Below are positions 1-64,000 of a DNA stretch of 64,000 nt, in pieces (within the stretch, counting starts at the first letter, position 1; each line of letters starts with the position of its first letter). The position numbers were made by a program, and so were the translations under genes. A model generated the notes under the pieces. That model searched no databases and was not told the DNA's origin. It saw only the letters and a list, made by a program, of their open reading frames with translations. Origin of the DNA: Amanita rubescens (Eukaryota > Basidiomycota > Agaricomycetes > Agaricales > Amanitaceae); assembly GCA_015039365.1 (NCBI GenBank), contig WION01000180.1:45260-109259 (forward strand), given 5' to 3'.

Positions 1-506
1 ATGCCGGGAACAAGTACAACTTGTGTCATTGTAAGTTTTTGATTTTCACCGGCCACTGTCTCTGACTTGCGGTCCTAGTCTGGAGCAACTTTGAAATAGC
101 AGATATGGACTTTTGGCGCGGTCCCGCGTATACGGATTTCTTTAATTATCTAGATGGTACAGGCGGGTTTTACTACGAGGTGGGTGCTATGTTGGAGTAT
201 CGAACTGCTAGATGAGTTGATGCGTCTTCAGCGTTGGGGTGACGCACCCGTACATAGCATCGCAGCTGCGTTGTTCGCCAAAAAGGAGCAGATACATTTC
301 TGGGACGAAATCGGGTACGAACATAACCCGTATACGCATTGCCCCCAAAAAGAGGAGGCCTGGAAGCAAGGGAAGTGTTCGTGCAGCCAGCAGAGGAGTT
401 TTGGTAAGCATCATCGAGGAATCTAGTAGAGCTGGCTGATCCTGTGACTACAGATTATGATGGGTACTCATGTATGAGACGCTGGGATCAGTTGATGGCG
501 AAATAG
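1..506 (+). CDS. GT15 alpha-1,2-mannosyltransferase (Kre2/Ktr/Mnt1 family), C-terminal part
   Basis: The gene enters from the left edge, so its start is missing. Exons read at 1-30, 79-179, 232-403 and 454-506 (stop TAG 504-506), joined by introns with clear GT and AG ends. Decoded segments include GGFYYE, RWGDAPVHSIAAAL, FWDEIGYEHNPYTHCP and the short tail YDGYSC. These are the signature blocks near the end of Golgi GT15 enzymes, which transfer mannose from GDP-mannose onto O- and N-linked glycans in the Golgi lumen. The N-terminal signal anchor would lie outside the window. The identification is firm from motifs. Which KTR paralogue it is cannot be told. Confidence 0.9.
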
Positions 507-633
507 TAAATGATATGATATGTATCCGTAGTTATGTCGCGAAGAAAGTGGGCAAACTAGATTTAAAAAGTCACGTGATCTCGAATGACAGTTCGTCATT
601 GCGCGCAAGACTGCAACTTAGCGCTCGCAAGTC

Positions 634-3600
634 ATGAGTTCGCTAGCGTTTCTCGTGACGGAGCTTCAGGCTGGTTTGGTTTCTATTTCACATATCTTGC
701 AACCCTGACACGTCCGTGTACAGTCGCTCGCCAGCGAAACTCGTCGCAAGCATCCCGAAATTCGTGAGGTGTTTGTTTTTCCGCGTGCGTTGCGTAACAT
801 AATACGTGACTGATGGAGGATTTACTAGGCTGCTGAGAAATCGCTGGCGATTCTGAGGGCATCTCCCGAGCAGGCAACGGCTAAACTTGCTTCCGGTGCG
901 TTTCGTGGGCTGATTTTGGGCTTAGTACGAACTAACATCATTGTTGACGCAGATGGACCCCAGTCGAGCGACTTGTTACGGCCAGTGTTTATGGGATGCG
1001 CGACGAAGAATCCGAAAGTGGTGGCAATATCCTTGGGCTCGTTGCAGCGTTTGATAGCGCTCAAAGCCGTGCCTCGTTCCGCTGTCCCGCTTATTATCAA
1101 CACGATGAGGGATGCCATGTCCCAAGGCGTCGATATTCAACTCCGTATACTGCAGACCCTCGTATCCCTGATCACAAACTTTACTGCCATTCATGACGAG
1201 TTGTTGGGCGAGGTGCGAAATCTTCCATAGTTACCAGAGCGTATGCCTGACGTTCATACCTAGGCGCTTCTTCTCTGCTTCAAATTGCAAGAATCGAAGA
1301 TTGCGGTTGTGTCTTCCACGGCTGCCGCCACGTTGAGACAGCTCGTGATGTTTGTGGTGGACAAGATGGTGATTGAAGACAAGCAGGACGATGTCAAGGT
1401 TGAAGATTTAACAGAAGTGACGCTCCCGGACGAGACGAAGAAGAAACTAGGTCCTTCTTCGAAAGATGCGTATTCGGTGCTGGAAGACCTTTGCCTCCTA
1501 GCCAACTCGGAAAAACCTTATTTTTTGAAGCTTGACTTTCTTCACAAGACGTTTGCGCTAGAGTTGATCGAGAGCGTATTGACGAACTATCATGAGCTAT
1601 TTCGAAAGGCGAGTCACGCTACCGTTTATAACCTAGTCTTACTCACGCCCCTCTCTTGGGTATATAGCACAATGAATTTTTACTTTTGCTACGGCATCAT
1701 CTATGTCCGCTCCTACTCAAAGCCTTATCAGACCGACCATTATTCCCGTTGACCTTGAGATGCACTCGCGTCGTGTTTCTGCTCCTCAAGCAATTTTCAT
1801 TCGAACTCGAAACTGAAGCAGAAGTTTTTCTCATGCTACTGATCAAAATTGTTGGTGAAGATGCAGACGTTGTGGACAACAGCTCGTATCCCAATAGGCC
1901 GCAATGGATGCGCGTCTTGGCTATGGAAATCCTTAGAGGGTATATCCTCACCTGCTTCTTTTATCCTCTAACTGATCGAGTATTCCTAGGCTTTGCAACG
2001 ACGCTGAGCTCATACGGATCATTTGGGATCGATATGACGCCAAGGACAATGGATCAAAAGTTTTTACTTCTCTGGTGGCTGCTCTGAAGCGTCTGGTGAC
2101 CGAAAAACCGGCATTGTTGGGAGTAGCAACGCAAATGAGTGGTGTTGGCATCAGTGGAGATGGGACCATGATGGGCCATACACTTGACGTTAGTACAGTG
2201 GCCGGAAGAGTGGCCACGGCAGCGAGCGCAACGGTATCTGGCGTTGTTGGTATGATGGGACCAACCTCAGGGTTGAGTGTACAAGGATCCTCTATGAAGC
2301 TTCAATGGTGCGCTTTTTGGGTTGATCACGTCTATCTAGCCCTCTGACGTGTCATCAGCATAGATCAACTCGATAAAGCGGATGCGCCCCCAATTCCCGA
2401 ATCATATATCTATCTTCTGGCGGTTCATGCTATCGCGGCCTTGTGTGAAGGTTTCGCAGGATTCACAGGACCACTGTATGATTTACTCGTCGTACGAAGA
2501 CCGCGGGCTCCTGGAGACGCGTTAATTCGTGCTCCTCCAGCTCTTGACCTACCTTCTCTTCCGTCTGAAGAACAATCAACGAGACACCTCTACATGGTCC
2601 GGGATATCATCGAGAGTGGTTGGCCAGCTCTTTTGGCCGCTCTTTCCTTCATCATTGGGACCAACCTGTCCGATGAGCTTTTCGTGGAAGTTCTCACGAG
2701 CTATGAAGCCATGCTCAACGTTGCTGGGATGTTGGGCCTCACAACCCCGAGAGACGCGTTTTTCACGAGTCTCGCAAAATTGGCAGTTCCATCGCGTGTC
2801 GTGTCCAGCCTTGACTCTTATACCGATGCCCAAATGCCTCGCATCATGAGCCCATCGATAACAGAAAATCTGGGTCTGGCCGCGCCATCTCAACATGCTC
2901 CCGGCTTGTCGGAGAGGAATATGGCGTGTTTGAAAGTATTCGTTTCCAGCGCGTTGTCTCTAGCGGGTAGTCTCGGAGAGAGCTGGTACCAGATTTTAGA
3001 GGCTTTGCAAAATGCAGACTATGTCTTGACGTTCAAAGGGACGAATACGGGGCCTAGCAAACGAGGCACGCTCAGTCCAACTTTGCCTAGCAGTCGATCA
3101 GCATCTGTATCAAGTCAATCATCAGTTCCAACCGCGGCGGCGCAAGCATCGAAGCCTCCGATCTTGTCAGATCTGGACTCGGAGACGCTACAAGCCGCCA
3201 TTCAGCGTTTGTTCGATGCGTCGAAGAATCTAGAGGATACTGCGTTCAAGGATTTCATCAATGCGCTGTGTAGACTGAGCTTCGAGATGATAAGCATGCA
3301 ATCCGAATCTGGTGGGTTCGGATTCGGTTTGATACCAGAAGACGAGAGCTTGGATGACACCGCGAGTCTGAGTTCCGCGGTGTTGACTCCAAAGAAGGAT
3401 GCGGCGCATAGGAGGAGGGTTAGTGGCATTTATGTTCCACGAACGCTGGTTAGTTCCCTGTCTGTGATTCCTCGATATCTTCTGATTGTTAATAGAGAAC
3501 AGGGGACTTTGGATTGACGAAATTGGGAGGCGTTGCGATGCTCAACATACATAGGTTGATATATCGCTCGCCTGACATTGCATGGTACACGACGACAATG

Positions 3601-6600
3601 CATCTGCTCTCTGTGATCCGGTTGTCCTCTGCTCCGCAAGCCGTTCGCGTCCAGGCAGCGCGGGTATTGGATGAGGTACTCTTGGTTGTTCCTCGAAACT
3701 TGACGAGCACTGGGGATCTTCAAGCTCAAGTTCAAAGAAGGGTGCTCGATGTTTTAGCTCAGCAGGTGGTGCCGGAAATCTCGGTTTCTGCGGCGAGTTC
3801 AAATACAAGTATTGAGCTACGCAGAATGGGACTGGAAACACTCCACCAGATCTTGCAGTCTTCAGGACACACACTTGTAGTTGGGTGGGAGACCATATTC
3901 CACATGCTAGAGAGCGTCTGCAGACCTACTCTCCCCCTCCGTTCGGTTTCTACTGATTCAGTATCAGCCCTCAGTCAGCCTCCCGATTCACCGGTCAGCA
4001 GATTGAAACCGCTACCTTCAGGACTAGGCTACGGTGCGCCCAGTGACAAGGGACACAACTCGCTCGTCAAGATTGCATTCCTCTCATTAACGCTTGTATG
4101 CGATTCCGTGTCCTCACTTTCCCCTGAACACCTGCGGCTCTGCATCAGTACCCTTGGGCAGTTTGGTCGACAGTCTGATACAAATATTGCTCTCACTGCC
4201 GCTGCAAGTTTACTTTGGAGCGTGTCGGACGCTATTCAGGCGAAGCGAAAGAATGCAGAGCAGGAACCACAGTACAGCGAGCTGTGGTTGTTTCTGCTTT
4301 CAGAGGAACTGGGATTGTGTACCGACGTGCGACCTGAAGTTCGTGACGGGGCTACCCAGACGCTCTTCCGGACGATCCAGCTCTATGGGTCTACGCTCAG
4401 CACGGAGATGTGGGATCAATGCATTTGGAGAGTCACGTTCCCATTGCTTGATGCGCTGACGACCGAGATTCGGCAGCAAGCCTCTGCAGGTGATGCAGAC
4501 CTGTCGGGGGAAACGTCATGGGACGAGTCGAAGATTCTCGCACTGCAATCCATTGGGGCCATCTTCCATGAATTCCTCGTGTCTAGGATTATGACCCTCG
4601 AATCGTTCCAAACCGCCTGGGAGACGTTCGTCCGTCACATCCAGGATTCCGTTCTGTTGGACAACCGGTCTATTAGTGCCCCTGCTCTGAGGTGTCTCGA
4701 AAAGGCGATTAAAGCTTCTTCAGCGACTCGGGATGAACGAAAGGCACGCATTGAAGGTGTCCATGCCCAAGTTTGGGGCCTGATCGATACGCTAGGCGAT
4801 GCGGTTTTGAGCCGAGTTGAAGCGCGGTCACCTTCGGAGATGACGCCCAATTCGCCGTTTACGCAGGAGTCTCTCGTTGCATTTGTGAATGTCATTCAGT
4901 GCACAAGGAGTGTTAGCCATTTAGTGGAGGGTGGAGAGTGGCAGCTAGACCGGTTGACGCGGTTGATGGCCATTCTAAAAGGTATGATTTCGAACCAAGA
5001 TGGCCGTACCGAGGCTAACAGATTACAGGCGTATTAACGTACCCCAATTCTCCTGACTATAGATCTGACATTGATGCGTTGTCTCCATTGCAGGTATGTT
5101 CAACGCATAGTTGTCACCAACAAAATCGCTCATAATTGATGATAGTCAGTCATCATGGACACTGTTCTCGATATCAACCTCTCAAGTCCCGGTACACCAT
5201 CACTCGTCATCCGGGATATGTCAGAATACGCAACCTTTCCATTTCTCGCATCATTTGATTTACAAAATCAAAACTCGAAGACAGCCCCGAGTAAGGTCAC
5301 TTATGTCGCATTGTCAAAAAAGGCGATGCCACTGCTCGTCGATTTGTACCTGAGGTTCAAGGACAACGTAGATCTATACATGGACGGGACGATGGAGGCA
5401 TTACTATCTGCATACTCGATACCCATCAAGATGAAGCATGATTGCCCTCCGTCATCCAAGTTCGGCAATGATCCGCCACTATGGAAGACGGCTACAGAAT
5501 GTTTCCTTCGTATTGTAAAGGATTGCGCGGTCCAGATGAAGCGCCTAGACGAAAGTTAGTATATATCCTATGTGCTCACCGGTGTTTAGGTTGACGTTGA
5601 TCTTACACAGAGCTTACTAATGAGCGGATAGAAGTCATCTGGAGACAGATACTAGACGTCTTTCGTGGTGGAATCCTCGTGGATCGGTATGTACATACGT
5701 ATATGCAACGTCTACCGTTCTTGACGCGATCCTAGGTCACAAGCAGAGTCATTCCCGCTCGAAGTACAAGAGGAAGAAGAGACCTTTGACCTATCTCTCA
5801 TCAGCGCACTGGAAATTGACGTTGTTCCTTACCTGGGAGATACTCGAATCCCGGATTATCTTGTTTCACAACTGGGTTCCATTCTATACCAAGGAAGTCA
5901 GCTACGTAAGACCATTGAGCGACCGAATGGAAATGTACTACAAGCGAACGGTTATCCGGCTATAGAAACGATTGAAATGAACAAACATAACGAAAAGGGG
6001 ACGACGGAAATGGGCTCGGCATTGCCTCGCGAGCGATTCTCCTACTGGTGCTTTGATCTTTTGTTTCTTGTATGTTCAAACACTACCAAGGGTACGTCAA
6101 GAGTCTCTTCACTAGACTTCCACTGACAAATTGTCATGTAGAGAATGAACTGTCTCGACGACGCCTGGCGACGCTTACCCTTCCCTCTTTGCTAAATCGT
6201 TGTCGTGCGGCATTAGTGGATTACGTTGCAGACGAATGTTTACGAGGAAATGTTCCATTCCCCCGGGTTGTGGAAGAAGAGCTGCTCTACGTGCTGCGTA
6301 AGCTACTGGAGCTGCAGCTCTGGCCTGGAACGCTCTGGGCTGCTCTGTCGAATAACACTACACAGAATTCAATTCAACAGTCGATCATGGCTTCTGCAGA
6401 TGCGACACCTTCGCTACTAGTAGCCGACGCCGTAAAACGCTCTTCTGTTGCCCACTTGTTCCATTTCTACTCAGTGTTGGTTGAAATTGCTTCTAAACCC
6501 CGGCGGACGCCAGCTCTGCCCGTGGTTGTGAAGAATAGCAGGGCACCATTGTTGCCTATGAGATTGCAGCAGAAGACACCTGAGCAACCAAGCGCGGTGG

Positions 6601-6671
6601 AGGTGGATGCTCGAGATCTAGCGCGCAATTGCCTCAAGGAGATTGGAAGAGAAATGGGTATTCCGTACTGA
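634..6671 (+). CDS. MON2: MON2 homologue, trans-Golgi/endosome trafficking scaffold
   Basis: Thirteen exons can be traced: 634-678 (or to 669), 724-768, 829-1212, 1264-1608, 1668-1939, 1990-2307, 2359-3448, 3496-4981, 5029-5093, 5146-5554, 5632-5686, 5736-6069 and about 6144-6671. They sum to 5376 nt, or 1791 residues. The N-terminus (SSLAFLVTELQ, RRKHPEIREAAEKSL) and the block SKIAVVSSTAAATLRQLVMF match the DCB region of MON2. The rest is helical-repeat protein related to large Arf-GEFs but without a Sec7 domain. In yeast Mon2 works with Dop1 and Neo1 in endosome-to-Golgi traffic. The intron at 1609-1667 has a GC donor. The first intron has either a GTTTCT or a GC donor, so exon 1 is uncertain by three codons. 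The divergent N-terminal spacing and full length suggest a functional gene. Confidence 0.93.
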
Positions 6672-6977
6672 TGGATTGACTGCGTCCGATGAGTAGGGTA
6701 CGATATATTTAATCAATTTGTATCATATGGGAAATCTACAGATCAATGTTTGAGTCAAACTCTCGCTTCCAGTTTTGAAGAGAAGATTTGGGAACCAAGA
6801 TCAGGTGCTGGACAGAGATGTCGCGCTAATGCTTGAGATAGGCCAGGAGTGATCTGGTTTGAAGAACCTTGCCCAAACCTGAAGTTCGTAAGTCACGCGT
6901 CACGGACCAAGGTTATGGCAGTGGACGTACCGGTGTTTGGGTGTGTTTGCCAAGTTGCCGTACCCTCTCTCACCTTC

Positions 6978-9900
6978 ATGAAAACATTAAAACGAGTGAA
7001 AGACAAAGTCAGGCGGCGCCTCAAACTATTCAGTCCCCACTCCTCTCGCCCAGCCTCTCCGCAGAATGCGGGGGCTTCTCCACCCGGTGTGCTACTTCAT
7101 CTCCCGGAGATAGATGAACACTGATAAGGTTAATCAAAGATACCCAGCTGCCAGAGATCAATGATGCGACACCTGGGGATTCTGCACTCAAGCCACCTCC
7201 GAGTCGAGATCTCTCAAATGAGCAAAGTGCGTACATTCCACACTTCCACCAAATCCTCATCTCAAGTTTGAATGGATTATAGCCATCTCAAAAGTGGAGG
7301 AATATCTCTCGCTGGGTTTGAATGGCCTCAAGCTGTTCTTGCGCCATTTCGAACCGTTTTTGGCGGGCACTGTGTTCAAGGCACCCGTCGCTGTCATCAA
7401 TTCCCTAATTGACCTCTCAGAGGTTTGCTCGTCCTCCAAGCTGATTACAGCGATTACTGACGCGGTTTTGTTTCAGGCTATCTCTGATAACAACCGTGCA
7501 ATGAAAGCTCTGATGGTTAAGCTCATCGATCGTGTCAAGGTTATGAGCGAAGCATGTAATGATGCTCAGTCAAGTGAGGCCAAGAAAAGGATAGATGAGT
7601 TCATCGGGTATGGCCTTCCAATCCATTGGTCAACCTGCAGCTAATATATTGTTCAATGATCAGGGTCCTGGTCCACGATTGTAACAAGGTGCAGAAATTA
7701 CGCACAGACCCGAGCTGGAAGAAAGTGCTCACCAACGAGGAAGTAACCAAAAAGATTCAAGGTATCATCCAGGGAATGGATCAGGCGCTAGCAATGTTTC
7801 AGGTATTGTTTCATACTATTAAATTGGTTTTATCATGAACCGTCATTTAGGTCAAGGTTATTTTGAATATTGAGCGAGACATAGGCAGAATTCAGGATGC
7901 CCTTGACGTACGGGTTAAATATTTCACCTTTACTAGCCAAGCTAAGGGGACTTCAGGGAATACGATTAGAATCTTGGCCTCGCATCGATAGAGCGCGATA
8001 CAACGTATCTCTATCACGTTCCGCATGTACACCAGGCACTCGCGTTGACATTCTTCGCCGCATACATGATTGGGCATTAGACCGGTCGTCAAATAGCGCA
8101 CCTATTTATTGGCTGTCTGGAATGGGTGGTACTGGGAAGTCAACCATTGCCTTTACCATTGCAGACATGTTCGACGATGCCAAACAGCAGAAAGATCCAA
8201 GAATACTAGGTGCTACATACTTCTGTTCCCGGCAGGATGGTCAACTGAAGAATTTATTCAATATCATCCCTACTGTATCACGCCAACTCGCTGGCCATGT
8301 ACGCTCCTACGCCGATGCTCTCCTTCATACTAATGTCGACGTCGCCACTGTCGCTGACCTACGACGTCAAATACGAGAGCTATTGGTTAACCCCTGGCAA
8401 GAATCTCTTGAGAAACGCGCCAAGCTTTCAAAGGATTATCTCATAGTAATCGATGCATTGGATGAGTTTGAAAATGAGAAGGGTTCGGAGTTCTTACGAG
8501 GACTGATGGATACCGTTGCGGATGGACATCTTCGAGGTCTCAAATTCCTTGTTACGAGCCGCCCACATCCGCAGATAGCTGAACGTGGGAGGTCACTGCC
8601 CCATAATGCTATTTTTAGGCTGGAGGAGGTTGGTACGCATGAGATGGAAGCGGATATTGGAAAGTTTTTGCGGAGCGAGTTACAGGATTTGAACGACAGT
8701 CAAATCCAAGACATTGTGAAACGGTCGAATGGTCTATTCATCTTTGCCGCAACTGTAGTCAAGTATATTAATAACCCCAGCGGACGGTCACTTCGTGAAA
8801 AACAAAAAGCTTTACAACATCTGCTACGGGACTGGCCAGTTGGGAAAGGACTGGATATCGATGCGCTATACCAGCAGATCTTGGTGTCGGCACTGTCAGA
8901 ACACGATTGCGAGGACCGCAATTATCGTCTCGGAATCCTCCATATCATTTTGTGTGCTGCAGAACCCCTCTCAGCTTCTGATGTTGCAGACCTCTGTAAC
9001 CTCGATATTGAGACCATTCAAAAGCTTCTAGGTTCATTTCATGCTGCACTTTACATATCCCAAAACGACGACCGAATTTACTCGTATCACACAACCTTCC
9101 AAGAGTTTTTCTTCGATGAAAAACGTTCATCCAATGTCAAAGTATCTGGTTCGACCGAATCTCTCAACGTCTTTTGTGATTAGTCATTCATTCATGCATC
9201 CCTGGCCAACCGCTGTTTCCGTACAATGAAAGATCTTCGCTTCAATATTTGCGACCTTCCATCGTCTTTCTTATACGATCATGAGGTTGATGGCCTTGAT
9301 GATCGAATCAAGAAGAAAGTTAATGAGATCCTGTGTTATAGCTCACGACACTGGGGATACCATTTGGCAAAAGCGGAGTCAAAGGACAGTGAAAATGAAT
9401 TACTGCAATTACTCATTGAATTTCTCGACAACAAACTGCTTTTTTGGATTGAGGTGATGAACTTGATTCATTCAAAGGGACAATGCATCCGTCAGCTTCA
9501 GGATGCTATTGGATGGCTACAAAAGGTATGAGATATTCACTGCCAGAGAATACAAATTGTTAACATTGTTCATGTATGGAACTTTAGCATCAGAATGATC
9601 CTGCTCGCATCTCATACCTCAGTGATGCAAAACAATTCATAACAGTTTTCTGTGGAACTGAGATGTCTAAGAGTACACCTCACTTGTACATCTCTTGCCT
9701 GGCGATGCGGCCTCCTGCCAGCCCGATGTCAATGTTATGGAGACCACGGTTTACAAAAATTCCATCAACTCAGATCCGAGGTAATCTCCATAACCTTTTA
9801 ATATCGAAACAAGCTGGTGGCAATATTAACTCTGTTGCATTTTCACCTGATGGTTCACGCATTATTGCTGGGATAGATGATGGGACAGTACAGGTGTGGG

Positions 9901-11871
9901 ATGCAATGAGTGGGGAGGAGTTGAAGAGTCTTTCTGGGCACATGGGCAGGGTCATGTCTGTTGCATTTTCGCCTGATGGCTCTCGCATTGTTTCTTGCTC
10001 ATTTAAGACAATACGAGTGTGGGATGCAACAAGTGGAGAGGAGTCAAAGACTCTTGCTGGACACATGGATATGGTCACATCCATTGCATTTTCACATGAT
10101 GGTTCATGCATTATTTCTGGGTCAGATGACAGGACAGTACGAGTGTGGGATGCAACAAGTGGTGAGGAGTTGAAGAGTCTTGCAGTGGGGCACCCAGTCA
10201 CAACCAGATTTGCATTTTCACCTGATTGCTCACACATTGTTTTTGGGTCAAATGACAAGACAGTGCGAGTGTTGGATGCAAAAAGCAGGGAGGAGAAGAC
10301 TTTTTGTGGGCACACAGACTTGGTCATGTCTGTTGCATTTTCACCACCTGATGGTTCACACATCATTTCAGGGTCAAATGACAAGACAGTACGAGTGTGG
10401 AATGCAGCAACTGGGGAGCAGTTGAAGATTCTTTATGGGCACTTGAACTGGGTCACATCTGTTGCATTTTCACCTGATGGTTCACATATTATTTCTGGGT
10501 CAGTTGACAAGACAGTACAAGTGTGGGATGCAATTAGTGGGGAGCAGTTAAAGAGTCTTTATGGGCACACAGAAGCAGTTTGGTCTGTTGCATTTTCATC
10601 TGATGGTTCACGCATTATTTCTGGGTCAGTTGATGAGACAGTACGAGTATGGGATGCAGTAAGTGGTGGGGAGAGTCTTGCTGGGCATACAGGCCAGATC
10701 ACATCCATTGCATTTTCACCTGATGGTTCACACATTGTTTCTGGGTCAGTTGACAGGACAGTACGAGTGTGGGATGCAACAAATGGGAAGGAGTTGAAGA
10801 CCCTTTCTGGGCACACAAATGTGGTCACATCCATTGGATTCTCACATGATGGTTCACACATTGTTTCTGGGTCACAAGACATGACAGTACGAGTGTGGGA
10901 TGCAACAAGTGGGTTGGTGTTAAAGACCCTTGCTGGGCACATGAGCTCAGTTTTATCTGTTGCATTTTCTTGTGATGACTCACGCATTATTTCTGGATCA
11001 ATGGACAGCACAGTACGAGTGTGGGATGCAATGAGTGGAGAGGAGTTGAAGAGTCTCAAAGGGCACACAGACTGGGTCATGTCTGTTGCATTTTCACCTG
11101 ATGGTTTGCACATTATTTCTGGGTCAGTGGACAAGACAGTACGAGTGTGGGATGCAATAAATGGTGGGGAGAGTCTTGTTGGGCACACAGCTGAAGCCAC
11201 ATCCATTGCATTTTCACCTGATGGCTCACACATTATTGCAGGATTGATGGACAGGACAGTACGAGTGTGGGATGCAATGAGCAGGGAGGAGTTGAAGAGT
11301 CTTTCTGGGCACACAGCCTGGGTCATGTCTGTTGCATTTTCACCTGATGGTTCACACATTATTTCTGGGTCACATGACAAGACAGTACGAGTGTGGGATG
11401 CAACAAGTGGGAAGGAGTTGAAGCTTCTTGCTGGGCACACAGACTTAGTCACATCTGTTGCATTTTCACCTGATGGTTCATGCATCATTTCTGGGTCACA
11501 TGACAAGACAATACGGGTGTGGGATGCAAAAGTATGTGGACAGGAGCTGAAGAACCTTGAAGTTGGGTACATGAACCAAGTGAGTTATTTCATTGGACCT
11601 GTGAACTTTTTTAATTTCCAACCTTATGCAGACTATTTCTGGGATGGAATCACCCCCACATTGGTCACTAATGAATGAAGGTTGGATTGTAAAGAGTGAT
11701 CACACTGACTCAGAAGATAGACTGATGATGGTAACATTCCCACACCATACAGTCTTTGATCCTTGTTCTACACAGACCCTAATTTCCCAAGAAGGCTCAG
11801 CTTCAGTGGACATTTCTGGTTGTACACTTGGTCCTGGTTGGGAGGCTTGTTATACCCCATCTGAACAATGA
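6978..11871 (+). CDS. NACHT-WD40 NLR-like protein, with an in-frame TAG
   Basis: Exons 6978-7086, 7140-7226, 7283-7607, 7664-7802, 7851-7907, 7957-9525, 9588-11579 and 11632-11871 sum to 4518 nt (1505 codons plus stop). Order: a basic, proline-rich leader; a helical N-terminal region (about residues 70-215) resembling HeLo/MLKL-like domains; a NACHT ATPase with P-loop GMGGTGKS and Walker B LIVIDALDEFE; a helical linker; 14 WD40 repeats; and a conserved tail (DGWI-like, SGCTLG, CYTP). Fungal NLRs of this build act in non-self recognition and regulated cell death. A TAG at 9181-9183 lies in frame inside the linker, at a place where relatives carry a conserved FCD...H block. It may be a null allele, be read through, or be removed by a 42-nt GTATCT...TTAG segment (9142-9183). 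Everything else is intact. Confidence 0.88.
9820..11572 (+). repeat. 14 tandem WD40 repeats (about 125 bp units)
   Basis: I count fourteen consecutive units of the form V-x-SVAFSPDGS-x-IISGS-x-D-x-TVRVWDA, each followed by ...GH. Fourteen equals two seven-bladed propellers. The units are so alike in DNA that homogenisation by recombination is likely. The varied positions cluster just before the SVAF strand (for example TDW, LNW, MGR, TEA, TGQ) and around SGS-x-D-x-T, the exposed faces used for recognition in this protein class. A long open frame on the opposite strand is a by-product of this repetition. Confidence 0.9.
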
Positions 11872-12741
11872 AATATCCACATGCTGGATTGGGGCTTTTA
11901 GAAATTATATATTTCTTTTAAAACAATGAGGTACATACTATGAATTACTTTTTGGATTGGTTTCTTGCTGTACTACTAGTATACATCAAAGCATCTAGTG
12001 CCGATTAAAAACCCTCAAACCTTGCAGTATGGGATACTATTGAGAATTCTCAGATTAAGAAAGAGGGGGTAAGGACTTGTTTTGTACAGCTAGTAGAGGG
12101 CCTTGGCAAACTCATGGTAGGATCAAGGGACAGTGGAAAAAAATGAAGCTATTGGAATCTAACCAAGTGTTTGTTACAACTGACTACCAATGTAGTACTA
12201 ATGGCAGTTGTATGACCCTCAAATATACTTACATAGTAGTGTGCTTTAGATGTTTAGAAATGCTGTTATGAACTTGTTAACCTCAACCTAAGTTGCAACA
12301 GCAACTCTAGTCATGATTACAAGTCTAAGTCAAATGGCAATTGAGATTATAAGTTGAATATCAAATCAAGACATTGACTTGATACCTGAGGATGAGTGTG
12401 GCACAAGTGAGTCAATGAGTTTATGGAAACAAGTTATTGGACAGCTAAGTTGAACTTCATCAGGTAAAAGGGAAAAAAACTAATCCTGTCTAATAGTTTG
12501 TCTAATTGTGTCTGATGAGGGTCAGTGCAAAGGAAGAGAGGGAAATTGGCTAGTTAGTAACCCAGGTTACAAGGAATGTAGATTATTATGATGTCATTTT
12601 ACCAGTTACACAGATATGTAGCTATACAATGCTAGACTAGTACAACATCAGACAAAATGAAAGTATGTTACTAGTCAGTCTTGTTCAGGCAGCTAGATAA
12701 TCAGACAGTCATACAATAACAAACAGGCAGATCACCAGAGT
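11872..12741. other. AT-rich intergenic DNA with a decayed LTR remnant
   Basis: I see no gene here. From about 12266 a stretch (TGTTATGAACTTGTTAACC...) matches, in opposite orientation, the solo LTR at 57992-58449 over roughly 130 bp, including CTAAGTTGCAACAGCAACTC. It is a worn relative of the Gypsy LTR family. The rest is AT-rich without recognisable features. Confidence 0.5.
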
Positions 12742-12952
12742 GCTATTGTCATATCCCGTTCTGGACTCCACCCAAACTCCGTGACCTCGGACCCCGATGG
12801 ACTCCAGACTATACCCATGACCATTTTCCACTCATGTCGCATCTCATATCAAGCCTATGCCAAAACTCCGAAAACTCCGTCACAACTCCGTCACACCTCC
12901 ATCACAACTCTGTGCTTGGACTCCATACTTTCCCTGACATTCACTAAGTTCC

Positions 12953-13613
12953 TGTAAGGACGGTGATCCTAATTGGGATGGAGCCCGGGAACTAAGCTGT
13001 GGACAGGGAAGGACGGAGTATAACGGAGTCTGGGACGTAGTGGGGAAAGGCTAGGCTTCAGCGTGCAAGCTGCGCCGTGCTAACGTACGTCTTGCCTAAA
13101 CTTCTGAAGAACGCTCTGGAGTCCAAAGGGCGAGCAGTCTGGATGAGGTCTTAGACGATGAAAGGCAGGGAGTCAATATGAGTTGGGGCACAATCCAAGT
13201 TGATATTTGGACTACTGTATGAATACAAGTGAGGCCTTATATACATAGTCCGACAAGGGGAGTTATGGCTGTGTTCTGATGAGAACAGGAAACTATGGAG
13301 ATATGGAACAGGAAGTGGAGTAGAGCATATGGTACGAAGGGATAATGATACCAGTGATACCTGAGATGAAACAAGAGGTGAAACAAGTATGGAAAATATG
13401 TAGAAGGGAACTTAGCGAATGTCAGGGAAAGTATGGAGTCCGAGCACGGAGTTGTGACAGAGTCCGTGACGGAGTTGTGACGGAGTTTTCGGAGTTTTGG
13501 CATAGGCTTGATATGAGATGCGACATGAGTGGAAAATGGTCATGGGTATAGTCTGGAGTCCATCGGGGTCCGAGGTCACAGAGTTTGGGTGGAGTCCGGA
13601 ACGGGATATGACA
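12953..13613 (-). mobile_element. Solo LTR B, inserted antisense in LTR A
   Basis: 661 bp, starting TGTAAGGACGG and ending GGATATGACA. It is the reverse complement of the LTR A family. The target duplication GTTCC (12948-12952, 13614-13618) lies inside LTR A, so B is younger than A. Sense and antisense copies side by side would give a hairpin transcript. Confidence 0.92.
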
Positions 13614-13699
13614 GTTCCCTTCTACATATTTTCCATACTTGTTTCACCTCTTGTTTCATCTCGGATATCACTGGTATCATTATCCCTTCGTACCATATG

Positions 13700-14217
13700 T
13701 GTTATGATCACGTCGATCTCCACCTACGATGTGTCCACGCTAAGAGCGTTTGACAAAGTAGACTAAGTCCAACGGACAAGTCAAACAATAGGTGAACGAA
13801 TAAGCTAAGTGATAAGACGACTATGAGGAGTCTTATCCTTGAGAGCGATAATGAATGGAGTAGAAACGACGTTCTTTAGGTGAGATGAGATGTGATATTG
13901 ACAAAGACAAACTAAGTCGAACTTAAGGTTCGACGCTACAGTACATCGGTTTATATACATGTACAGAAACACAGCTGTATCGTAAGTAGAACAAGGGCGA
14001 TAGCAAGTATAGGTAAAACAGGGGGCATAGGGGATGGTACGCGTATGGACAAGGGGTTGGGCATAGGGTAAACGGAATGGGGATCGATAAGAGAACGAGG
14101 TAGTCCGTTTGATGAACATAATGGGGATGTGACGAAGGGGTAGGCATATACGAAAAAGTAAGCATGTCCGACGTGTCATGTAATCATAATGTAGGAGTCC
14201 GTACCGTGTTTGTAACA
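13700..14217 (-). repeat. 3' LTR of the Ty3/Gypsy element
   Basis: 518 bp, beginning TGTTATGATC and ending GTTTGTAACA on the plus strand. It is nearly identical to 24418-24935. A purine-rich run lies directly upstream in coding sense (14218-14231). Confidence 0.95.
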
Positions 14218-14231
14218 CTAGCTCTCCTCTA
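14218..14231 (-). other. Polypurine tract of the Ty3/Gypsy element
   Basis: On the minus strand the bases before the 3' LTR read GTAGAGGAGAGCTAG, a purine-rich tract in the expected place for plus-strand priming. It marks 14218 as the true inner edge, so the extra ORF next to it lies inside the element. Confidence 0.65.
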
Positions 14232-14266
14232 CGTTGTTGACCGCAACAACAATATGCGGGTATCCT

Positions 14267-15625
14267 CTAGGTGTCGAGGTTATGGCGGGCGTCTTCATCG
14301 TCGTAAGGATGATAGCCGGCTGAGTTGTCGACGAAGACGTCGAAGTCATTCGTCTTGGTTCCATCCTCCTGCGTTCCAGTCGGTGGGTGTGTCCGTATAC
14401 GTTTGGACGAGTTCTTCATTATTGGCCTCAAGCGAATTGAGGAGTTTGTGGAGAACCTTGAGGCGTCGGTTCTCTTCTTTGAGGAGCTTGATGATGCGCT
14501 CCTTTGATTCGTCGTCGGGACGAGGGACTGTTGGCGGTAGGGATGTGGCGGCGAAAAGCCGGACGTGGGATTGGTAGTGAAGGAAATCCGAGATTTCCTG
14601 GTGGATGCGGGCGAGGCGTTCTCGACCGTCGAAGGCGCCGATGTTGAAGGCGGTGGGGGTGGACGTCGAAGCGCCGTTGGAGACGGTGGGGACTTGTTGG
14701 GTTTGTTCTGTGTTCCCTTCCATAGTCGATAAAGGTTATGCTGGGGAATGAGCGAGCATCTGAGGTTCTTAAATCTTTCGGCGGTCTGGGCGACAGGCGT
14801 GGAAGGTATAAGATTCTGATGGAGATCTAATTCCATCATGACGTGGGCAACTTCTTCATAGGCGTTATGAGAGAGTTGCTGCGGTTTAGCTCCTTTGGTA
14901 AACAGATCTTCTGTCCATGCGGTAGTCCGTCTAGAAGATTCGGCGATCTCCTTGATTCGATCTGCTAGATCAGCTAGGGCGATTGCTCCGATTTCGGTTC
15001 TGTTTGTAAGCTCCAAGATATGCTGTGCATCCGGTGCGATCTTATGAGCATCAAAGCTGTGATGGATGGCGACGAGATCGTTGGGGTCGTCATTAAGGAT
15101 GAATGGAGGGTGTATTTCATTCCTGACGTCTAAGATGGCTTGTTCGTAGAAGCGTTCTACGTCAGCGGCGAGGATTCGGCGCAAGAGGTCGATTCCGAAT
15201 TGGTGGATGGTGCATCCATGGGAGAGTTTGGTATACCATTCCATACGATCTAAGTTGGTCCAGATTTCTATAAGATCTGCGCAGTGGTAGTTGTATCGTT
15301 CTCGAGCATTGACGATGATTGCCTTGGCGAGTCTTGCATCTGAGAGGATGCGCCAAAGTCTGGTGAGTCGTTCCAGTTCCTGAGAATTGATTGGCAGGCC
15401 GGAAAGTCTTTTAATGTCGTCAATAGTCTTTCGCATAAGAGCTGAGCTGTTATAGTCTGTGAATGTCGTAAAGATCGTCTGAGGTTCAGAGGGAGTGATG
15501 TCTGCCATGATTCGATGACCGCTAGGGCTAGTTGGGTCGTTATCATCGCTTCTGTTGCGAAGATTGCCAGTTGGTTCCTTGTCGAATTCGGCAAAAGAGT
15601 CGGGGTTGTGATATATCTTTCGCAT
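14267..15625 (-). CDS. Unknown ORF between pol and the 3' LTR of the Gypsy element
   Basis: The frame is open from about 15939 down to 14267 (about 557 codons), with its first ATG at 15625 (452 residues). It is hydrophilic at the start, then helix-rich (ERLTRLWRIL, ADVERFYEQAILDV, LADLADRIKEIAESS) and ends in a Ser/Thr/Pro-rich tail. I do not recognise the family. It has no membrane segment or signal peptide, so it is not an envelope-like gene. It lies in the same orientation as pol, after the chromodomain and before the polypurine tract. The foldback element stands just upstream and may have cut off its real start. Confidence 0.5.
   Translation of the reverse strand: MRKIYHNPDSFAEFDKEPTGNLRNRSDDNDPTSPSGHRIMADITPSEPQTIFTTFTDYNSSALMRKTIDDIKRLSGLPINSQELERLTRLWRILSDARLAKAIIVNARERYNYHCADLIEIWTNLDRMEWYTKLSHGCTIHQFGIDLLRRILAADVERFYEQAILDVRNEIHPPFILNDDPNDLVAIHHSFDAHKIAPDAQHILELTNRTEIGAIALADLADRIKEIAESSRRTTAWTEDLFTKGAKPQQLSHNAYEEVAHVMMELDLHQNLIPSTPVAQTAERFKNLRCSLIPQHNLYRLWKGTQNKPNKSPPSPTALRRPPPPPSTSAPSTVENASPASTRKSRISFTTNPTSGFSPPHPYRQQSLVPTTNQRSASSSSSKKRTDASRFSTNSSIRLRPIMKNSSKRIRTHPPTGTQEDGTKTNDFDVFVDNSAGYHPYDDEDARHNLDT
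14346..14723 (-). other. Overlapping coiled-coil ORF, 125 residues
   Basis: In another frame, overlapping the low-complexity tail of the larger ORF, an ATG-started reading frame encodes RERLARIHQEISDFLHY, then a heptad-rich stretch (IIKLLKEENRRLKVLHKLL) and ends DWNAGGWNQDE. Its composition is more protein-like than the frame it overlaps. It may be the true C-terminal part reached by a frame change, or a separate ORF. Confidence 0.4.
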
Positions 15626-15957
15626 GTTATCAAGTATTTTCCTAGCTCTCCTTGTATCTTCATTATGTCCTCCGTTATCCTGATCTTCTGTGGTATCGTG
15701 AGGACTCGTAGCTCGGCTTGTTCTGGGTGAATCATCAGGTCGATTCTCTTTGTCAGAATCTGAAGCGCTGTGATAAGGAACGAGACGTGGCCTATTGGGT
15801 TCGGTGATCGTTGTCTTTCTGCTAGCATCCTGATTACTGGATGTATCGGGGGATTCAACGGTGGTGGTGGTGTCGTTGTCGCTGTCTGGGTAAAGACTGA
15901 GTATATGGGCGGTTCCGGTGTAACGAGCGACTCGTGGCTACACTAATTGTGATAAAA

Positions 15958-18420
15958 CTGTGGCAAAATGTGCCACTGATCGTAACGGGCTGCCACAAGC
16001 TCATGAGAAGGCGATTTCATGTGCTTTGCCTGGGGAATTTCATAGGCGATTTCATGTTTTTTCATAGGTGATTTCATTGTTTTGCCTGGGGAATTTCATA
16101 GGCGATTTCATCCTTTTGCCTGGGGAATTTCATAGGCGATTTCATCCTTTTGCCTGGGGAATTTCATAGGCGATTTCATCCTTTTGCCTGGGGAATTTCA
16201 TAGGCGATTTCATCCTTTTGCCAGGGCGATTTCATTGCCGATTTCACTGTTTTGCCAGGGTGATTTCATAGCCGATTTCATTGTTTTGCCTGGGTGATTT
16301 CATAGCCGATTTCATTGGTTTGCCTAGGGAATTTCATTGCCATTTTTGGGCAGTTGCCTTTTTAGGAATACCCATTTGGGGAGATTGCCTATTTAGGAAA
16401 TTGACAATTTGGTAGTTGCCTTTTTAGGAAATAATCAAATATTTGAATAGTTGCCTATTTAGGAAATAGACAACTTGGCAATTGCCTTTTTAGGAAATAA
16501 TCAAATATTTGAATAGTTGCCTATTTAGGACATAATCAAATATTTGAGTAATTGCCTTTTTAGGAAATTCCATTTAGGTAGTTGCCTTTTTAGGAAATAT
16601 TGTGATTTGAGTAATAGCTGATATTTGTAGTGCCAATTTTGACATTCCAAGCTAAATTCATTTTCAGGGTTTAGGGTTTAGGGTTAGAGTTTAGGGTTAG
16701 AGTTTTAGGACATTGTCAGAGCCTGCTGCCAATGGTCAAATAACTCCAATAGCTCCAAGTAACTACCTGAGGAGTGCCAGTGGTGGTCATACAATGTCAA
16801 CTTAAACTACCATTTGACACTGGTGATTCAAGTTGTATGTGGTGAGAGTGATTCAAGTTGTTGTAAATGGTGATTGATAGTGGCATTGAGGTGGTTGGTG
16901 TGTTGAGGCAGCCTACTCTGTGGTTTGAGTGGTTGGTTGTTCAATAAGGTGGTTGTTGACATTGGTCACAGTGGCAACTGGTCATTTGGTGGCAAGCAAA
17001 TTTGTCTTAAGTATGTGTTAATAAATGATCATTGAAGATGGTTGCCATTTGGTGTCAGTGTAATGTGTTGGCATTAGCCATGGTCAGGCAAGAACAGTGG
17101 TAATTTGATTGAAGAGGCCACCATTTGGTGTGGGTGTATGTATTTGCACTGGCCATGGTAAGGTAATCATTGAAAAAGTGCATTGGTTACTAGAGTTGTT
17201 GTTCCCAGTGATTGGGATCATGGTCACAAGTGACAGACAATGGAAGTTGCTGATGATTGGTGGTTGGTGATTGAGGTGGCACTCACATTGTTCAACTTCA
17301 AGTTGGTCAAAGTTGTGAAGGGTTGCGACCAACAATGCCAGCAACTCTAACCAACAGTAAGTAACTCACAACTTCTTCATGCCAAACCATGGCTAGTGAT
17401 ACACCACCTGCAACTAGATACAAAAAAGGTAAACAAAAAGGTTTCCCTTCTACTTTATTTGACCTTCTGTTGGTTGAATGTTTCCAAAAAATGCAATGAC
17501 TCAAATGAACTATTCCCTAAAAAGGCAACTATAAAATCATCTATTTCCTAAGAAGACAACTACCCAATTCAAATTTTATTTCCTAAAAAGGCAAAGGCTC
17601 AAATGAGCTATTTCCTAAAAAGGCAACTACTCAGATTTGATTATTTCCTAAAAAGGCAACCTACTAAATCATTTATTTCCTAAATAGGCTATTGCCCAAA
17701 ATCATCTATTTCCTAAAAAGGCAACTATCAAATCATCTATTTCCTAAATAGGCAACTATTCAAATATTTGATTATTTCCTAAAAAGGCAACTACCAAATT
17801 GTCTATTTCCTAAATAGGCAATCTCCACAAATGGGTATTTCCTAAAAAGGCAACTGCCCAAAAATGGCAATGAAATTCCCTAGGCAAACCAATGAAAATC
17901 GGCTATGAAATTGCCCTGGCAAAAGGATGAAATCGGCAATGAAATCACCCTGGCAAAACAATGAGATAGCCTATGAAATCGCCCTGGCAAAACAATGAGA
18001 TCGCCTATGAAATCGCCCTGGCAAAACAATGAGATCGCCTATGAAATCGCCCTGGCAAAACAATGAGATCGCCTATGAAATCGCCCTGGCAAAACAATGA
18101 GATCGCCTATGAAATCGCCCTGGCAAAACAATGAGATCGCCTATGAAATCGCCCTGGCAAAACAATGAGATCGCCTATGAAATCGCCCTGGCAAAGCAAT
18201 GAGATCGCCTATGAAATCGCCCTGGCAAAGCAATGAAATCGCCTATGAAATTGCCCAGGCAAAGCAATGAAATCGCCTATGAAATCCCCCAGGCAAAGCA
18301 ATGAGATTGCCTCTGAAAAGCAATGAAATCGGCTATGAAATTCCCCAGGCAAAGCACATGAGATCGCCTTCTCATGAGCTTGTGGCAGCCCGTTACGATC
18401 GGTGGCGCATTTTGCCACAG
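15958..18420. mobile_element. Foldback element with long tandem-repeat inverted ends
   Basis: Both ends start (left) or finish as the complement (right) of CTGTGGCAAAATG-GCCAC-GATCG, followed by TAACGGGCTGCCACAAGCTC. The inverted arms, about 0.65 and 0.9 kb, are mostly 34 bp tandem units (TTTGCCTGGGGAATTTCATA plus GGCGATTTCATCC; right arm GCCTATGAAATCGCCCTGGC). Inner arms carry TTGCCTTTTTAGGAAATA units. The 0.9 kb centre has no credible ORF. It lies in the 3' part of the Gypsy element. I could not settle its target duplication. Confidence 0.8.
16664..16713 (+). repeat. Telomere-like TTTAGGG repeats inside the foldback element
   Basis: About 50 bp of TTTAGGGTTTAGGG with TTAGAG variants at the inner end of the left arm. 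It is interstitial and degenerate. Confidence 0.75.
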
Positions 18421-18951
18421 AATTTTCATGAATCCCTGCAGCCACTATTGAACGAGCCGATTCCGGCTACGTTGGAACCGATCTCCGAATCCTTCCGAAG
18501 CTCCCCGAAGCACTCCGAGCCTATGCTCGATCCCGGAGGATGATCGTTTGTGTTCGGATGCACGCACAGGCCTCGGACTTGGTGCAGGATTCATCACATG
18601 GTCACCTCGTGCCTCCGTAGTATATATACCATTGTGTACGTAGTTGTAGTTAGCGAATTATCACCCCATTACTGCTCCGAGTTTGATTCCTTCGGTTCCC
18701 TTCGTTCCTCGGTGCTTCGGACACCTTCCACTCGTTCACCTTCATCTTCGGCACCCTCTCTGCATCCAAGACTCCCTTCGGACTGATCTCCGTAGTCCCT
18801 TTGGCCGAACGCACTTCCGCATCGGCCTTCTTCTGATCGTTTCACCGGTGATGGTGCTCTCGTCGTTGTTGGCGAGATCGTGGGTGAGGTTCTTGTTGAT
18901 TCCATGATTCATAGGTAGTTTCTGGGTGTTGTAGGTGTAGTCTTTGCTCAT
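18421..18951 (-). other. Region between pol stop and foldback element
   Basis: On the minus strand an ATG (18951) follows the pol stop codon directly and opens a 69-residue frame (MSKDYTYNTQKLP...). An overlapping frame (18669-18905) is rich in Glu, Arg and Ser. These may be the start of the extra 3' reading frame, now separated from its body by the foldback insertion. A TATATATACC stretch occurs near 18620 on the plus strand. Confidence 0.35.
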
Positions 18952-21900
18952 TCAGAGTTCCCTACGTTTCTTATATTCGTCAAGGATATCCTCGGCGTTT
19001 GACAAGTTCCTTTGGGGTTCCCAATTGTTTTCGCTTGTATCATAGCCTTTCCATTTGACGAGAAACTGTAATTGACGTCCGATCTTTCGGTGTGCGAGAA
19101 TAGCTTCTATTTCGTATTCTTCTGATCCTTCTATTAGATCGGGTGGTGGACGTGTGTCGTTAGGTCCATGGAATTCTGTTTCTTTAAATGGTGATAGTAG
19201 ACATGCGTGGAAAACGCTGTGTATCTTCCATTGTTTTGGTAAGTCTAGTTGATAGGTGACAGGTCCTAAGACTTTCTTTATCTTGAAGGGTCCTTCTCGT
19301 TTAGGTGCGAGTTTACGTGATTGATAAGGAATGCGTAGGTTCTTTGAATCTAGCCAAACCTTCTCTCCTTCTTTGAACGGTTTAGAGTGTTTCATCGTTC
19401 GTTGTGCCATTTTGAGGCGTGCAAGATCGTGTGCTGCCAGAGCTTCTTCTCTTGCTTTGATCAGGAGTCTGATGCGTTCATCTGCTACAGGGGTAGCTGA
19501 CTGTTCTGTAACCTGGGGTAGTGCCACAGGGTTAGATCCATACATGAGATAGAACGGTGATTGTTTCAGTTCTTCATGCGTTCTAGAATTATGAGCGAAT
19601 TGCGCGATAGGAAGTATCTTGTTCCATTTGTCTGGTTCATAGGCGCAGAATATGCGGAGGTATACTTCAAGTACGGCGTTATAGCGTTCCGTTTGTCCAT
19701 CTGTTTGAGGGTGAAAGGCGGTGCTCATCTTGTGTTTGATCTGAAGTGCGCTAGGTTATCCCTTTGAAGACTTTTGCTGCGAATTGCGGTCCTCTGTCAG
19801 ATATCATAATGTCTGGTAATCCGAAGTTCTTGAAAACTTCTTTGATGTAGAGGTCGGCGGTTTCGGCTGATGTAATAGTTTTATTACAGGGACATAGAAT
19901 TACTCCCTTTGAAAGTCCTTGGTCGACCACGACAAAGATAGAATCAAAACCGTCACTGGGTGGTAGATCGGTGATGAAATCCATAGTAATCTGTTGAAAT
20001 GGTCGGTGTGCATGGGATTTAATCGGCATCAGGGGTGCGGCGGTGGGGTGTGTATTAGGTTTCATCTGTTGACAGGTAAGACATCCGTCGATGAAAGCTT
20101 TTGACAAGTGTTGTCATTCTAGGCCACCAATAGTGTTCCCTTAGTAGGCTAAGTGTTTTGAAGAATCCAGGGTGTCCTGCACTCGGTGCTTCGTGGTATT
20201 CTTTAATAATAGATCGGCGAAGATCAGGAGTCCATTGGAACGTATGCTTTGTTTTTAAATAGGATGATTCCGTTATCTTCGGTCCAATCGGTGATTGCTG
20301 TGCGGAGGGGCGCTGTTCCTTTCTCCTTTAAGCATCTTCTAATGGTTTCAGGCAAACTCATCGGTTTGAGTTGCAGTTCTTTACTTGATCTCGGAGGTCT
20401 TCGGCGATGACTTGAATGAATAATGAGTCAGGGAGCATTGTGACTGTTTCGTCATCTTCTTCTCCATTAGTGTGATCAGGTCGGCGGGATAAGGCGTCCG
20501 CTTGAGTTCAGTTTTGCTCCAGGTACGTGAATTAGTTGGTAATTATATCTTGAGAGATTATTCCACCATCTTGCTTGTCTAGCTGTGAGACGTTGTGGTG
20601 CGCGGTAATAGGTTAAGTTTTTGTGATCGCAGTGTATAGTGAGTGTGTGTTCTGCTCCAAGCAGTAGGTACTTTCCATTCGTCGAGGGCGTAAATTATGG
20701 CAAAGAGCTCTCTGTCGTAGATTTGCCAGTTTCGTTCAGTAGGCGTAAGTGCGTGTGAGAGATATCCACAAGGGTGTAAGTCTCCGTTTTCGTCTTTCTG
20801 CATTAAGGCGGCTCCGACAGCCCATTTAGATGCGTCTGTTTCAAGTATGAAGGGTTGATTGACATCTGGCATCTTTAGTACTGGTGCTGTTACGAAACTT
20901 TCCTTTAATGAGTCGAAGGCGACTCTACATTCTAGTGTCCATTCCCATATCTTGTTTTTCTTCGTTAAGTCGTGAAGGGGTCGTGCGAGGTGCGCGAATC
21001 CGGATATGAAACGTCTGTAGTAATTTCCAAATCCAAGAAACGAGCGTACTTGTTTAACTGTTGTCGGAGGGGGCCAGTCTCTGATTCCAGCGAGTTTTAT
21101 TGGATCCATTTTTATCGTATCTTTCGTGATTATCATGCCTAAGAAGTCCACTTCTTCGGCGGCAAATTTGCATTTTTCAAGTTTCAGGTAAAGATCGTGT
21201 TCTTTTAATTTTGCGAGTACTAGCTTTGTTCTTTTCTCGAGTTCTTGTTTGTTGCGCGCGTGTATCAAGATGTCATCCATGTAAATGGCGATCCATCCTT
21301 CGTTCATGAAGTCCCTGAAGTAATCGTCCATCATTGCTTGAAATGTTGCTGGTGAATTGCGTAATCCAAAGAACATAACTGTCGGTTCGAATAGTCCTTT
21401 ATTCGTGATAAATGCGGCTTTCCATTCGTCTCCTTCTTTGATACGAACATTGTTGTATCCCCATCTGATGTCTAGTTTCGTAAAGTATTGCGATCCTTTA
21501 AGTTGTAGCATCAGATCGGATATGAGTGGTAAGGGGTAAGAGTTTGGTTTCGTGTGTTCGTTCAAGTATCGGTAGTCTTGGCAGGGTCTGAGTGTTTTGC
21601 TATCCTTCTTTTCAACATAAAAGAATGGCGCTGCCTGTGGAGATTTGGATGGTCGTATGTATCCTTTAGTTAGTTGTTCTTTGATCCATTCGTCAAGCGT
21701 ATTTTGTTGTAATGGTGATATTGGGTAGATCTTCCCTTTCTTTGGTATAAAATCTTCGCGAAGTTCAATTGCGTGATCCCATGATCTGCGGTCTGGGAAT
21801 CGTTCTGACGCTTGTTTTTCAAATATCTCTTTCCATTCGAGATACTCAGGAGGTAGCGTGATTTCCTTCTGATCGGTGTTGTACTTGTGTTCCATTTGTT

Positions 21901-22576
21901 GAGCTGGTGAGTAGCGATTAATCGTGATCTCGTCATAATCTTCTTCTGTCCATCTTCCTATGTCTTCAAATGGTGGTTTCCAACGTAGACTCTTCTCTTC
22001 TGGTCCTTTGTGTGACAACAAATACCGAATTACGACGTCTTCTTCCCATTTAGGCATTGCTTCTTCATCGAGTCGATGCAAGATGCTCCGTATTGATGCC
22101 TTCCATTCGTCTTCTTTGGAGTTACGGAACTCCAGAGTTCTATTCCTCCAGCTTATGATTGGGTCATGCTTCTCGAGCCACGGAAGCCCCAGTATCAAGT
22201 TTTGATCGCCAAGCGAAGTGACCAAGAACCATTCGGTCATCTTCTTTCCATTGATATCGATGGTGATCAAACACTTGTCAGAAATTTCTCCATTTGTATT
22301 ATATGTGCCGTCAACGTTCTTGACTCGGATCGGTCTTGCGAGTTTCTTCTTTCTCCATTTGTGCGCGATTGATGAATTGATAAATAAACCTTCTGCACCG
22401 CTGTCGACCAGTGCAGTCATTGATTCAGTGTTGTCTTCGGTTTCAACTTCGAGGGGAATAGATAATCGATTGCTTGAAATAGAACGTACTATTACAGGTG
22501 ATATCGAAAGATCGTCCTTTGGAGTTGAATCCGAAGTTATGGGACAAGCATCCACTGACATGTGTCCCACTGTCAA
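18952..22576 (-). pseudogene. pol: Gypsy pol: protease, RT, RNase H, integrase, chromodomain (frames broken)
   Basis: The first long frame (22576-20579) carries the aspartic protease motif DSGAEG, reverse transcriptase with YMDD, and the start of RNase H (LETDASKWAVG). Its frame changes near 20665. The integrase follows with a CxxC zinc segment and the catalytic D of TMDFITD and SDRGPQF in frame 20107-19751. The last catalytic E (DGQTERYN), a GPF module and a C-terminal chromodomain (FLVKWKGYD, NNWEP) are in 19728-18952. All domains are present in chromovirus order but at least two frame breaks separate them, so this copy cannot make an intact polyprotein as read. Confidence 0.88.
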
Positions 22577-23582
22577 AAATCCGGTTTATCCGCGTTGATA
22601 AGGAGGTTGATACGTTGATCTGGAGAGAGTTTCTTTAACATAGCGCGTATCGTTCTGTCGCTAGTGTCTTCTTCTTCTTCTTGTTCTTGCTGGCTAGACT
22701 CTTCGACGTCTTCATAGTTACTGCCATCGTCATCCCTTTCGGTTGCTCGAATATGACGACCGTGTGCGAATTTCTTTCCTTTCTTTCCATTAAACTTCTT
22801 CTTTCCTTTGTAAGATCCTTTATCCTTCCTCATGGGGCATTGTCCTGACATGTGGTCCGGTTTATGACATATGAAACAAAGTCCATCGCGGATAGTGTCG
22901 GGTACGTTCATCTTTAGATAACGCTGCCAAGAATTATTGCATCGAGATCCATATCCCATTCGTTTCGAGGGGGTTTGTGTGAAGACGTTCCTCCTCTGTT
23001 GGTTGCTAGAATGCCAATACGTGTTTCGGCGTTGTATGCTCTGAGTGCTCCTTCGTACCATTCGTCCAAGGTTTTAGGGTCTCTCATTACGACTGCTCTG
23101 TATGTGTTGGCGTCGAGTCCTTGTCCGAACATGTGGGTAGCGGCACTGCCTGTGATTCCAGCTTTCTTTATAAGTTCTTTGAATAAACCAACGTATTTTG
23201 GGATTGAGATTCGTTTTCCTTTCTTGTCTTTGCGTTTTTGTAGCTGTACTAATTCTGTGTACGCGTTTCCGGGTGAATCTATTTCTTGCCAATTATTGAG
23301 GAAATCTGGTTTTGAATCCTGTCCAGTCGTTCCATGTTATTTCCGTCTTTGCTACATCAGTTAGAGGTCGTCGTTTTGATTGCGTCTCCAGTTTTCAGCT
23401 TTGTCGGTTATCATAGATAACGTCAGTCCGATTTTAAGTCTATCTGTGTTGATGCGACCTGGATTGAGATCTAGGAATAGCTCCATTCGATCTATGAAAT
23501 CCTGTGCTTGAGATCGCTTTCCTGTGAAGGTAGGGATTTCTCCTAAGAGACTAGGAATCGGTTGTATTGCTGGCGTCGTCAT
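22573..23582 (-). pseudogene. gag: Gypsy gag with CCHC zinc knuckle (frames broken)
   Basis: Gag capsid-like sequence starts at 23582 (IPTFTGKRSQAQDFIDRME). It stops at 23361, resumes in another frame through about 22914, then a third frame carries the nucleocapsid knuckle CFICHKPDHMSGQC (CX2CX4HX4C, near 22835-22875) and an acidic tail. The Gag stop TGA falls in a run of five T residues, and the pol frame is at -1 to it. Confidence 0.8.
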
Positions 23583-23716
23583 TGTAACTGTTGGTGGTTC
23601 TGGAGGTGGTGTAGGCGGTTTCTGTGGTGGTACTGGTGGTCCTGGACTAGGATCAGGGTTTAGGATCGACTTCTATGTACTGAAGTCCTGGGGAATTCGG
23701 TTTCTCCTGTTCTGTT

Positions 23717-24313
23717 TCAAACAGGGTTGAAATCGATTGGGCTAAGTAAGTCTGGAACAGTTTTGTCTTCCGACTCGGAAAGGTCACTGGAACTTTCGAA
23801 TTGCTGATCGGGGTTTTCGTCACTTGATTCGGTTCCTGATTCGCTTTCTTCTGTTACTCCAAAAGTTTTACCTTTTGGTGTATCTTTGACTGCTGCTTTC
23901 GGTGTAGAGACTGCGCTTCTGTGCTGTAGGCTTTCGGGCAAGTTATCTGGGTTTCCTTCTATCCACTTAGGTCCTTTGAAGAAATCGTCTGGTACAAATT
24001 CGTATGTGAGTTCTGATTCAGGGCCTGGGTTATATCCTCCCCAACGTTTAGTATTTTCGTCGAATTCGACTTCAAATCCTAGGAGATAGTATTTGTCGTT
24101 GAATCGATGATAGAATGCGTTGTTGGGTGGTCTGTTGGCTCTCTGTGGTATCCAAAACTCTGATGTTGGTACGAGACTGTGGTCTTTCGAATATTTCCAA
24201 AGGTGGTCCTTAGGGTCGTTGTAGATAGCGATATGATCTAGATAATAATGTCCTCTTGTTCCTCTTGTAGCACGATTAGGCGGTGTTCCTCTGTTGATCC
24301 GAAATTGTTGCAA
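23717..24313 (-). CDS. Gypsy 5' ORF upstream of gag, 198 residues
   Basis: Intact 198-residue frame close to the 5' LTR. It begins QQFRINRGTPPNRATRG, has a Trp/Tyr-rich middle (YYLDHIAIYND, YYLLGFEVEFDE) and a strongly acidic Ser/Glu tail. It may be an N-terminal Gag domain or a separate leader protein. I do not recognise a named domain. Confidence 0.5.
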   Translation of the reverse strand: MQQFRINRGTPPNRATRGTRGHYYLDHIAIYNDPKDHLWKYSKDHSLVPTSEFWIPQRANRPPNNAFYHRFNDKYYLLGFEVEFDENTKRWGGYNPGPESELTYEFVPDDFFKGPKWIEGNPDNLPESLQHRSAVSTPKAAVKDTPKGKTFGVTEESESGTESSDENPDQQFESSSDLSESEDKTVPDLLSPIDFNPV

Positions 24314-24402
24314 GCTGACCGGTAACCTACGGGCCGGTTCTCCGGAAGTTCGATAGTTATCTTGTGTTTCACCAACGAGGTAATACTCGGGTATCGTTTT
24401 GA

Positions 24403-24415
24403 TAAGTTCGACTTA
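24403..24415 (-). promoter_or_regulatory. Primer-binding site, self-priming type
   Basis: Two bases inside the 5' LTR lies TAAGTTCGACTTA (plus strand). It is the exact 13 nt reverse complement of 24631-24643 within that LTR. It resembles no tRNA 3' end (no TGG start). This is the arrangement of Tf1/sushi-type elements, whose mRNA 5' end folds back as primer. Confidence 0.6.
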
Positions 24416-24417
24416 AT

Positions 24418-24935
24418 TGTTATGATCACGTCGATCTCCACCTACGATGTGTCCACGCTAAGAGCGCTTGACAAAGTAGACTAAGTCCAACGGACAAGTC
24501 AAACAATAGGTGAACGAATAAGCTAAGTGATAAGACGACTAGAAGGAGTCTTATCCTTGAGAGCGATAATGAACGGAGTAGAAACGACGTTCTTTAGGTG
24601 AGATGAGATGTGATATTGACAAAGACAAACTAAGTCGAACTTAAGGTTCGACGCTACAGTACATCGGTTTATATACATGTACAGAAACACAGCCGTATCG
24701 TAAGTAGAACAAGGGCGATAGCAAGTATAGGTAAAACAGGGGGCATAGGGGATGGTACGCGTATGAACAAGGGGTTGGGCATAGGGTAAACGGAATGGGG
24801 ATCGATAAGAGAACGAGGTAGTCCGTTTGATGAACATAATGGGGATGTGACGAAGGGGTAGGCATATACGAAAAAGTAAGCATGTCCGACGTGTCATGTA
24901 ATCATAATGTAGGAGTCCGTACCGTGTTTGTAACA
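24418..24935 (-). repeat. 5' LTR of the Ty3/Gypsy element, with TATA box
   Basis: 518 bp. In coding (minus) sense it has TATATAAA at about 24668-24675. About 30 bp downstream lies TAAGTTCGACTTA (24631-24643), a likely transcript start that matches the primer-binding site. Confidence 0.9.
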
Positions 24936-25318
24936 ATATGCTCTACTCCACTTCCTGTTCCATATCTCCATAGTTTCCTGTTCTCATCAGAACACGGCCA
25001 TAACTCCCCTTGTCGGACTATGTATATAAGGCCTCACTTGTATTCATACAGTAGTCCGAATATCAACTTGGATTGTGCCCCAACTCGCATTGACTCCCTG
25101 TCTCTTATCGTCTAAGACCTCATCCAGACCGTTTGTCCTCCGGACTCCAGAGCGTTCTCCAGAAGTTTAGGCAAGACGTATGTTAGCATGGCGCAGCTTG
25201 CACGCTGAAGCCTAGCCTTTCCCCACTACGTCCTGGACTCTGTTATACTCCATCCATCCCTGTCTGCGGCTTAGTTCCCAGGCTCCATCCCAATTAGGAT
25301 CACCGTCCTTACAGCTAT

Positions 25319-26780
25319 GTATAAAAACAAAGTGCCAGACTACCAGACAGCTATGCAGTCAGACCCCAACCAGTGCCAGACAGCCACATTACCAGACCAC
25401 TAAACAATCGGAATAATATGTATACAGTCAGATAATTAGCTTATTAGAAACTTTCTAGACCACTAGAAAATCACATAATCACAAGTCAGGTGGCCAGATC
25501 ATCAAAGAGAGCATGGCAGTTAGACCAATAGAGAGCCAGAGAGTTTGAACAAGAGAATCCCAGCCTCCAGGCAGCTCAGAGATACCAGATAGCCAGACTG
25601 CTAGATAATCATAGAGTCAGACCACCAAAATGTTAGGCAACTGGACAGTTAGAGTATCAGACAGTTAAACAAATAGAGTATTAAACAATCAGACAATTAG
25701 AGAGAATGAGACAGTTAGACAAATATTATGTAAGAGAGAATATTAGATGATTGGACAATTAGAGTATTAGACAGTTAAACAATGAGAGCACTAGACATTT
25801 AGACATACAGCATGTCAGATCAAGTAATTGGAGTATTTGTCATATTCTGTTCTGGACTCCACCCAAACTCCGTGACCTCAGACCCCAATGGATTCCCGAC
25901 TATACCCATGACCACTTTCCACTCATGTCACATCTCATATCAAGCCTATGCCAAACTCCGAAAACTCCGTCACAACTCTGTCATGGACTCTGTCACAACT
26001 CTGTGCATGGACTCCATACTTTCCCTGACATTCCCTAAGTTCCTTTCTACATATTTTCCATACTTGTTTCACCTCTTGTTTCATCTTGGGCATCACTGGT
26101 ATCAGGGCCTGTCCCTTTGTACCATATGCTCAACTCCACTTTCTGTTCCATATCTCCATAGTTTCCTCGCTTAGCTAGTTCCCATCAGAACATGGCCATC
26201 CCTTGTCAGACTATGTATATAAGGCCTCACTTGTACTCATACAGTAGTCTGAATATTGACTTGGATTGTGCCCCAACTTGGATTGCATTCCAACTCTCCC
26301 TGTCTTTTATTGTCTACGACCTCATCCAGACTGCTCGTCCTCCGGACTCCATTTCCAGACTCCAGAGCCTTCTCCAGAAGTTTAGGCAAGATGCACATTA
26401 GCATGGCGCAGCTTGCATGCTGAAGCCTAGCCTTTCCCCACTATGTCCTGGACTCCGTTATACATACTCCATCCTTTCCTGTCCGCGGCTTAGTTCCCAT
26501 GCTCCGTCCCAATTAGGATCACTGTCATTACAGTATTAGACAATTAGACAGCCAGATAGTGAGGTAATTAGAGTGTTAGACAAATAGCATGTCAGACAGT
26601 TAAGTAATTGGAGTATTGGACAATTAAACAGCCAGATAGTGAGGTAATTAGAGTGTTAAACAAATAGCATGCCAGACAGTTAGGTAATTAGAGTGTTAGA
26701 CATTTAGACTGTTAGACAAATAGCATGTCAGATAGTTAGAGTACCAGACAAATAGGACATCAGACCTTGATACAAATGTC
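25319..26780. repeat. Degenerate tandem repeat of AGACAATTAGA-like units
   Basis: Both sides of solo LTR C consist of loosely repeated CAGACAATTAGAGTATTAGA words. Near 26530-26700 a unit of about 85 bp (with CAGCCAGATAGTGAGGTAAT) recurs twice. LTR C split this array. No gene is seen. Confidence 0.6.
25838..26532 (+). mobile_element. Solo LTR C (diverged)
   Basis: 695 bp, TGTCATATTCTG...GTCATTACA, same family as LTR A but visibly more diverged. Target duplication GTATT at 25833-25837 and 26533-26537. Confidence 0.88.
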
Positions 26781-26784
26781 TACA

Positions 26785-29700
26785 TCAGGAGATGAATACA
26801 TGAACAACCAAGGAAATGCATATGAGAAGTAATCTATGTACAAATAAATATGATCTCAATGCAAAGGCAATGCAACCAATAAAATCACCTGGATACCATG
26901 CTATGTGTTTCACCCTGCCATAATTTTTTTCATATGTGGTGCATGACAAGACAAAGTGCATACCATCAATGTGAGCCACCTGCCTATAGAGTAGTGCCAT
27001 AAGATCTTGATGACCAGAGTGGATAGAGTCAGGAGTAATGTGAGTCTTCAGCCTCTGAACATAGCCTCTTTGCTTGTATTGATCCAAGGCTTCTGCAACT
27101 GATGGCAGAAATGGCTTCTTGATCCAAAAGGATAGCTTGGCAATGATAATAATTGCTTGAAAGTTTAAGTATAAATACAGTAAATAAAAAGGAACAATTT
27201 ACAAACTAAGACCTGGCAATCACTAGGCTAGTCACGGTTGCAATGGCATTAGTTGTGCACTCCCCCCACAAAAAAAGGAACAAAAATACCTTGACTGCAA
27301 AGTTCCTTTGCTTGTCTCCAAACATGGAGAAAAGTTCATGCTAGTTATGAGATATGTAGAGTAAAACATCCAATGGATCATCAGACCTACAAACTAGCAT
27401 GCAAACCTTATGAAAATTAATACCTCATAAACCTGCATCACTCACCTAGAAATCAAGGAAAGTGATATAAGTGAGACATGAGGTGTTAATGTGTGTGATG
27501 AAATGAAATCTTACAATCTATGATGATAATAATGTAAAAGGAAGACATGGAAAGGATATGGCAACATACTCACTTTCTGATGTACATAGGATGCAATGAT
27601 TTATCAAACATACATGAATTGAGGTGTGTTGAGAATGCATGTTGGAAAATTTGTGATGTCACTCACTTCCTGTTGGTGATAGGAGAAGATGTGATTAGAC
27701 TGCCTTTCACAAAATGTGCAATGTCACTCACAAGCTGTTGGTCATTGGAAGATACATATATGATGAGACTGCTTTTTGCAATGTCACTCACAAGCTGTTG
27801 GTCATAGGAAAAGACTGCCTTTGACAAAATGTGCAATGTCACTCACTTCCTGTTGATCATACATAGGAAAAGATGTGATGAGACTGCCTTTTACAAAATA
27901 TGCAATGTCACTGACAAGCTGTTGGTCATAGGAAAAGTTGTGATGAGAGTACCTTTCACAAAATGTGCAATGTTACTCACGTGCTGTTGGTCATATATGG
28001 TGAGACTGCATCTCACAAAATGTCCAATGTCACTTACAAGCTATTCATCATAGGAAAAATGTGATGATGGACTGCCTTTCAAAAATGCACTCACTCCCTG
28101 TTGACCATGAGAAAAGACTGCCTTTCACAAAATGTGCAATGTCTCACAAGCTGTTGATCATAGGAAAAATGTGATGATGGGCTGCCTTTCAAAAATGCAC
28201 TCACTCGCTGTTGGTCATAAGAAAAGATGTGATGAGACTGCTTTTCACAAAATGCATAATGTCACTCACTTCCTGTTAATCATAGGAAAAGATGTGATGA
28301 CACTGCCTTTCACAAAATGTGCAATGTCACTCACTTTCTGTTGGTCATAGGAAAAGAGTGATGAGACTGCCTTACACGAAATGTGCAATGTAACTCACAA
28401 CCTGTTAGTCATAGGAAAAGATGTGACAAGATTGCCTTTCTCAAATGTGCAATGTCACTCACAAGCTGAAGTTGGTCATAGGAAAAGATATGATGTGATG
28501 GCCTTTTGCAAAATGTGCATCACAGTCACTCACTTGCTGTTGACCGATGTGATGAGACTGCCTTTTGCAAATGTGCAATGTCACTCACTTGCTGTTGGTC
28601 ATAGGAAAGATGTGATGAGACTGCCTTACACAAAATGTGCTTGAATGTCACTCACAACCTGTTCAAGGCAGGAAAAGATGTGACAAGACAAAATCTGCAA
28701 TATCACTCACTTCCTGTTGGTCATAGGAAAAGTTGGATGAGATTGCCTTGCACAAAATGTGCAATGTCACTCACAAACTGTTGGTAATAGGAAATAAATG
28801 TGATGAGACTGCCTTTCACAAAATGTGCAATGTCACTCACAAACTGTTGGTCATAGGAAAAGGATGTGATGAGACTGCCTTTCACAAAATGTGCAATATC
28901 ACTCACAAGCTATTGGTCATAGGAAAAGATGTGATAAGTCTGCGCTTCACAAGATGTGCAACATCACTGACAAGCTGTTCAATGGTCATAGGATGAGAGT
29001 CATGAGACTGCCTTTCACAAAATGTGCAATGTTGCCTCACTCTCTGTTGGCCATAGGAAAAGATGTGATCAGTGAGACTGCATTTCACAAAATGTGCAAT
29101 GTGACTCACAAACTGTTGGTTATTGGAAAAGATGCAATGAGACTCAGACTCCTCCCTTTCACAAAATGTGTAATGTCACTCACTTGCTGTTGGTCATAGC
29201 AAAAGATATGACAGTAAGACTGCCTTTCACAAAATGTGCAATGTCACCCACAAGCTGTTGGTCATAGGAAAGGATGCAATAAGACTGCCTTTCACAAAAA
29301 GTCCAATATCACTGACAAGCTGAAGTTGGTCATAGGAAAAGATGTGATGAGACTGCCTTTCACAAAATGTGTGGCAATGGCACTCACTTGCTGTTGGTCA
29401 TAGGAAAAGATGTGATGAGACTGCCATTCACAACATGTGCAATATCACTTGCCTGCTGTTGGTCATGGGAAAAGATGTAATGAGACTGCTTTTCACAAAA
29501 TGCATGTCACTCACTTTCTGTTAATCATAGGAAAAGATGTGATGAGACTGCCTTTCACAAAATGTGCAATGTCACTCACTTGCTGGTGGTCATAGGAAAA
29601 AGGTGATGAGACTGCCTTTCATAAAATGTGCAATGTCACTCACTTGCTGTGGGTTGTAGGAAAAGATGTGATGAGACTGCCTTTCACAAAAAGTGCTGTT

Positions 29701-31528
29701 GTATTACTCACTCCCTGTCCACAAGAGACTAGATTGGAAAGCCCAGTTACAATGATAGATTAACTCACTTGCTGTTGGTCATATGATGCACCATGGGATA
29801 ATTTACCAAAATCACAATTGAGAGATATCACTGACTTCCTGTAGATTATGGGACAAGACAACTAATCACAAAAGGAAGTATTACTCACAAGCTGTTGTCA
29901 TGAGACAATATATCAGATCTATGCTAGCCCAATCTCACTTACCCACTGATATATGAAAATCAGATCCTGCCAACAAGAATATGATGACAACTAACCTGTG
30001 TTTCACTCAGTTGTTTAATGGCCATCTGAAGCATGACTAATCTGGTTTCATGCAAAGACATTGGAGTATTATTACCTCCTGATGAACTTTTTGAAGGCAT
30101 TTATCATTCAATATGAAGGTCACCTACCTCTCTGTCCACCTGTTGACAATTTTCCTATAGTACCTATACATATGTGCAGTTTGACAAATTGCATACCCAG
30201 AAATGTGGAAATTTTGAAAGGACTATGAGAATGACATCATCCCATGTCCAATGTTTATATTTCAGAACATGTCTGAAAAATGTCAATGTTAGTAAGTGAT
30301 ATTTGGAATGTAACCCTCACTGAAGTGCAGATTTAACTGAAATGTCCAGATTATTCATCTGTGTTGAAATAAACAACTGATGCATGCTGTCATCATCTAT
30401 TGCATCAGCAGTTTGCTGAGTAAGTTCAGCACAATTCTTCTCTGGTAAATCCATGTCTATGAAACAACATTACTCCCATTTTTCAGGAAGAAATCCTCAT
30501 CATTCTCACCTTCCAATTGCACATATGCCTTGGGAGGATATTTGGCATCCAAAATTTTAGGAAGATAAACCTTCTGAAAAGTGATTTGAGCAATTTCCCT
30601 GGCTCTCTCCCACTTATCTTCATTCTTTGCATCAGTCAAGTTGGCAAATTCAATGTTTATTTGACCATCAAATTTGGTGAATATAACCACCAAAGGAACT
30701 GTAAGGGAAATATTTACTAATCAGTACACTGTTGATTACTTAGTTGATTTTGTGGCAATTTAGCCATTGGAAAGGAGGTGACAATAATCTCTCCAAACCC
30801 AACAAGATGGTACACAAATTCATTAGGACTTACCTCTGCCTGTCCCTTTATTGAAGAATTCAAGCTCTGCAGATAGAATGGGACGAGGGCTATCCATGGG
30901 TATACAGTACCTAGAGGAAGCCAGGTCAGCCAGTACTGTAAAGGGATAGAGCAAGATACCAAATGGCATGCAGCTGGTTTTTCGGCTCAGTTTCTGCAGA
31001 TTTCTTTTCAATGAACCTCCAAGCAATCTCCAATTCCTCAATTGAACCAGCTTCAAAACCCAGAGAGTCATGGAAGATAAAGTTACTTCCAGGATATGTA
31101 ATTTGATGCTCAATGTCATGCAGGTCTTTCTGTTATCATTGCATGTGAATGGGTACATTCAACATCATTATCTGACTCACCCCAATTGACGGTATCAAAT
31201 GAATCACAGAGCGTTCAAGCTGATTACCTGCAAGAAACACAACAGTCAAAGGGAGCACAAGACTTAGACTGACTTACCATCCTTGCTATATATGATAGGC
31301 TTTATCCCCTTTGCCACCCCACAAACCTTCTCAAGGATGGTGGTCTTGCCTGCATTAGCCCTCCCAATGACAAGGATGCGAAAGTGTGGGCATAGATAGT
31401 GTTCCCTGAGCATTTGAACATGTGGTGCCTCATCTGGATCTGATATGTGTCAGTCAAGGATTACTGATGTGACTGAGATGCTAAATTAGCCTACTCAAAG
31501 AAGGTGCAGTTGTCAGTGTAGCTGCCAT
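26785..31528 (-). CDS. P-loop GTPase-like protein gene with an array of single-codon microexons
   Basis: From ATG 31526-31528, exons 31495-31528, 31278-31439, 31181-31227, 30960-31129, 30834-30910, 30510-30698, 30321-30456 and 30197-30272 join to 891 nt in frame. Each junction phase matches. They encode an AIG1/dynamin-like fungal G domain: G1 GRANAGKTT, G3 HDSLGFEAG, G4 TKFD, then FISTQMNNLD and KFPHFW. Next come 30128-30139 (VDRE), 30076-30078 (GAG), 29996-30025 (MAIKQLSETQ), 29943-29945 (TGG) and 37 three-base exon candidates (29891 to 27574). After them come ATT (27515-27517), TTT (27391-27393), 27290-27340 (HELFSMFGDKQRNFAVK) and 26980-27135 (LSFWIKKPFLPSVAEALDQY...). All later exons are phase 0. 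The end is uncertain: reading through from 26980 reaches a stop at 26785. The family is common in mushroom genomes, and its substrate is unknown. Splicing of the microexons is inferred, not shown. Confidence 0.75.
27574..29930 (-). repeat. Tandem array of about 37 intron-like units with a variable triplet
   Basis: On the minus strand each 50-70 bp unit reads GTGAGTGACATTGCACATTT, then TGTGAAAGGCAGTCTCATCA, then CATCTTTTCCTATGACCAACAG in two overlapping pieces, with small changes. Between the CAG end of one unit and the GTGAGT start of the next stand exactly three bases. Reading 5' to 3', the triplets are CTT (11 times), CAA (7), GAA (5), TTT (3), AAA (3), GGA (2), GTT (2), CAG, AGA, CGA and CAC. 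None is a stop. Donors vary only in ways still seen in real introns (GTCAGT, GTAAGT, GTGGGT, GCAAGT). Confidence 0.85.
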
Positions 31529-32995
31529 GATTGATGTTGTGCTAGAATTGGCACAATTAGATGGTTTGATGAGAGTGGTGTAAAGGAAATGCCTGCTTCC
31601 AGAGAAAAGTACCCCAAAGATGATGGGAAACAATACAATAGCTGATGTGTGAATCACTGGCAAGAACAGTTGTGTACAGTGTACTGGACTTGACAGTCTT
31701 GAGAGTCAGGTGACAGATGATGTGTCTGGACTCAGGATTAAGAAATCAGCAGGTAACAGTGAGTTCAATGATGTGGCTTGACCTACTGGCACGTGAAACG
31801 TGGATGGTGGTCGAGATCAAAGATAACTTGAACGCGTGATCGGCCAGGCACTTACTCATCACTCAATCTCTCACGAACAGCCCAGCATAGTAGCCTGCGA
31901 AGTTTATATTGGACCCGTGACCGATTGACGACGTGAGACGGAATCGGCTTCTGCGAATGCATCAGCAAAACGTCATTGTCGACTTTCGCAACTTTGACTT
32001 TCAGGTTACCACTTTTCTATACTTTCACTTTCCGGGTCAGCACTTAGCAGCACTTTGACTTTTAGACATAGCACTTGGAGGACTTTCATAACTTTCGGAA
32101 ATGTATGTAGCAAGACTCGAGTTCAGATATGAGCAGTAAAATAAAATTTTGAGAGGTTGAGCTCAATTCGGACTCGGCAGCGTGGGGAAGATGGTGTTCC
32201 ACCATCGGAAAAAAGTGGGATGGGTAGCATGTTGGCGTTATGGATAATGCATCTCCAGCGCGTTGTTCAGCTGTAGAGAAAAATATTACAAATATGATAC
32301 CACCTCACCATATAGATGCTTCATGCGCGATCCGAGCTTATCGATGGCGATTTTCTTCTGATAGCTGGGCTGAGATTCCGGGTTTCACCCATTCTGGCTG
32401 GCACAACTTTGAAGAAGCAATTGTGAACAAGACGTCAAATTAATCATATAATTGGCTACTAGCCGATGGAATTCGCGCTGGACGACGCATATGGCAAGGA
32501 AAAGGTCTGATGGCGTGTTTTGGGGTGATTCGGAACTGGAGATTGGTGCCCTCAAGTCGAAAGATCGAAAGTCCTTGTTTGAGATCCCTGCTAGTATTGT
32601 GTCTGGGATGAATACTAGATACGACTTCTCCGGCAGCGTGTTGTTGCAGGATGCGAGTGTCGGTGCGGGGGGTAGTGTTGGGGCCCAATAGCGCGTGGAG
32701 CGCTGATACGCCAGCTATGATGCTCCCCATTCTATCAAGAAACGTTCATGAAATTGTGCTTGAATAAAGCCAGAACGACGCACCTTTCTCGATTACGTCT
32801 CAAATGCGCAGCAGCCCATCCAAATCGGCACGCACTCCGAAAATATTTTTCTTTGCATTTTTCACTGCATTTGGGAGTTATGTCGACAGTGTGTGCGTTG
32901 CATTGGACTTGACGAATTTCCGAGAGCCATGCAAACAATGTCAAACAGATAAACATCATCACCGTTGGTCACCGGTCACCGGTCACCCTCTCAAT
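31529..32995. other. Intergenic region, nothing recognised
   Basis: Short open frames occur on both strands (for example around 32240-32690) but none has a recognisable motif, splice pattern or codon character. The last 1.2 kb has higher GC content than the microexon gene. It may hold the promoter of that gene. Confidence 0.4.
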
Positions 32996-33581
32996 GCCTC
33001 TTCCACACCCTCAATCTCACAACGCTCCGTCAGTTCTCTCTTCCTCCTCGCAATTCACAACCATCGCTGCGCCCAGCTGTTCGGCCCCTGAAACTCCATC
33101 CGACAAGAAGGTAAGATAACCCGACGAGAAGGTCAGATAGCCTCTACACTGGGTTATGCCCATAAATTCTGTTCGTCTCAAAGTCCCGCAGCTTTCCATG
33201 AGTCCAAGTGTAATCCGGCACCGGCATCCCACTCAGTGCGTGTTAGATGTTGACTATATGCGCACATTTCGCTAACCCTATCACAACCAGTCGTTTCCGC
33301 ATCAGTCTCCCTGATTATTGGAATCAAATTCGCAACGAAGCGCGCGCATATCTCGAATCAAACAAGTCCTGTGTTCGTGCATTTTATACGCCGGGCGACT
33401 CTCTTTGTCCCCACACTCAAGGATCTCCCTGACACTTACTAGGATAACATCATCAATGCCGCGCACGCATACATCAAACGAGACGCCGGCTGTGATCGTG
33501 CATCGAGTGCAGCAACGGCAGTGGAGGAGAACGCCCCCAAAGCCGACGATCCATACGCAAACTTCAAGATGGTTATCAACT
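32996..33581 (+). CDS. Possible small four-exon gene, one membrane segment
   Basis: ATG 32996 opens a Ser/Pro-rich exon to 33111 (MPLPHPQSHNAPS...TPSDKK) with donor GTAAGA. Later exons may cover about 33181-33234, 33293-33369 and 33451-33581. They would add a short hydrophobic segment (VSASVSLIIGIKF) and a tail (DNIINAAHAYIKRDAG...) ending in a stop near 33581. I do not recognise a family. The splice sites are plausible but the third intron needs a GTGTTC donor, so this is tentative. Confidence 0.33.
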
Positions 33582-34517
33582 AATAGCGGTGTCGTCTGCC
33601 TCTTAACTCGGTCTCCCGTCACTAATGATTCTCTAGCGCTCGTTCTTTGCCCATTCGATGCCTCTCAATTTGCTCTATCAGTTCTTTCAAGCTCAACTTT
33701 CAATGCTAAGCTATCGGTCCCTTTCGCATTGGTCTCGTCTCCAAGTTTTCTCGCAACTCCGTTCTGCCTCAATCAGTCTCGCACAAGTTGTTTTTGCATT
33801 AGGTTATCCCCACAACACCACTGGCTGTGTCTCACGATTCAATTCGCGATTATTCCTTTTTTATTCATGTGCCATATTGCCATCGTTATCATTGTACAAC
33901 TCTACACGACGTAAATAAAGTGATTTTCGATTACCAATTTGGAGTGAAGTGAGAGTTCCGTGACGTCTGTATCAACTTTGAAAAGTGTTGAAAGTCCTTT
34001 CAAACATGCGTGAAACTACTTTGAAAGTAAATGTTCCTCACGCACGTGAGGATTTTGCTCACTTTCGAAAGTTATCTCACTTTAACTACTTCCGGCGGTT
34101 TTGGCACTTTCGAAAGTGCCGAAAGTGCCGAAAGTAGACCCGGCCGAAAACCTGATCAGTGCCGACCTGTATTGAATGTGGGGAACTTCTCACATCCCTC
34201 TGTCGTCAACTTGAAATGGGCCAACTACTGAGAAAGGCGTTCAACATCCCATTGTAGAGACACCAACGGCCTAAACCATCCCCAACCACTCAGTAAGGCA
34301 ACAGACCCAGGCTATGCACGTCGGTGAACAACGCATACGACTACTATTATTTCCTGCTCCAATCCCGAAGGTTACTGCTATTTAAACCCGGCAAGCTTCT
34401 ACATCTCATTTCTCTATCCCCAGCATCTTCTGAGTTTTCACTACTAGCCACTTACTACACTCGACTGTGCCCACCCTTCCTGAATCGCACAATTGCAAAA
34501 CCATTCCCATCAAGAAC
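33582..34517. other. Intergenic region with short GAAAGTGCC repeats and a promoter-like stretch
   Basis: Near 34100 the words CGAAAGTGCCGAAAGTGCCGA repeat three times. A TTTAAACCC TATA-like box (34381) and pyrimidine-rich leader precede the exon relic of the beta-trefoil-like gene. Open frames here lack supporting signals. Confidence 0.4.
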
Positions 34518-34592
34518 TTGAAATCTCCTCTTGACGGCAGCTGTCGACAGTAGTGGTGAGTTGGCATTGCACCGCTCGTACTGAAACCCTAG
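34518..34592 (+). pseudogene. Relic of exon 1 and intron 1 of a beta-trefoil-like gene
   Basis: 34518-34555 reads TTG AAA TCT CCT CTT GAC GGC, where an ATG start would be expected. It ends AGTAGTG before an intron-like GTGAGTTGGCATTGC...CCCTAG (34556-34592). The same intron sequence, with a 16 bp difference in length, recurs right of the transposon at 41454-41508. The relic has lost its start codon and frame. Confidence 0.45.
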
Positions 34593-34906
34593 TGCATCAG
34601 GAAAAACCCTCCCCATGGAATTAAGGAAATTACGTGTAAATAGTCTTAATTACGGGTCAATTACAGTCAATTAACACACTCAGTTATTTGTTGAAGGATA
34701 TTAGACAAGATTTCACTAAAATTAAGTTAAACAAGACAATCTTGGGGTTTACATGGCGAAATTGAACTATATTGCTTGTCATTAAAGTAAGTTTACGGTA
34801 TGGAACATATTCAATGGGGTTTTCAGTGTTTTCAACTTTTTTTGGGAGTTAGTAAGTAGTAGGAGCGGGGAGTAAGACTGATTGTTGATTGCAAATCTGC
34901 AATCAT

Positions 34907-37305
34907 TCATTCAAGGAGATCTTCGTCTATGGCCATGTTGTCAATATCTGCAATAGTATCACCAGCTCCAACATCGCCGTGCGTTTTCCTGTCGTTAAAG
35001 TTAGTTGGGGCACTGTTGACACATCAGAATACGTACGAAGCCATGCGGAACAGACGCCGCAATAGGGAAGTGTACGCGAGTGGCTTTTGTGCCTTGATAT
35101 CGTTCAGGCCCTTGATGTGATCGAGGTACACGCCATGATAGAAGTTAGCCATAAATTGTATACCAGTGCGAAACCCTGATTCCCATTCCTTTAGTGCCGC
35201 AAAAACCTGGCAAATTTACCAGTTATCAGTATTATCATCAGACTTGAGTGATACTACTCACAGCAGTAGCCGCAAGCGCAACCATGGCTGGCGACAGTGC
35301 ATAAGTCGGCTCTTCACCTGGCTTGAAGCGGCCCGGAAACTGCTGGACAATTGTTCTATTCTTGAAGAGAGTCTCACGGAGTGTTCGGATAATAGCCTCG
35401 TGTTCAAACGGCTTCTCACGCAGATAATCTCGGCCCTTTCTCGTCGTAAGCATATTATCGGACAAGAGAAAAAAAGTCCATACATTCGGTGCTGCTGGAT
35501 AGATGTAGTTTTTTTTCTTTAACAGCTCTCGTACGGTTTCCGAACACCCAGCATGGAGATTGTATGTGTTGAATGCATGGATGGCAGCTTGTGTCTTGGT
35601 CAGGCCACGTAGTGAGCTAATACGGGGAGACAGCTCCAGGACAATCTATATTAGCTACAGCCTAGAATGAATTAAATGATACATACCAGCGACGAAACGT
35701 CCTTGAAGAATTGGAGGTCAGTATCTAAGCGCTTTCGAATCGTTACGTATTTATCCTTTGCGCCGGCGGGCGAGGAAGTTATAAAGCCATCACATGCTTT
35801 CTCGAGGCAATCGCGGTTCCACTGACGACGTATGGGTAGAGTGGGGAATGCATCTTTGAAGCGAGCGCGGCCTTCGATCAAATCCATTGCCTTTCGTAAA
35901 ACAAGTTTCAGCTCGATTCCTTGATATTTAAGAGCAATGGAATTGTCCTCTGGTGATCTCTTTACATGAGTATATTCAGGCCAGCTTGAGTCTGCCACCC
36001 GACGTTGCTGAAGGACTTCTGTTACCAAAATTGTATCGGAGTCAGAATTAGCATCGTACCTTCTTTATATTGGCCCGCACAGTTGCGTGACTTGCGTTCA
36101 GGACACCCGATGGTTGGAGGGGTTCTTTGCACATTTCAGTAACTATTAACACAGGACAGACAGAGCTAGCTCACCTTTCTTGACTTCGGGTAGCTCTACA
36201 GTCGATGCGATGACATCGCTGTCATCGGAAGATATAACAATAGGGCTCCCACGGATCACAAACTTCTTGCCATGCAATGCGGCACTAGGCTCTTTATTCT
36301 CGTCACCCGACCAAGAAGGTTGCTAGATTGGAAAAGGGGTTAGTGTCAGGATACGTAGAACTGAAAGGGCCGGCATAACCTCTTCAAGAAATCGCTTCTT
36401 AGCAGCAGTTAGCTTGCCTCCCACATCATCTCCATCTTCGGACCCGTCTTCATCACTTTGCGCCAAATCCTCAGCTTCGGTCATAAGCGGTGAGTCCGTC
36501 TCCGTCACTGACGAATATTCTTCGTCATCCGATTCGTCTGCATCAGAGATAAAGACGTCCTTGGAGACTAAATGGGTTAAAAAGTAAGTTATAACTATGC
36601 TAGCCAGTTGGAGGACAAGACCAACCTTTCGGACGATTCTGACTGGTTGCTGCCGAACCTTGCTTTTTACTAGGCTTTTTGGGGGCGGCAGGGACTCGGA
36701 GAGGGATGGATACTGCACCCGAGTCGTCTTCAGTCATGGACACATCTTCATGCTGGGCTAGAGGTGGTTGAGTGAGGTGGTTGAGGGAAGCGTGGACGCT
36801 GGTGAGTCGGGCGTGTGGCTCGTTCACAAGTGATGGGAACGTACTTTGTTGAACTTCAACTTGTTTAGCTGGACCGTGCGTGTGAGTCCAATGTCTGTCA
36901 GCATCAACAAGGACACGTGCTTACCAGACTTAGGTTTCTTACTCTTGCTCACAGGCATTGTTGGGCTCGCTGCCCTCTTGCGCGTGTCAGCGTGGGTGCC
37001 GGTGGGCGCCCCCTGCTTCCAGACTACCCATGGCAAGGTGAGTGCTCAAATTCAGATGTTTATTATAGAATACTTACCAGCATTCTTTAAGGCGGCCACC
37101 TTAGCTGCTCGAGGCCCTGTCCACGATAGTCAGGTGGTGTGCTGGGCGTCTCTATTGCTTGCCTACCAGATGGCGCCTCATCTTGTTGATCGGATGGCGC
37201 ATTGCGCATTTTCTTGCGAGCGCTCTGAGATATAGGCGTAGCCTCCGGCTTGTCGACTTGAGCTGTTACTGTCGTCGATTTAGCGTTTCCCTTGCGATTT
37301 GCCAT
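34907..37305 (-). CDS. DUF6532-like accessory protein of the Plavaka element
   Basis: Starts at ATG 37303-37305 (MANRKGNAKSTT...) with a Lys/Ser/Pro-rich, probably nuclear N-terminal part and an acidic stretch (DADESDDEEY, EDLAQSDEDGSEDGDD). The C-terminal half matches the fungal DUF6532 pattern: LRKAMDLIEG, RRQWNRDCLEKA, SPRISSLRGLTKTQA, YIYPAAPNVW, FLSDNMLTTRKGRDYLREKP, then YALSPAMVALAATAV and FYHGVYLDHIKG. It ends IDEDLLE at 34907. At least eight introns are present and I did not fix every border. Proteins of this family often sit beside basidiomycete transposons. Their role is unknown. Confidence 0.72.
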
Positions 37306-37960
37306 GGATAGTAAGATGGAGAGGTATGGTTTACTGAAGTGGATGGAAGAACTAGGCTGACCATCGTCATCTTTTATACCCAGTTGGGTTTGTTTCTGTT
37401 TTACCTACAACACCGGGCTCTACCATCCATGGCTCCCTCTCTGCCGATCTGCCTTATCCTATTTTGGCCCTAGGCGACGGCGATTCAGCAATAGTGACCC
37501 TTTTTTTAAATAAAAAAATGCCTCACCACCCAATGCGCGCTCAGGCTATCCCATTATAGTTATCAGCGTCGGCAAGTGGTGCGTTGTCGACAGGGAGGCG
37601 ACGTACCATCAACAGGGTTTTGAATTCGCCACTCGCCATGGATCTCTGGGCATACGGCATGGTAAGCATCGTCTAAGCGGCGGTTTCTAATAACAGGGCT
37701 AATTTAATTGATTTTAAAGGTTTTTTCTTCTTTCGGGACCCGTCTGTTGTTCCTAGAATGCAGCCAAACAGTCTAATCAAAGGAACTCAACCAAATATAT
37801 GCAAGACTGGTTATCTTCCCCTGTTTCACTTAGCGTCTAAAGACTAGCGCCCAGTGAACAGTGCCCGAACAGTGCCCGAACAGCGCCCGAAGGATCCATC
37901 CTTGTGTCTTGCATTATTACCGTCCCCGAACAGCCCATCCTCACATCTTGCGTTATTACA
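37306..37960. promoter_or_regulatory. Divergent promoter region of the Plavaka genes
   Basis: 655 bp between the two start codons. It holds TATA-like TTTTATACCC near 37375 (minus-strand gene) and a small direct repeat CAGTGCCCGAACAGTGCCCG near 37858 upstream of the transposase. Confidence 0.45.
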
Positions 37961-40900
37961 ATGGTCCTCTGTGCTGGATGCAACCGGGGGTTCACCGCTT
38001 CTGGGTATATATCACATGCTACTCTTACATTAAATGTAGCATGTCGTACCGCCTATCTTCAGGAGATCGAGAATATGCAAGGTGAAGACTCGGAAGACGA
38101 CAATGGCCAGGAGTTGGATAGCGCTGGTCCTTTTCAAGACTCGGATGGCTTCCTCGATGACAATTTCTTTGAAGAGTTAACCTGTAAGTTCTTTTTTGTC
38201 CTCTAAGTTGCACCCTTGATTCAGCCTTAATTCTAGTAGGAATTGGAGAGGGGGTCATTACCGGGGAATGGAATGATGCTGACGAATGGGGTAGCGCAGA
38301 TGAACAGGGTAGCGTGGATGAAAGTGCAGGTGAATGGGATGATGTGGATGAAAGGGACAGTTTGGGCAATCGGGACGTCACAGATGAGCAGAAGAGTGAA
38401 GAGGAATGGACCAGTGAGTATGAGGAAGACTCCTGTATGGGCGAACGGGACCGTACAGCGGGCAAGGTTCCCAACTGTTCACAAGCGCCAAATTCGGGAG
38501 CCAAGAGAGTGGCGTTGCGTTTGGCGGTATCCACACCGCCAGTGCCCGTTACAGAAAAATTAGAGGTTAAACATTTTCCTGGGGACAAAGCCGGCATGCC
38601 TATCGATCAATCCGCCAAGGGCCAATCAGGCTTCACAGCCTACCAAAGCCGGCTCAGCAGCAGCAGCGGTTATACCCCATTCACGTCCAAAGTCGACTGG
38701 GAAGTTGCGTGCTGGGCGAAACTTCATAAAATTTCAATGGCGGCCGTTACTGAGCTACTTCAGATAGAGGGGGTACGTAGTCCAGTCATTCGGACAAAAT
38801 TGACTGAATTATTAACTGTGTCAAAGGTTGTAGAGAAGCTAGGCCTGTCATACAAGAATGCCCGTGAGTTAAACAAAATAATTGATCGAGGACTTCCCGG
38901 CCGCCCACGTTTCCGCCGCCATGACATCCGGGTTGGCAGCGAGACAGTAGTCATGTACTCGCGCGACATCATGGAATGCATTAAAACATTATACGGCAAT
39001 CCAGAGTTTGCAGCCCATTTAATTCACAAGCCTGAGCGCCATTACCGTCAATTTGGCGATGAACGCACACGCATCTATCATGATATGCACACAGGCGCAT
39101 GGTGGTGGGAAATGCAGGTACTTAATGAACTTTTTATCTCAGCCTTTCGAGCTGTACTAATTCAGCGATATCAGACAGTCCTTGAAGCTCGTAAACCTGG
39201 TGCAACCATCATACCACTCATCTTTTCATCAGATCGGACGCAAGTCACATTATTCGGCAACAAGACCGTTTATCCTGTCTATCTTACGATTGGGAATCTG
39301 CCTAAAGATATAAGACGCAAACCATCACGGCATGGCCAAATCTTAGTCGCCTATCTGCCAACCACCAAACTCAAGCTGATTACCAACCAAGCAGCTCGAC
39401 GACGCATGATATCCAATCTCTTTCACTCCTGCTTACACCATCTAATGGAGCCGCTCATTGAAGTTGGATTAAACGGAACTAAAATGGCCGACGGTATGGG
39501 AGTTGTCCGCCGTGTCCATCCCCTGCTCGCTGTATATGTCGGTGACTATCCTGAACAGGTATTGGTGGCCAATATCAAGTCAGGTGAATGCCCGAAATGC
39601 GACGTTGCACGAGATAAGTTAGGCGACACAGGATCTTCGGAACTCCGGAATATACAAGCTGTCTACGACGCATTGGCTATGGTGAGTGGCGACTATCGAG
39701 ACTTCAAACAGGCATGCAAACAGGTCCGTATCAAGCCCATTGCCCAACCATTCTGGGGTCAGTTACCATTCCTCGACATCTTTCAAGCTATTACACCAGA
39801 TATCTTACACCAGCTCCATCAAGGAGTATTTAAACATCTTGTCTCGTGGTTGGTGCAGGCATTTGGTAGCACCAAAATCGATGCACGTTGCCAGCGGCTA
39901 ATACCTAGTCACAACGTCCGAATCTTTTCAGGAGGGATTTCCGGGCTTTCACGAGTCACCGGGAAGGAACACAGCATGATTAGCCGTGTCATTCTTGGCG
40001 TCATTGCTGATATGGGTCTCCCAAGTGGGCTCGACACATCACGCCTCTTACGTGCTGTTCGCGCGCTCCTGGACTTTATGTACCTTGCGCAGCTTCCCGT
40101 CATCTCAACACAGCATCTCGCGTTGTTGAACACAGCCCTCGACATGTTTCATCAGAACAAGAACATATTCATTGACCTCGGAATTCGTGAAACATTTAAT
40201 ATCCCAAAACTACATGCTTGCTTTCACTACGCACATTCCATGATGCTATTTGGGTCCACTGACAATTACGACACACAACACACCGAACGACTGCATATCG
40301 ATTTCACAAAAACAGCCTATCGCGCTACAAACTCGAGGGATGAATTGCCTCAAATGACAACTTGGCTAGAACGGCGAGAGCAGGTTTATCAGTTTGCCGC
40401 ATACATCGCATGGCGGCATCAACGCCACGGTGATAATCAGTCGACGCCTTCTTTGCCACTCCTTCCACTACCAGCTCGTTACGTTAAGATGACTCGCTAT
40501 CCAAGTGTCAAATCAGTATCTATTGACAATCTTCAAACCAAATATGGTGCAGAGTTCTTTCTAGCTGCCTTCGCAAGGTTTATCGTTCTCCAGCGGAATC
40601 CCCAAGTGACGCGTGCTCACTTAGAACAGGACATCTTAGACATTCATATACCATTTACGAGCGTCTCAGTCTATTACTCCATTCGGTACCAAGACAATGA
40701 TGGGTCTGGCACAGTGGACTCAATTCGTATACGGCCACACAAGAATGATAACAAAGGCCGGAAACTGGTCGATGGCCGGTTTGACACCGGCCTTGTTCAT
40801 ACCAAAGAAGATGGTCGTATTGGAATCCATGGTATGCCACATTGTCATTTTCATCACTGGGACACCACTGAGGTACTTTTACTAGCATACCGTGTTGCTC

Positions 40901-41250
40901 AGATCCGCGTTATATTCAGTATCAATCCCACAGCTCGCAAGCTCTTATTTGGTGATAGCAACCATCCGCCTCACCATCTCGCTTATGTAGAGTGGTTCAC
41001 GCCGTTCCAAAGGGCCCCCGATCCAAAGACCGGCCTTTACAAAGTGTCGCGTTCATTTCAGCAGAATGCTCGTGTCGCGAGCATTGTTCCTGTGACCGAC
41101 ATCTCCCAAAGTATCCATCTCTCCCCAATCCTGGGAAGATCTATGCCCCGGGAGTGGAATAGTCACACCGTTTTAGAAGAGTGCAATACGTTCCTTGTAA
41201 ACCCATTCACAGACTACCGCACATATTTATTATTTCACAGTTCTCTATAA
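37961..41250 (+). CDS. Plavaka transposase, 1078 residues
   Basis: Two exons, 37961-38183 and 38237-41250 (sum 3237 nt). The N-terminus MVLCAGCNRGFTASGYISH with a later Cys forms the zinc-finger-like start typical of the family. An acidic EWDD-rich linker follows. The core has the presumed DDE residues in FSSDRTQVTLFGN, ITPDILHQLHQGVFKHL and DTQHTERLHIDF, plus a CPKCDV zinc pair. The frame is complete and the TIRs are intact, so this copy could be active or recently so. Confidence 0.92.
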
Positions 41251-41508
41251 CGTAGTATCAATCATTCTAATCTCATGGGTGTTTATTAACGTTTATTACT
41301 CAGTGCTTGTCTTATTTAGCTTAATTTGAGTGAAATTACGTCTAATGTCCTTCAGCAAATAACCCACTGCATTAGTTAACCGTAATTTACCTATAATTAA
41401 GACCATTCACAAGTAATTTCCTTCAATCCAAGGGGGGGGTTTTTCCTGATGTGGTGAGTTGGCATTGTGCCGCTACTACGTTTTCTATTTGTACTGAAAC
41501 CCTCTCAG

Positions 41509-41981
41509 TCTCAGCACACCCAGAGGGTTTTGTAGGCGTTGCCAACACTGTAAGATATCCTCACTCTCTGATACGACTCACATTGAACTATAATGATCAG
41601 TGGAAGCTAGTTCGGGGGGAACATGATAAATGGGCGATTTGCTCCAGCGGTATCGGCAGCATTCCGGGCCTTCCCATCGAAGGCTACTATCTTGCTGCCA
41701 ACGGCCCGCCCAGAACCAGTTCCCTTAAAGTACAGGAGGAACCTTTGCACTGGAAAATTGTGCTTGACGAGAGTCGCACCGACTTCCTGTGCGTTCTTCA
41801 CGAGCACGAACTGTTTACCTTCATTTCTGACGAGCTCTGTTTCCACAGGATCAAATCACTTGTTCCCAGTACTCCCGATGGCATCGTCGTCACCCAAGTA
41901 TCAGAAACTGGAGTGGATATCCAACCTTATGATCGCAAAGCTAATAGCCCGTACCAGAGGTGGATCTTTAATCTGGCCTGA
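41509..41981 (+). CDS. Beta-trefoil-like (ricin-B-like) protein, 5' end cut by the transposon
   Basis: From the acceptor CTCTCAG (41508) the frame reads SAHPEGFVGVANT, an optional 51-nt intron (GTAAGA...GATCAG, about 41550-41600), WKLVRG, EGYYLAANGP, HWKIV and a C-terminal PYQRWIFN. The repeated W-x-I/L strands and final Q-x-W resemble small fungal beta-trefoil lectins or inhibitors. This is a resemblance, not a firm match. Its first exon seems to be the relic at 34518-34555 beyond the 6.9 kb Plavaka insertion, so it is probably not expressed as a full protein. Confidence 0.45.
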
Positions 41982-42279
41982 GTGGAAATGAGGTGCTTGA
42001 GATGACGAGCGTTGAAATGGACCTGTCGCTTTTTGTACCAAATTATAGAAATTCCATTGTTTCTGTTCGTTAGCAATTGATCTTGGATTTTAATAAGTGT
42101 GATATTATCAATGTCTCGACTCTCTCCAGGTATACATCCGTACACTTCTCCAATTCTACGAATGTATGTATGAAGAGATGAATATACTGAATATTGGATT
42201 CGGTGTTGATGGCCCTATTTAATATACAGCGTGACCTGACCGTAGACGGGTCACAATCTTATACCATAACACCATTAGT

Positions 42280-43592
42280 ATGACCGCCCTGCCATCTCTT
42301 GACACATGCGGACTCCAGGGAACGGGGCTCAGCATTTGGCGTTTCTTACTGCAGGCCGAGATTACCGCCAATGCGGCCCCCCACACCAATGCCAGATACA
42401 ACGACCCTCTCGTTGGAATTCGTCTCTTGGGTTTCTTTCTAAAGGACTTCTGGGACCATGCTCATGATGGGTACCTAGGATCTACGCCGTATTCTCGTAT
42501 GGTTTTGGAGATCGCCTCGTGCCTCGACAAAGCGGATGACAAAGCCATATACGACGCCCTCGTTCAGCTGGGTCTTAGGTATCGCAATTACCTCTTACGA
42601 GTATGTGAGACGCACGATTATCTTCCACGATATTCTAAATGCACTAAAAAAACGCCAGTTCGTTCCAACACAAGAGGTAGACCCACGCCATCGCAGCACG
42701 AGTCTCGGCCATCTTTTGAAGTTGTAAAGGGCCGAGTCTTGGAAGAACTAGACAAAGCTCCCCAGACGAAATCGAATGTCAGAAAACAGGTATGTTTCTT
42801 AGGCATCTATATCGGACATCAGCTCATCTTCAGGCGTTGCTACGCGATGGATACAAATGTGCCATCAGCGGCGTCTATGATAGGCAGTCTTGCCTCGACA
42901 TTGAAGAGATCAATGCTGCTCGCATGGCTCTAGATAATCCCAAGTTCATCGGTACAGAGGTTGCCCATATCTTTCCAGGGAGCGCTCAAGACGGTGACGA
43001 GGTTAGTGCTTTATCGCTCTGATAGGGCTCATCCTACTGATAGTTCCACAGGATTATGCTGCAACAATCTTCGCAATACTCGAGCTGTTTGGTCTTGGGA
43101 AGAAAGCGGAAGCCCTGTATGGCGGTAAAGTTAACGGCCTTCATAATGTGATAAACATGGCGACGGACTTGCACGACGCGTTTGAGTCATTTGATCTGTG
43201 GCTTGAACCGGTACGAGGACAAGTATGTCGCATTATTTACTTCGTTATTCTCCACCCAAGCTGCATGGTGTATTCAGGAAAACACTTATAACGTTTGCGG
43301 GAAACAACTTGGCGGGTACTTGGTGCCCATACCATCATGCGTCACGTTCAAGGTGGAGCCCTCTGCCGCAGCCGCCGCTGAGGCCATGAATAAGAGATTG
43401 ATGTTGCCCGACCAAGACCTGATCGCTATTCGTGCTGCATGTGCTCGGGTCGCCAATTTATCTGGAGCTGCTGAGCAAGCGAATCAAATCATCAGAGATA
43501 TGGAAGATACTACAGTCCTAACGGATGATGGGAGTATGGCTGAGATTCTTTCTTTACGCCTGTCGATGCTGATATCCCGACAACATTCATGA
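42280..43592 (+). CDS. HNH nuclease-domain protein, 365 residues
   Basis: Exons 42280-42604, 42659-42789, 42834-43001, 43052-43210 and 43278-43592 sum to 1098 nt. After a helical N-terminal region comes the fungal HNH_2-type core: RDGYKCAISGVYD, TEVAHIFPGS and NVINMATDLHDAFESFDLWLEP. The first His, the Asn and the last His of the beta-beta-alpha metal site are visible. Proteins of this kind are abundant in Agaricomycetes. Their targets are not established. The donor of intron 1 (GTGAGA at 42605) was chosen because it restores the frame. Confidence 0.85.
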
Positions 43593-44125
43593 AAAATTAG
43601 AAGTTAGAACTCAAGAAATAAAAAACTCGAATACTTGGAGCTTATTCTCTCGATTTCGATTTCCGCCGCATTCGTGACTCAAGCGCGAAAGGAAGTGGCT
43701 CATCAGTGAAGAACAATTCATGGAAAGACACTTACGAATGAAAATGGAGGCCTTCCTCCGATTTCGTCCCGCCATCCGCAGTCTTCAAAGCCTTCATGGG
43801 AGCCCCACTTTGTTGGTCTTGTTGTGACGAGCTATCACCGAGGTTGTAAATGCCTATAAGATCGCAGCCCCGGTATCACCAAAGTTGTTCTGCACAGGCT
43901 CTAGTACTGTTTATGTCAATGCCTATCGATTCATCCGCTGTGATTGCCGCTCTAGTGAACATTATTAGATCTCAATTTAATAAGAACGCGTCTAAAAACA
44001 TTTGTCCGCTCGAACACGTGCCACCGTTAGTCATTCCCCAGGCCGCCACCGACGGGCTTGAACTGCTTCCCGCATGTCCAGATAATAGTACCTTTCCCCC
44101 CCACTGCCACCCAGATTCCAAAGCA

Positions 44126-44676
44126 ATGGCTGCTCAAAATGACACCACACGCCCACCTGTCACACAGCTCCCATCCGACACAGTCGAATTTGCACATCGC
44201 ATGTTCGACGCCGCGAGAAGCGGTGATTCAACCCTTCTCCTCGCAGCAGTAGATGCTGGGCTTCCAGTAAACCTGACAAACTCTCAAGGTTCTTCCGAAT
44301 TTCGAATGCCCGTGCTGACCAGGCTAACTCTTGGCGCACTCCCGCAGGCAACTCTCTCCTCATGCTCGCTTCCTACGCAGGGCACGCACAGCTTGTGCAA
44401 GACCTGCTCTCACGCGGTGCGGATCCAAATAGGCTGAACGACCTCGGTCAGTCTATGGTAGCTGGTGCTGTATTCAAAGGGCACGATGATGTGGTGGGAG
44501 TCTTGATGCGAAATGGTGCTAATCCGAGAATAGGGAGGCCAACGGCGATTGAGACGGCGGCAGTGTTCGGAAAAGGGAAAGAAACGATGGATGTCCTGGG
44601 TGCTAAGGAAGGGGATGTTGGTAAGGATGTGCCGTTACCGCCTTCAACAGTCAACGCCAGTAAAAACGATGGTTGA
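44126..44676 (+). CDS. Small ankyrin-repeat protein, 163 residues
   Basis: Exons 44126-44288 and 44348-44676 (492 nt). After a short polar leader three to four ankyrin repeats follow: MFDAARSGDSTLLLAAVDAG, NSLLMLASYAGHAQLVQDLL, SRGADPNRLNDLGQSMVAGA and FKGHDDVVGVLMRNGANPR. The start was placed at MAAQND because the upstream open frame lacks family-like sequence. It converges on the TatD-like gene with only 41 bp between stop codons, so the 3' ends probably overlap. Confidence 0.85.
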
Positions 44677-44717
44677 AAGTTAATGTAATAATGCAATCTA
44701 GTCAATCTATGTGGGGT

Positions 44718-45966
44718 CTAAACACCATACACCTTCCGTGCATTCTCTCTAGCTTCTCTCATTACCCTTTCCGCATCCCAACCTGATCCTGCAACGTTTG
44801 CGACGAATTCCGCTGTCCAAGGTATCATCGCTGAATGACATAGCGGGAGTTTAGCCCCTTTAAGAGGTGGCAGGGAGTCATAGAGTGTTGCAGGGACCAT
44901 GTAAGGTGCATCTGTTTCTAATAGGATTCGCAGATTTGTTGTTCCAGAAGAAGAGGGGCCATCCGTAGAATTTAAAGGTGATACAGATTCTGTGAGCCGT
45001 CTTACGACGGTGGAAGTGTCCTTATTCGACGAGTACGATATCACGCCTGTTATCCCGATGTAGAGGTTTGGAAAATGATCTAAAAGTCGTTGTGCGAAAT
45101 CGGGGGAATCGGTAAAGCAGTGTGTATGAATCTATGCGATGTCAGCAAAAAAAAAGTTGAATGGGATAGCTGAGATGAGGTACGGACCTTGTGATCCTTT
45201 GGCACATGTTCTTTCAAAATCCGCTCTGTATCGTCATCTGCTTCTCGGGTGTGTATCGTTAAAGGTTTACCCAGCTTCACCGCTTGCTTTAGCTGCCGTA
45301 TGAAGACTCTTTGTTGAACATCCCTAGGCGAGTTGTCGTAGTGATAATCCAGACCCATTTCTCCCCAACCCACGCATCGAGGGTGTGCCATTGCTTCGAT
45401 ACTGGACAAAAGTTAAGATTCAGAGCAGTGAGAGTAATCTCGAGGGCATACATTTCCTTTTCGATATCATCGGTGTAAAGTCTTGCTTCGTGCCTAATCT
45501 CAAGTCGGTGCCGAGACGAGGAACGTTCAAAGTGTGCTTACGGATGGACGCCTACGATGACAGTCAGTCTGCTGCGATACAAAACGCGGGACAACGCACC
45601 CATCACAAACCAATATTCAATCCCGCCCCATTTCGTTTCTCTATCCTCTTTCGTCACCGCAGAGTCCGCAAACTCTTTCCACATCCTCTGAACCGGAGCT
45701 TCACACCACACGTCTACGATTGCTTGGATGTTTTTCCCCGCGTAGAGCCCACGCATGAAATCAAACACGTTCTCATATAGGCCTGTTTTGTACCGCGAAC
45801 GGTACGCAGCAAAAGTGGACGCGAGATGGGTATGAGTGTCAACGATGGGCGCGTTTGGAGCTTTTGAATGCGCTGGGAGGAGTAGGAAGCTTTCTGGAGG
45901 AGTTGTTGACCGTTTTTTGCCCATGCTCAGAAATCTGCGGAAGAGTAGGGGTCTGACTAAGGTCAT
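44718..45966 (-). CDS. TatD-family metal-dependent hydrolase (Scn1-like), 364 residues
   Basis: Exons 45542-45966, 45452-45493, 45188-45401 and 44718-45131 sum to 1095 nt. The metal-binding motifs of the TatD fold appear in order: DTHTHL, GEMGLDYHYDNSP, LTIHTREA, IHTHCF and LLETDAPY. TatD proteins are nucleases or related hydrolases with a TIM-barrel and two metals. The fission-yeast relative Scn1 was found as a Cut9-interacting protein. A second Met (MGKKRS, about 45924) may be the real start. Confidence 0.88.
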
Positions 45967-46113
45967 GTCACACTAACACTAACACTTGAATGAGCAAATT
46001 GAAATTGAAATCTATGCAATGGTACACTACAATCTAGAGTACAATAACAAAGCGTGAAAACATTATTGAGAACATAAGTTTAGAAATCTCCGTGCCATGA
46101 TTATGATCTGCGG

Positions 46114-48117
46114 TTAGGCGTTGATCGACAGTTCTTTCTGACCGACAATCTCGGAACCGTGTTCAGACCACCACTCTTCCACCGCCTCGTCTGCGTCATA
46201 AGCCATCAACGCGTCCTTCTTGGCCTTATCGACCCACGGCGTTCGGGTTCTTGCCAAATGCATCCTTGGGTAATCGCTTCCCCACGCGCCTCCTTCAACA
46301 CAACTTCCATAGCCTTAATCATCGCCGCGTCACGCTCGCGCTGCTCAGGTCCAGTCAGGGTGATGGAAGACCTTCTGTAGCGATAGAGCCATCAACTGGG
46401 TGCCAGTTGCGCGATCGTAGCGGAGCGTTTCGCAGGCTTTGAGAAGGGCGGGAATCTGAGATTTCGAGGTTATACGCGAGAAGAGGTTGCCGAGGACTGC
46501 TGCATCTTCAATCTAAACTCAATTAGAATGAATAGAGAGGGCATGGTGAGGGGGACTTACGGCCATTGAAGCACCCTGGGCGCGGTACGGCTAGAAAGTG
46601 CAATGAACATTCCATTCGCATACTGTGCTCCGGACTCGAGACTCACCAACATGGGATGGCACGAATCGCCAATAAGCGCAACTCTTCCTCCAGAATGGGT
46701 CCAGGTCTTCAACGGAAGCCGAACCATTAGGCGAGACGTCAAAACCGACGTCACCATCGCTTGCAACTTTCGCAGACTAGCGATCGCATTAGAAAATCTT
46801 ATTTCAGAGACAAGCGAAAAAAAAAGACAATTACCGCGGGTCCCAACCTTCGTAGGCCTTAAACATTTCGTTGACGTCACCAGGGCTAGACCACGACTCG
46901 GTCGCCTCATCATCAGGATGCAACATGACGAGATTGTACTCCTTTTTCCCTCGCTAGTGACCCAGATCAACTCTTGAACACGCCATTATAACAAACTCGG
47001 AGACGTACCACACAATACCCAACCACATGCATGTCCGGTCCCATCCACATGGTCGACTCGGGGTTATCTACGAACGACCTCAACTCAGGGTCTTTCAATA
47101 GACCCTCAGTGCTGATCGTCGCTCTGTATGCCGAATCTCCCGTAGGAGTCGGGGCATCGGGGCCTTGAACCATACACGTCCGAATGATGCTCTTTACTCC
47201 ATCCGCACCGATGATCATGTCGCCATAAACGACCTCTCCGGACGAGAGGACCACATGCGGAGAGGGTGGATCGGGTGAGACGGAGACGACGCGAGAGTTC
47301 ACGCGGAGGTTTATGTAAGGCGTCGCAAGGTCACACAAAATTTTGTGAACATCGGCTCGCTGGATAACGGATGTCAACTTCCAGACATGTGAAACGGGAA
47401 ATGTGTCAAAAAACTTACGTGGGCGTGGTAATAAGGTGCTCCATATTCTTTCGTCATCTTATCTCCAAAGATGTCGAACCCGACGCGTTCGCCATTATCG
47501 ACTGCGAAGCGGCCGCGAGTGAGTAAAGTTTTTTGCTCGGAAAATTTGTTAAAAAAAACATACATCTGCGGAAGGAAATAGACTCTGGCATGACCGCATC
47601 CGTATCCAATCTTTCTTTAACGCCCCACCGGATGAGAAGCCGGCTTACGTCTGCCAAGACCAGTCAGTCCCCTGTTCTCCGAGGATGTCCGAGTTACGTA
47701 CTGGGTCCAAGCTGGATACCCGCCCCAATTTCGCCCAGCGCCGGGGCGGATTCGAGAAGGGTCACTTTGTGCCCGGCTTTGCCTAAAGTGTACCCTGCAG
47801 CGAGACCGGCCAAGCCGCATCCAACGATGATGATGTCGAGTTTGACTGGTGCTTCGCCGGCCGGAGTCTATATGTGGATATTAGTATCCCTGAATCTTGA
47901 TCGTAGCTATGGGCGACATGAAGGCACTTACGGGATGTGGTTTTGTCGACTTTTCCGCCGCTGGGCCATGTTCTATTGCGGGTGGGCGTGCCTGGAAGAA
48001 GTAGACTACCCATGCTTGAATGAGCGATAAGAGTCTTGAAAAGACTGCAATCTAATGACATCGTCGTATGCTTGCTTAGAGTCCATAAGCTTAAGCATAA
48101 CGGAGTCGGCTTACCAT
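46114..48117 (-). CDS. FAD-dependent monooxygenase (salicylate-hydroxylase type), C-terminal frame broken
   Basis: Exons 48115-48117 (ATG only), 47932-48051, 47702-47867, 47564-47650, 47419-47501, 47009-47359, 46835-46953, 46647-46776, 46561-46590 and 46114-46512. An N-terminal membrane-like helix (LLSLIQAWVVYFFQ) precedes the FAD Rossmann motif IIIVGCGLAGLAAG. MIIGADGVKS, the GDSCHP motif and PYRAQGASMA follow. These enzymes hydroxylate aromatic substrates with NAD(P)H. In the last exon the frame hits a TGA just after FHHPD (about 46350). Three single-base shifts near 46354, 46281 and 46250 restore the frame by the end (DADEAVEEWWSEHG). So it is either decaying or affected by sequence errors. 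Confidence 0.82.
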
Positions 48118-51100
48118 TTTTTGATAAAGTATTAAGGCTGTGGAGTATTGTGCAGTTGACCACGACTAAAGAAGGGGGCGGTAATGCAGTTGAAGGTGGA
48201 TTATGTGCACGACTTATAGCGCTAGCTTTCCCGGTATGATTCCTTTCGGAAACAAAATGGAGAGAAGGGTATCGCACTTAAGATAGAACAGATCGAATGG
48301 GTTTAACTGGCCTAGATGAACACGACGTCTTTTTTTGGAATGTATATGGTCTGGCGTGTTTTGAACATCGAAGCAATGGTCATGTAGCATAAACATGTGC
48401 CCGATTCGAACGCACGAGGCCGGCGCGTGTCATTTCCGGACCGCGGCCGAAACTACTTGATAGTAAAATCCCCAGGTAATGATAAAACCTCACTGGAGAA
48501 AATTGGCAACGTACAGAGGATGTTTATTGTGCGAAGGGTAGTTTTTTTACCGTGGTCTCGAAGGTCAACCGGGGAATGGACCTTGCAGGATATGTCAAGC
48601 GAGATGATTGGCGATGAGAATTCATCTGAAGGGATTGGAGCTGTCACCGCAAGCTGCGTTGCGTTCTGCTCGCAGTTAGCTGACAAACCAAGCAGTGCGA
48701 ACTGTGCCTTGTGGGAAACGTCAAGTAAGGTTACTTAAGTAATAAGATATGACTGGATATGGTCTGCGTGCAGACTCAAAGCATCGATCATTGATAGATT
48801 GATATACGAACGCCAGATTATTGTTGATCATTTCCATTTTGGTGTATTGGCACATGTATGCGCAGCGGAAAATAGGGCGCGGCCGCTATCGCTCCGCAAC
48901 CATGCGGTAGATTTTGGTAGACCGTGAAGGAGAATGCCGCGATGCCAAGATCTGGTTCGGAGGTTCGATATCGCGCTTGTTACATATCTATACTACTTAC
49001 CACAGCATTAGTCAGTGCCAGACATAACCTCTATGCCAAGGCCACCTGGATATGCAACGCCTTGACGAATGGTGTTATACTTCTTGGTCATACTTTCTCC
49101 CGGTGCATTTACACAAGGCTGTACGAAGACAAATTGAATACTCTGACGGAGCGACGAGTATTAATATTTTGCTACAGTTGCCCACTTGAGTGGTGGACGG
49201 TATTAGAGCCTCTGCTTTCCTCATGGACTTGACTCACCAATAGAAAACAAACCCAGTACCGTCGGAGACGGTAGTAGACATGTGCTTTGTTTGTTCTTGT
49301 TTGCTTAATTGGCCTCGTTCCGTATCATTCCGAGTTACACATATCCAAAAGGCTTAACGGTTATTGTTTTCTCCTCTCGTATGAAATTGTGGCGGAAATT
49401 GACAGAACGGAGATGATGCTTAGAGGTATAAGGTCAGCACTTAGTTCGGAACTGAACGTTGAACGATATTCCGTTGGCCGCCTGACGTCGACGTTATCTA
49501 TCGGCGATTGCACTCCCAAATGAATATTCGATTTCTGTTGTTCGCTTTTGGGCCTTGGCAATAAGGCCGTGTCGCATTGGTACGTGCAGCAGATTGGAAT
49601 GCTCGCCACGTCCAAGTCAATAGCATCTGTATTCCAGGACACTGATAGTCGTTTAGGTTAGACATCACACGTCGTCCCAACTACAGCTTCTACGCTTATA
49701 CCTTTACCTTTACCTTGTTTTATAGTAGATATTTCTTTTGGAATATCTCGGTATACAAATGGAAGCCAAAAGATAAAGTGTGCCTGCAAACAATTTGATT
49801 GTTTCCGGTAGCGGGAAGAGTGCAAGACGAGAGCCGGTGAGGGCGCGTGAGGCAAGGGTCTGAGTCGGATCGGCTTAGAGGCAATCGATGACCAGTGGCG
49901 TGGATCAGGGGCTCAAGCAGAGTTTGATCGACATGACTAGATGAGCGTCGGCTTGCGCCGATGTTCTCTTGAACGTGTGTTCACTCAAACATAAATTATC
50001 GTTCGCTACACACAACACGACACGGTCGATAAATACGTGGAATACGACATATTTTTGTAGTACAAGCGTACCACTCATCATACGCAGCATTGATTAGTGC
50101 AACTTAAGGAAGGACTTGTGCTGAAGTTCGATGATAAGACGGGCAGAAGAAGAGTAGAGTTGGGTGGAGTAAAAGAGAGAGATAAGATAACCAACAGTTC
50201 CCACGATTCCGATCAGGACATGATTACATAACGAAGTAATCCTCTTGAACAAGAAAGAAGTTGTACTACATCGCGACGCGCGCAGTGTATTATGCCTTCT
50301 TAAGCAGGAGAACCGTCAACCCACTCAAATCATCACTGAAAAAACTGCTGCTGCTGCTCTCGACAAGTCCTCGCCATCGCTACCATTGTAATCTCCCAAA
50401 CTCAAGAGATTAATCTATGGATCCAAGCTGCCTTTCACTACCCAATAGCTCAACGCATGTCACCCTTCTAGCTCGAATCACCTGATACTTCCTCCAGCCC
50501 AAATCCCTGATGCTGACACTTCTTTTCCGGAGTCAAAATCGACGAAATGAGAGATTATTTTCTTCCTCCGTCCTCCCCAGCATCAAGTCCATCGTGCCTG
50601 AACGCCAGGCTACTACCGACGTCTCACTTTTCATTCCGGAAAAGTCTGCATTTTCATCCCTCTTACTGTTACCCTGGATTTTCTTTGATGCCGTGCTTCA
50701 CTCTTGCGCCGTCAACGAGTCTCTGGCCCAATTTGATCCAATATGGTATCCCCGTTCGTCCTGAGATGTGCGTAGGTTGTTCCCCGACGATCCAGCCTCA
50801 ATTAATCTTAACCGAGTGACAACTCTGCATCGCTGCTTAACGTTGTGCCGCCAGTTATTGAAGAATGGGATAAACTAGATCCCGGACATGCTGTGCAGGA
50901 CTGCCACTCGGAAAGTAGCGTATTGATCGGGTAGTTTCGCTCCTCCAGTGGTGAATGTGATGTCATTTTAAACTGTTCTGGCGCCTCTCTGTTAGGGCCA
51001 GAATTCGACTATTGGAATGAACATCAAAATGATTCTTGCATGTATTATTGTAGTTTACAGGCAGACGAGTTGATTATACACATAATTCATCCGATCATCT

Positions 51101-51212
51101 CGTACGACGGAGAAAAAAAAGGTGCATATTAAATAAATTAAAAGTCAACGTGAAAACTGTGGTTGCATGAGCGTGGAGAGCGTTCCGCAAGTGATAAATG
51201 CTCACTTTGAGT
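48118..51212. other. 3.1 kb intergenic region, no gene recognised
   Basis: Several open frames of 60-110 codons exist (for example 48397-48738) but none shows motifs, intron borders or protein-like composition. It may contain long promoters of the flanking genes. Confidence 0.45.
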
Positions 51213-51686
51213 TTAATCATGGTGCCGCTTGTGTCGCCTTGAACTTCTGATGATCACCGTTTGCGGGATCGACGGATAGGATTGATACCGATAGTACGGA
51301 GATTGACGTGGATCCACACCGGTATTGTAGGGTACACCCATGACGCCGAGTTGGTTGTTAGGGTATCCGGGTGACATGATTAACATTCCGGTACCCGGAT
51401 CCGCTGAAGTCATGTACGGGCTGTTATATGCTTGCGTGCCAAAGTATGGTGATACTGGCGTGCCCCATGGACCCGGAAACTGTTGTGCCAGTGAGGTGTA
51501 CCCTGGGGCATATCCCGGTGCGTATCCTGTTGTTCCATATTGGGGAAATGTGGACCCATAAGAGGTACCGTAACGGTACCTCCCAGGGGAGGAAGTGTAT
51601 GTGCAACTTGAAGAACGCCCGCCGTACAGGCTCAGAGGCATCATTTCACTGCCGTAGTATGTTATCGTGCTGGGTGCTAGTTGCAT
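51213..51686 (-). CDS. Tyr/Gly/Pro-rich small protein, 157 residues
   Basis: Uninterrupted frame, MQLAPSTITYYGSEMM..., with repeated YAPGYAPGYTS, FPQYGTTG, SPYFGTQAYNSPY and a very basic C-terminus (SSRRHKRHHD). It is low in charge elsewhere and likely disordered. I do not recognise a family. The basic His/Arg tail suggests nucleic-acid or membrane contact, which is only a guess. A CAAT/TATA-like TTTATATGGC lies about 35 bp upstream (near 51720). Confidence 0.55.
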   Translation of the reverse strand: MQLAPSTITYYGSEMMPLSLYGGRSSSCTYTSSPGRYRYGTSYGSTFPQYGTTGYAPGYAPGYTSLAQQFPGPWGTPVSPYFGTQAYNSPYMTSADPGTGMLIMSPGYPNNQLGVMGVPYNTGVDPRQSPYYRYQSYPSIPQTVIIRSSRRHKRHHD

Positions 51687-51994
51687 GGTGATGTCGGCTT
51701 TGGACCCGGATGGAGAGCTTTATATGGCAAAATGCTTGCACACCCTTTCACAGCAAGGAGGTGGTGCTGTTGACGTCAATGAATTGTTTTGGATATGAGC
51801 CACAGCAAAGTCTGCGATAGGTCATGATAAAGATAGAGATAGTTAAGTTGCCAGGTCCAGGCGGTGCCAGTGCGGGGAACTTCGGATGCACCGGTCCGAT
51901 GGGCGGGCACACATGACGCTGACGTAAGAGTTACTTTAGGGCCGGTACAGGCGCGTCCTGGACGCGGGTCGCGTCATACAAAGTCAGCGCAACC

Positions 51995-55315
<3,321 letters not shown>

Positions 55316-55711
55316 GGATTTGTTAGATATACATACATATATCCTTGTCAATAAATCAGTAATAATAGGGACTTGCAGTGAGACAAAACATTGAAAGCAT
55401 CATTGGTAGCCAGATGTTACTACATACATATCAATTCCTTGCTCATCCATGCTCATCTAGCCCACCCTCAACAATTGCCTCAATTTTGTTGAAACATGCA
55501 ACTGAGAGTGAGAGCACAAGAATAATGAGAACACAATGGATATTGTTCTATGCAGGGAATGGCAGGGGTATACCCTTGACGATCCCTAAGTCCGCTAGGA
55601 CAACTTCTATGCAAATAACTGGTTGCAACTAGTGCTTCCAGGTCTGGTCCAGTCAGGTTTTTTCAACTTTTTTGCCAAAATTTTGGAAAACCATGACCAC
55701 GACCTCTTGGT

Positions 55712-56853
55712 TAGTGATGTGCCTGGCCTGGCTTGGCCTGAAGCCTGGGGCTTGGGCTTGGCCAAGGGTGGCTTGGGCCTGTAAAAAATACAGGCCGAGC
55801 TATGAGCCCAAGCCTGGCCTGGCTCAGGCCATGGCTCAGTGTCAGCATGCAGAACAAACATGCACAAAGAGATTGTAAAGAGAGAATAAATACATACAAA
55901 GAGAGTATAAGAGAGGCACTGGGAGTCGTGCTGACATCACGAATGTGATTTGGATGCTTGTGGCCAGATGGCCTGGATTGTGATTCCGAATTGATGCGAA
56001 TCACCTCAATATCTTTCAATAATCCGCTCTCGTCGAGTACATCAGGCGTGATCACATCTGAGCCTTTTTGATTATCTGATTAAACTGGAGTTAGTCGAGC
56101 AGAAGTGAAAGGATAGACCTGTTACTTACTTTTAGTTGTTGAAGTCAGTGATGTTGCATTGTCTACAGCCTCTGAGTCCACACATGGGTGTTTCTGAGTT
56201 GTAGAGATTGTCTTAAATAAATATCAACTTCCTGGATCAGATAGTAGATTACTCACATTTGTGCATCATTCCAGCAAGCAACTCGAATCCAACATCATCA
56301 TCATCTGTTGTAGCCCCAAGGCTGGCACTAGTAGTTGACGCTGCTGTTGGAGAGCATGGGAGTGGGAGTAGAGGAGTCCTTGATCTACTGACTGACAGGT
56401 CATTTGGTATTGTGCTGGTGGCAGCGGCAGGAGGGCCTGTGAGAGTAAGAGATGGGCCTTTGGCTAGTGCTGCTGGGCTTTCCGAATGGGTTGTGCCAGC
56501 TTGAGCGGCAGGGTGAGAAGATAAGGCAGGCACAGCTGCATTATCTGCGCTTCTCACCTTCCCTGATGGCATACCAACCTGTTTGGGTCATGCTGTCAAT
56601 CCAGGATTCTCAACATGTTCGTTGGACAGCACAGGAGTGGATGAGGCCATGGTAGTAAGCAATATATTGATTATCACAATTAAGATCATAACAGTTACTC
56701 CAGCGAGGCTGAAAAACTATGTAGTAGATGTTCAGCAGCTGCCAGTGCTGAAGCCAGGGGCTCACAGCCTGTGTAGGGCCTACAACCCCAAGGGCCAGGC
56801 CTGGCTCGGCTCATGCAGCTCACGGCTTTGAGCTGAGGCTGGGCACATCACTA
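55712..56853. mobile_element. Non-autonomous hAT-like element 1
   Basis: 1142 bp with inverted ends TAGTGATGTGCC...GGGCACATCACTA and GGCCTGGCC-rich subterminal repeats. It is flanked by an 8 bp target duplication, CTCTTGGT (55704-55711) and CTCTTGGA (56854-56861), with one mismatch. There is no transposase core inside. Confidence 0.75.
55870..56572 (-). other. Spliced-gene-like reading frames inside hAT-like element 1
   Basis: On the minus strand a Ser/Pro/Ala-rich frame (MPSGKVRSADNAAVP..., ending DDDDVGFELLAGMMHK near 56255) meets a GTGAGT donor. Further frames read TISTTQKHPCVDSEAV and DVITPDVLDESGLLKDIEV with plausible intron ends. Phases do not all agree. It may be a fragment of a hAT N-terminal region or a captured host gene. 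Confidence 0.33.
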
Positions 56854-56861
56854 CTCTTGGA

Positions 56862-57986
56862 CCTTGGTCCAGTCTTGGTTTTTTTTGGTCCTTCAACTGG
56901 ATCTTAAAACCTAGTGGTACAAGAGCATTCATGCCATCAAATCACTGGGTTTTAACAGGAACATTCCCATAGTATGAGCTTGCCAGCATAAGACTGAAGC
57001 CTTCATTTCATTTAGCCTTGGAATAGGGGGAAAGGGATTCAGTGTGCATATTGTTGCATTTTACATCAATTATTGTTGAGAAGACACAGTGTAGTACTAT
57101 GTGCCTTCTGAATATGTCATACCTGCAGATTCTAATTCTGATGGCTGAAAATTTTCATTCACATGGGTTTAATTGGGAATTTGGGATTGATGCCACTCAA
57201 ATTACAAGAATCAAGATACAGATGAAGCTAAGGCTAGACTGCATATGTATACTGCTCTTAACTTTTAAGTTCTGTACATCAAGACTCAAACAAAAAAACA
57301 AACCTGAATTTGATGATGAGAATACCCCTCATTGAGGAGAGAATATCTTGTTTGATTTATTAAGCAATGAGTTTTGATCAGAATCACAAGATTTTTAGAT
57401 TGGTAGGTAGCCAACATATAGTAATATGTCATATGATTTATTCAGACTTTTTGCTTATGCCATTGTCTCACACCATTCCAATCTTTCCAAAACAGGCAAA
57501 CATTGGGGCAGTTTTTTTACCCACTGTACATACTCTCACAAGAGTCAATTGTGCCTTTCTATACATTCTCCCATATGAATCTGACATTAGGTGCTACATT
57601 CCTACATGCAGTTGGCCTGCCCCTATTGCAAAAGGGGAATTTCTATTCCATATTTTTATTTCCTTTGCAATATAATTTATATATGTAGATATATAGACTA
57701 CTTACAGTTTGAGTGAAAAATAAAATAATTATAATCTATAATAGCAATATACATAATTCTCTTATTAAATTATTATCTCTTTTTTAAGTTCAAGTAGAAC
57801 ACTATTGATCTTAATGCTTGTAGGTCATGAAACTTTCTGCAATGAAGTATCTCAAATCCTGGGTGCCACTGCAACAGACAATGACATTGGACCTGAATGA
57901 TACCACTGAGACATTGTCTGATGAACACCATCATGGGTCCTGCACCCCCTCAATGGCTTGTACAATTCATGAGTGCTGCCCCACCT
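56862..57986. other. AT-rich region with gene-fragment-like stretches
   Basis: Open frames such as 57042-57335 lack motifs. At 57823-57986 an acceptor-like TTGTAG is followed by HETFCNEVSQILGATATDND in one frame, which soon stops. This looks like a decayed exon. The solo LTR at 57992 lies directly after it. Confidence 0.35.
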
Positions 57987-57991
57987 CAGTG

Positions 57992-58449
57992 TGTTACAAC
58001 ACGGTACAGACTCCCGCATTATGCTTACATGACATGTCGAACATGTTTATTTTCTTTATGACTACCTTACTTGTCGTCTCCCTTATGCTCAACTCATACG
58101 GACAAGCTTGTTTCCTTTTATACCACTTCCTTATTCCACATATGTATGACGCCATCCTTATACTGACTTCTGTACTTACCTTTATACATTAATTAGTACA
58201 TCTCATTATACTTGCTAGTATAAAGACCACCTGTATTTTAGAGTCGAACCCTAAGTTTGACTTAGCTGTTTATTGTTGTCTGGCAATATAACTTTACTCT
58301 TAACTCATCAACCACAATCATCCTCAGATACTAAGTTAAGTCGTTAACTTAGTATTGAACTTGTAATCTTAATCAACATTTGACTTAGACTTGTAATCGT
58401 GACTAGAGTTGCTGTTGCAACTTAGGTTGAGATTAACGAGTTTGTAACA
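57992..58449 (-). mobile_element. Solo LTR F, related to the Gypsy LTR
   Basis: 458 bp, TGTTACAACACGG...GTTTGTAACA, with target duplication CAGTG at 57987-57991 and 58450-58454. Its first 55 bp (plus strand) parallel the start of the 13.7-24.9 kb element's LTR read in coding sense. Confidence 0.8.
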
Positions 58450-58887
58450 CAGTGGCTCATACAATTCATTGGCAATGTTGATCAGATGGAGGGAAACATC
58501 ATGCAGGCCACAAACTCCAACCAGATGCATGCAGATACCAATCAAATGTGAGCAGAGATGTGGGTGGGCTCTGCATGCATTGAGGTGGGACAAGCAAATG
58601 TGGGGGTTTCAAGATTGAATAGGTTGGAGATGAACAGCAACACCAGTCACATTGCATATTGAGCAAAGCAAAAGTGGTGAGTCAGCATTTTCCAACACTA
58701 GATCATTGGAACTCATCCTCCAGATTGCCAGAGATGGTATTGCACTTGCCAATGACCTCCTAATCCCAGGCATTTCTCCTTTAGTGGCTTTACAAGCAGT
58801 TCCCATGGTTAGGACTCCCACTGAGCCATAATCAATCTTAATGGTCTAACACACCAAGGTATTCTACCACTGATTAAATTCTATAGC

Positions 58888-59529
58888 TGTCATATCCCGT
58901 TCTGGACTCCACCCAAACTCCATGACCTCGGACCCCGATGGACTCCCAACTATACCCATGACCACTTTCCACCCATGTCGCATCTCATATCAAGCCTATG
59001 CCAAAACTCCGAAAACTCCGTCACAACTCCGTGCATATTCGCTAAGTTCCTTTCTACGTATTTTCCATACTTGTTTCACCTCTTGTTTCATCTCGGGTAT
59101 CACTGGTATCATTATCCCTTCGTACCATATGCTCTACTCCACTTCCTGTTCCATATCTCCATAGTTTCCTGTTCTCATCAGAACACGGCCATAACTCCCC
59201 TTGTCGGACTACGTATATAAGGCCTCACTTGTATTCATACAGTAGTCTGAATATCGACTTGGATTGTGCCCCAACTCGTATTGACTCCCTGTCTTTCATC
59301 GTCTAAGACCTCATCCAGACTGCTCGCCCTTCGGACTCCAGTCCCGGACTCCATCCCGGACTCCAGAGCGTTCTCCAGAAGTTTAGGCAAGACGTACGTT
59401 AGCACGGCACAGCTTGCACGCTGAAGCCTAGCCTTTCCCCACTACGTCCCGGACTCCATTATACTCCGTCCTTCCCCGTCCGTGACTTAGTTCCCAGGCT
59501 CCATCCCAATTAGGATCACCATCCTTACA
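58888..59529 (+). mobile_element. Solo LTR D
   Basis: 642 bp, TGTCATATCCCG...CATCCTTACA, LTR A family, with target duplication ATAGC (58883-58887, 59530-59534). It contains TATATAAGGCCTCAC at about 59214. Confidence 0.92.
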
Positions 59530-59534
59530 ATAGC

Positions 59535-59940
59535 TATGATTTTGGAATCTGGCCAGTTGAGTTACTAATGGGGATCAGATTGCAGAGAGTTTTAAATTGG
59601 CTCATGATGGACATTTAAGATGGGGCTTTTTTCTGTAAGTATGTTTTATTGAGCCAGGGCTTCTGGTGTAACATTATCACACTCTTTCAATTTTATGCCC
59701 TAGACTCAAACTATTGAAGATGGGATCACTGGCAATGATGAATGATATCATGTCTTCTTGCAGTTGGGAGTGGCAGGGGGTGCAGGTTAGTGCATCCAAT
59801 CTATATGACCAAATTACAAGATAATGGTTTTAATTACAGGGTTTCTTGGGCATTGGGTGTTATTGCTATGGTTCTTTAAGTCCATATGGCATCACTGTAT
59901 GGCCTGTGGGACAGGGTAACACATTGAGGCAGATTGTGTG
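59535..59940. other. AT-rich spacer
   Basis: No gene or repeat recognised. It lies between solo LTR D and the SINE-like sequence. Confidence 0.4.
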
Positions 59941-59944
59941 ACCT

Positions 59945-60030
59945 TGAAAAGAAGTTGCCTGACTAGGGATTGAACCCAAGACCTCCTAAAGGAAGTACAT
60001 TGTGCCAGAAAAACTCATTGGCCTGGAATA
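59945..60030 (-). mobile_element. tRNA-derived SINE-like sequence
   Basis: On the minus strand, TGGCACAATG resembles a pol III A box. About 35 bases later GGGTTCAATCCC is a good B box with a pairing T-stem (TTGGG TTCAATC CCTAG). There is no full tRNA fold with matching acceptor ends, so a SINE head or tRNA remnant is more likely. Confidence 0.4.
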
Positions 60031-60439
60031 CTTCTTAACCCCAACAGCAATAGGGAGGGATATAGAGAACACACATTGTTGGAATAGCTGTGATCATAAA
60101 ACCTGGTGCCATGACCTGATTTGAGTAACTGCACTGTGATGAGCATTTCCTGCTGACCAGCTTGCAGATGCACTAATTCTCCTGTAAGTCATTGACTCAG
60201 TATGTATGACATGGAGTGTGTAGTTGGGTATGGTTAGACTGTCCAATGTTCCCCAATCAGGCTCTGTGCATTTCATATGACATTGAGAGGGAGTGGATCT
60301 GGAGGCTGCAACATGAGAGCAAATGGGACTCCCTTGGGGACTAGGTGGGCTGGTGTTGGCCCAATCAAATTTGGGGAATAAATGCCCCAAGCTGCATCCC
60401 ATCTCTTAAGCCCTGGCACAGGGACTATTGAGCACTTTA

Positions 60440-60625
60440 CACTCGCCCCCCCATTCCACATGGAATCTGCACAAATTCCGCAGAATTTGTGTGGAATCCA
60501 CACATATTCCACACCTTCTTAATGTATTCTTTGTAGTCTTTTTTGTAGTCATTCCGCACCCATTCCACACATATTCTGTGGAATGAGCGGAATCCGCACC
60601 ATTCCACACTCATTCCACACATTTT
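60440..60625. repeat. Cluster of ATTCCACAC / GTGTGGAAT motifs
   Basis: About ten copies of ATTCCACA or its complement in 185 bp, several arranged as short inverted repeats (for example AAATTCCGCAGAATTT). It could be the subterminal part of a small DNA transposon. I could not define its ends. Confidence 0.5.
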
Positions 60626-60984
60626 ACACAGATTCTATGTAATAAAATCTCAAGAAATCCTTGAAATAAGCAATCTTAGTATGTTTCTTGTTAGTCTTGT
60701 TCATCAATAGTGCTGGTATGTACATAAGTATGTAGTGCACTTGCCATGAACATGATGAATTTCAGGCTACTTTGGCATGCATAATTACTTAATCTGACTT
60801 GATTTTGCACCTTCTGCAATAGATGTCTATTCCAACATATTCTATCACAATGATGAAACTCAGTCCTATATGTGCTAATGACCAAAACCCTGCAATAGCA
60901 ATCAAGCCATGCTGTGAAGTGAAGGAAATATGATATGTTGTGACCCTAGTACAGGAGTCCTGGTCACTGGGACTTATGACATCT

Positions 60985-61235
60985 TATGGACTTATAAACT
61001 TATAGACTTGGCATCTTATGAACTTATGAACTTATTGACAAACCTACAAAAGAACTGATAGAGACTTATGATCCCATTGACCAACCTACAAAGGAACTGA
61101 TGCAGACCTATGATCCCATTAACCAACCTACTAAGGAACTGATGTAGACTAATAGAGACTTATGATCCCATTGACAGGCCTACAAACAAACTGATGGAGA
61201 CTGATGGAGACTGATGATCTTACTGACAGGGCAAA
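60985..61235 (+). repeat. Tandem repeat of about 55 bp units
   Basis: Four degenerate copies of GACTTATGATCCCATTGACC followed by AACCTACAAAGGAACTGATG. One frame reads TYDPINQPTKELM but is broken by stops. It is a minisatellite-like array. Confidence 0.6.
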
Positions 61236-61239
61236 AACC

Positions 61240-62027
61240 TGGAAGAGTATCTTATGAACTCATGGACAAACTTTCCAAAGAGACTTTGGGTAACTGACAG
61301 TTACTGACCCCAACTTGTTGACTATTAACTGGGGTGTCAGATAACTAGGGGTAGCTAATGATCTTAATGCAATAAGTTTGTAAGTTTTTTTGCAGGGTTG
61401 CTGATGTGACCATCTGGCAGGCTGTCACACTAATTGTCTGACTGTCTGACTGTCTGATAGGCACTGCTACAAAAATTGGCTGATGGTCTGACCATCAGAT
61501 GAAATTAGATGTGATCAGACTTTTGCTCTTGAATTCTACATCATTATGCATACCTATTGGTTGGACAAGTCTGTTTACTCCTCTTATATTGATTGACTCA
61601 TACCTAAGATTCAACTTACACATACCTAATTAGTGGGACTTGAAGTTTGCTCTCAACTTATATTGGCAGTTGACTCATCCAGAAATTTCCCACTCCTTTC
61701 CATGATTAACCAACATTGCTCAGACTCTGCTCAACAACTTAATAGCTGTCTCAAACCTAAGATTCTATCCCATTGTATTAGTGCTAATTTACTACATCAT
61801 ACATATTGTATATCATTGTTCTCTTGTTTGATAAGTTAGGATCACTGAGTTAAGTTTACAAAGTTTAATAGGCAATGCCAACCAAGGCTCAAGTCAGGCC
61901 CTGTCACCAATATCCGAGTCTAACAACTACTACTCACCATCTGAACCAAGAACAAGTCTGAGTCATTTCTGCTTCCCATCCTCCCCTTGACATTGATATA
62001 TACATACATAATCACAATCCCCTTACT
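61240..62027. other. AT-rich spacer, nothing recognised
   Basis: No motif-bearing frame. Short CTGACTGTCTGA words repeat near 61430. Confidence 0.4.
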
Positions 62028-62035
62028 ACTACAAC

Positions 62036-63090
62036 TAGGGATTGGCTTGGGTGAACCCCTGGGTATCCAGATGCATACCCACACCCACACCCTGTGACAT
62101 ACCCATACCCTCACTCTGGGTATGGGTTTGGATCAGGGTACATGGCAAGCTGACCCATACCCACACCCACTTCCATACCCACACCCACACCCTTATGGGT
62201 TATACCCCTTGATGAAGGTAATGATATGTGTAATACAAGTTAATTAAAATGAAAAAGAAAAGAAAAAACTAGTAATTGAAACTAAGGTGAGTACCACCTT
62301 CCCTTTTGGCCTTTCCATTCAAAATCATATCCCATCAACATCCCCCTACTCTAGTAGGCCCAGTCCAGCCTCCAATGGTGCCCATCACTGCCACCTCCTT
62401 TAAGCCATGTGAGACAATTTGAAGCAAACAGGACCAGGAGTCTCCTTCCCCTCCATTCCCTTCTGACCCCTCTGTCCCTTTCCTTTGCTGGCTGACAGAG
62501 AAGTGACCCCACAGGCCCACCAGCATTGCACCCATGGACCACCAGAAGGAGAACACACTCCTGATCCCCCACCCTCCACCTGAGGTCCCCACTGCCACCC
62601 CCAATTCAACTCTCTAGCCACCGTACCTGTTCTGGAGCAATCCAAACAGTGAAACCCCACCCAGCAGCCCACTACTCAGGCTGCCACCCTAAGACCTCAG
62701 GTGTACAGGCCACACCCAGGTCCAGCCTCTGTACTAATTGCCACCCTCTGCCATCATCATGACCCATGGAGTGAGCCACTGATGCATGTGGCCCAGTGGC
62801 CCTTCACAGGTTCTGCTTCCAAGGCTCCCCCTGCCCCCCTACAACTATCAGACACCCACACAGGCTGCATTTGTGACCTGGGCCTGGCCTCTGTCCCAAC
62901 AGAGCTACCCACATCCCACCTTATCCTGACATAGGAGTGGGTACAGGAGTGGGTATGCCTGATGATACTCAAACCCACGTTGAGGGTATGGGTTTGAATG
63001 AGGGTCCATGGAGTCTGTACCCCCACCCATACCCACTGTACACCCACACCCAAGACCCTCAAGGGTTTGGCCAACCCACGCCAATCCCTA
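62036..63090. mobile_element. Non-autonomous hAT-like element 2
   Basis: 1055 bp with inverted ends TAGGGATTGGC...GCCAATCCCTA, an exact 8 bp target duplication ACTACAAC (62028-62035, 63091-63098), and arrays of CCCATACCCACACCC motifs at both subterminal ends. The GC-rich middle has open frames on both strands but no transposase motif. Confidence 0.82.
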
Positions 63091-63106
63091 ACTACAACTT
63101 CCAACC

Positions 63107-63794
63107 TGTAAGGACGGTGATCCTAATTGGGACGGAGCCCGGGAACTAAGCCGCGGACAGGGAAGGACGGAGTATAACGGAGTCTGGGACGTAGTGGGGG
63201 AAAGGCTAGGCTTCAGCGTGCAAGCTGCGCCGTGCTAACGTACGTCTTGCCTAAACTTCTGGAGAACGCTCTGGAGTCCAGGATGGAGTCCGGGACCGGA
63301 GTCCGAAGGGCGAGCGGTCTGGATGAGGTCTTAGACAATGAAAGACAGGGAGTCAATACGAGTTGGGGCACAATCCAAGTCGATATTCGGACTACTGTAT
63401 GAATACAAGTGAGGCCTTATATACGTAGTCCGACAAGGGGTTCTATGGCCGTGTTCTGATAAGCGAGGAAACCATAGAGATATGGAACAGGAAGTGGAGT
63501 AGAGCATATGGTACGAAGGGATAATGATACCAGTGATACCCGAGATGAAACAAGAGGTGAAACAAGTATGGAAAATACGTAGAAAGGAACTTAACGAATA
63601 TGCACGGAGTTGTGACGGAGTTGTGACGGAGTCCGTCACGGAGTTTGTCACGGAGTTGTCACGGAGTTTTCGGAGTTTTGGCATAGGCTTGATATGAGAT
63701 GTGACATGGGTGGAAGGTGGTCATGGGTATAGTCAGGAGTCCATCGGGGTCCGAGGTTGAGGAGTTTGGGTGGAGTCCGGAGCAGGATATGACA
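63107..63794 (-). mobile_element. Solo LTR E
   Basis: 688 bp, TGTAAGGACGG...GGATATGACA, reverse orientation of the LTR A family, with target duplication CAACC (63102-63106, 63795-63799). It lies 16 bp from hAT-like element 2. Confidence 0.92.
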
Positions 63795-64000
63795 CAACCC
63801 TCTTACATTTATAAGTTGTTACAGCTGATCATTATCAAACCTTGCACTGCAACTGCCAATGTTACAAACGTACGTCATAGCCTATCTTTTCCTTTATCTT
63901 ATCATCTATGTCATCCCTCCTACGTCATTGATTGCATATGCGTTCCTTCTGGAACATTCATCGTTTATCATATGCTATTCTATTTTATCACATGCATGTC

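What the first reader, a model, noticed from the sequence alone, without database searches (positions are those of the whole stretch)
27391..30139. A gene with about 41 single-codon exons: tandem intron units separated by exactly three bases
On the minus strand, downstream of an intact GTPase-domain gene, a 2.3 kb array is built of 50-70 bp units. Each begins with a splice donor (mostly GTGAGT) and ends with an acceptor (mostly CAACAG). Between neighbours stand exactly three bases. With two triplets upstream (GAG, TGG) and two downstream (ATT, TTT), about 41 three-base exons can be read, all phase 0. In-phase coding exons lie on both sides: 30197-31528 upstream, 27290-27340 (51 nt) and 26980-27135 (156 nt) downstream. 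If spliced as drawn, the array encodes a Leu/Gln/Glu-rich helix one codon per exon. I know of no described fungal gene built this way. The sequence facts are direct; the splicing is inferred.
Basis: partly seen in the sequence, partly recalled or inferred. Interest (0 to 1): 0.96.

Follow-up and report, generated by a model that had tools for sequence, protein, structure and literature searches.

The report
Mushroom gene with one-codon exons
A mushroom gene family spells out one stretch of its protein one amino acid at a time, each three-base codon sitting alone between two short introns, and these codons change far faster than the introns around them, so the array looks like a machine for making variable proteins.

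Summary
The minus-strand gene (31528-26910) reads as 55 exons, 41 of exactly 3 nt, phase 0; spliced, it is an open 442-aa frame. The genome is almost certainly Amanita rubescens. Listed matches fall into 27 places, window included; I fetched 20 more, with chains of 22-80 triplets, mostly on near-identical 62-nt introns. A distant paralog keeps 3/6/9-nt exons between introns unrelated to one another. Proteins from short JGI contigs contain the array-encoded residues in order: P0001 and P0008 at the start, P0160 at the end, so relatives splice the codons in; no transcript of this locus was seen. Triplets are hypervariable: 3626 of 4450 unit pairs with identical introns differ in the codon; two pairs of recent duplicates changed at 9 of 219 codon bases, in 5 codons, against 5 of 4661 intron bases. 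Stops: 2 of 657. Best reading: a GTPase family whose variable loop is a tandem array of single-codon exons, diversified by unit exchange and selection. A recognition role is inference. My searches found no such gene described.

The parts
31495..31528 (-). GTPase exon 1, starts ATG
   Evidence: spliced frame open
31278..31439 (-). GTPase exon 2, holds P-loop GRANAGKTT
31181..31227 (-). GTPase exon 3
30960..31129 (-). GTPase exon 4, DSLGFE
30834..30910 (-). GTPase exon 5
30510..30698 (-). GTPase exon 6, TKFD
30321..30456 (-). GTPase exon 7
30197..30272 (-). GTPase exon 8, ...FPHFW
30128..30139 (-). 12-nt exon VDRE
   Evidence: at this place P0008 has VGRD and P0001 VDRA
30076..30078 (-). single-codon exon GAG
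   Evidence: GTG 11, GAG 6, AAG 1 at this place in 18 paralogs; E in P0008; P0001 is one residue short in this stretch
29996..30025 (-).
   Evidence: P0008 MANKQLSEAQ, P0001 (V)TNEQLSETK
27391..29945 (-). array of 40 single-codon exons: TGG CTT GAA CAA GGA CAA CAA AAA CAG CAA CTT CTT CAA TTT AGA CTT CTT TTT TTT GAA GTT CAA CAA CTT GTT AAA GAA CGA CTT GGA CTT CAC CTT GAA CTT CTT GAA AAA ATT TTT (WLEQGQQKQQLLQFRLLFFEVQQLVKERLGLHLELLEKIF); introns 50-90 nt and one of 121 nt
   Evidence: each exon's coordinates
27445..27446 (-). candidate zero-length exon (recursive splice point TAG|GTGAGT) splitting the 121-nt intron into 69 + 52
   Evidence: same kind of site in L048 and L051 and by eye in L052; not found by the scan in the other 18 fetched loci and the scan needs the next exon, so some may be missed
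27290..27340 (-). 51-nt exon HELFSMFGDKQRNFAVK
   Evidence: P0160 joins the like exon to an array end
27203..27227 (-). 25-nt exon PSDCQVLV(S), newly recognised
   Evidence: P0160 PTDCQVLVS
26964..27155 (-). 192-nt C-terminal exon (S)IIIIAKLSFW...AHID
   Evidence: P0160
26910..26914 (-). last coding bases and TGA stop (...IDG*)
   Evidence: P0160 ends HIDG

Best explanation
The array is coding. Each ~62-nt unit is an ordinary GT-AG intron, and the three bases between two introns are a one-codon exon. The introns are removed one by one (intron definition), so a run of about 40 residues between a GTPase domain and a C-terminal helical domain is assembled codon by codon. Since every exon is 3 nt in phase 0, gain, loss, exchange or skipping of any unit keeps the frame. 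In this family the introns are homogenised by duplication and exchange within and between loci, while codons are kept different by diversifying selection, so the array acts as an evolvable cassette for a hypervariable loop. Shown: the exon/intron pattern, its exactness, the coding signature, codon hypervariability, and the homologous residues in proteins from short contigs of relatives. Inferred: order of splicing, that those contigs are cDNA, recombination as the route of exchange, selection rather than a mutator, and a recognition role of the loop.
For: Chain tests. Open 442-aa model ending IDG*. P0001 (386 aa, 1446-nt contig): 15 residues WFEKGKKESDREIEY align without gap, 12 of 15 identical, with 15 consecutive single-codon exons of L041 (WFEQGKKETDREIKY), followed by 41 variable residues, RI, and VRFHF..., the translation of the last intron in several loci; P0008 gives 10 of 15; best elsewhere in the same proteins 4 and 5. 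P0160 joins ...LKIC to DELFSMFG... PTDCQVLVS IIIIAKLSFW. The leading codons are kept in 18 of 21 sequences compared (the other 3 could not be aligned throughout), introns there 45-71 nt, GT..AG in 286 of 288. L052: chain of 19 exons of 3, 6 or 9 nt (shuffles at most 4), intron cores as unlike as shuffled ones (0.549 against 0.540). Stops 0 of 560 (31 expected if columns were independent) and 2 of 657. Triplets differ in 85% of 12478 within-array pairs, intron 3-mers in 2-20%. L039/L041 and L037/L039: 9 of 219 codon bases (5 of 73 codons) against 5 of 4661 intron bases, Fisher 1e-9 if bases were independent. GTPase exons open in 16 of 20 sequences with a match; median dN/dS 0.43 over 98 of 120 pairs. 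P0029 and P0030: N part 302/321 identical, C part 85/90, variable stretch 13/31 aligned, lengths 50 and 33.
Against: No transcript of this very locus was seen, and I could not read the DNA behind the JGI proteins; that they are cDNA is inferred. P0008 and P0160 fill only part of their contigs (1903 and 2135 nt), so unspliced parts may be there. P0001 ends in what reads as a retained last intron; the last ~20 residues of P0008 resemble, in a shifted frame, a trailing intron of the window gene. P0001 is one residue short just before the leading block. P0064, an annotated A. rubescens protein, runs from FPHYWVMMKQ straight into LFALFTLFGG with no variable stretch: gene-model error, skipped array or paralog without array, unknown. 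A search with residues 293-447 found none at E <= 0.001 among 249 candidates. The window's own array lacks the KKETDREIKY block that 18 paralogs keep. Units were picked for likeness to the intron consensus, which lowers their intron divergence; pairs are not independent. Depletion of synonymous steps is modest (27 of 213, 23.5% expected), so selection and local hypermutation are not cleanly separated.
Confidence: 0.92

Rival explanations
1. The array is a minisatellite inside one large intron; GT and AG motifs are part of the repeat unit and the triplets are not expressed.
For: 65-bp tandem repeat called by TRF; P0064 lacks the stretch.
Against: L052 has the same 3/6/9-nt exons with unrelated introns, so there is no repeat unit there; stops almost absent; array residues present in P0001, P0008, P0160; triplets vary while the rest does not.
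Confidence: 0.03
2. The gene ends before the array, or is a dead copy; the array is an untranslated relic.
For: Three of the four annotated A. rubescens proteins that I read (P0002, P0003, P0015) stop before the array; some loci are broken as read (L045, L047, L050) or truncated (L051).
Against: The C-terminal exon matches at 150 places (150 of 220 candidates scored), no stop inside in the rows listed; the window gene is open from ATG to stop; P0160 joins an array end to the C-terminal exons.
Confidence: 0.03
3. Codons are spliced in, but their diversity comes from a local mutator or short conversion tracts rather than from selection for diversity.
For: A whole-codon change CGA to ATC with unchanged introns looks like exchange, not point mutation; the syn/non-syn skew is modest.
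Against: Leading codons WFEQGKKETDREIKY, also single-codon exons, stay conserved, so being such an exon does not by itself cause change; stops would have to be purged.
Confidence: 0.25
4. The introns are copies of one element inserted codon by codon into an older variable loop (introner-like), rather than units duplicated together with their codon.
For: Identical introns beside unrelated codons; distant relatives carry a variable stretch at the same place.
Against: I know of no mechanism that would insert at every codon border; close paralogs L032 and L040 differ by whole units; L052 and the leading block show old, unrelated introns already at single-codon spacing.
Confidence: 0.12

Closest known systems
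Micro-exon genes (MEGs) of Schistosoma
   Same: Many tiny exons, mostly multiples of three, hard for automatic annotation (PMC10526429, abstract and passages seen)
   Different: MEG exons are mostly 15 bp, minimum 6 bp in the text (3-81 in the abstract), 10-20 short exons per gene, introns of 0.1-5 kb; here tens of exons of exactly 3 nt with ~62-nt near-identical introns and a GTPase domain
HNWD / high-internal-conservation WD40 repeats of fungal NLRs
   Same: [quoted passage not shown] PMC2873952 abstract and outline)
   Different: There the unit is a coding WD repeat (about 42 residues, recalled); here the homogenised part is an intron and the variable part is a whole exon of one codon
Isolated 3-nt exons
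   Same: Exons of 3 nt exist in fungi: two in each lipS copy of a Dactylellina (PMC5639578, one passage)
   Different: Two per gene, not tens in a row; repetition and variability not reported in that passage
Recursive splice sites (recalled; only listed)
   Same: Acceptor directly beside a donor; a candidate zero-length exon lies in this gene (27446|27445)
   Different: Such sites add no residues; here each junction adds one codon

Membership tests
Schistosome-type micro-exon genes | many very short exons, mostly multiples of three | tested here: met
   41 of 55 exons are 3 nt, though they make only 123 nt of the coding sequence
Schistosome-type micro-exon genes | secreted product and homology to MEG proteins | not tested
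   no signal-peptide or MEG comparison was run; listed relatives that bear an organism name are fungal (120 of 827 rows listed; 117)
HNWD-type hypervariable repeats | homogenised units with hypervariable codons | tested here: met
   with the picking bias told under evidence against
HNWD-type hypervariable repeats | NACHT and WD40 domains | tested here: not met
   Pfam scan of four relatives (P0029, P0001, P0160, P0104), E up to 1: no NACHT or WD40; the window protein itself was not scanned
TRAFAC-type GTPase (MMR_HSR1-like) | P-loop and G motifs, Pfam match | tested here: inconclusive
   GRANAGKTT, DS.GFE, TKFD in sequence (motif names recalled); PF01926 in P0029 E 0.0013, 19.3 bits, below the cut-off 21.9; precomputed PF01926 on some relatives; weak fold matches to septins, dynamin-like proteins, Irga6
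Noncoding minisatellite | no coding constraint on the unit | tested here: not met
Known structured RNA | Rfam match | tested here: not met
   0 matches at gathering score, 26900-31600

The most novel reading that the evidence does not exclude
The single-codon exon array is a dedicated diversity generator: identical introns let recombination swap, add or drop single codons among dozens of paralogs always in frame, and possibly let splicing skip codons in frame in somatic cells, giving a mushroom an expandable repertoire of hypervariable loops on a GTPase, for recognising self, partners or parasites.
Probability: 0.35. Interest if true: 0.98.

Novelty: categorically new. Interest (0 to 1): 0.96.

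Why it matters
It pushes exon size to one codon, tens of times in a row, which tests how a spliceosome can serve an acceptor and a donor three bases apart. It suggests introns used as the homologous spacer for codon-level shuffling, so 'exon shuffling' at the scale of single amino acids becomes testable. Three of the four annotated proteins of this family that I read stop before the array and the fourth lacks it, so databases may miss such loops. If the loop is a recognition surface, it is a new way for a fungus to build diversity.

Tried and rejected
Helical, amphipathic product: no significant moment at 100 degrees in 7 of 7 strings tested, out of 21 arrays in hand; at 170 degrees one string, L046, was reached by only 36 of 2000 permutations, the other six were not low. 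Array as reading frame: longest open stretches over the window array are 108 codons or less in six frames. Known RNA: none. Same unit in viral contigs: none. Region-only protein search: none. Literature: searches gave no description of codon-sized exon arrays or of this Amanita family in their listings; the library is open-access PMC only, and I saw passages or abstracts of four papers (PMC5639578, PMC10526429, PMC2873952, PMC12222747). Branch point: looked at by eye, not settled.

Dropped rows: L048 had no GTPase match; L036 (one base over), L045, L047 and L050 were left out of dN/dS; 22 of 120 pairs with dS outside 0.05-2 were left out; W, L044 and L048 could not be aligned over the whole leading block. 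In that alignment one cell (a codon lost in one locus) and three cells with GAA run together with the next four bases depart; I take the three as an alignment artefact. The exon/intron comparison of duplicates covers two pairs; the third pair tried, L032/L040, failed in the script.
Full report
Where it is. The window is C91:45260-109259 of an assembly of 75.7 Mb in 786 contigs. Protein hits named Amanita rubescens lie on contigs whose lengths equal those of loci that I fetched (112015, 62722, 63252, 52935, 419349, 207192). So the host is almost certainly A. rubescens, an ectomycorrhizal mushroom (ecology recalled).

The gene. On the minus strand nine exons (31528 to 30128) splice to an open GTPase-type frame with GRANAGKTT, DSLGFE and TKFD. 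Then come GAG, a 30-nt exon, 40 triplets, and exons of 51, 25, 192 and 5 nt. The joined frame is open over 442 residues and ends IDG*. The chain cannot be chance: 39 exons of length 3 in the search, at most 2 in 200 shuffles and at most 2 for seven other exon lengths. Donors are GT or, once, GC with CAG before it; acceptors are AG.

The family. A search of the own genome with 281 bases of the array gave 406 matches, with 40 of 241 candidates scored; the listed ones fall into 27 places by my count, window included. The C-terminal exon has 150 matches, 150 of 220 candidates scored; many rows repeat the same score on another contig, so haplotypes or recent duplicates are included and the number of distinct genes is lower. 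I fetched 20 further loci of up to 9.9 kb and two of 1.5 kb. All 20 have chains of 22 to 80 triplets by a strict junction pattern that tolerates gaps up to 220 nt. In most of them the commonest unit is exactly 65 nt. The window copy is a diverged member with introns of 50-90 nt (one of 121).

Coding signature. Among consecutive ungapped 62-nt introns, 560 pairs stand exactly 3 nt apart; the next commonest distances are 2 (15) and 4 (10), as when an indel inside the intron shifts an ungapped match. These 560 triplets hold no stop, against 31 expected from column frequencies; none ends in AG, against 3.6 expected. In the larger set 2 of 657 are TGA. The leading block is the best test of old constraint: WFEQGKKETDREIKY, 15 codons in 15 exons, is kept with few changes in 18 loci although the introns vary in length; 286 of 288 introns are GT..AG. 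The paralog L052, just upstream of a C-terminal exon only 50% identical, has a chain of 19 exons of 3, 6 or 9 nt (shuffles at most 4) whose introns are no more alike than shuffled ones; one of the 19 is given as TGA by the program where CCAGCA is the alternative reading.

Transcript-like evidence. P0001, P0008 and P0160 come from JGI contigs of 1446, 1903 and 2135 nt and are open across many exon joints. P0001 runs from the GTPase through WFEKGKKESDREIEY and 41 variable residues to RI, then VRFHF..., which is what the last intron translates to in L048, L041 and others. It is one residue short before the block; P0008 has the full 15 residues there, then WFEHGKKDTDKQIVY and a variable stretch; its last ~20 residues resemble a trailing intron of the window gene in a shifted frame. 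P0160 shows the other end...LKIC DELFSMFGDGQRNFAVK PTDCQVLVS IIIIAKLSFW, as predicted from AAA ATT (TGT as in L044, TTT here) plus the tail exons. Agreement with the single-codon exons of L041 is 12 and 10 of 15, no gap. These are relatives, not this locus; that the contigs are cDNA is an inference. Further relatives (P0021, P0029, P0030, P0041, P0095, P0104, P0140) have a stretch of varying sequence and length at the same place; P0029 and P0030 differ there and hardly elsewhere. Against this, P0064 has no such stretch.

Hypervariability. Intron columns depart from consensus in 3% on average, while triplet columns have entropies of 1.6, 1.7 and 1.3 bits. Of 4450 pairs of units with identical introns, 3626 differ in the triplet; triplets differ in 0.849 of 12478 within-array pairs, 3-mers of the intron in 0.02 to 0.20. 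Units were picked by likeness of the intron core, which makes introns look more alike; the next comparison does not depend on that. In two young pairs, L039/L041 changed at 4 of 111 codon bases (2 of 37 codons) and 2 of 2329 intron bases, L037/L039 at 5 of 108 (3 of 36 codons) and 3 of 2332; one change is CGA to ATC as a whole with unchanged neighbours. I read this as unit exchange plus selection for different codons. The GTPase exons, by contrast, look under purifying selection (median dN/dS 0.43; 16 of 20 sequences open).

Protein. In the AlphaFold model of P0029 the variable stretch has no structure and lies before well-predicted C-terminal helices; in that of P0001, which lacks the C-terminal part, it is likewise unstructured. 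The leading codons fall in a helix of low confidence in both (mean pLDDT 69.8 and 65.0). Foldseek gives only weak matches to septins, dynamin-like proteins and Irga6. So the product is a GTPase with a hypervariable loop. Its role is not shown. Expansion, hypervariable codons and concerted spacers recall fungal allorecognition NLRs (PMC12222747 passages, PMC2873952 abstract), hence my guess of recognition.

Splicing mechanism, inferred. With introns of about 62 nt, intron definition is the natural mode. Acceptor and next donor are 3 nt apart, so two neighbours can hardly be assembled at once, and removal should be stepwise. Donors and acceptors are nearly alike in the homogeneous arrays, so skipping is likely, and it would always keep the frame.

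Known or new. Short in-frame exons are known in schistosome MEGs (PMC10526429, abstract and passages), single 3-nt exons in fungi (PMC5639578, one passage). Two searches for codon-sized exons or microexon arrays, and 7, 14, 15, 26, 53, listed no gene like this in the open-access library. I rate it categorically new as a gene architecture.

Noticed in passing
window 7897-11678 (+): An ORF with a P-loop NTPase of NACHT look, followed by an ORF of many near-identical WD40 repeats (126-bp period): an NLR of the high-internal-conservation type in the same window (domain names recalled, not scanned).
   Followed up: partly
window 16009-18340: 34-bp repeats in opposite orientation at both ends (16060-16337, 17870-18318) flank AT-rich repeats of about 31-35 bp; looks like a fold-back or terminal-repeat element.
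   Followed up: no
window 27446|27445, L048, L051, L052: AG directly followed by GTGAGT, a candidate zero-length exon (recursive splice point), before the HELF exon.
   Followed up: partly
L031-L050 arrays: Third base of array triplets is A or T in 516 of 560 and the first base is A in only 22 of 560; no explanation.
   Followed up: no
L032, L033, L040: Three loci share nearly the same array (79, 56 and 80 triplets by the strict scan; L033 ends at its contig end): recent duplicates or two nuclear haplotypes.
   Followed up: no
P0064 (A. rubescens): Annotated 407-aa relative without any variable stretch; its genomic locus was not read.
   Followed up: no
L051 (C168:142500-144000): Truncated copy with four single-codon exons GCA GAC CAT ATT left before the C-terminal exons (by eye).
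   Followed up: partly
G000, C-terminal exon matches: Many of the 150 matches come in twos or threes with equal scores on different contigs, as from haplotypes or recent duplication.
   Followed up: no
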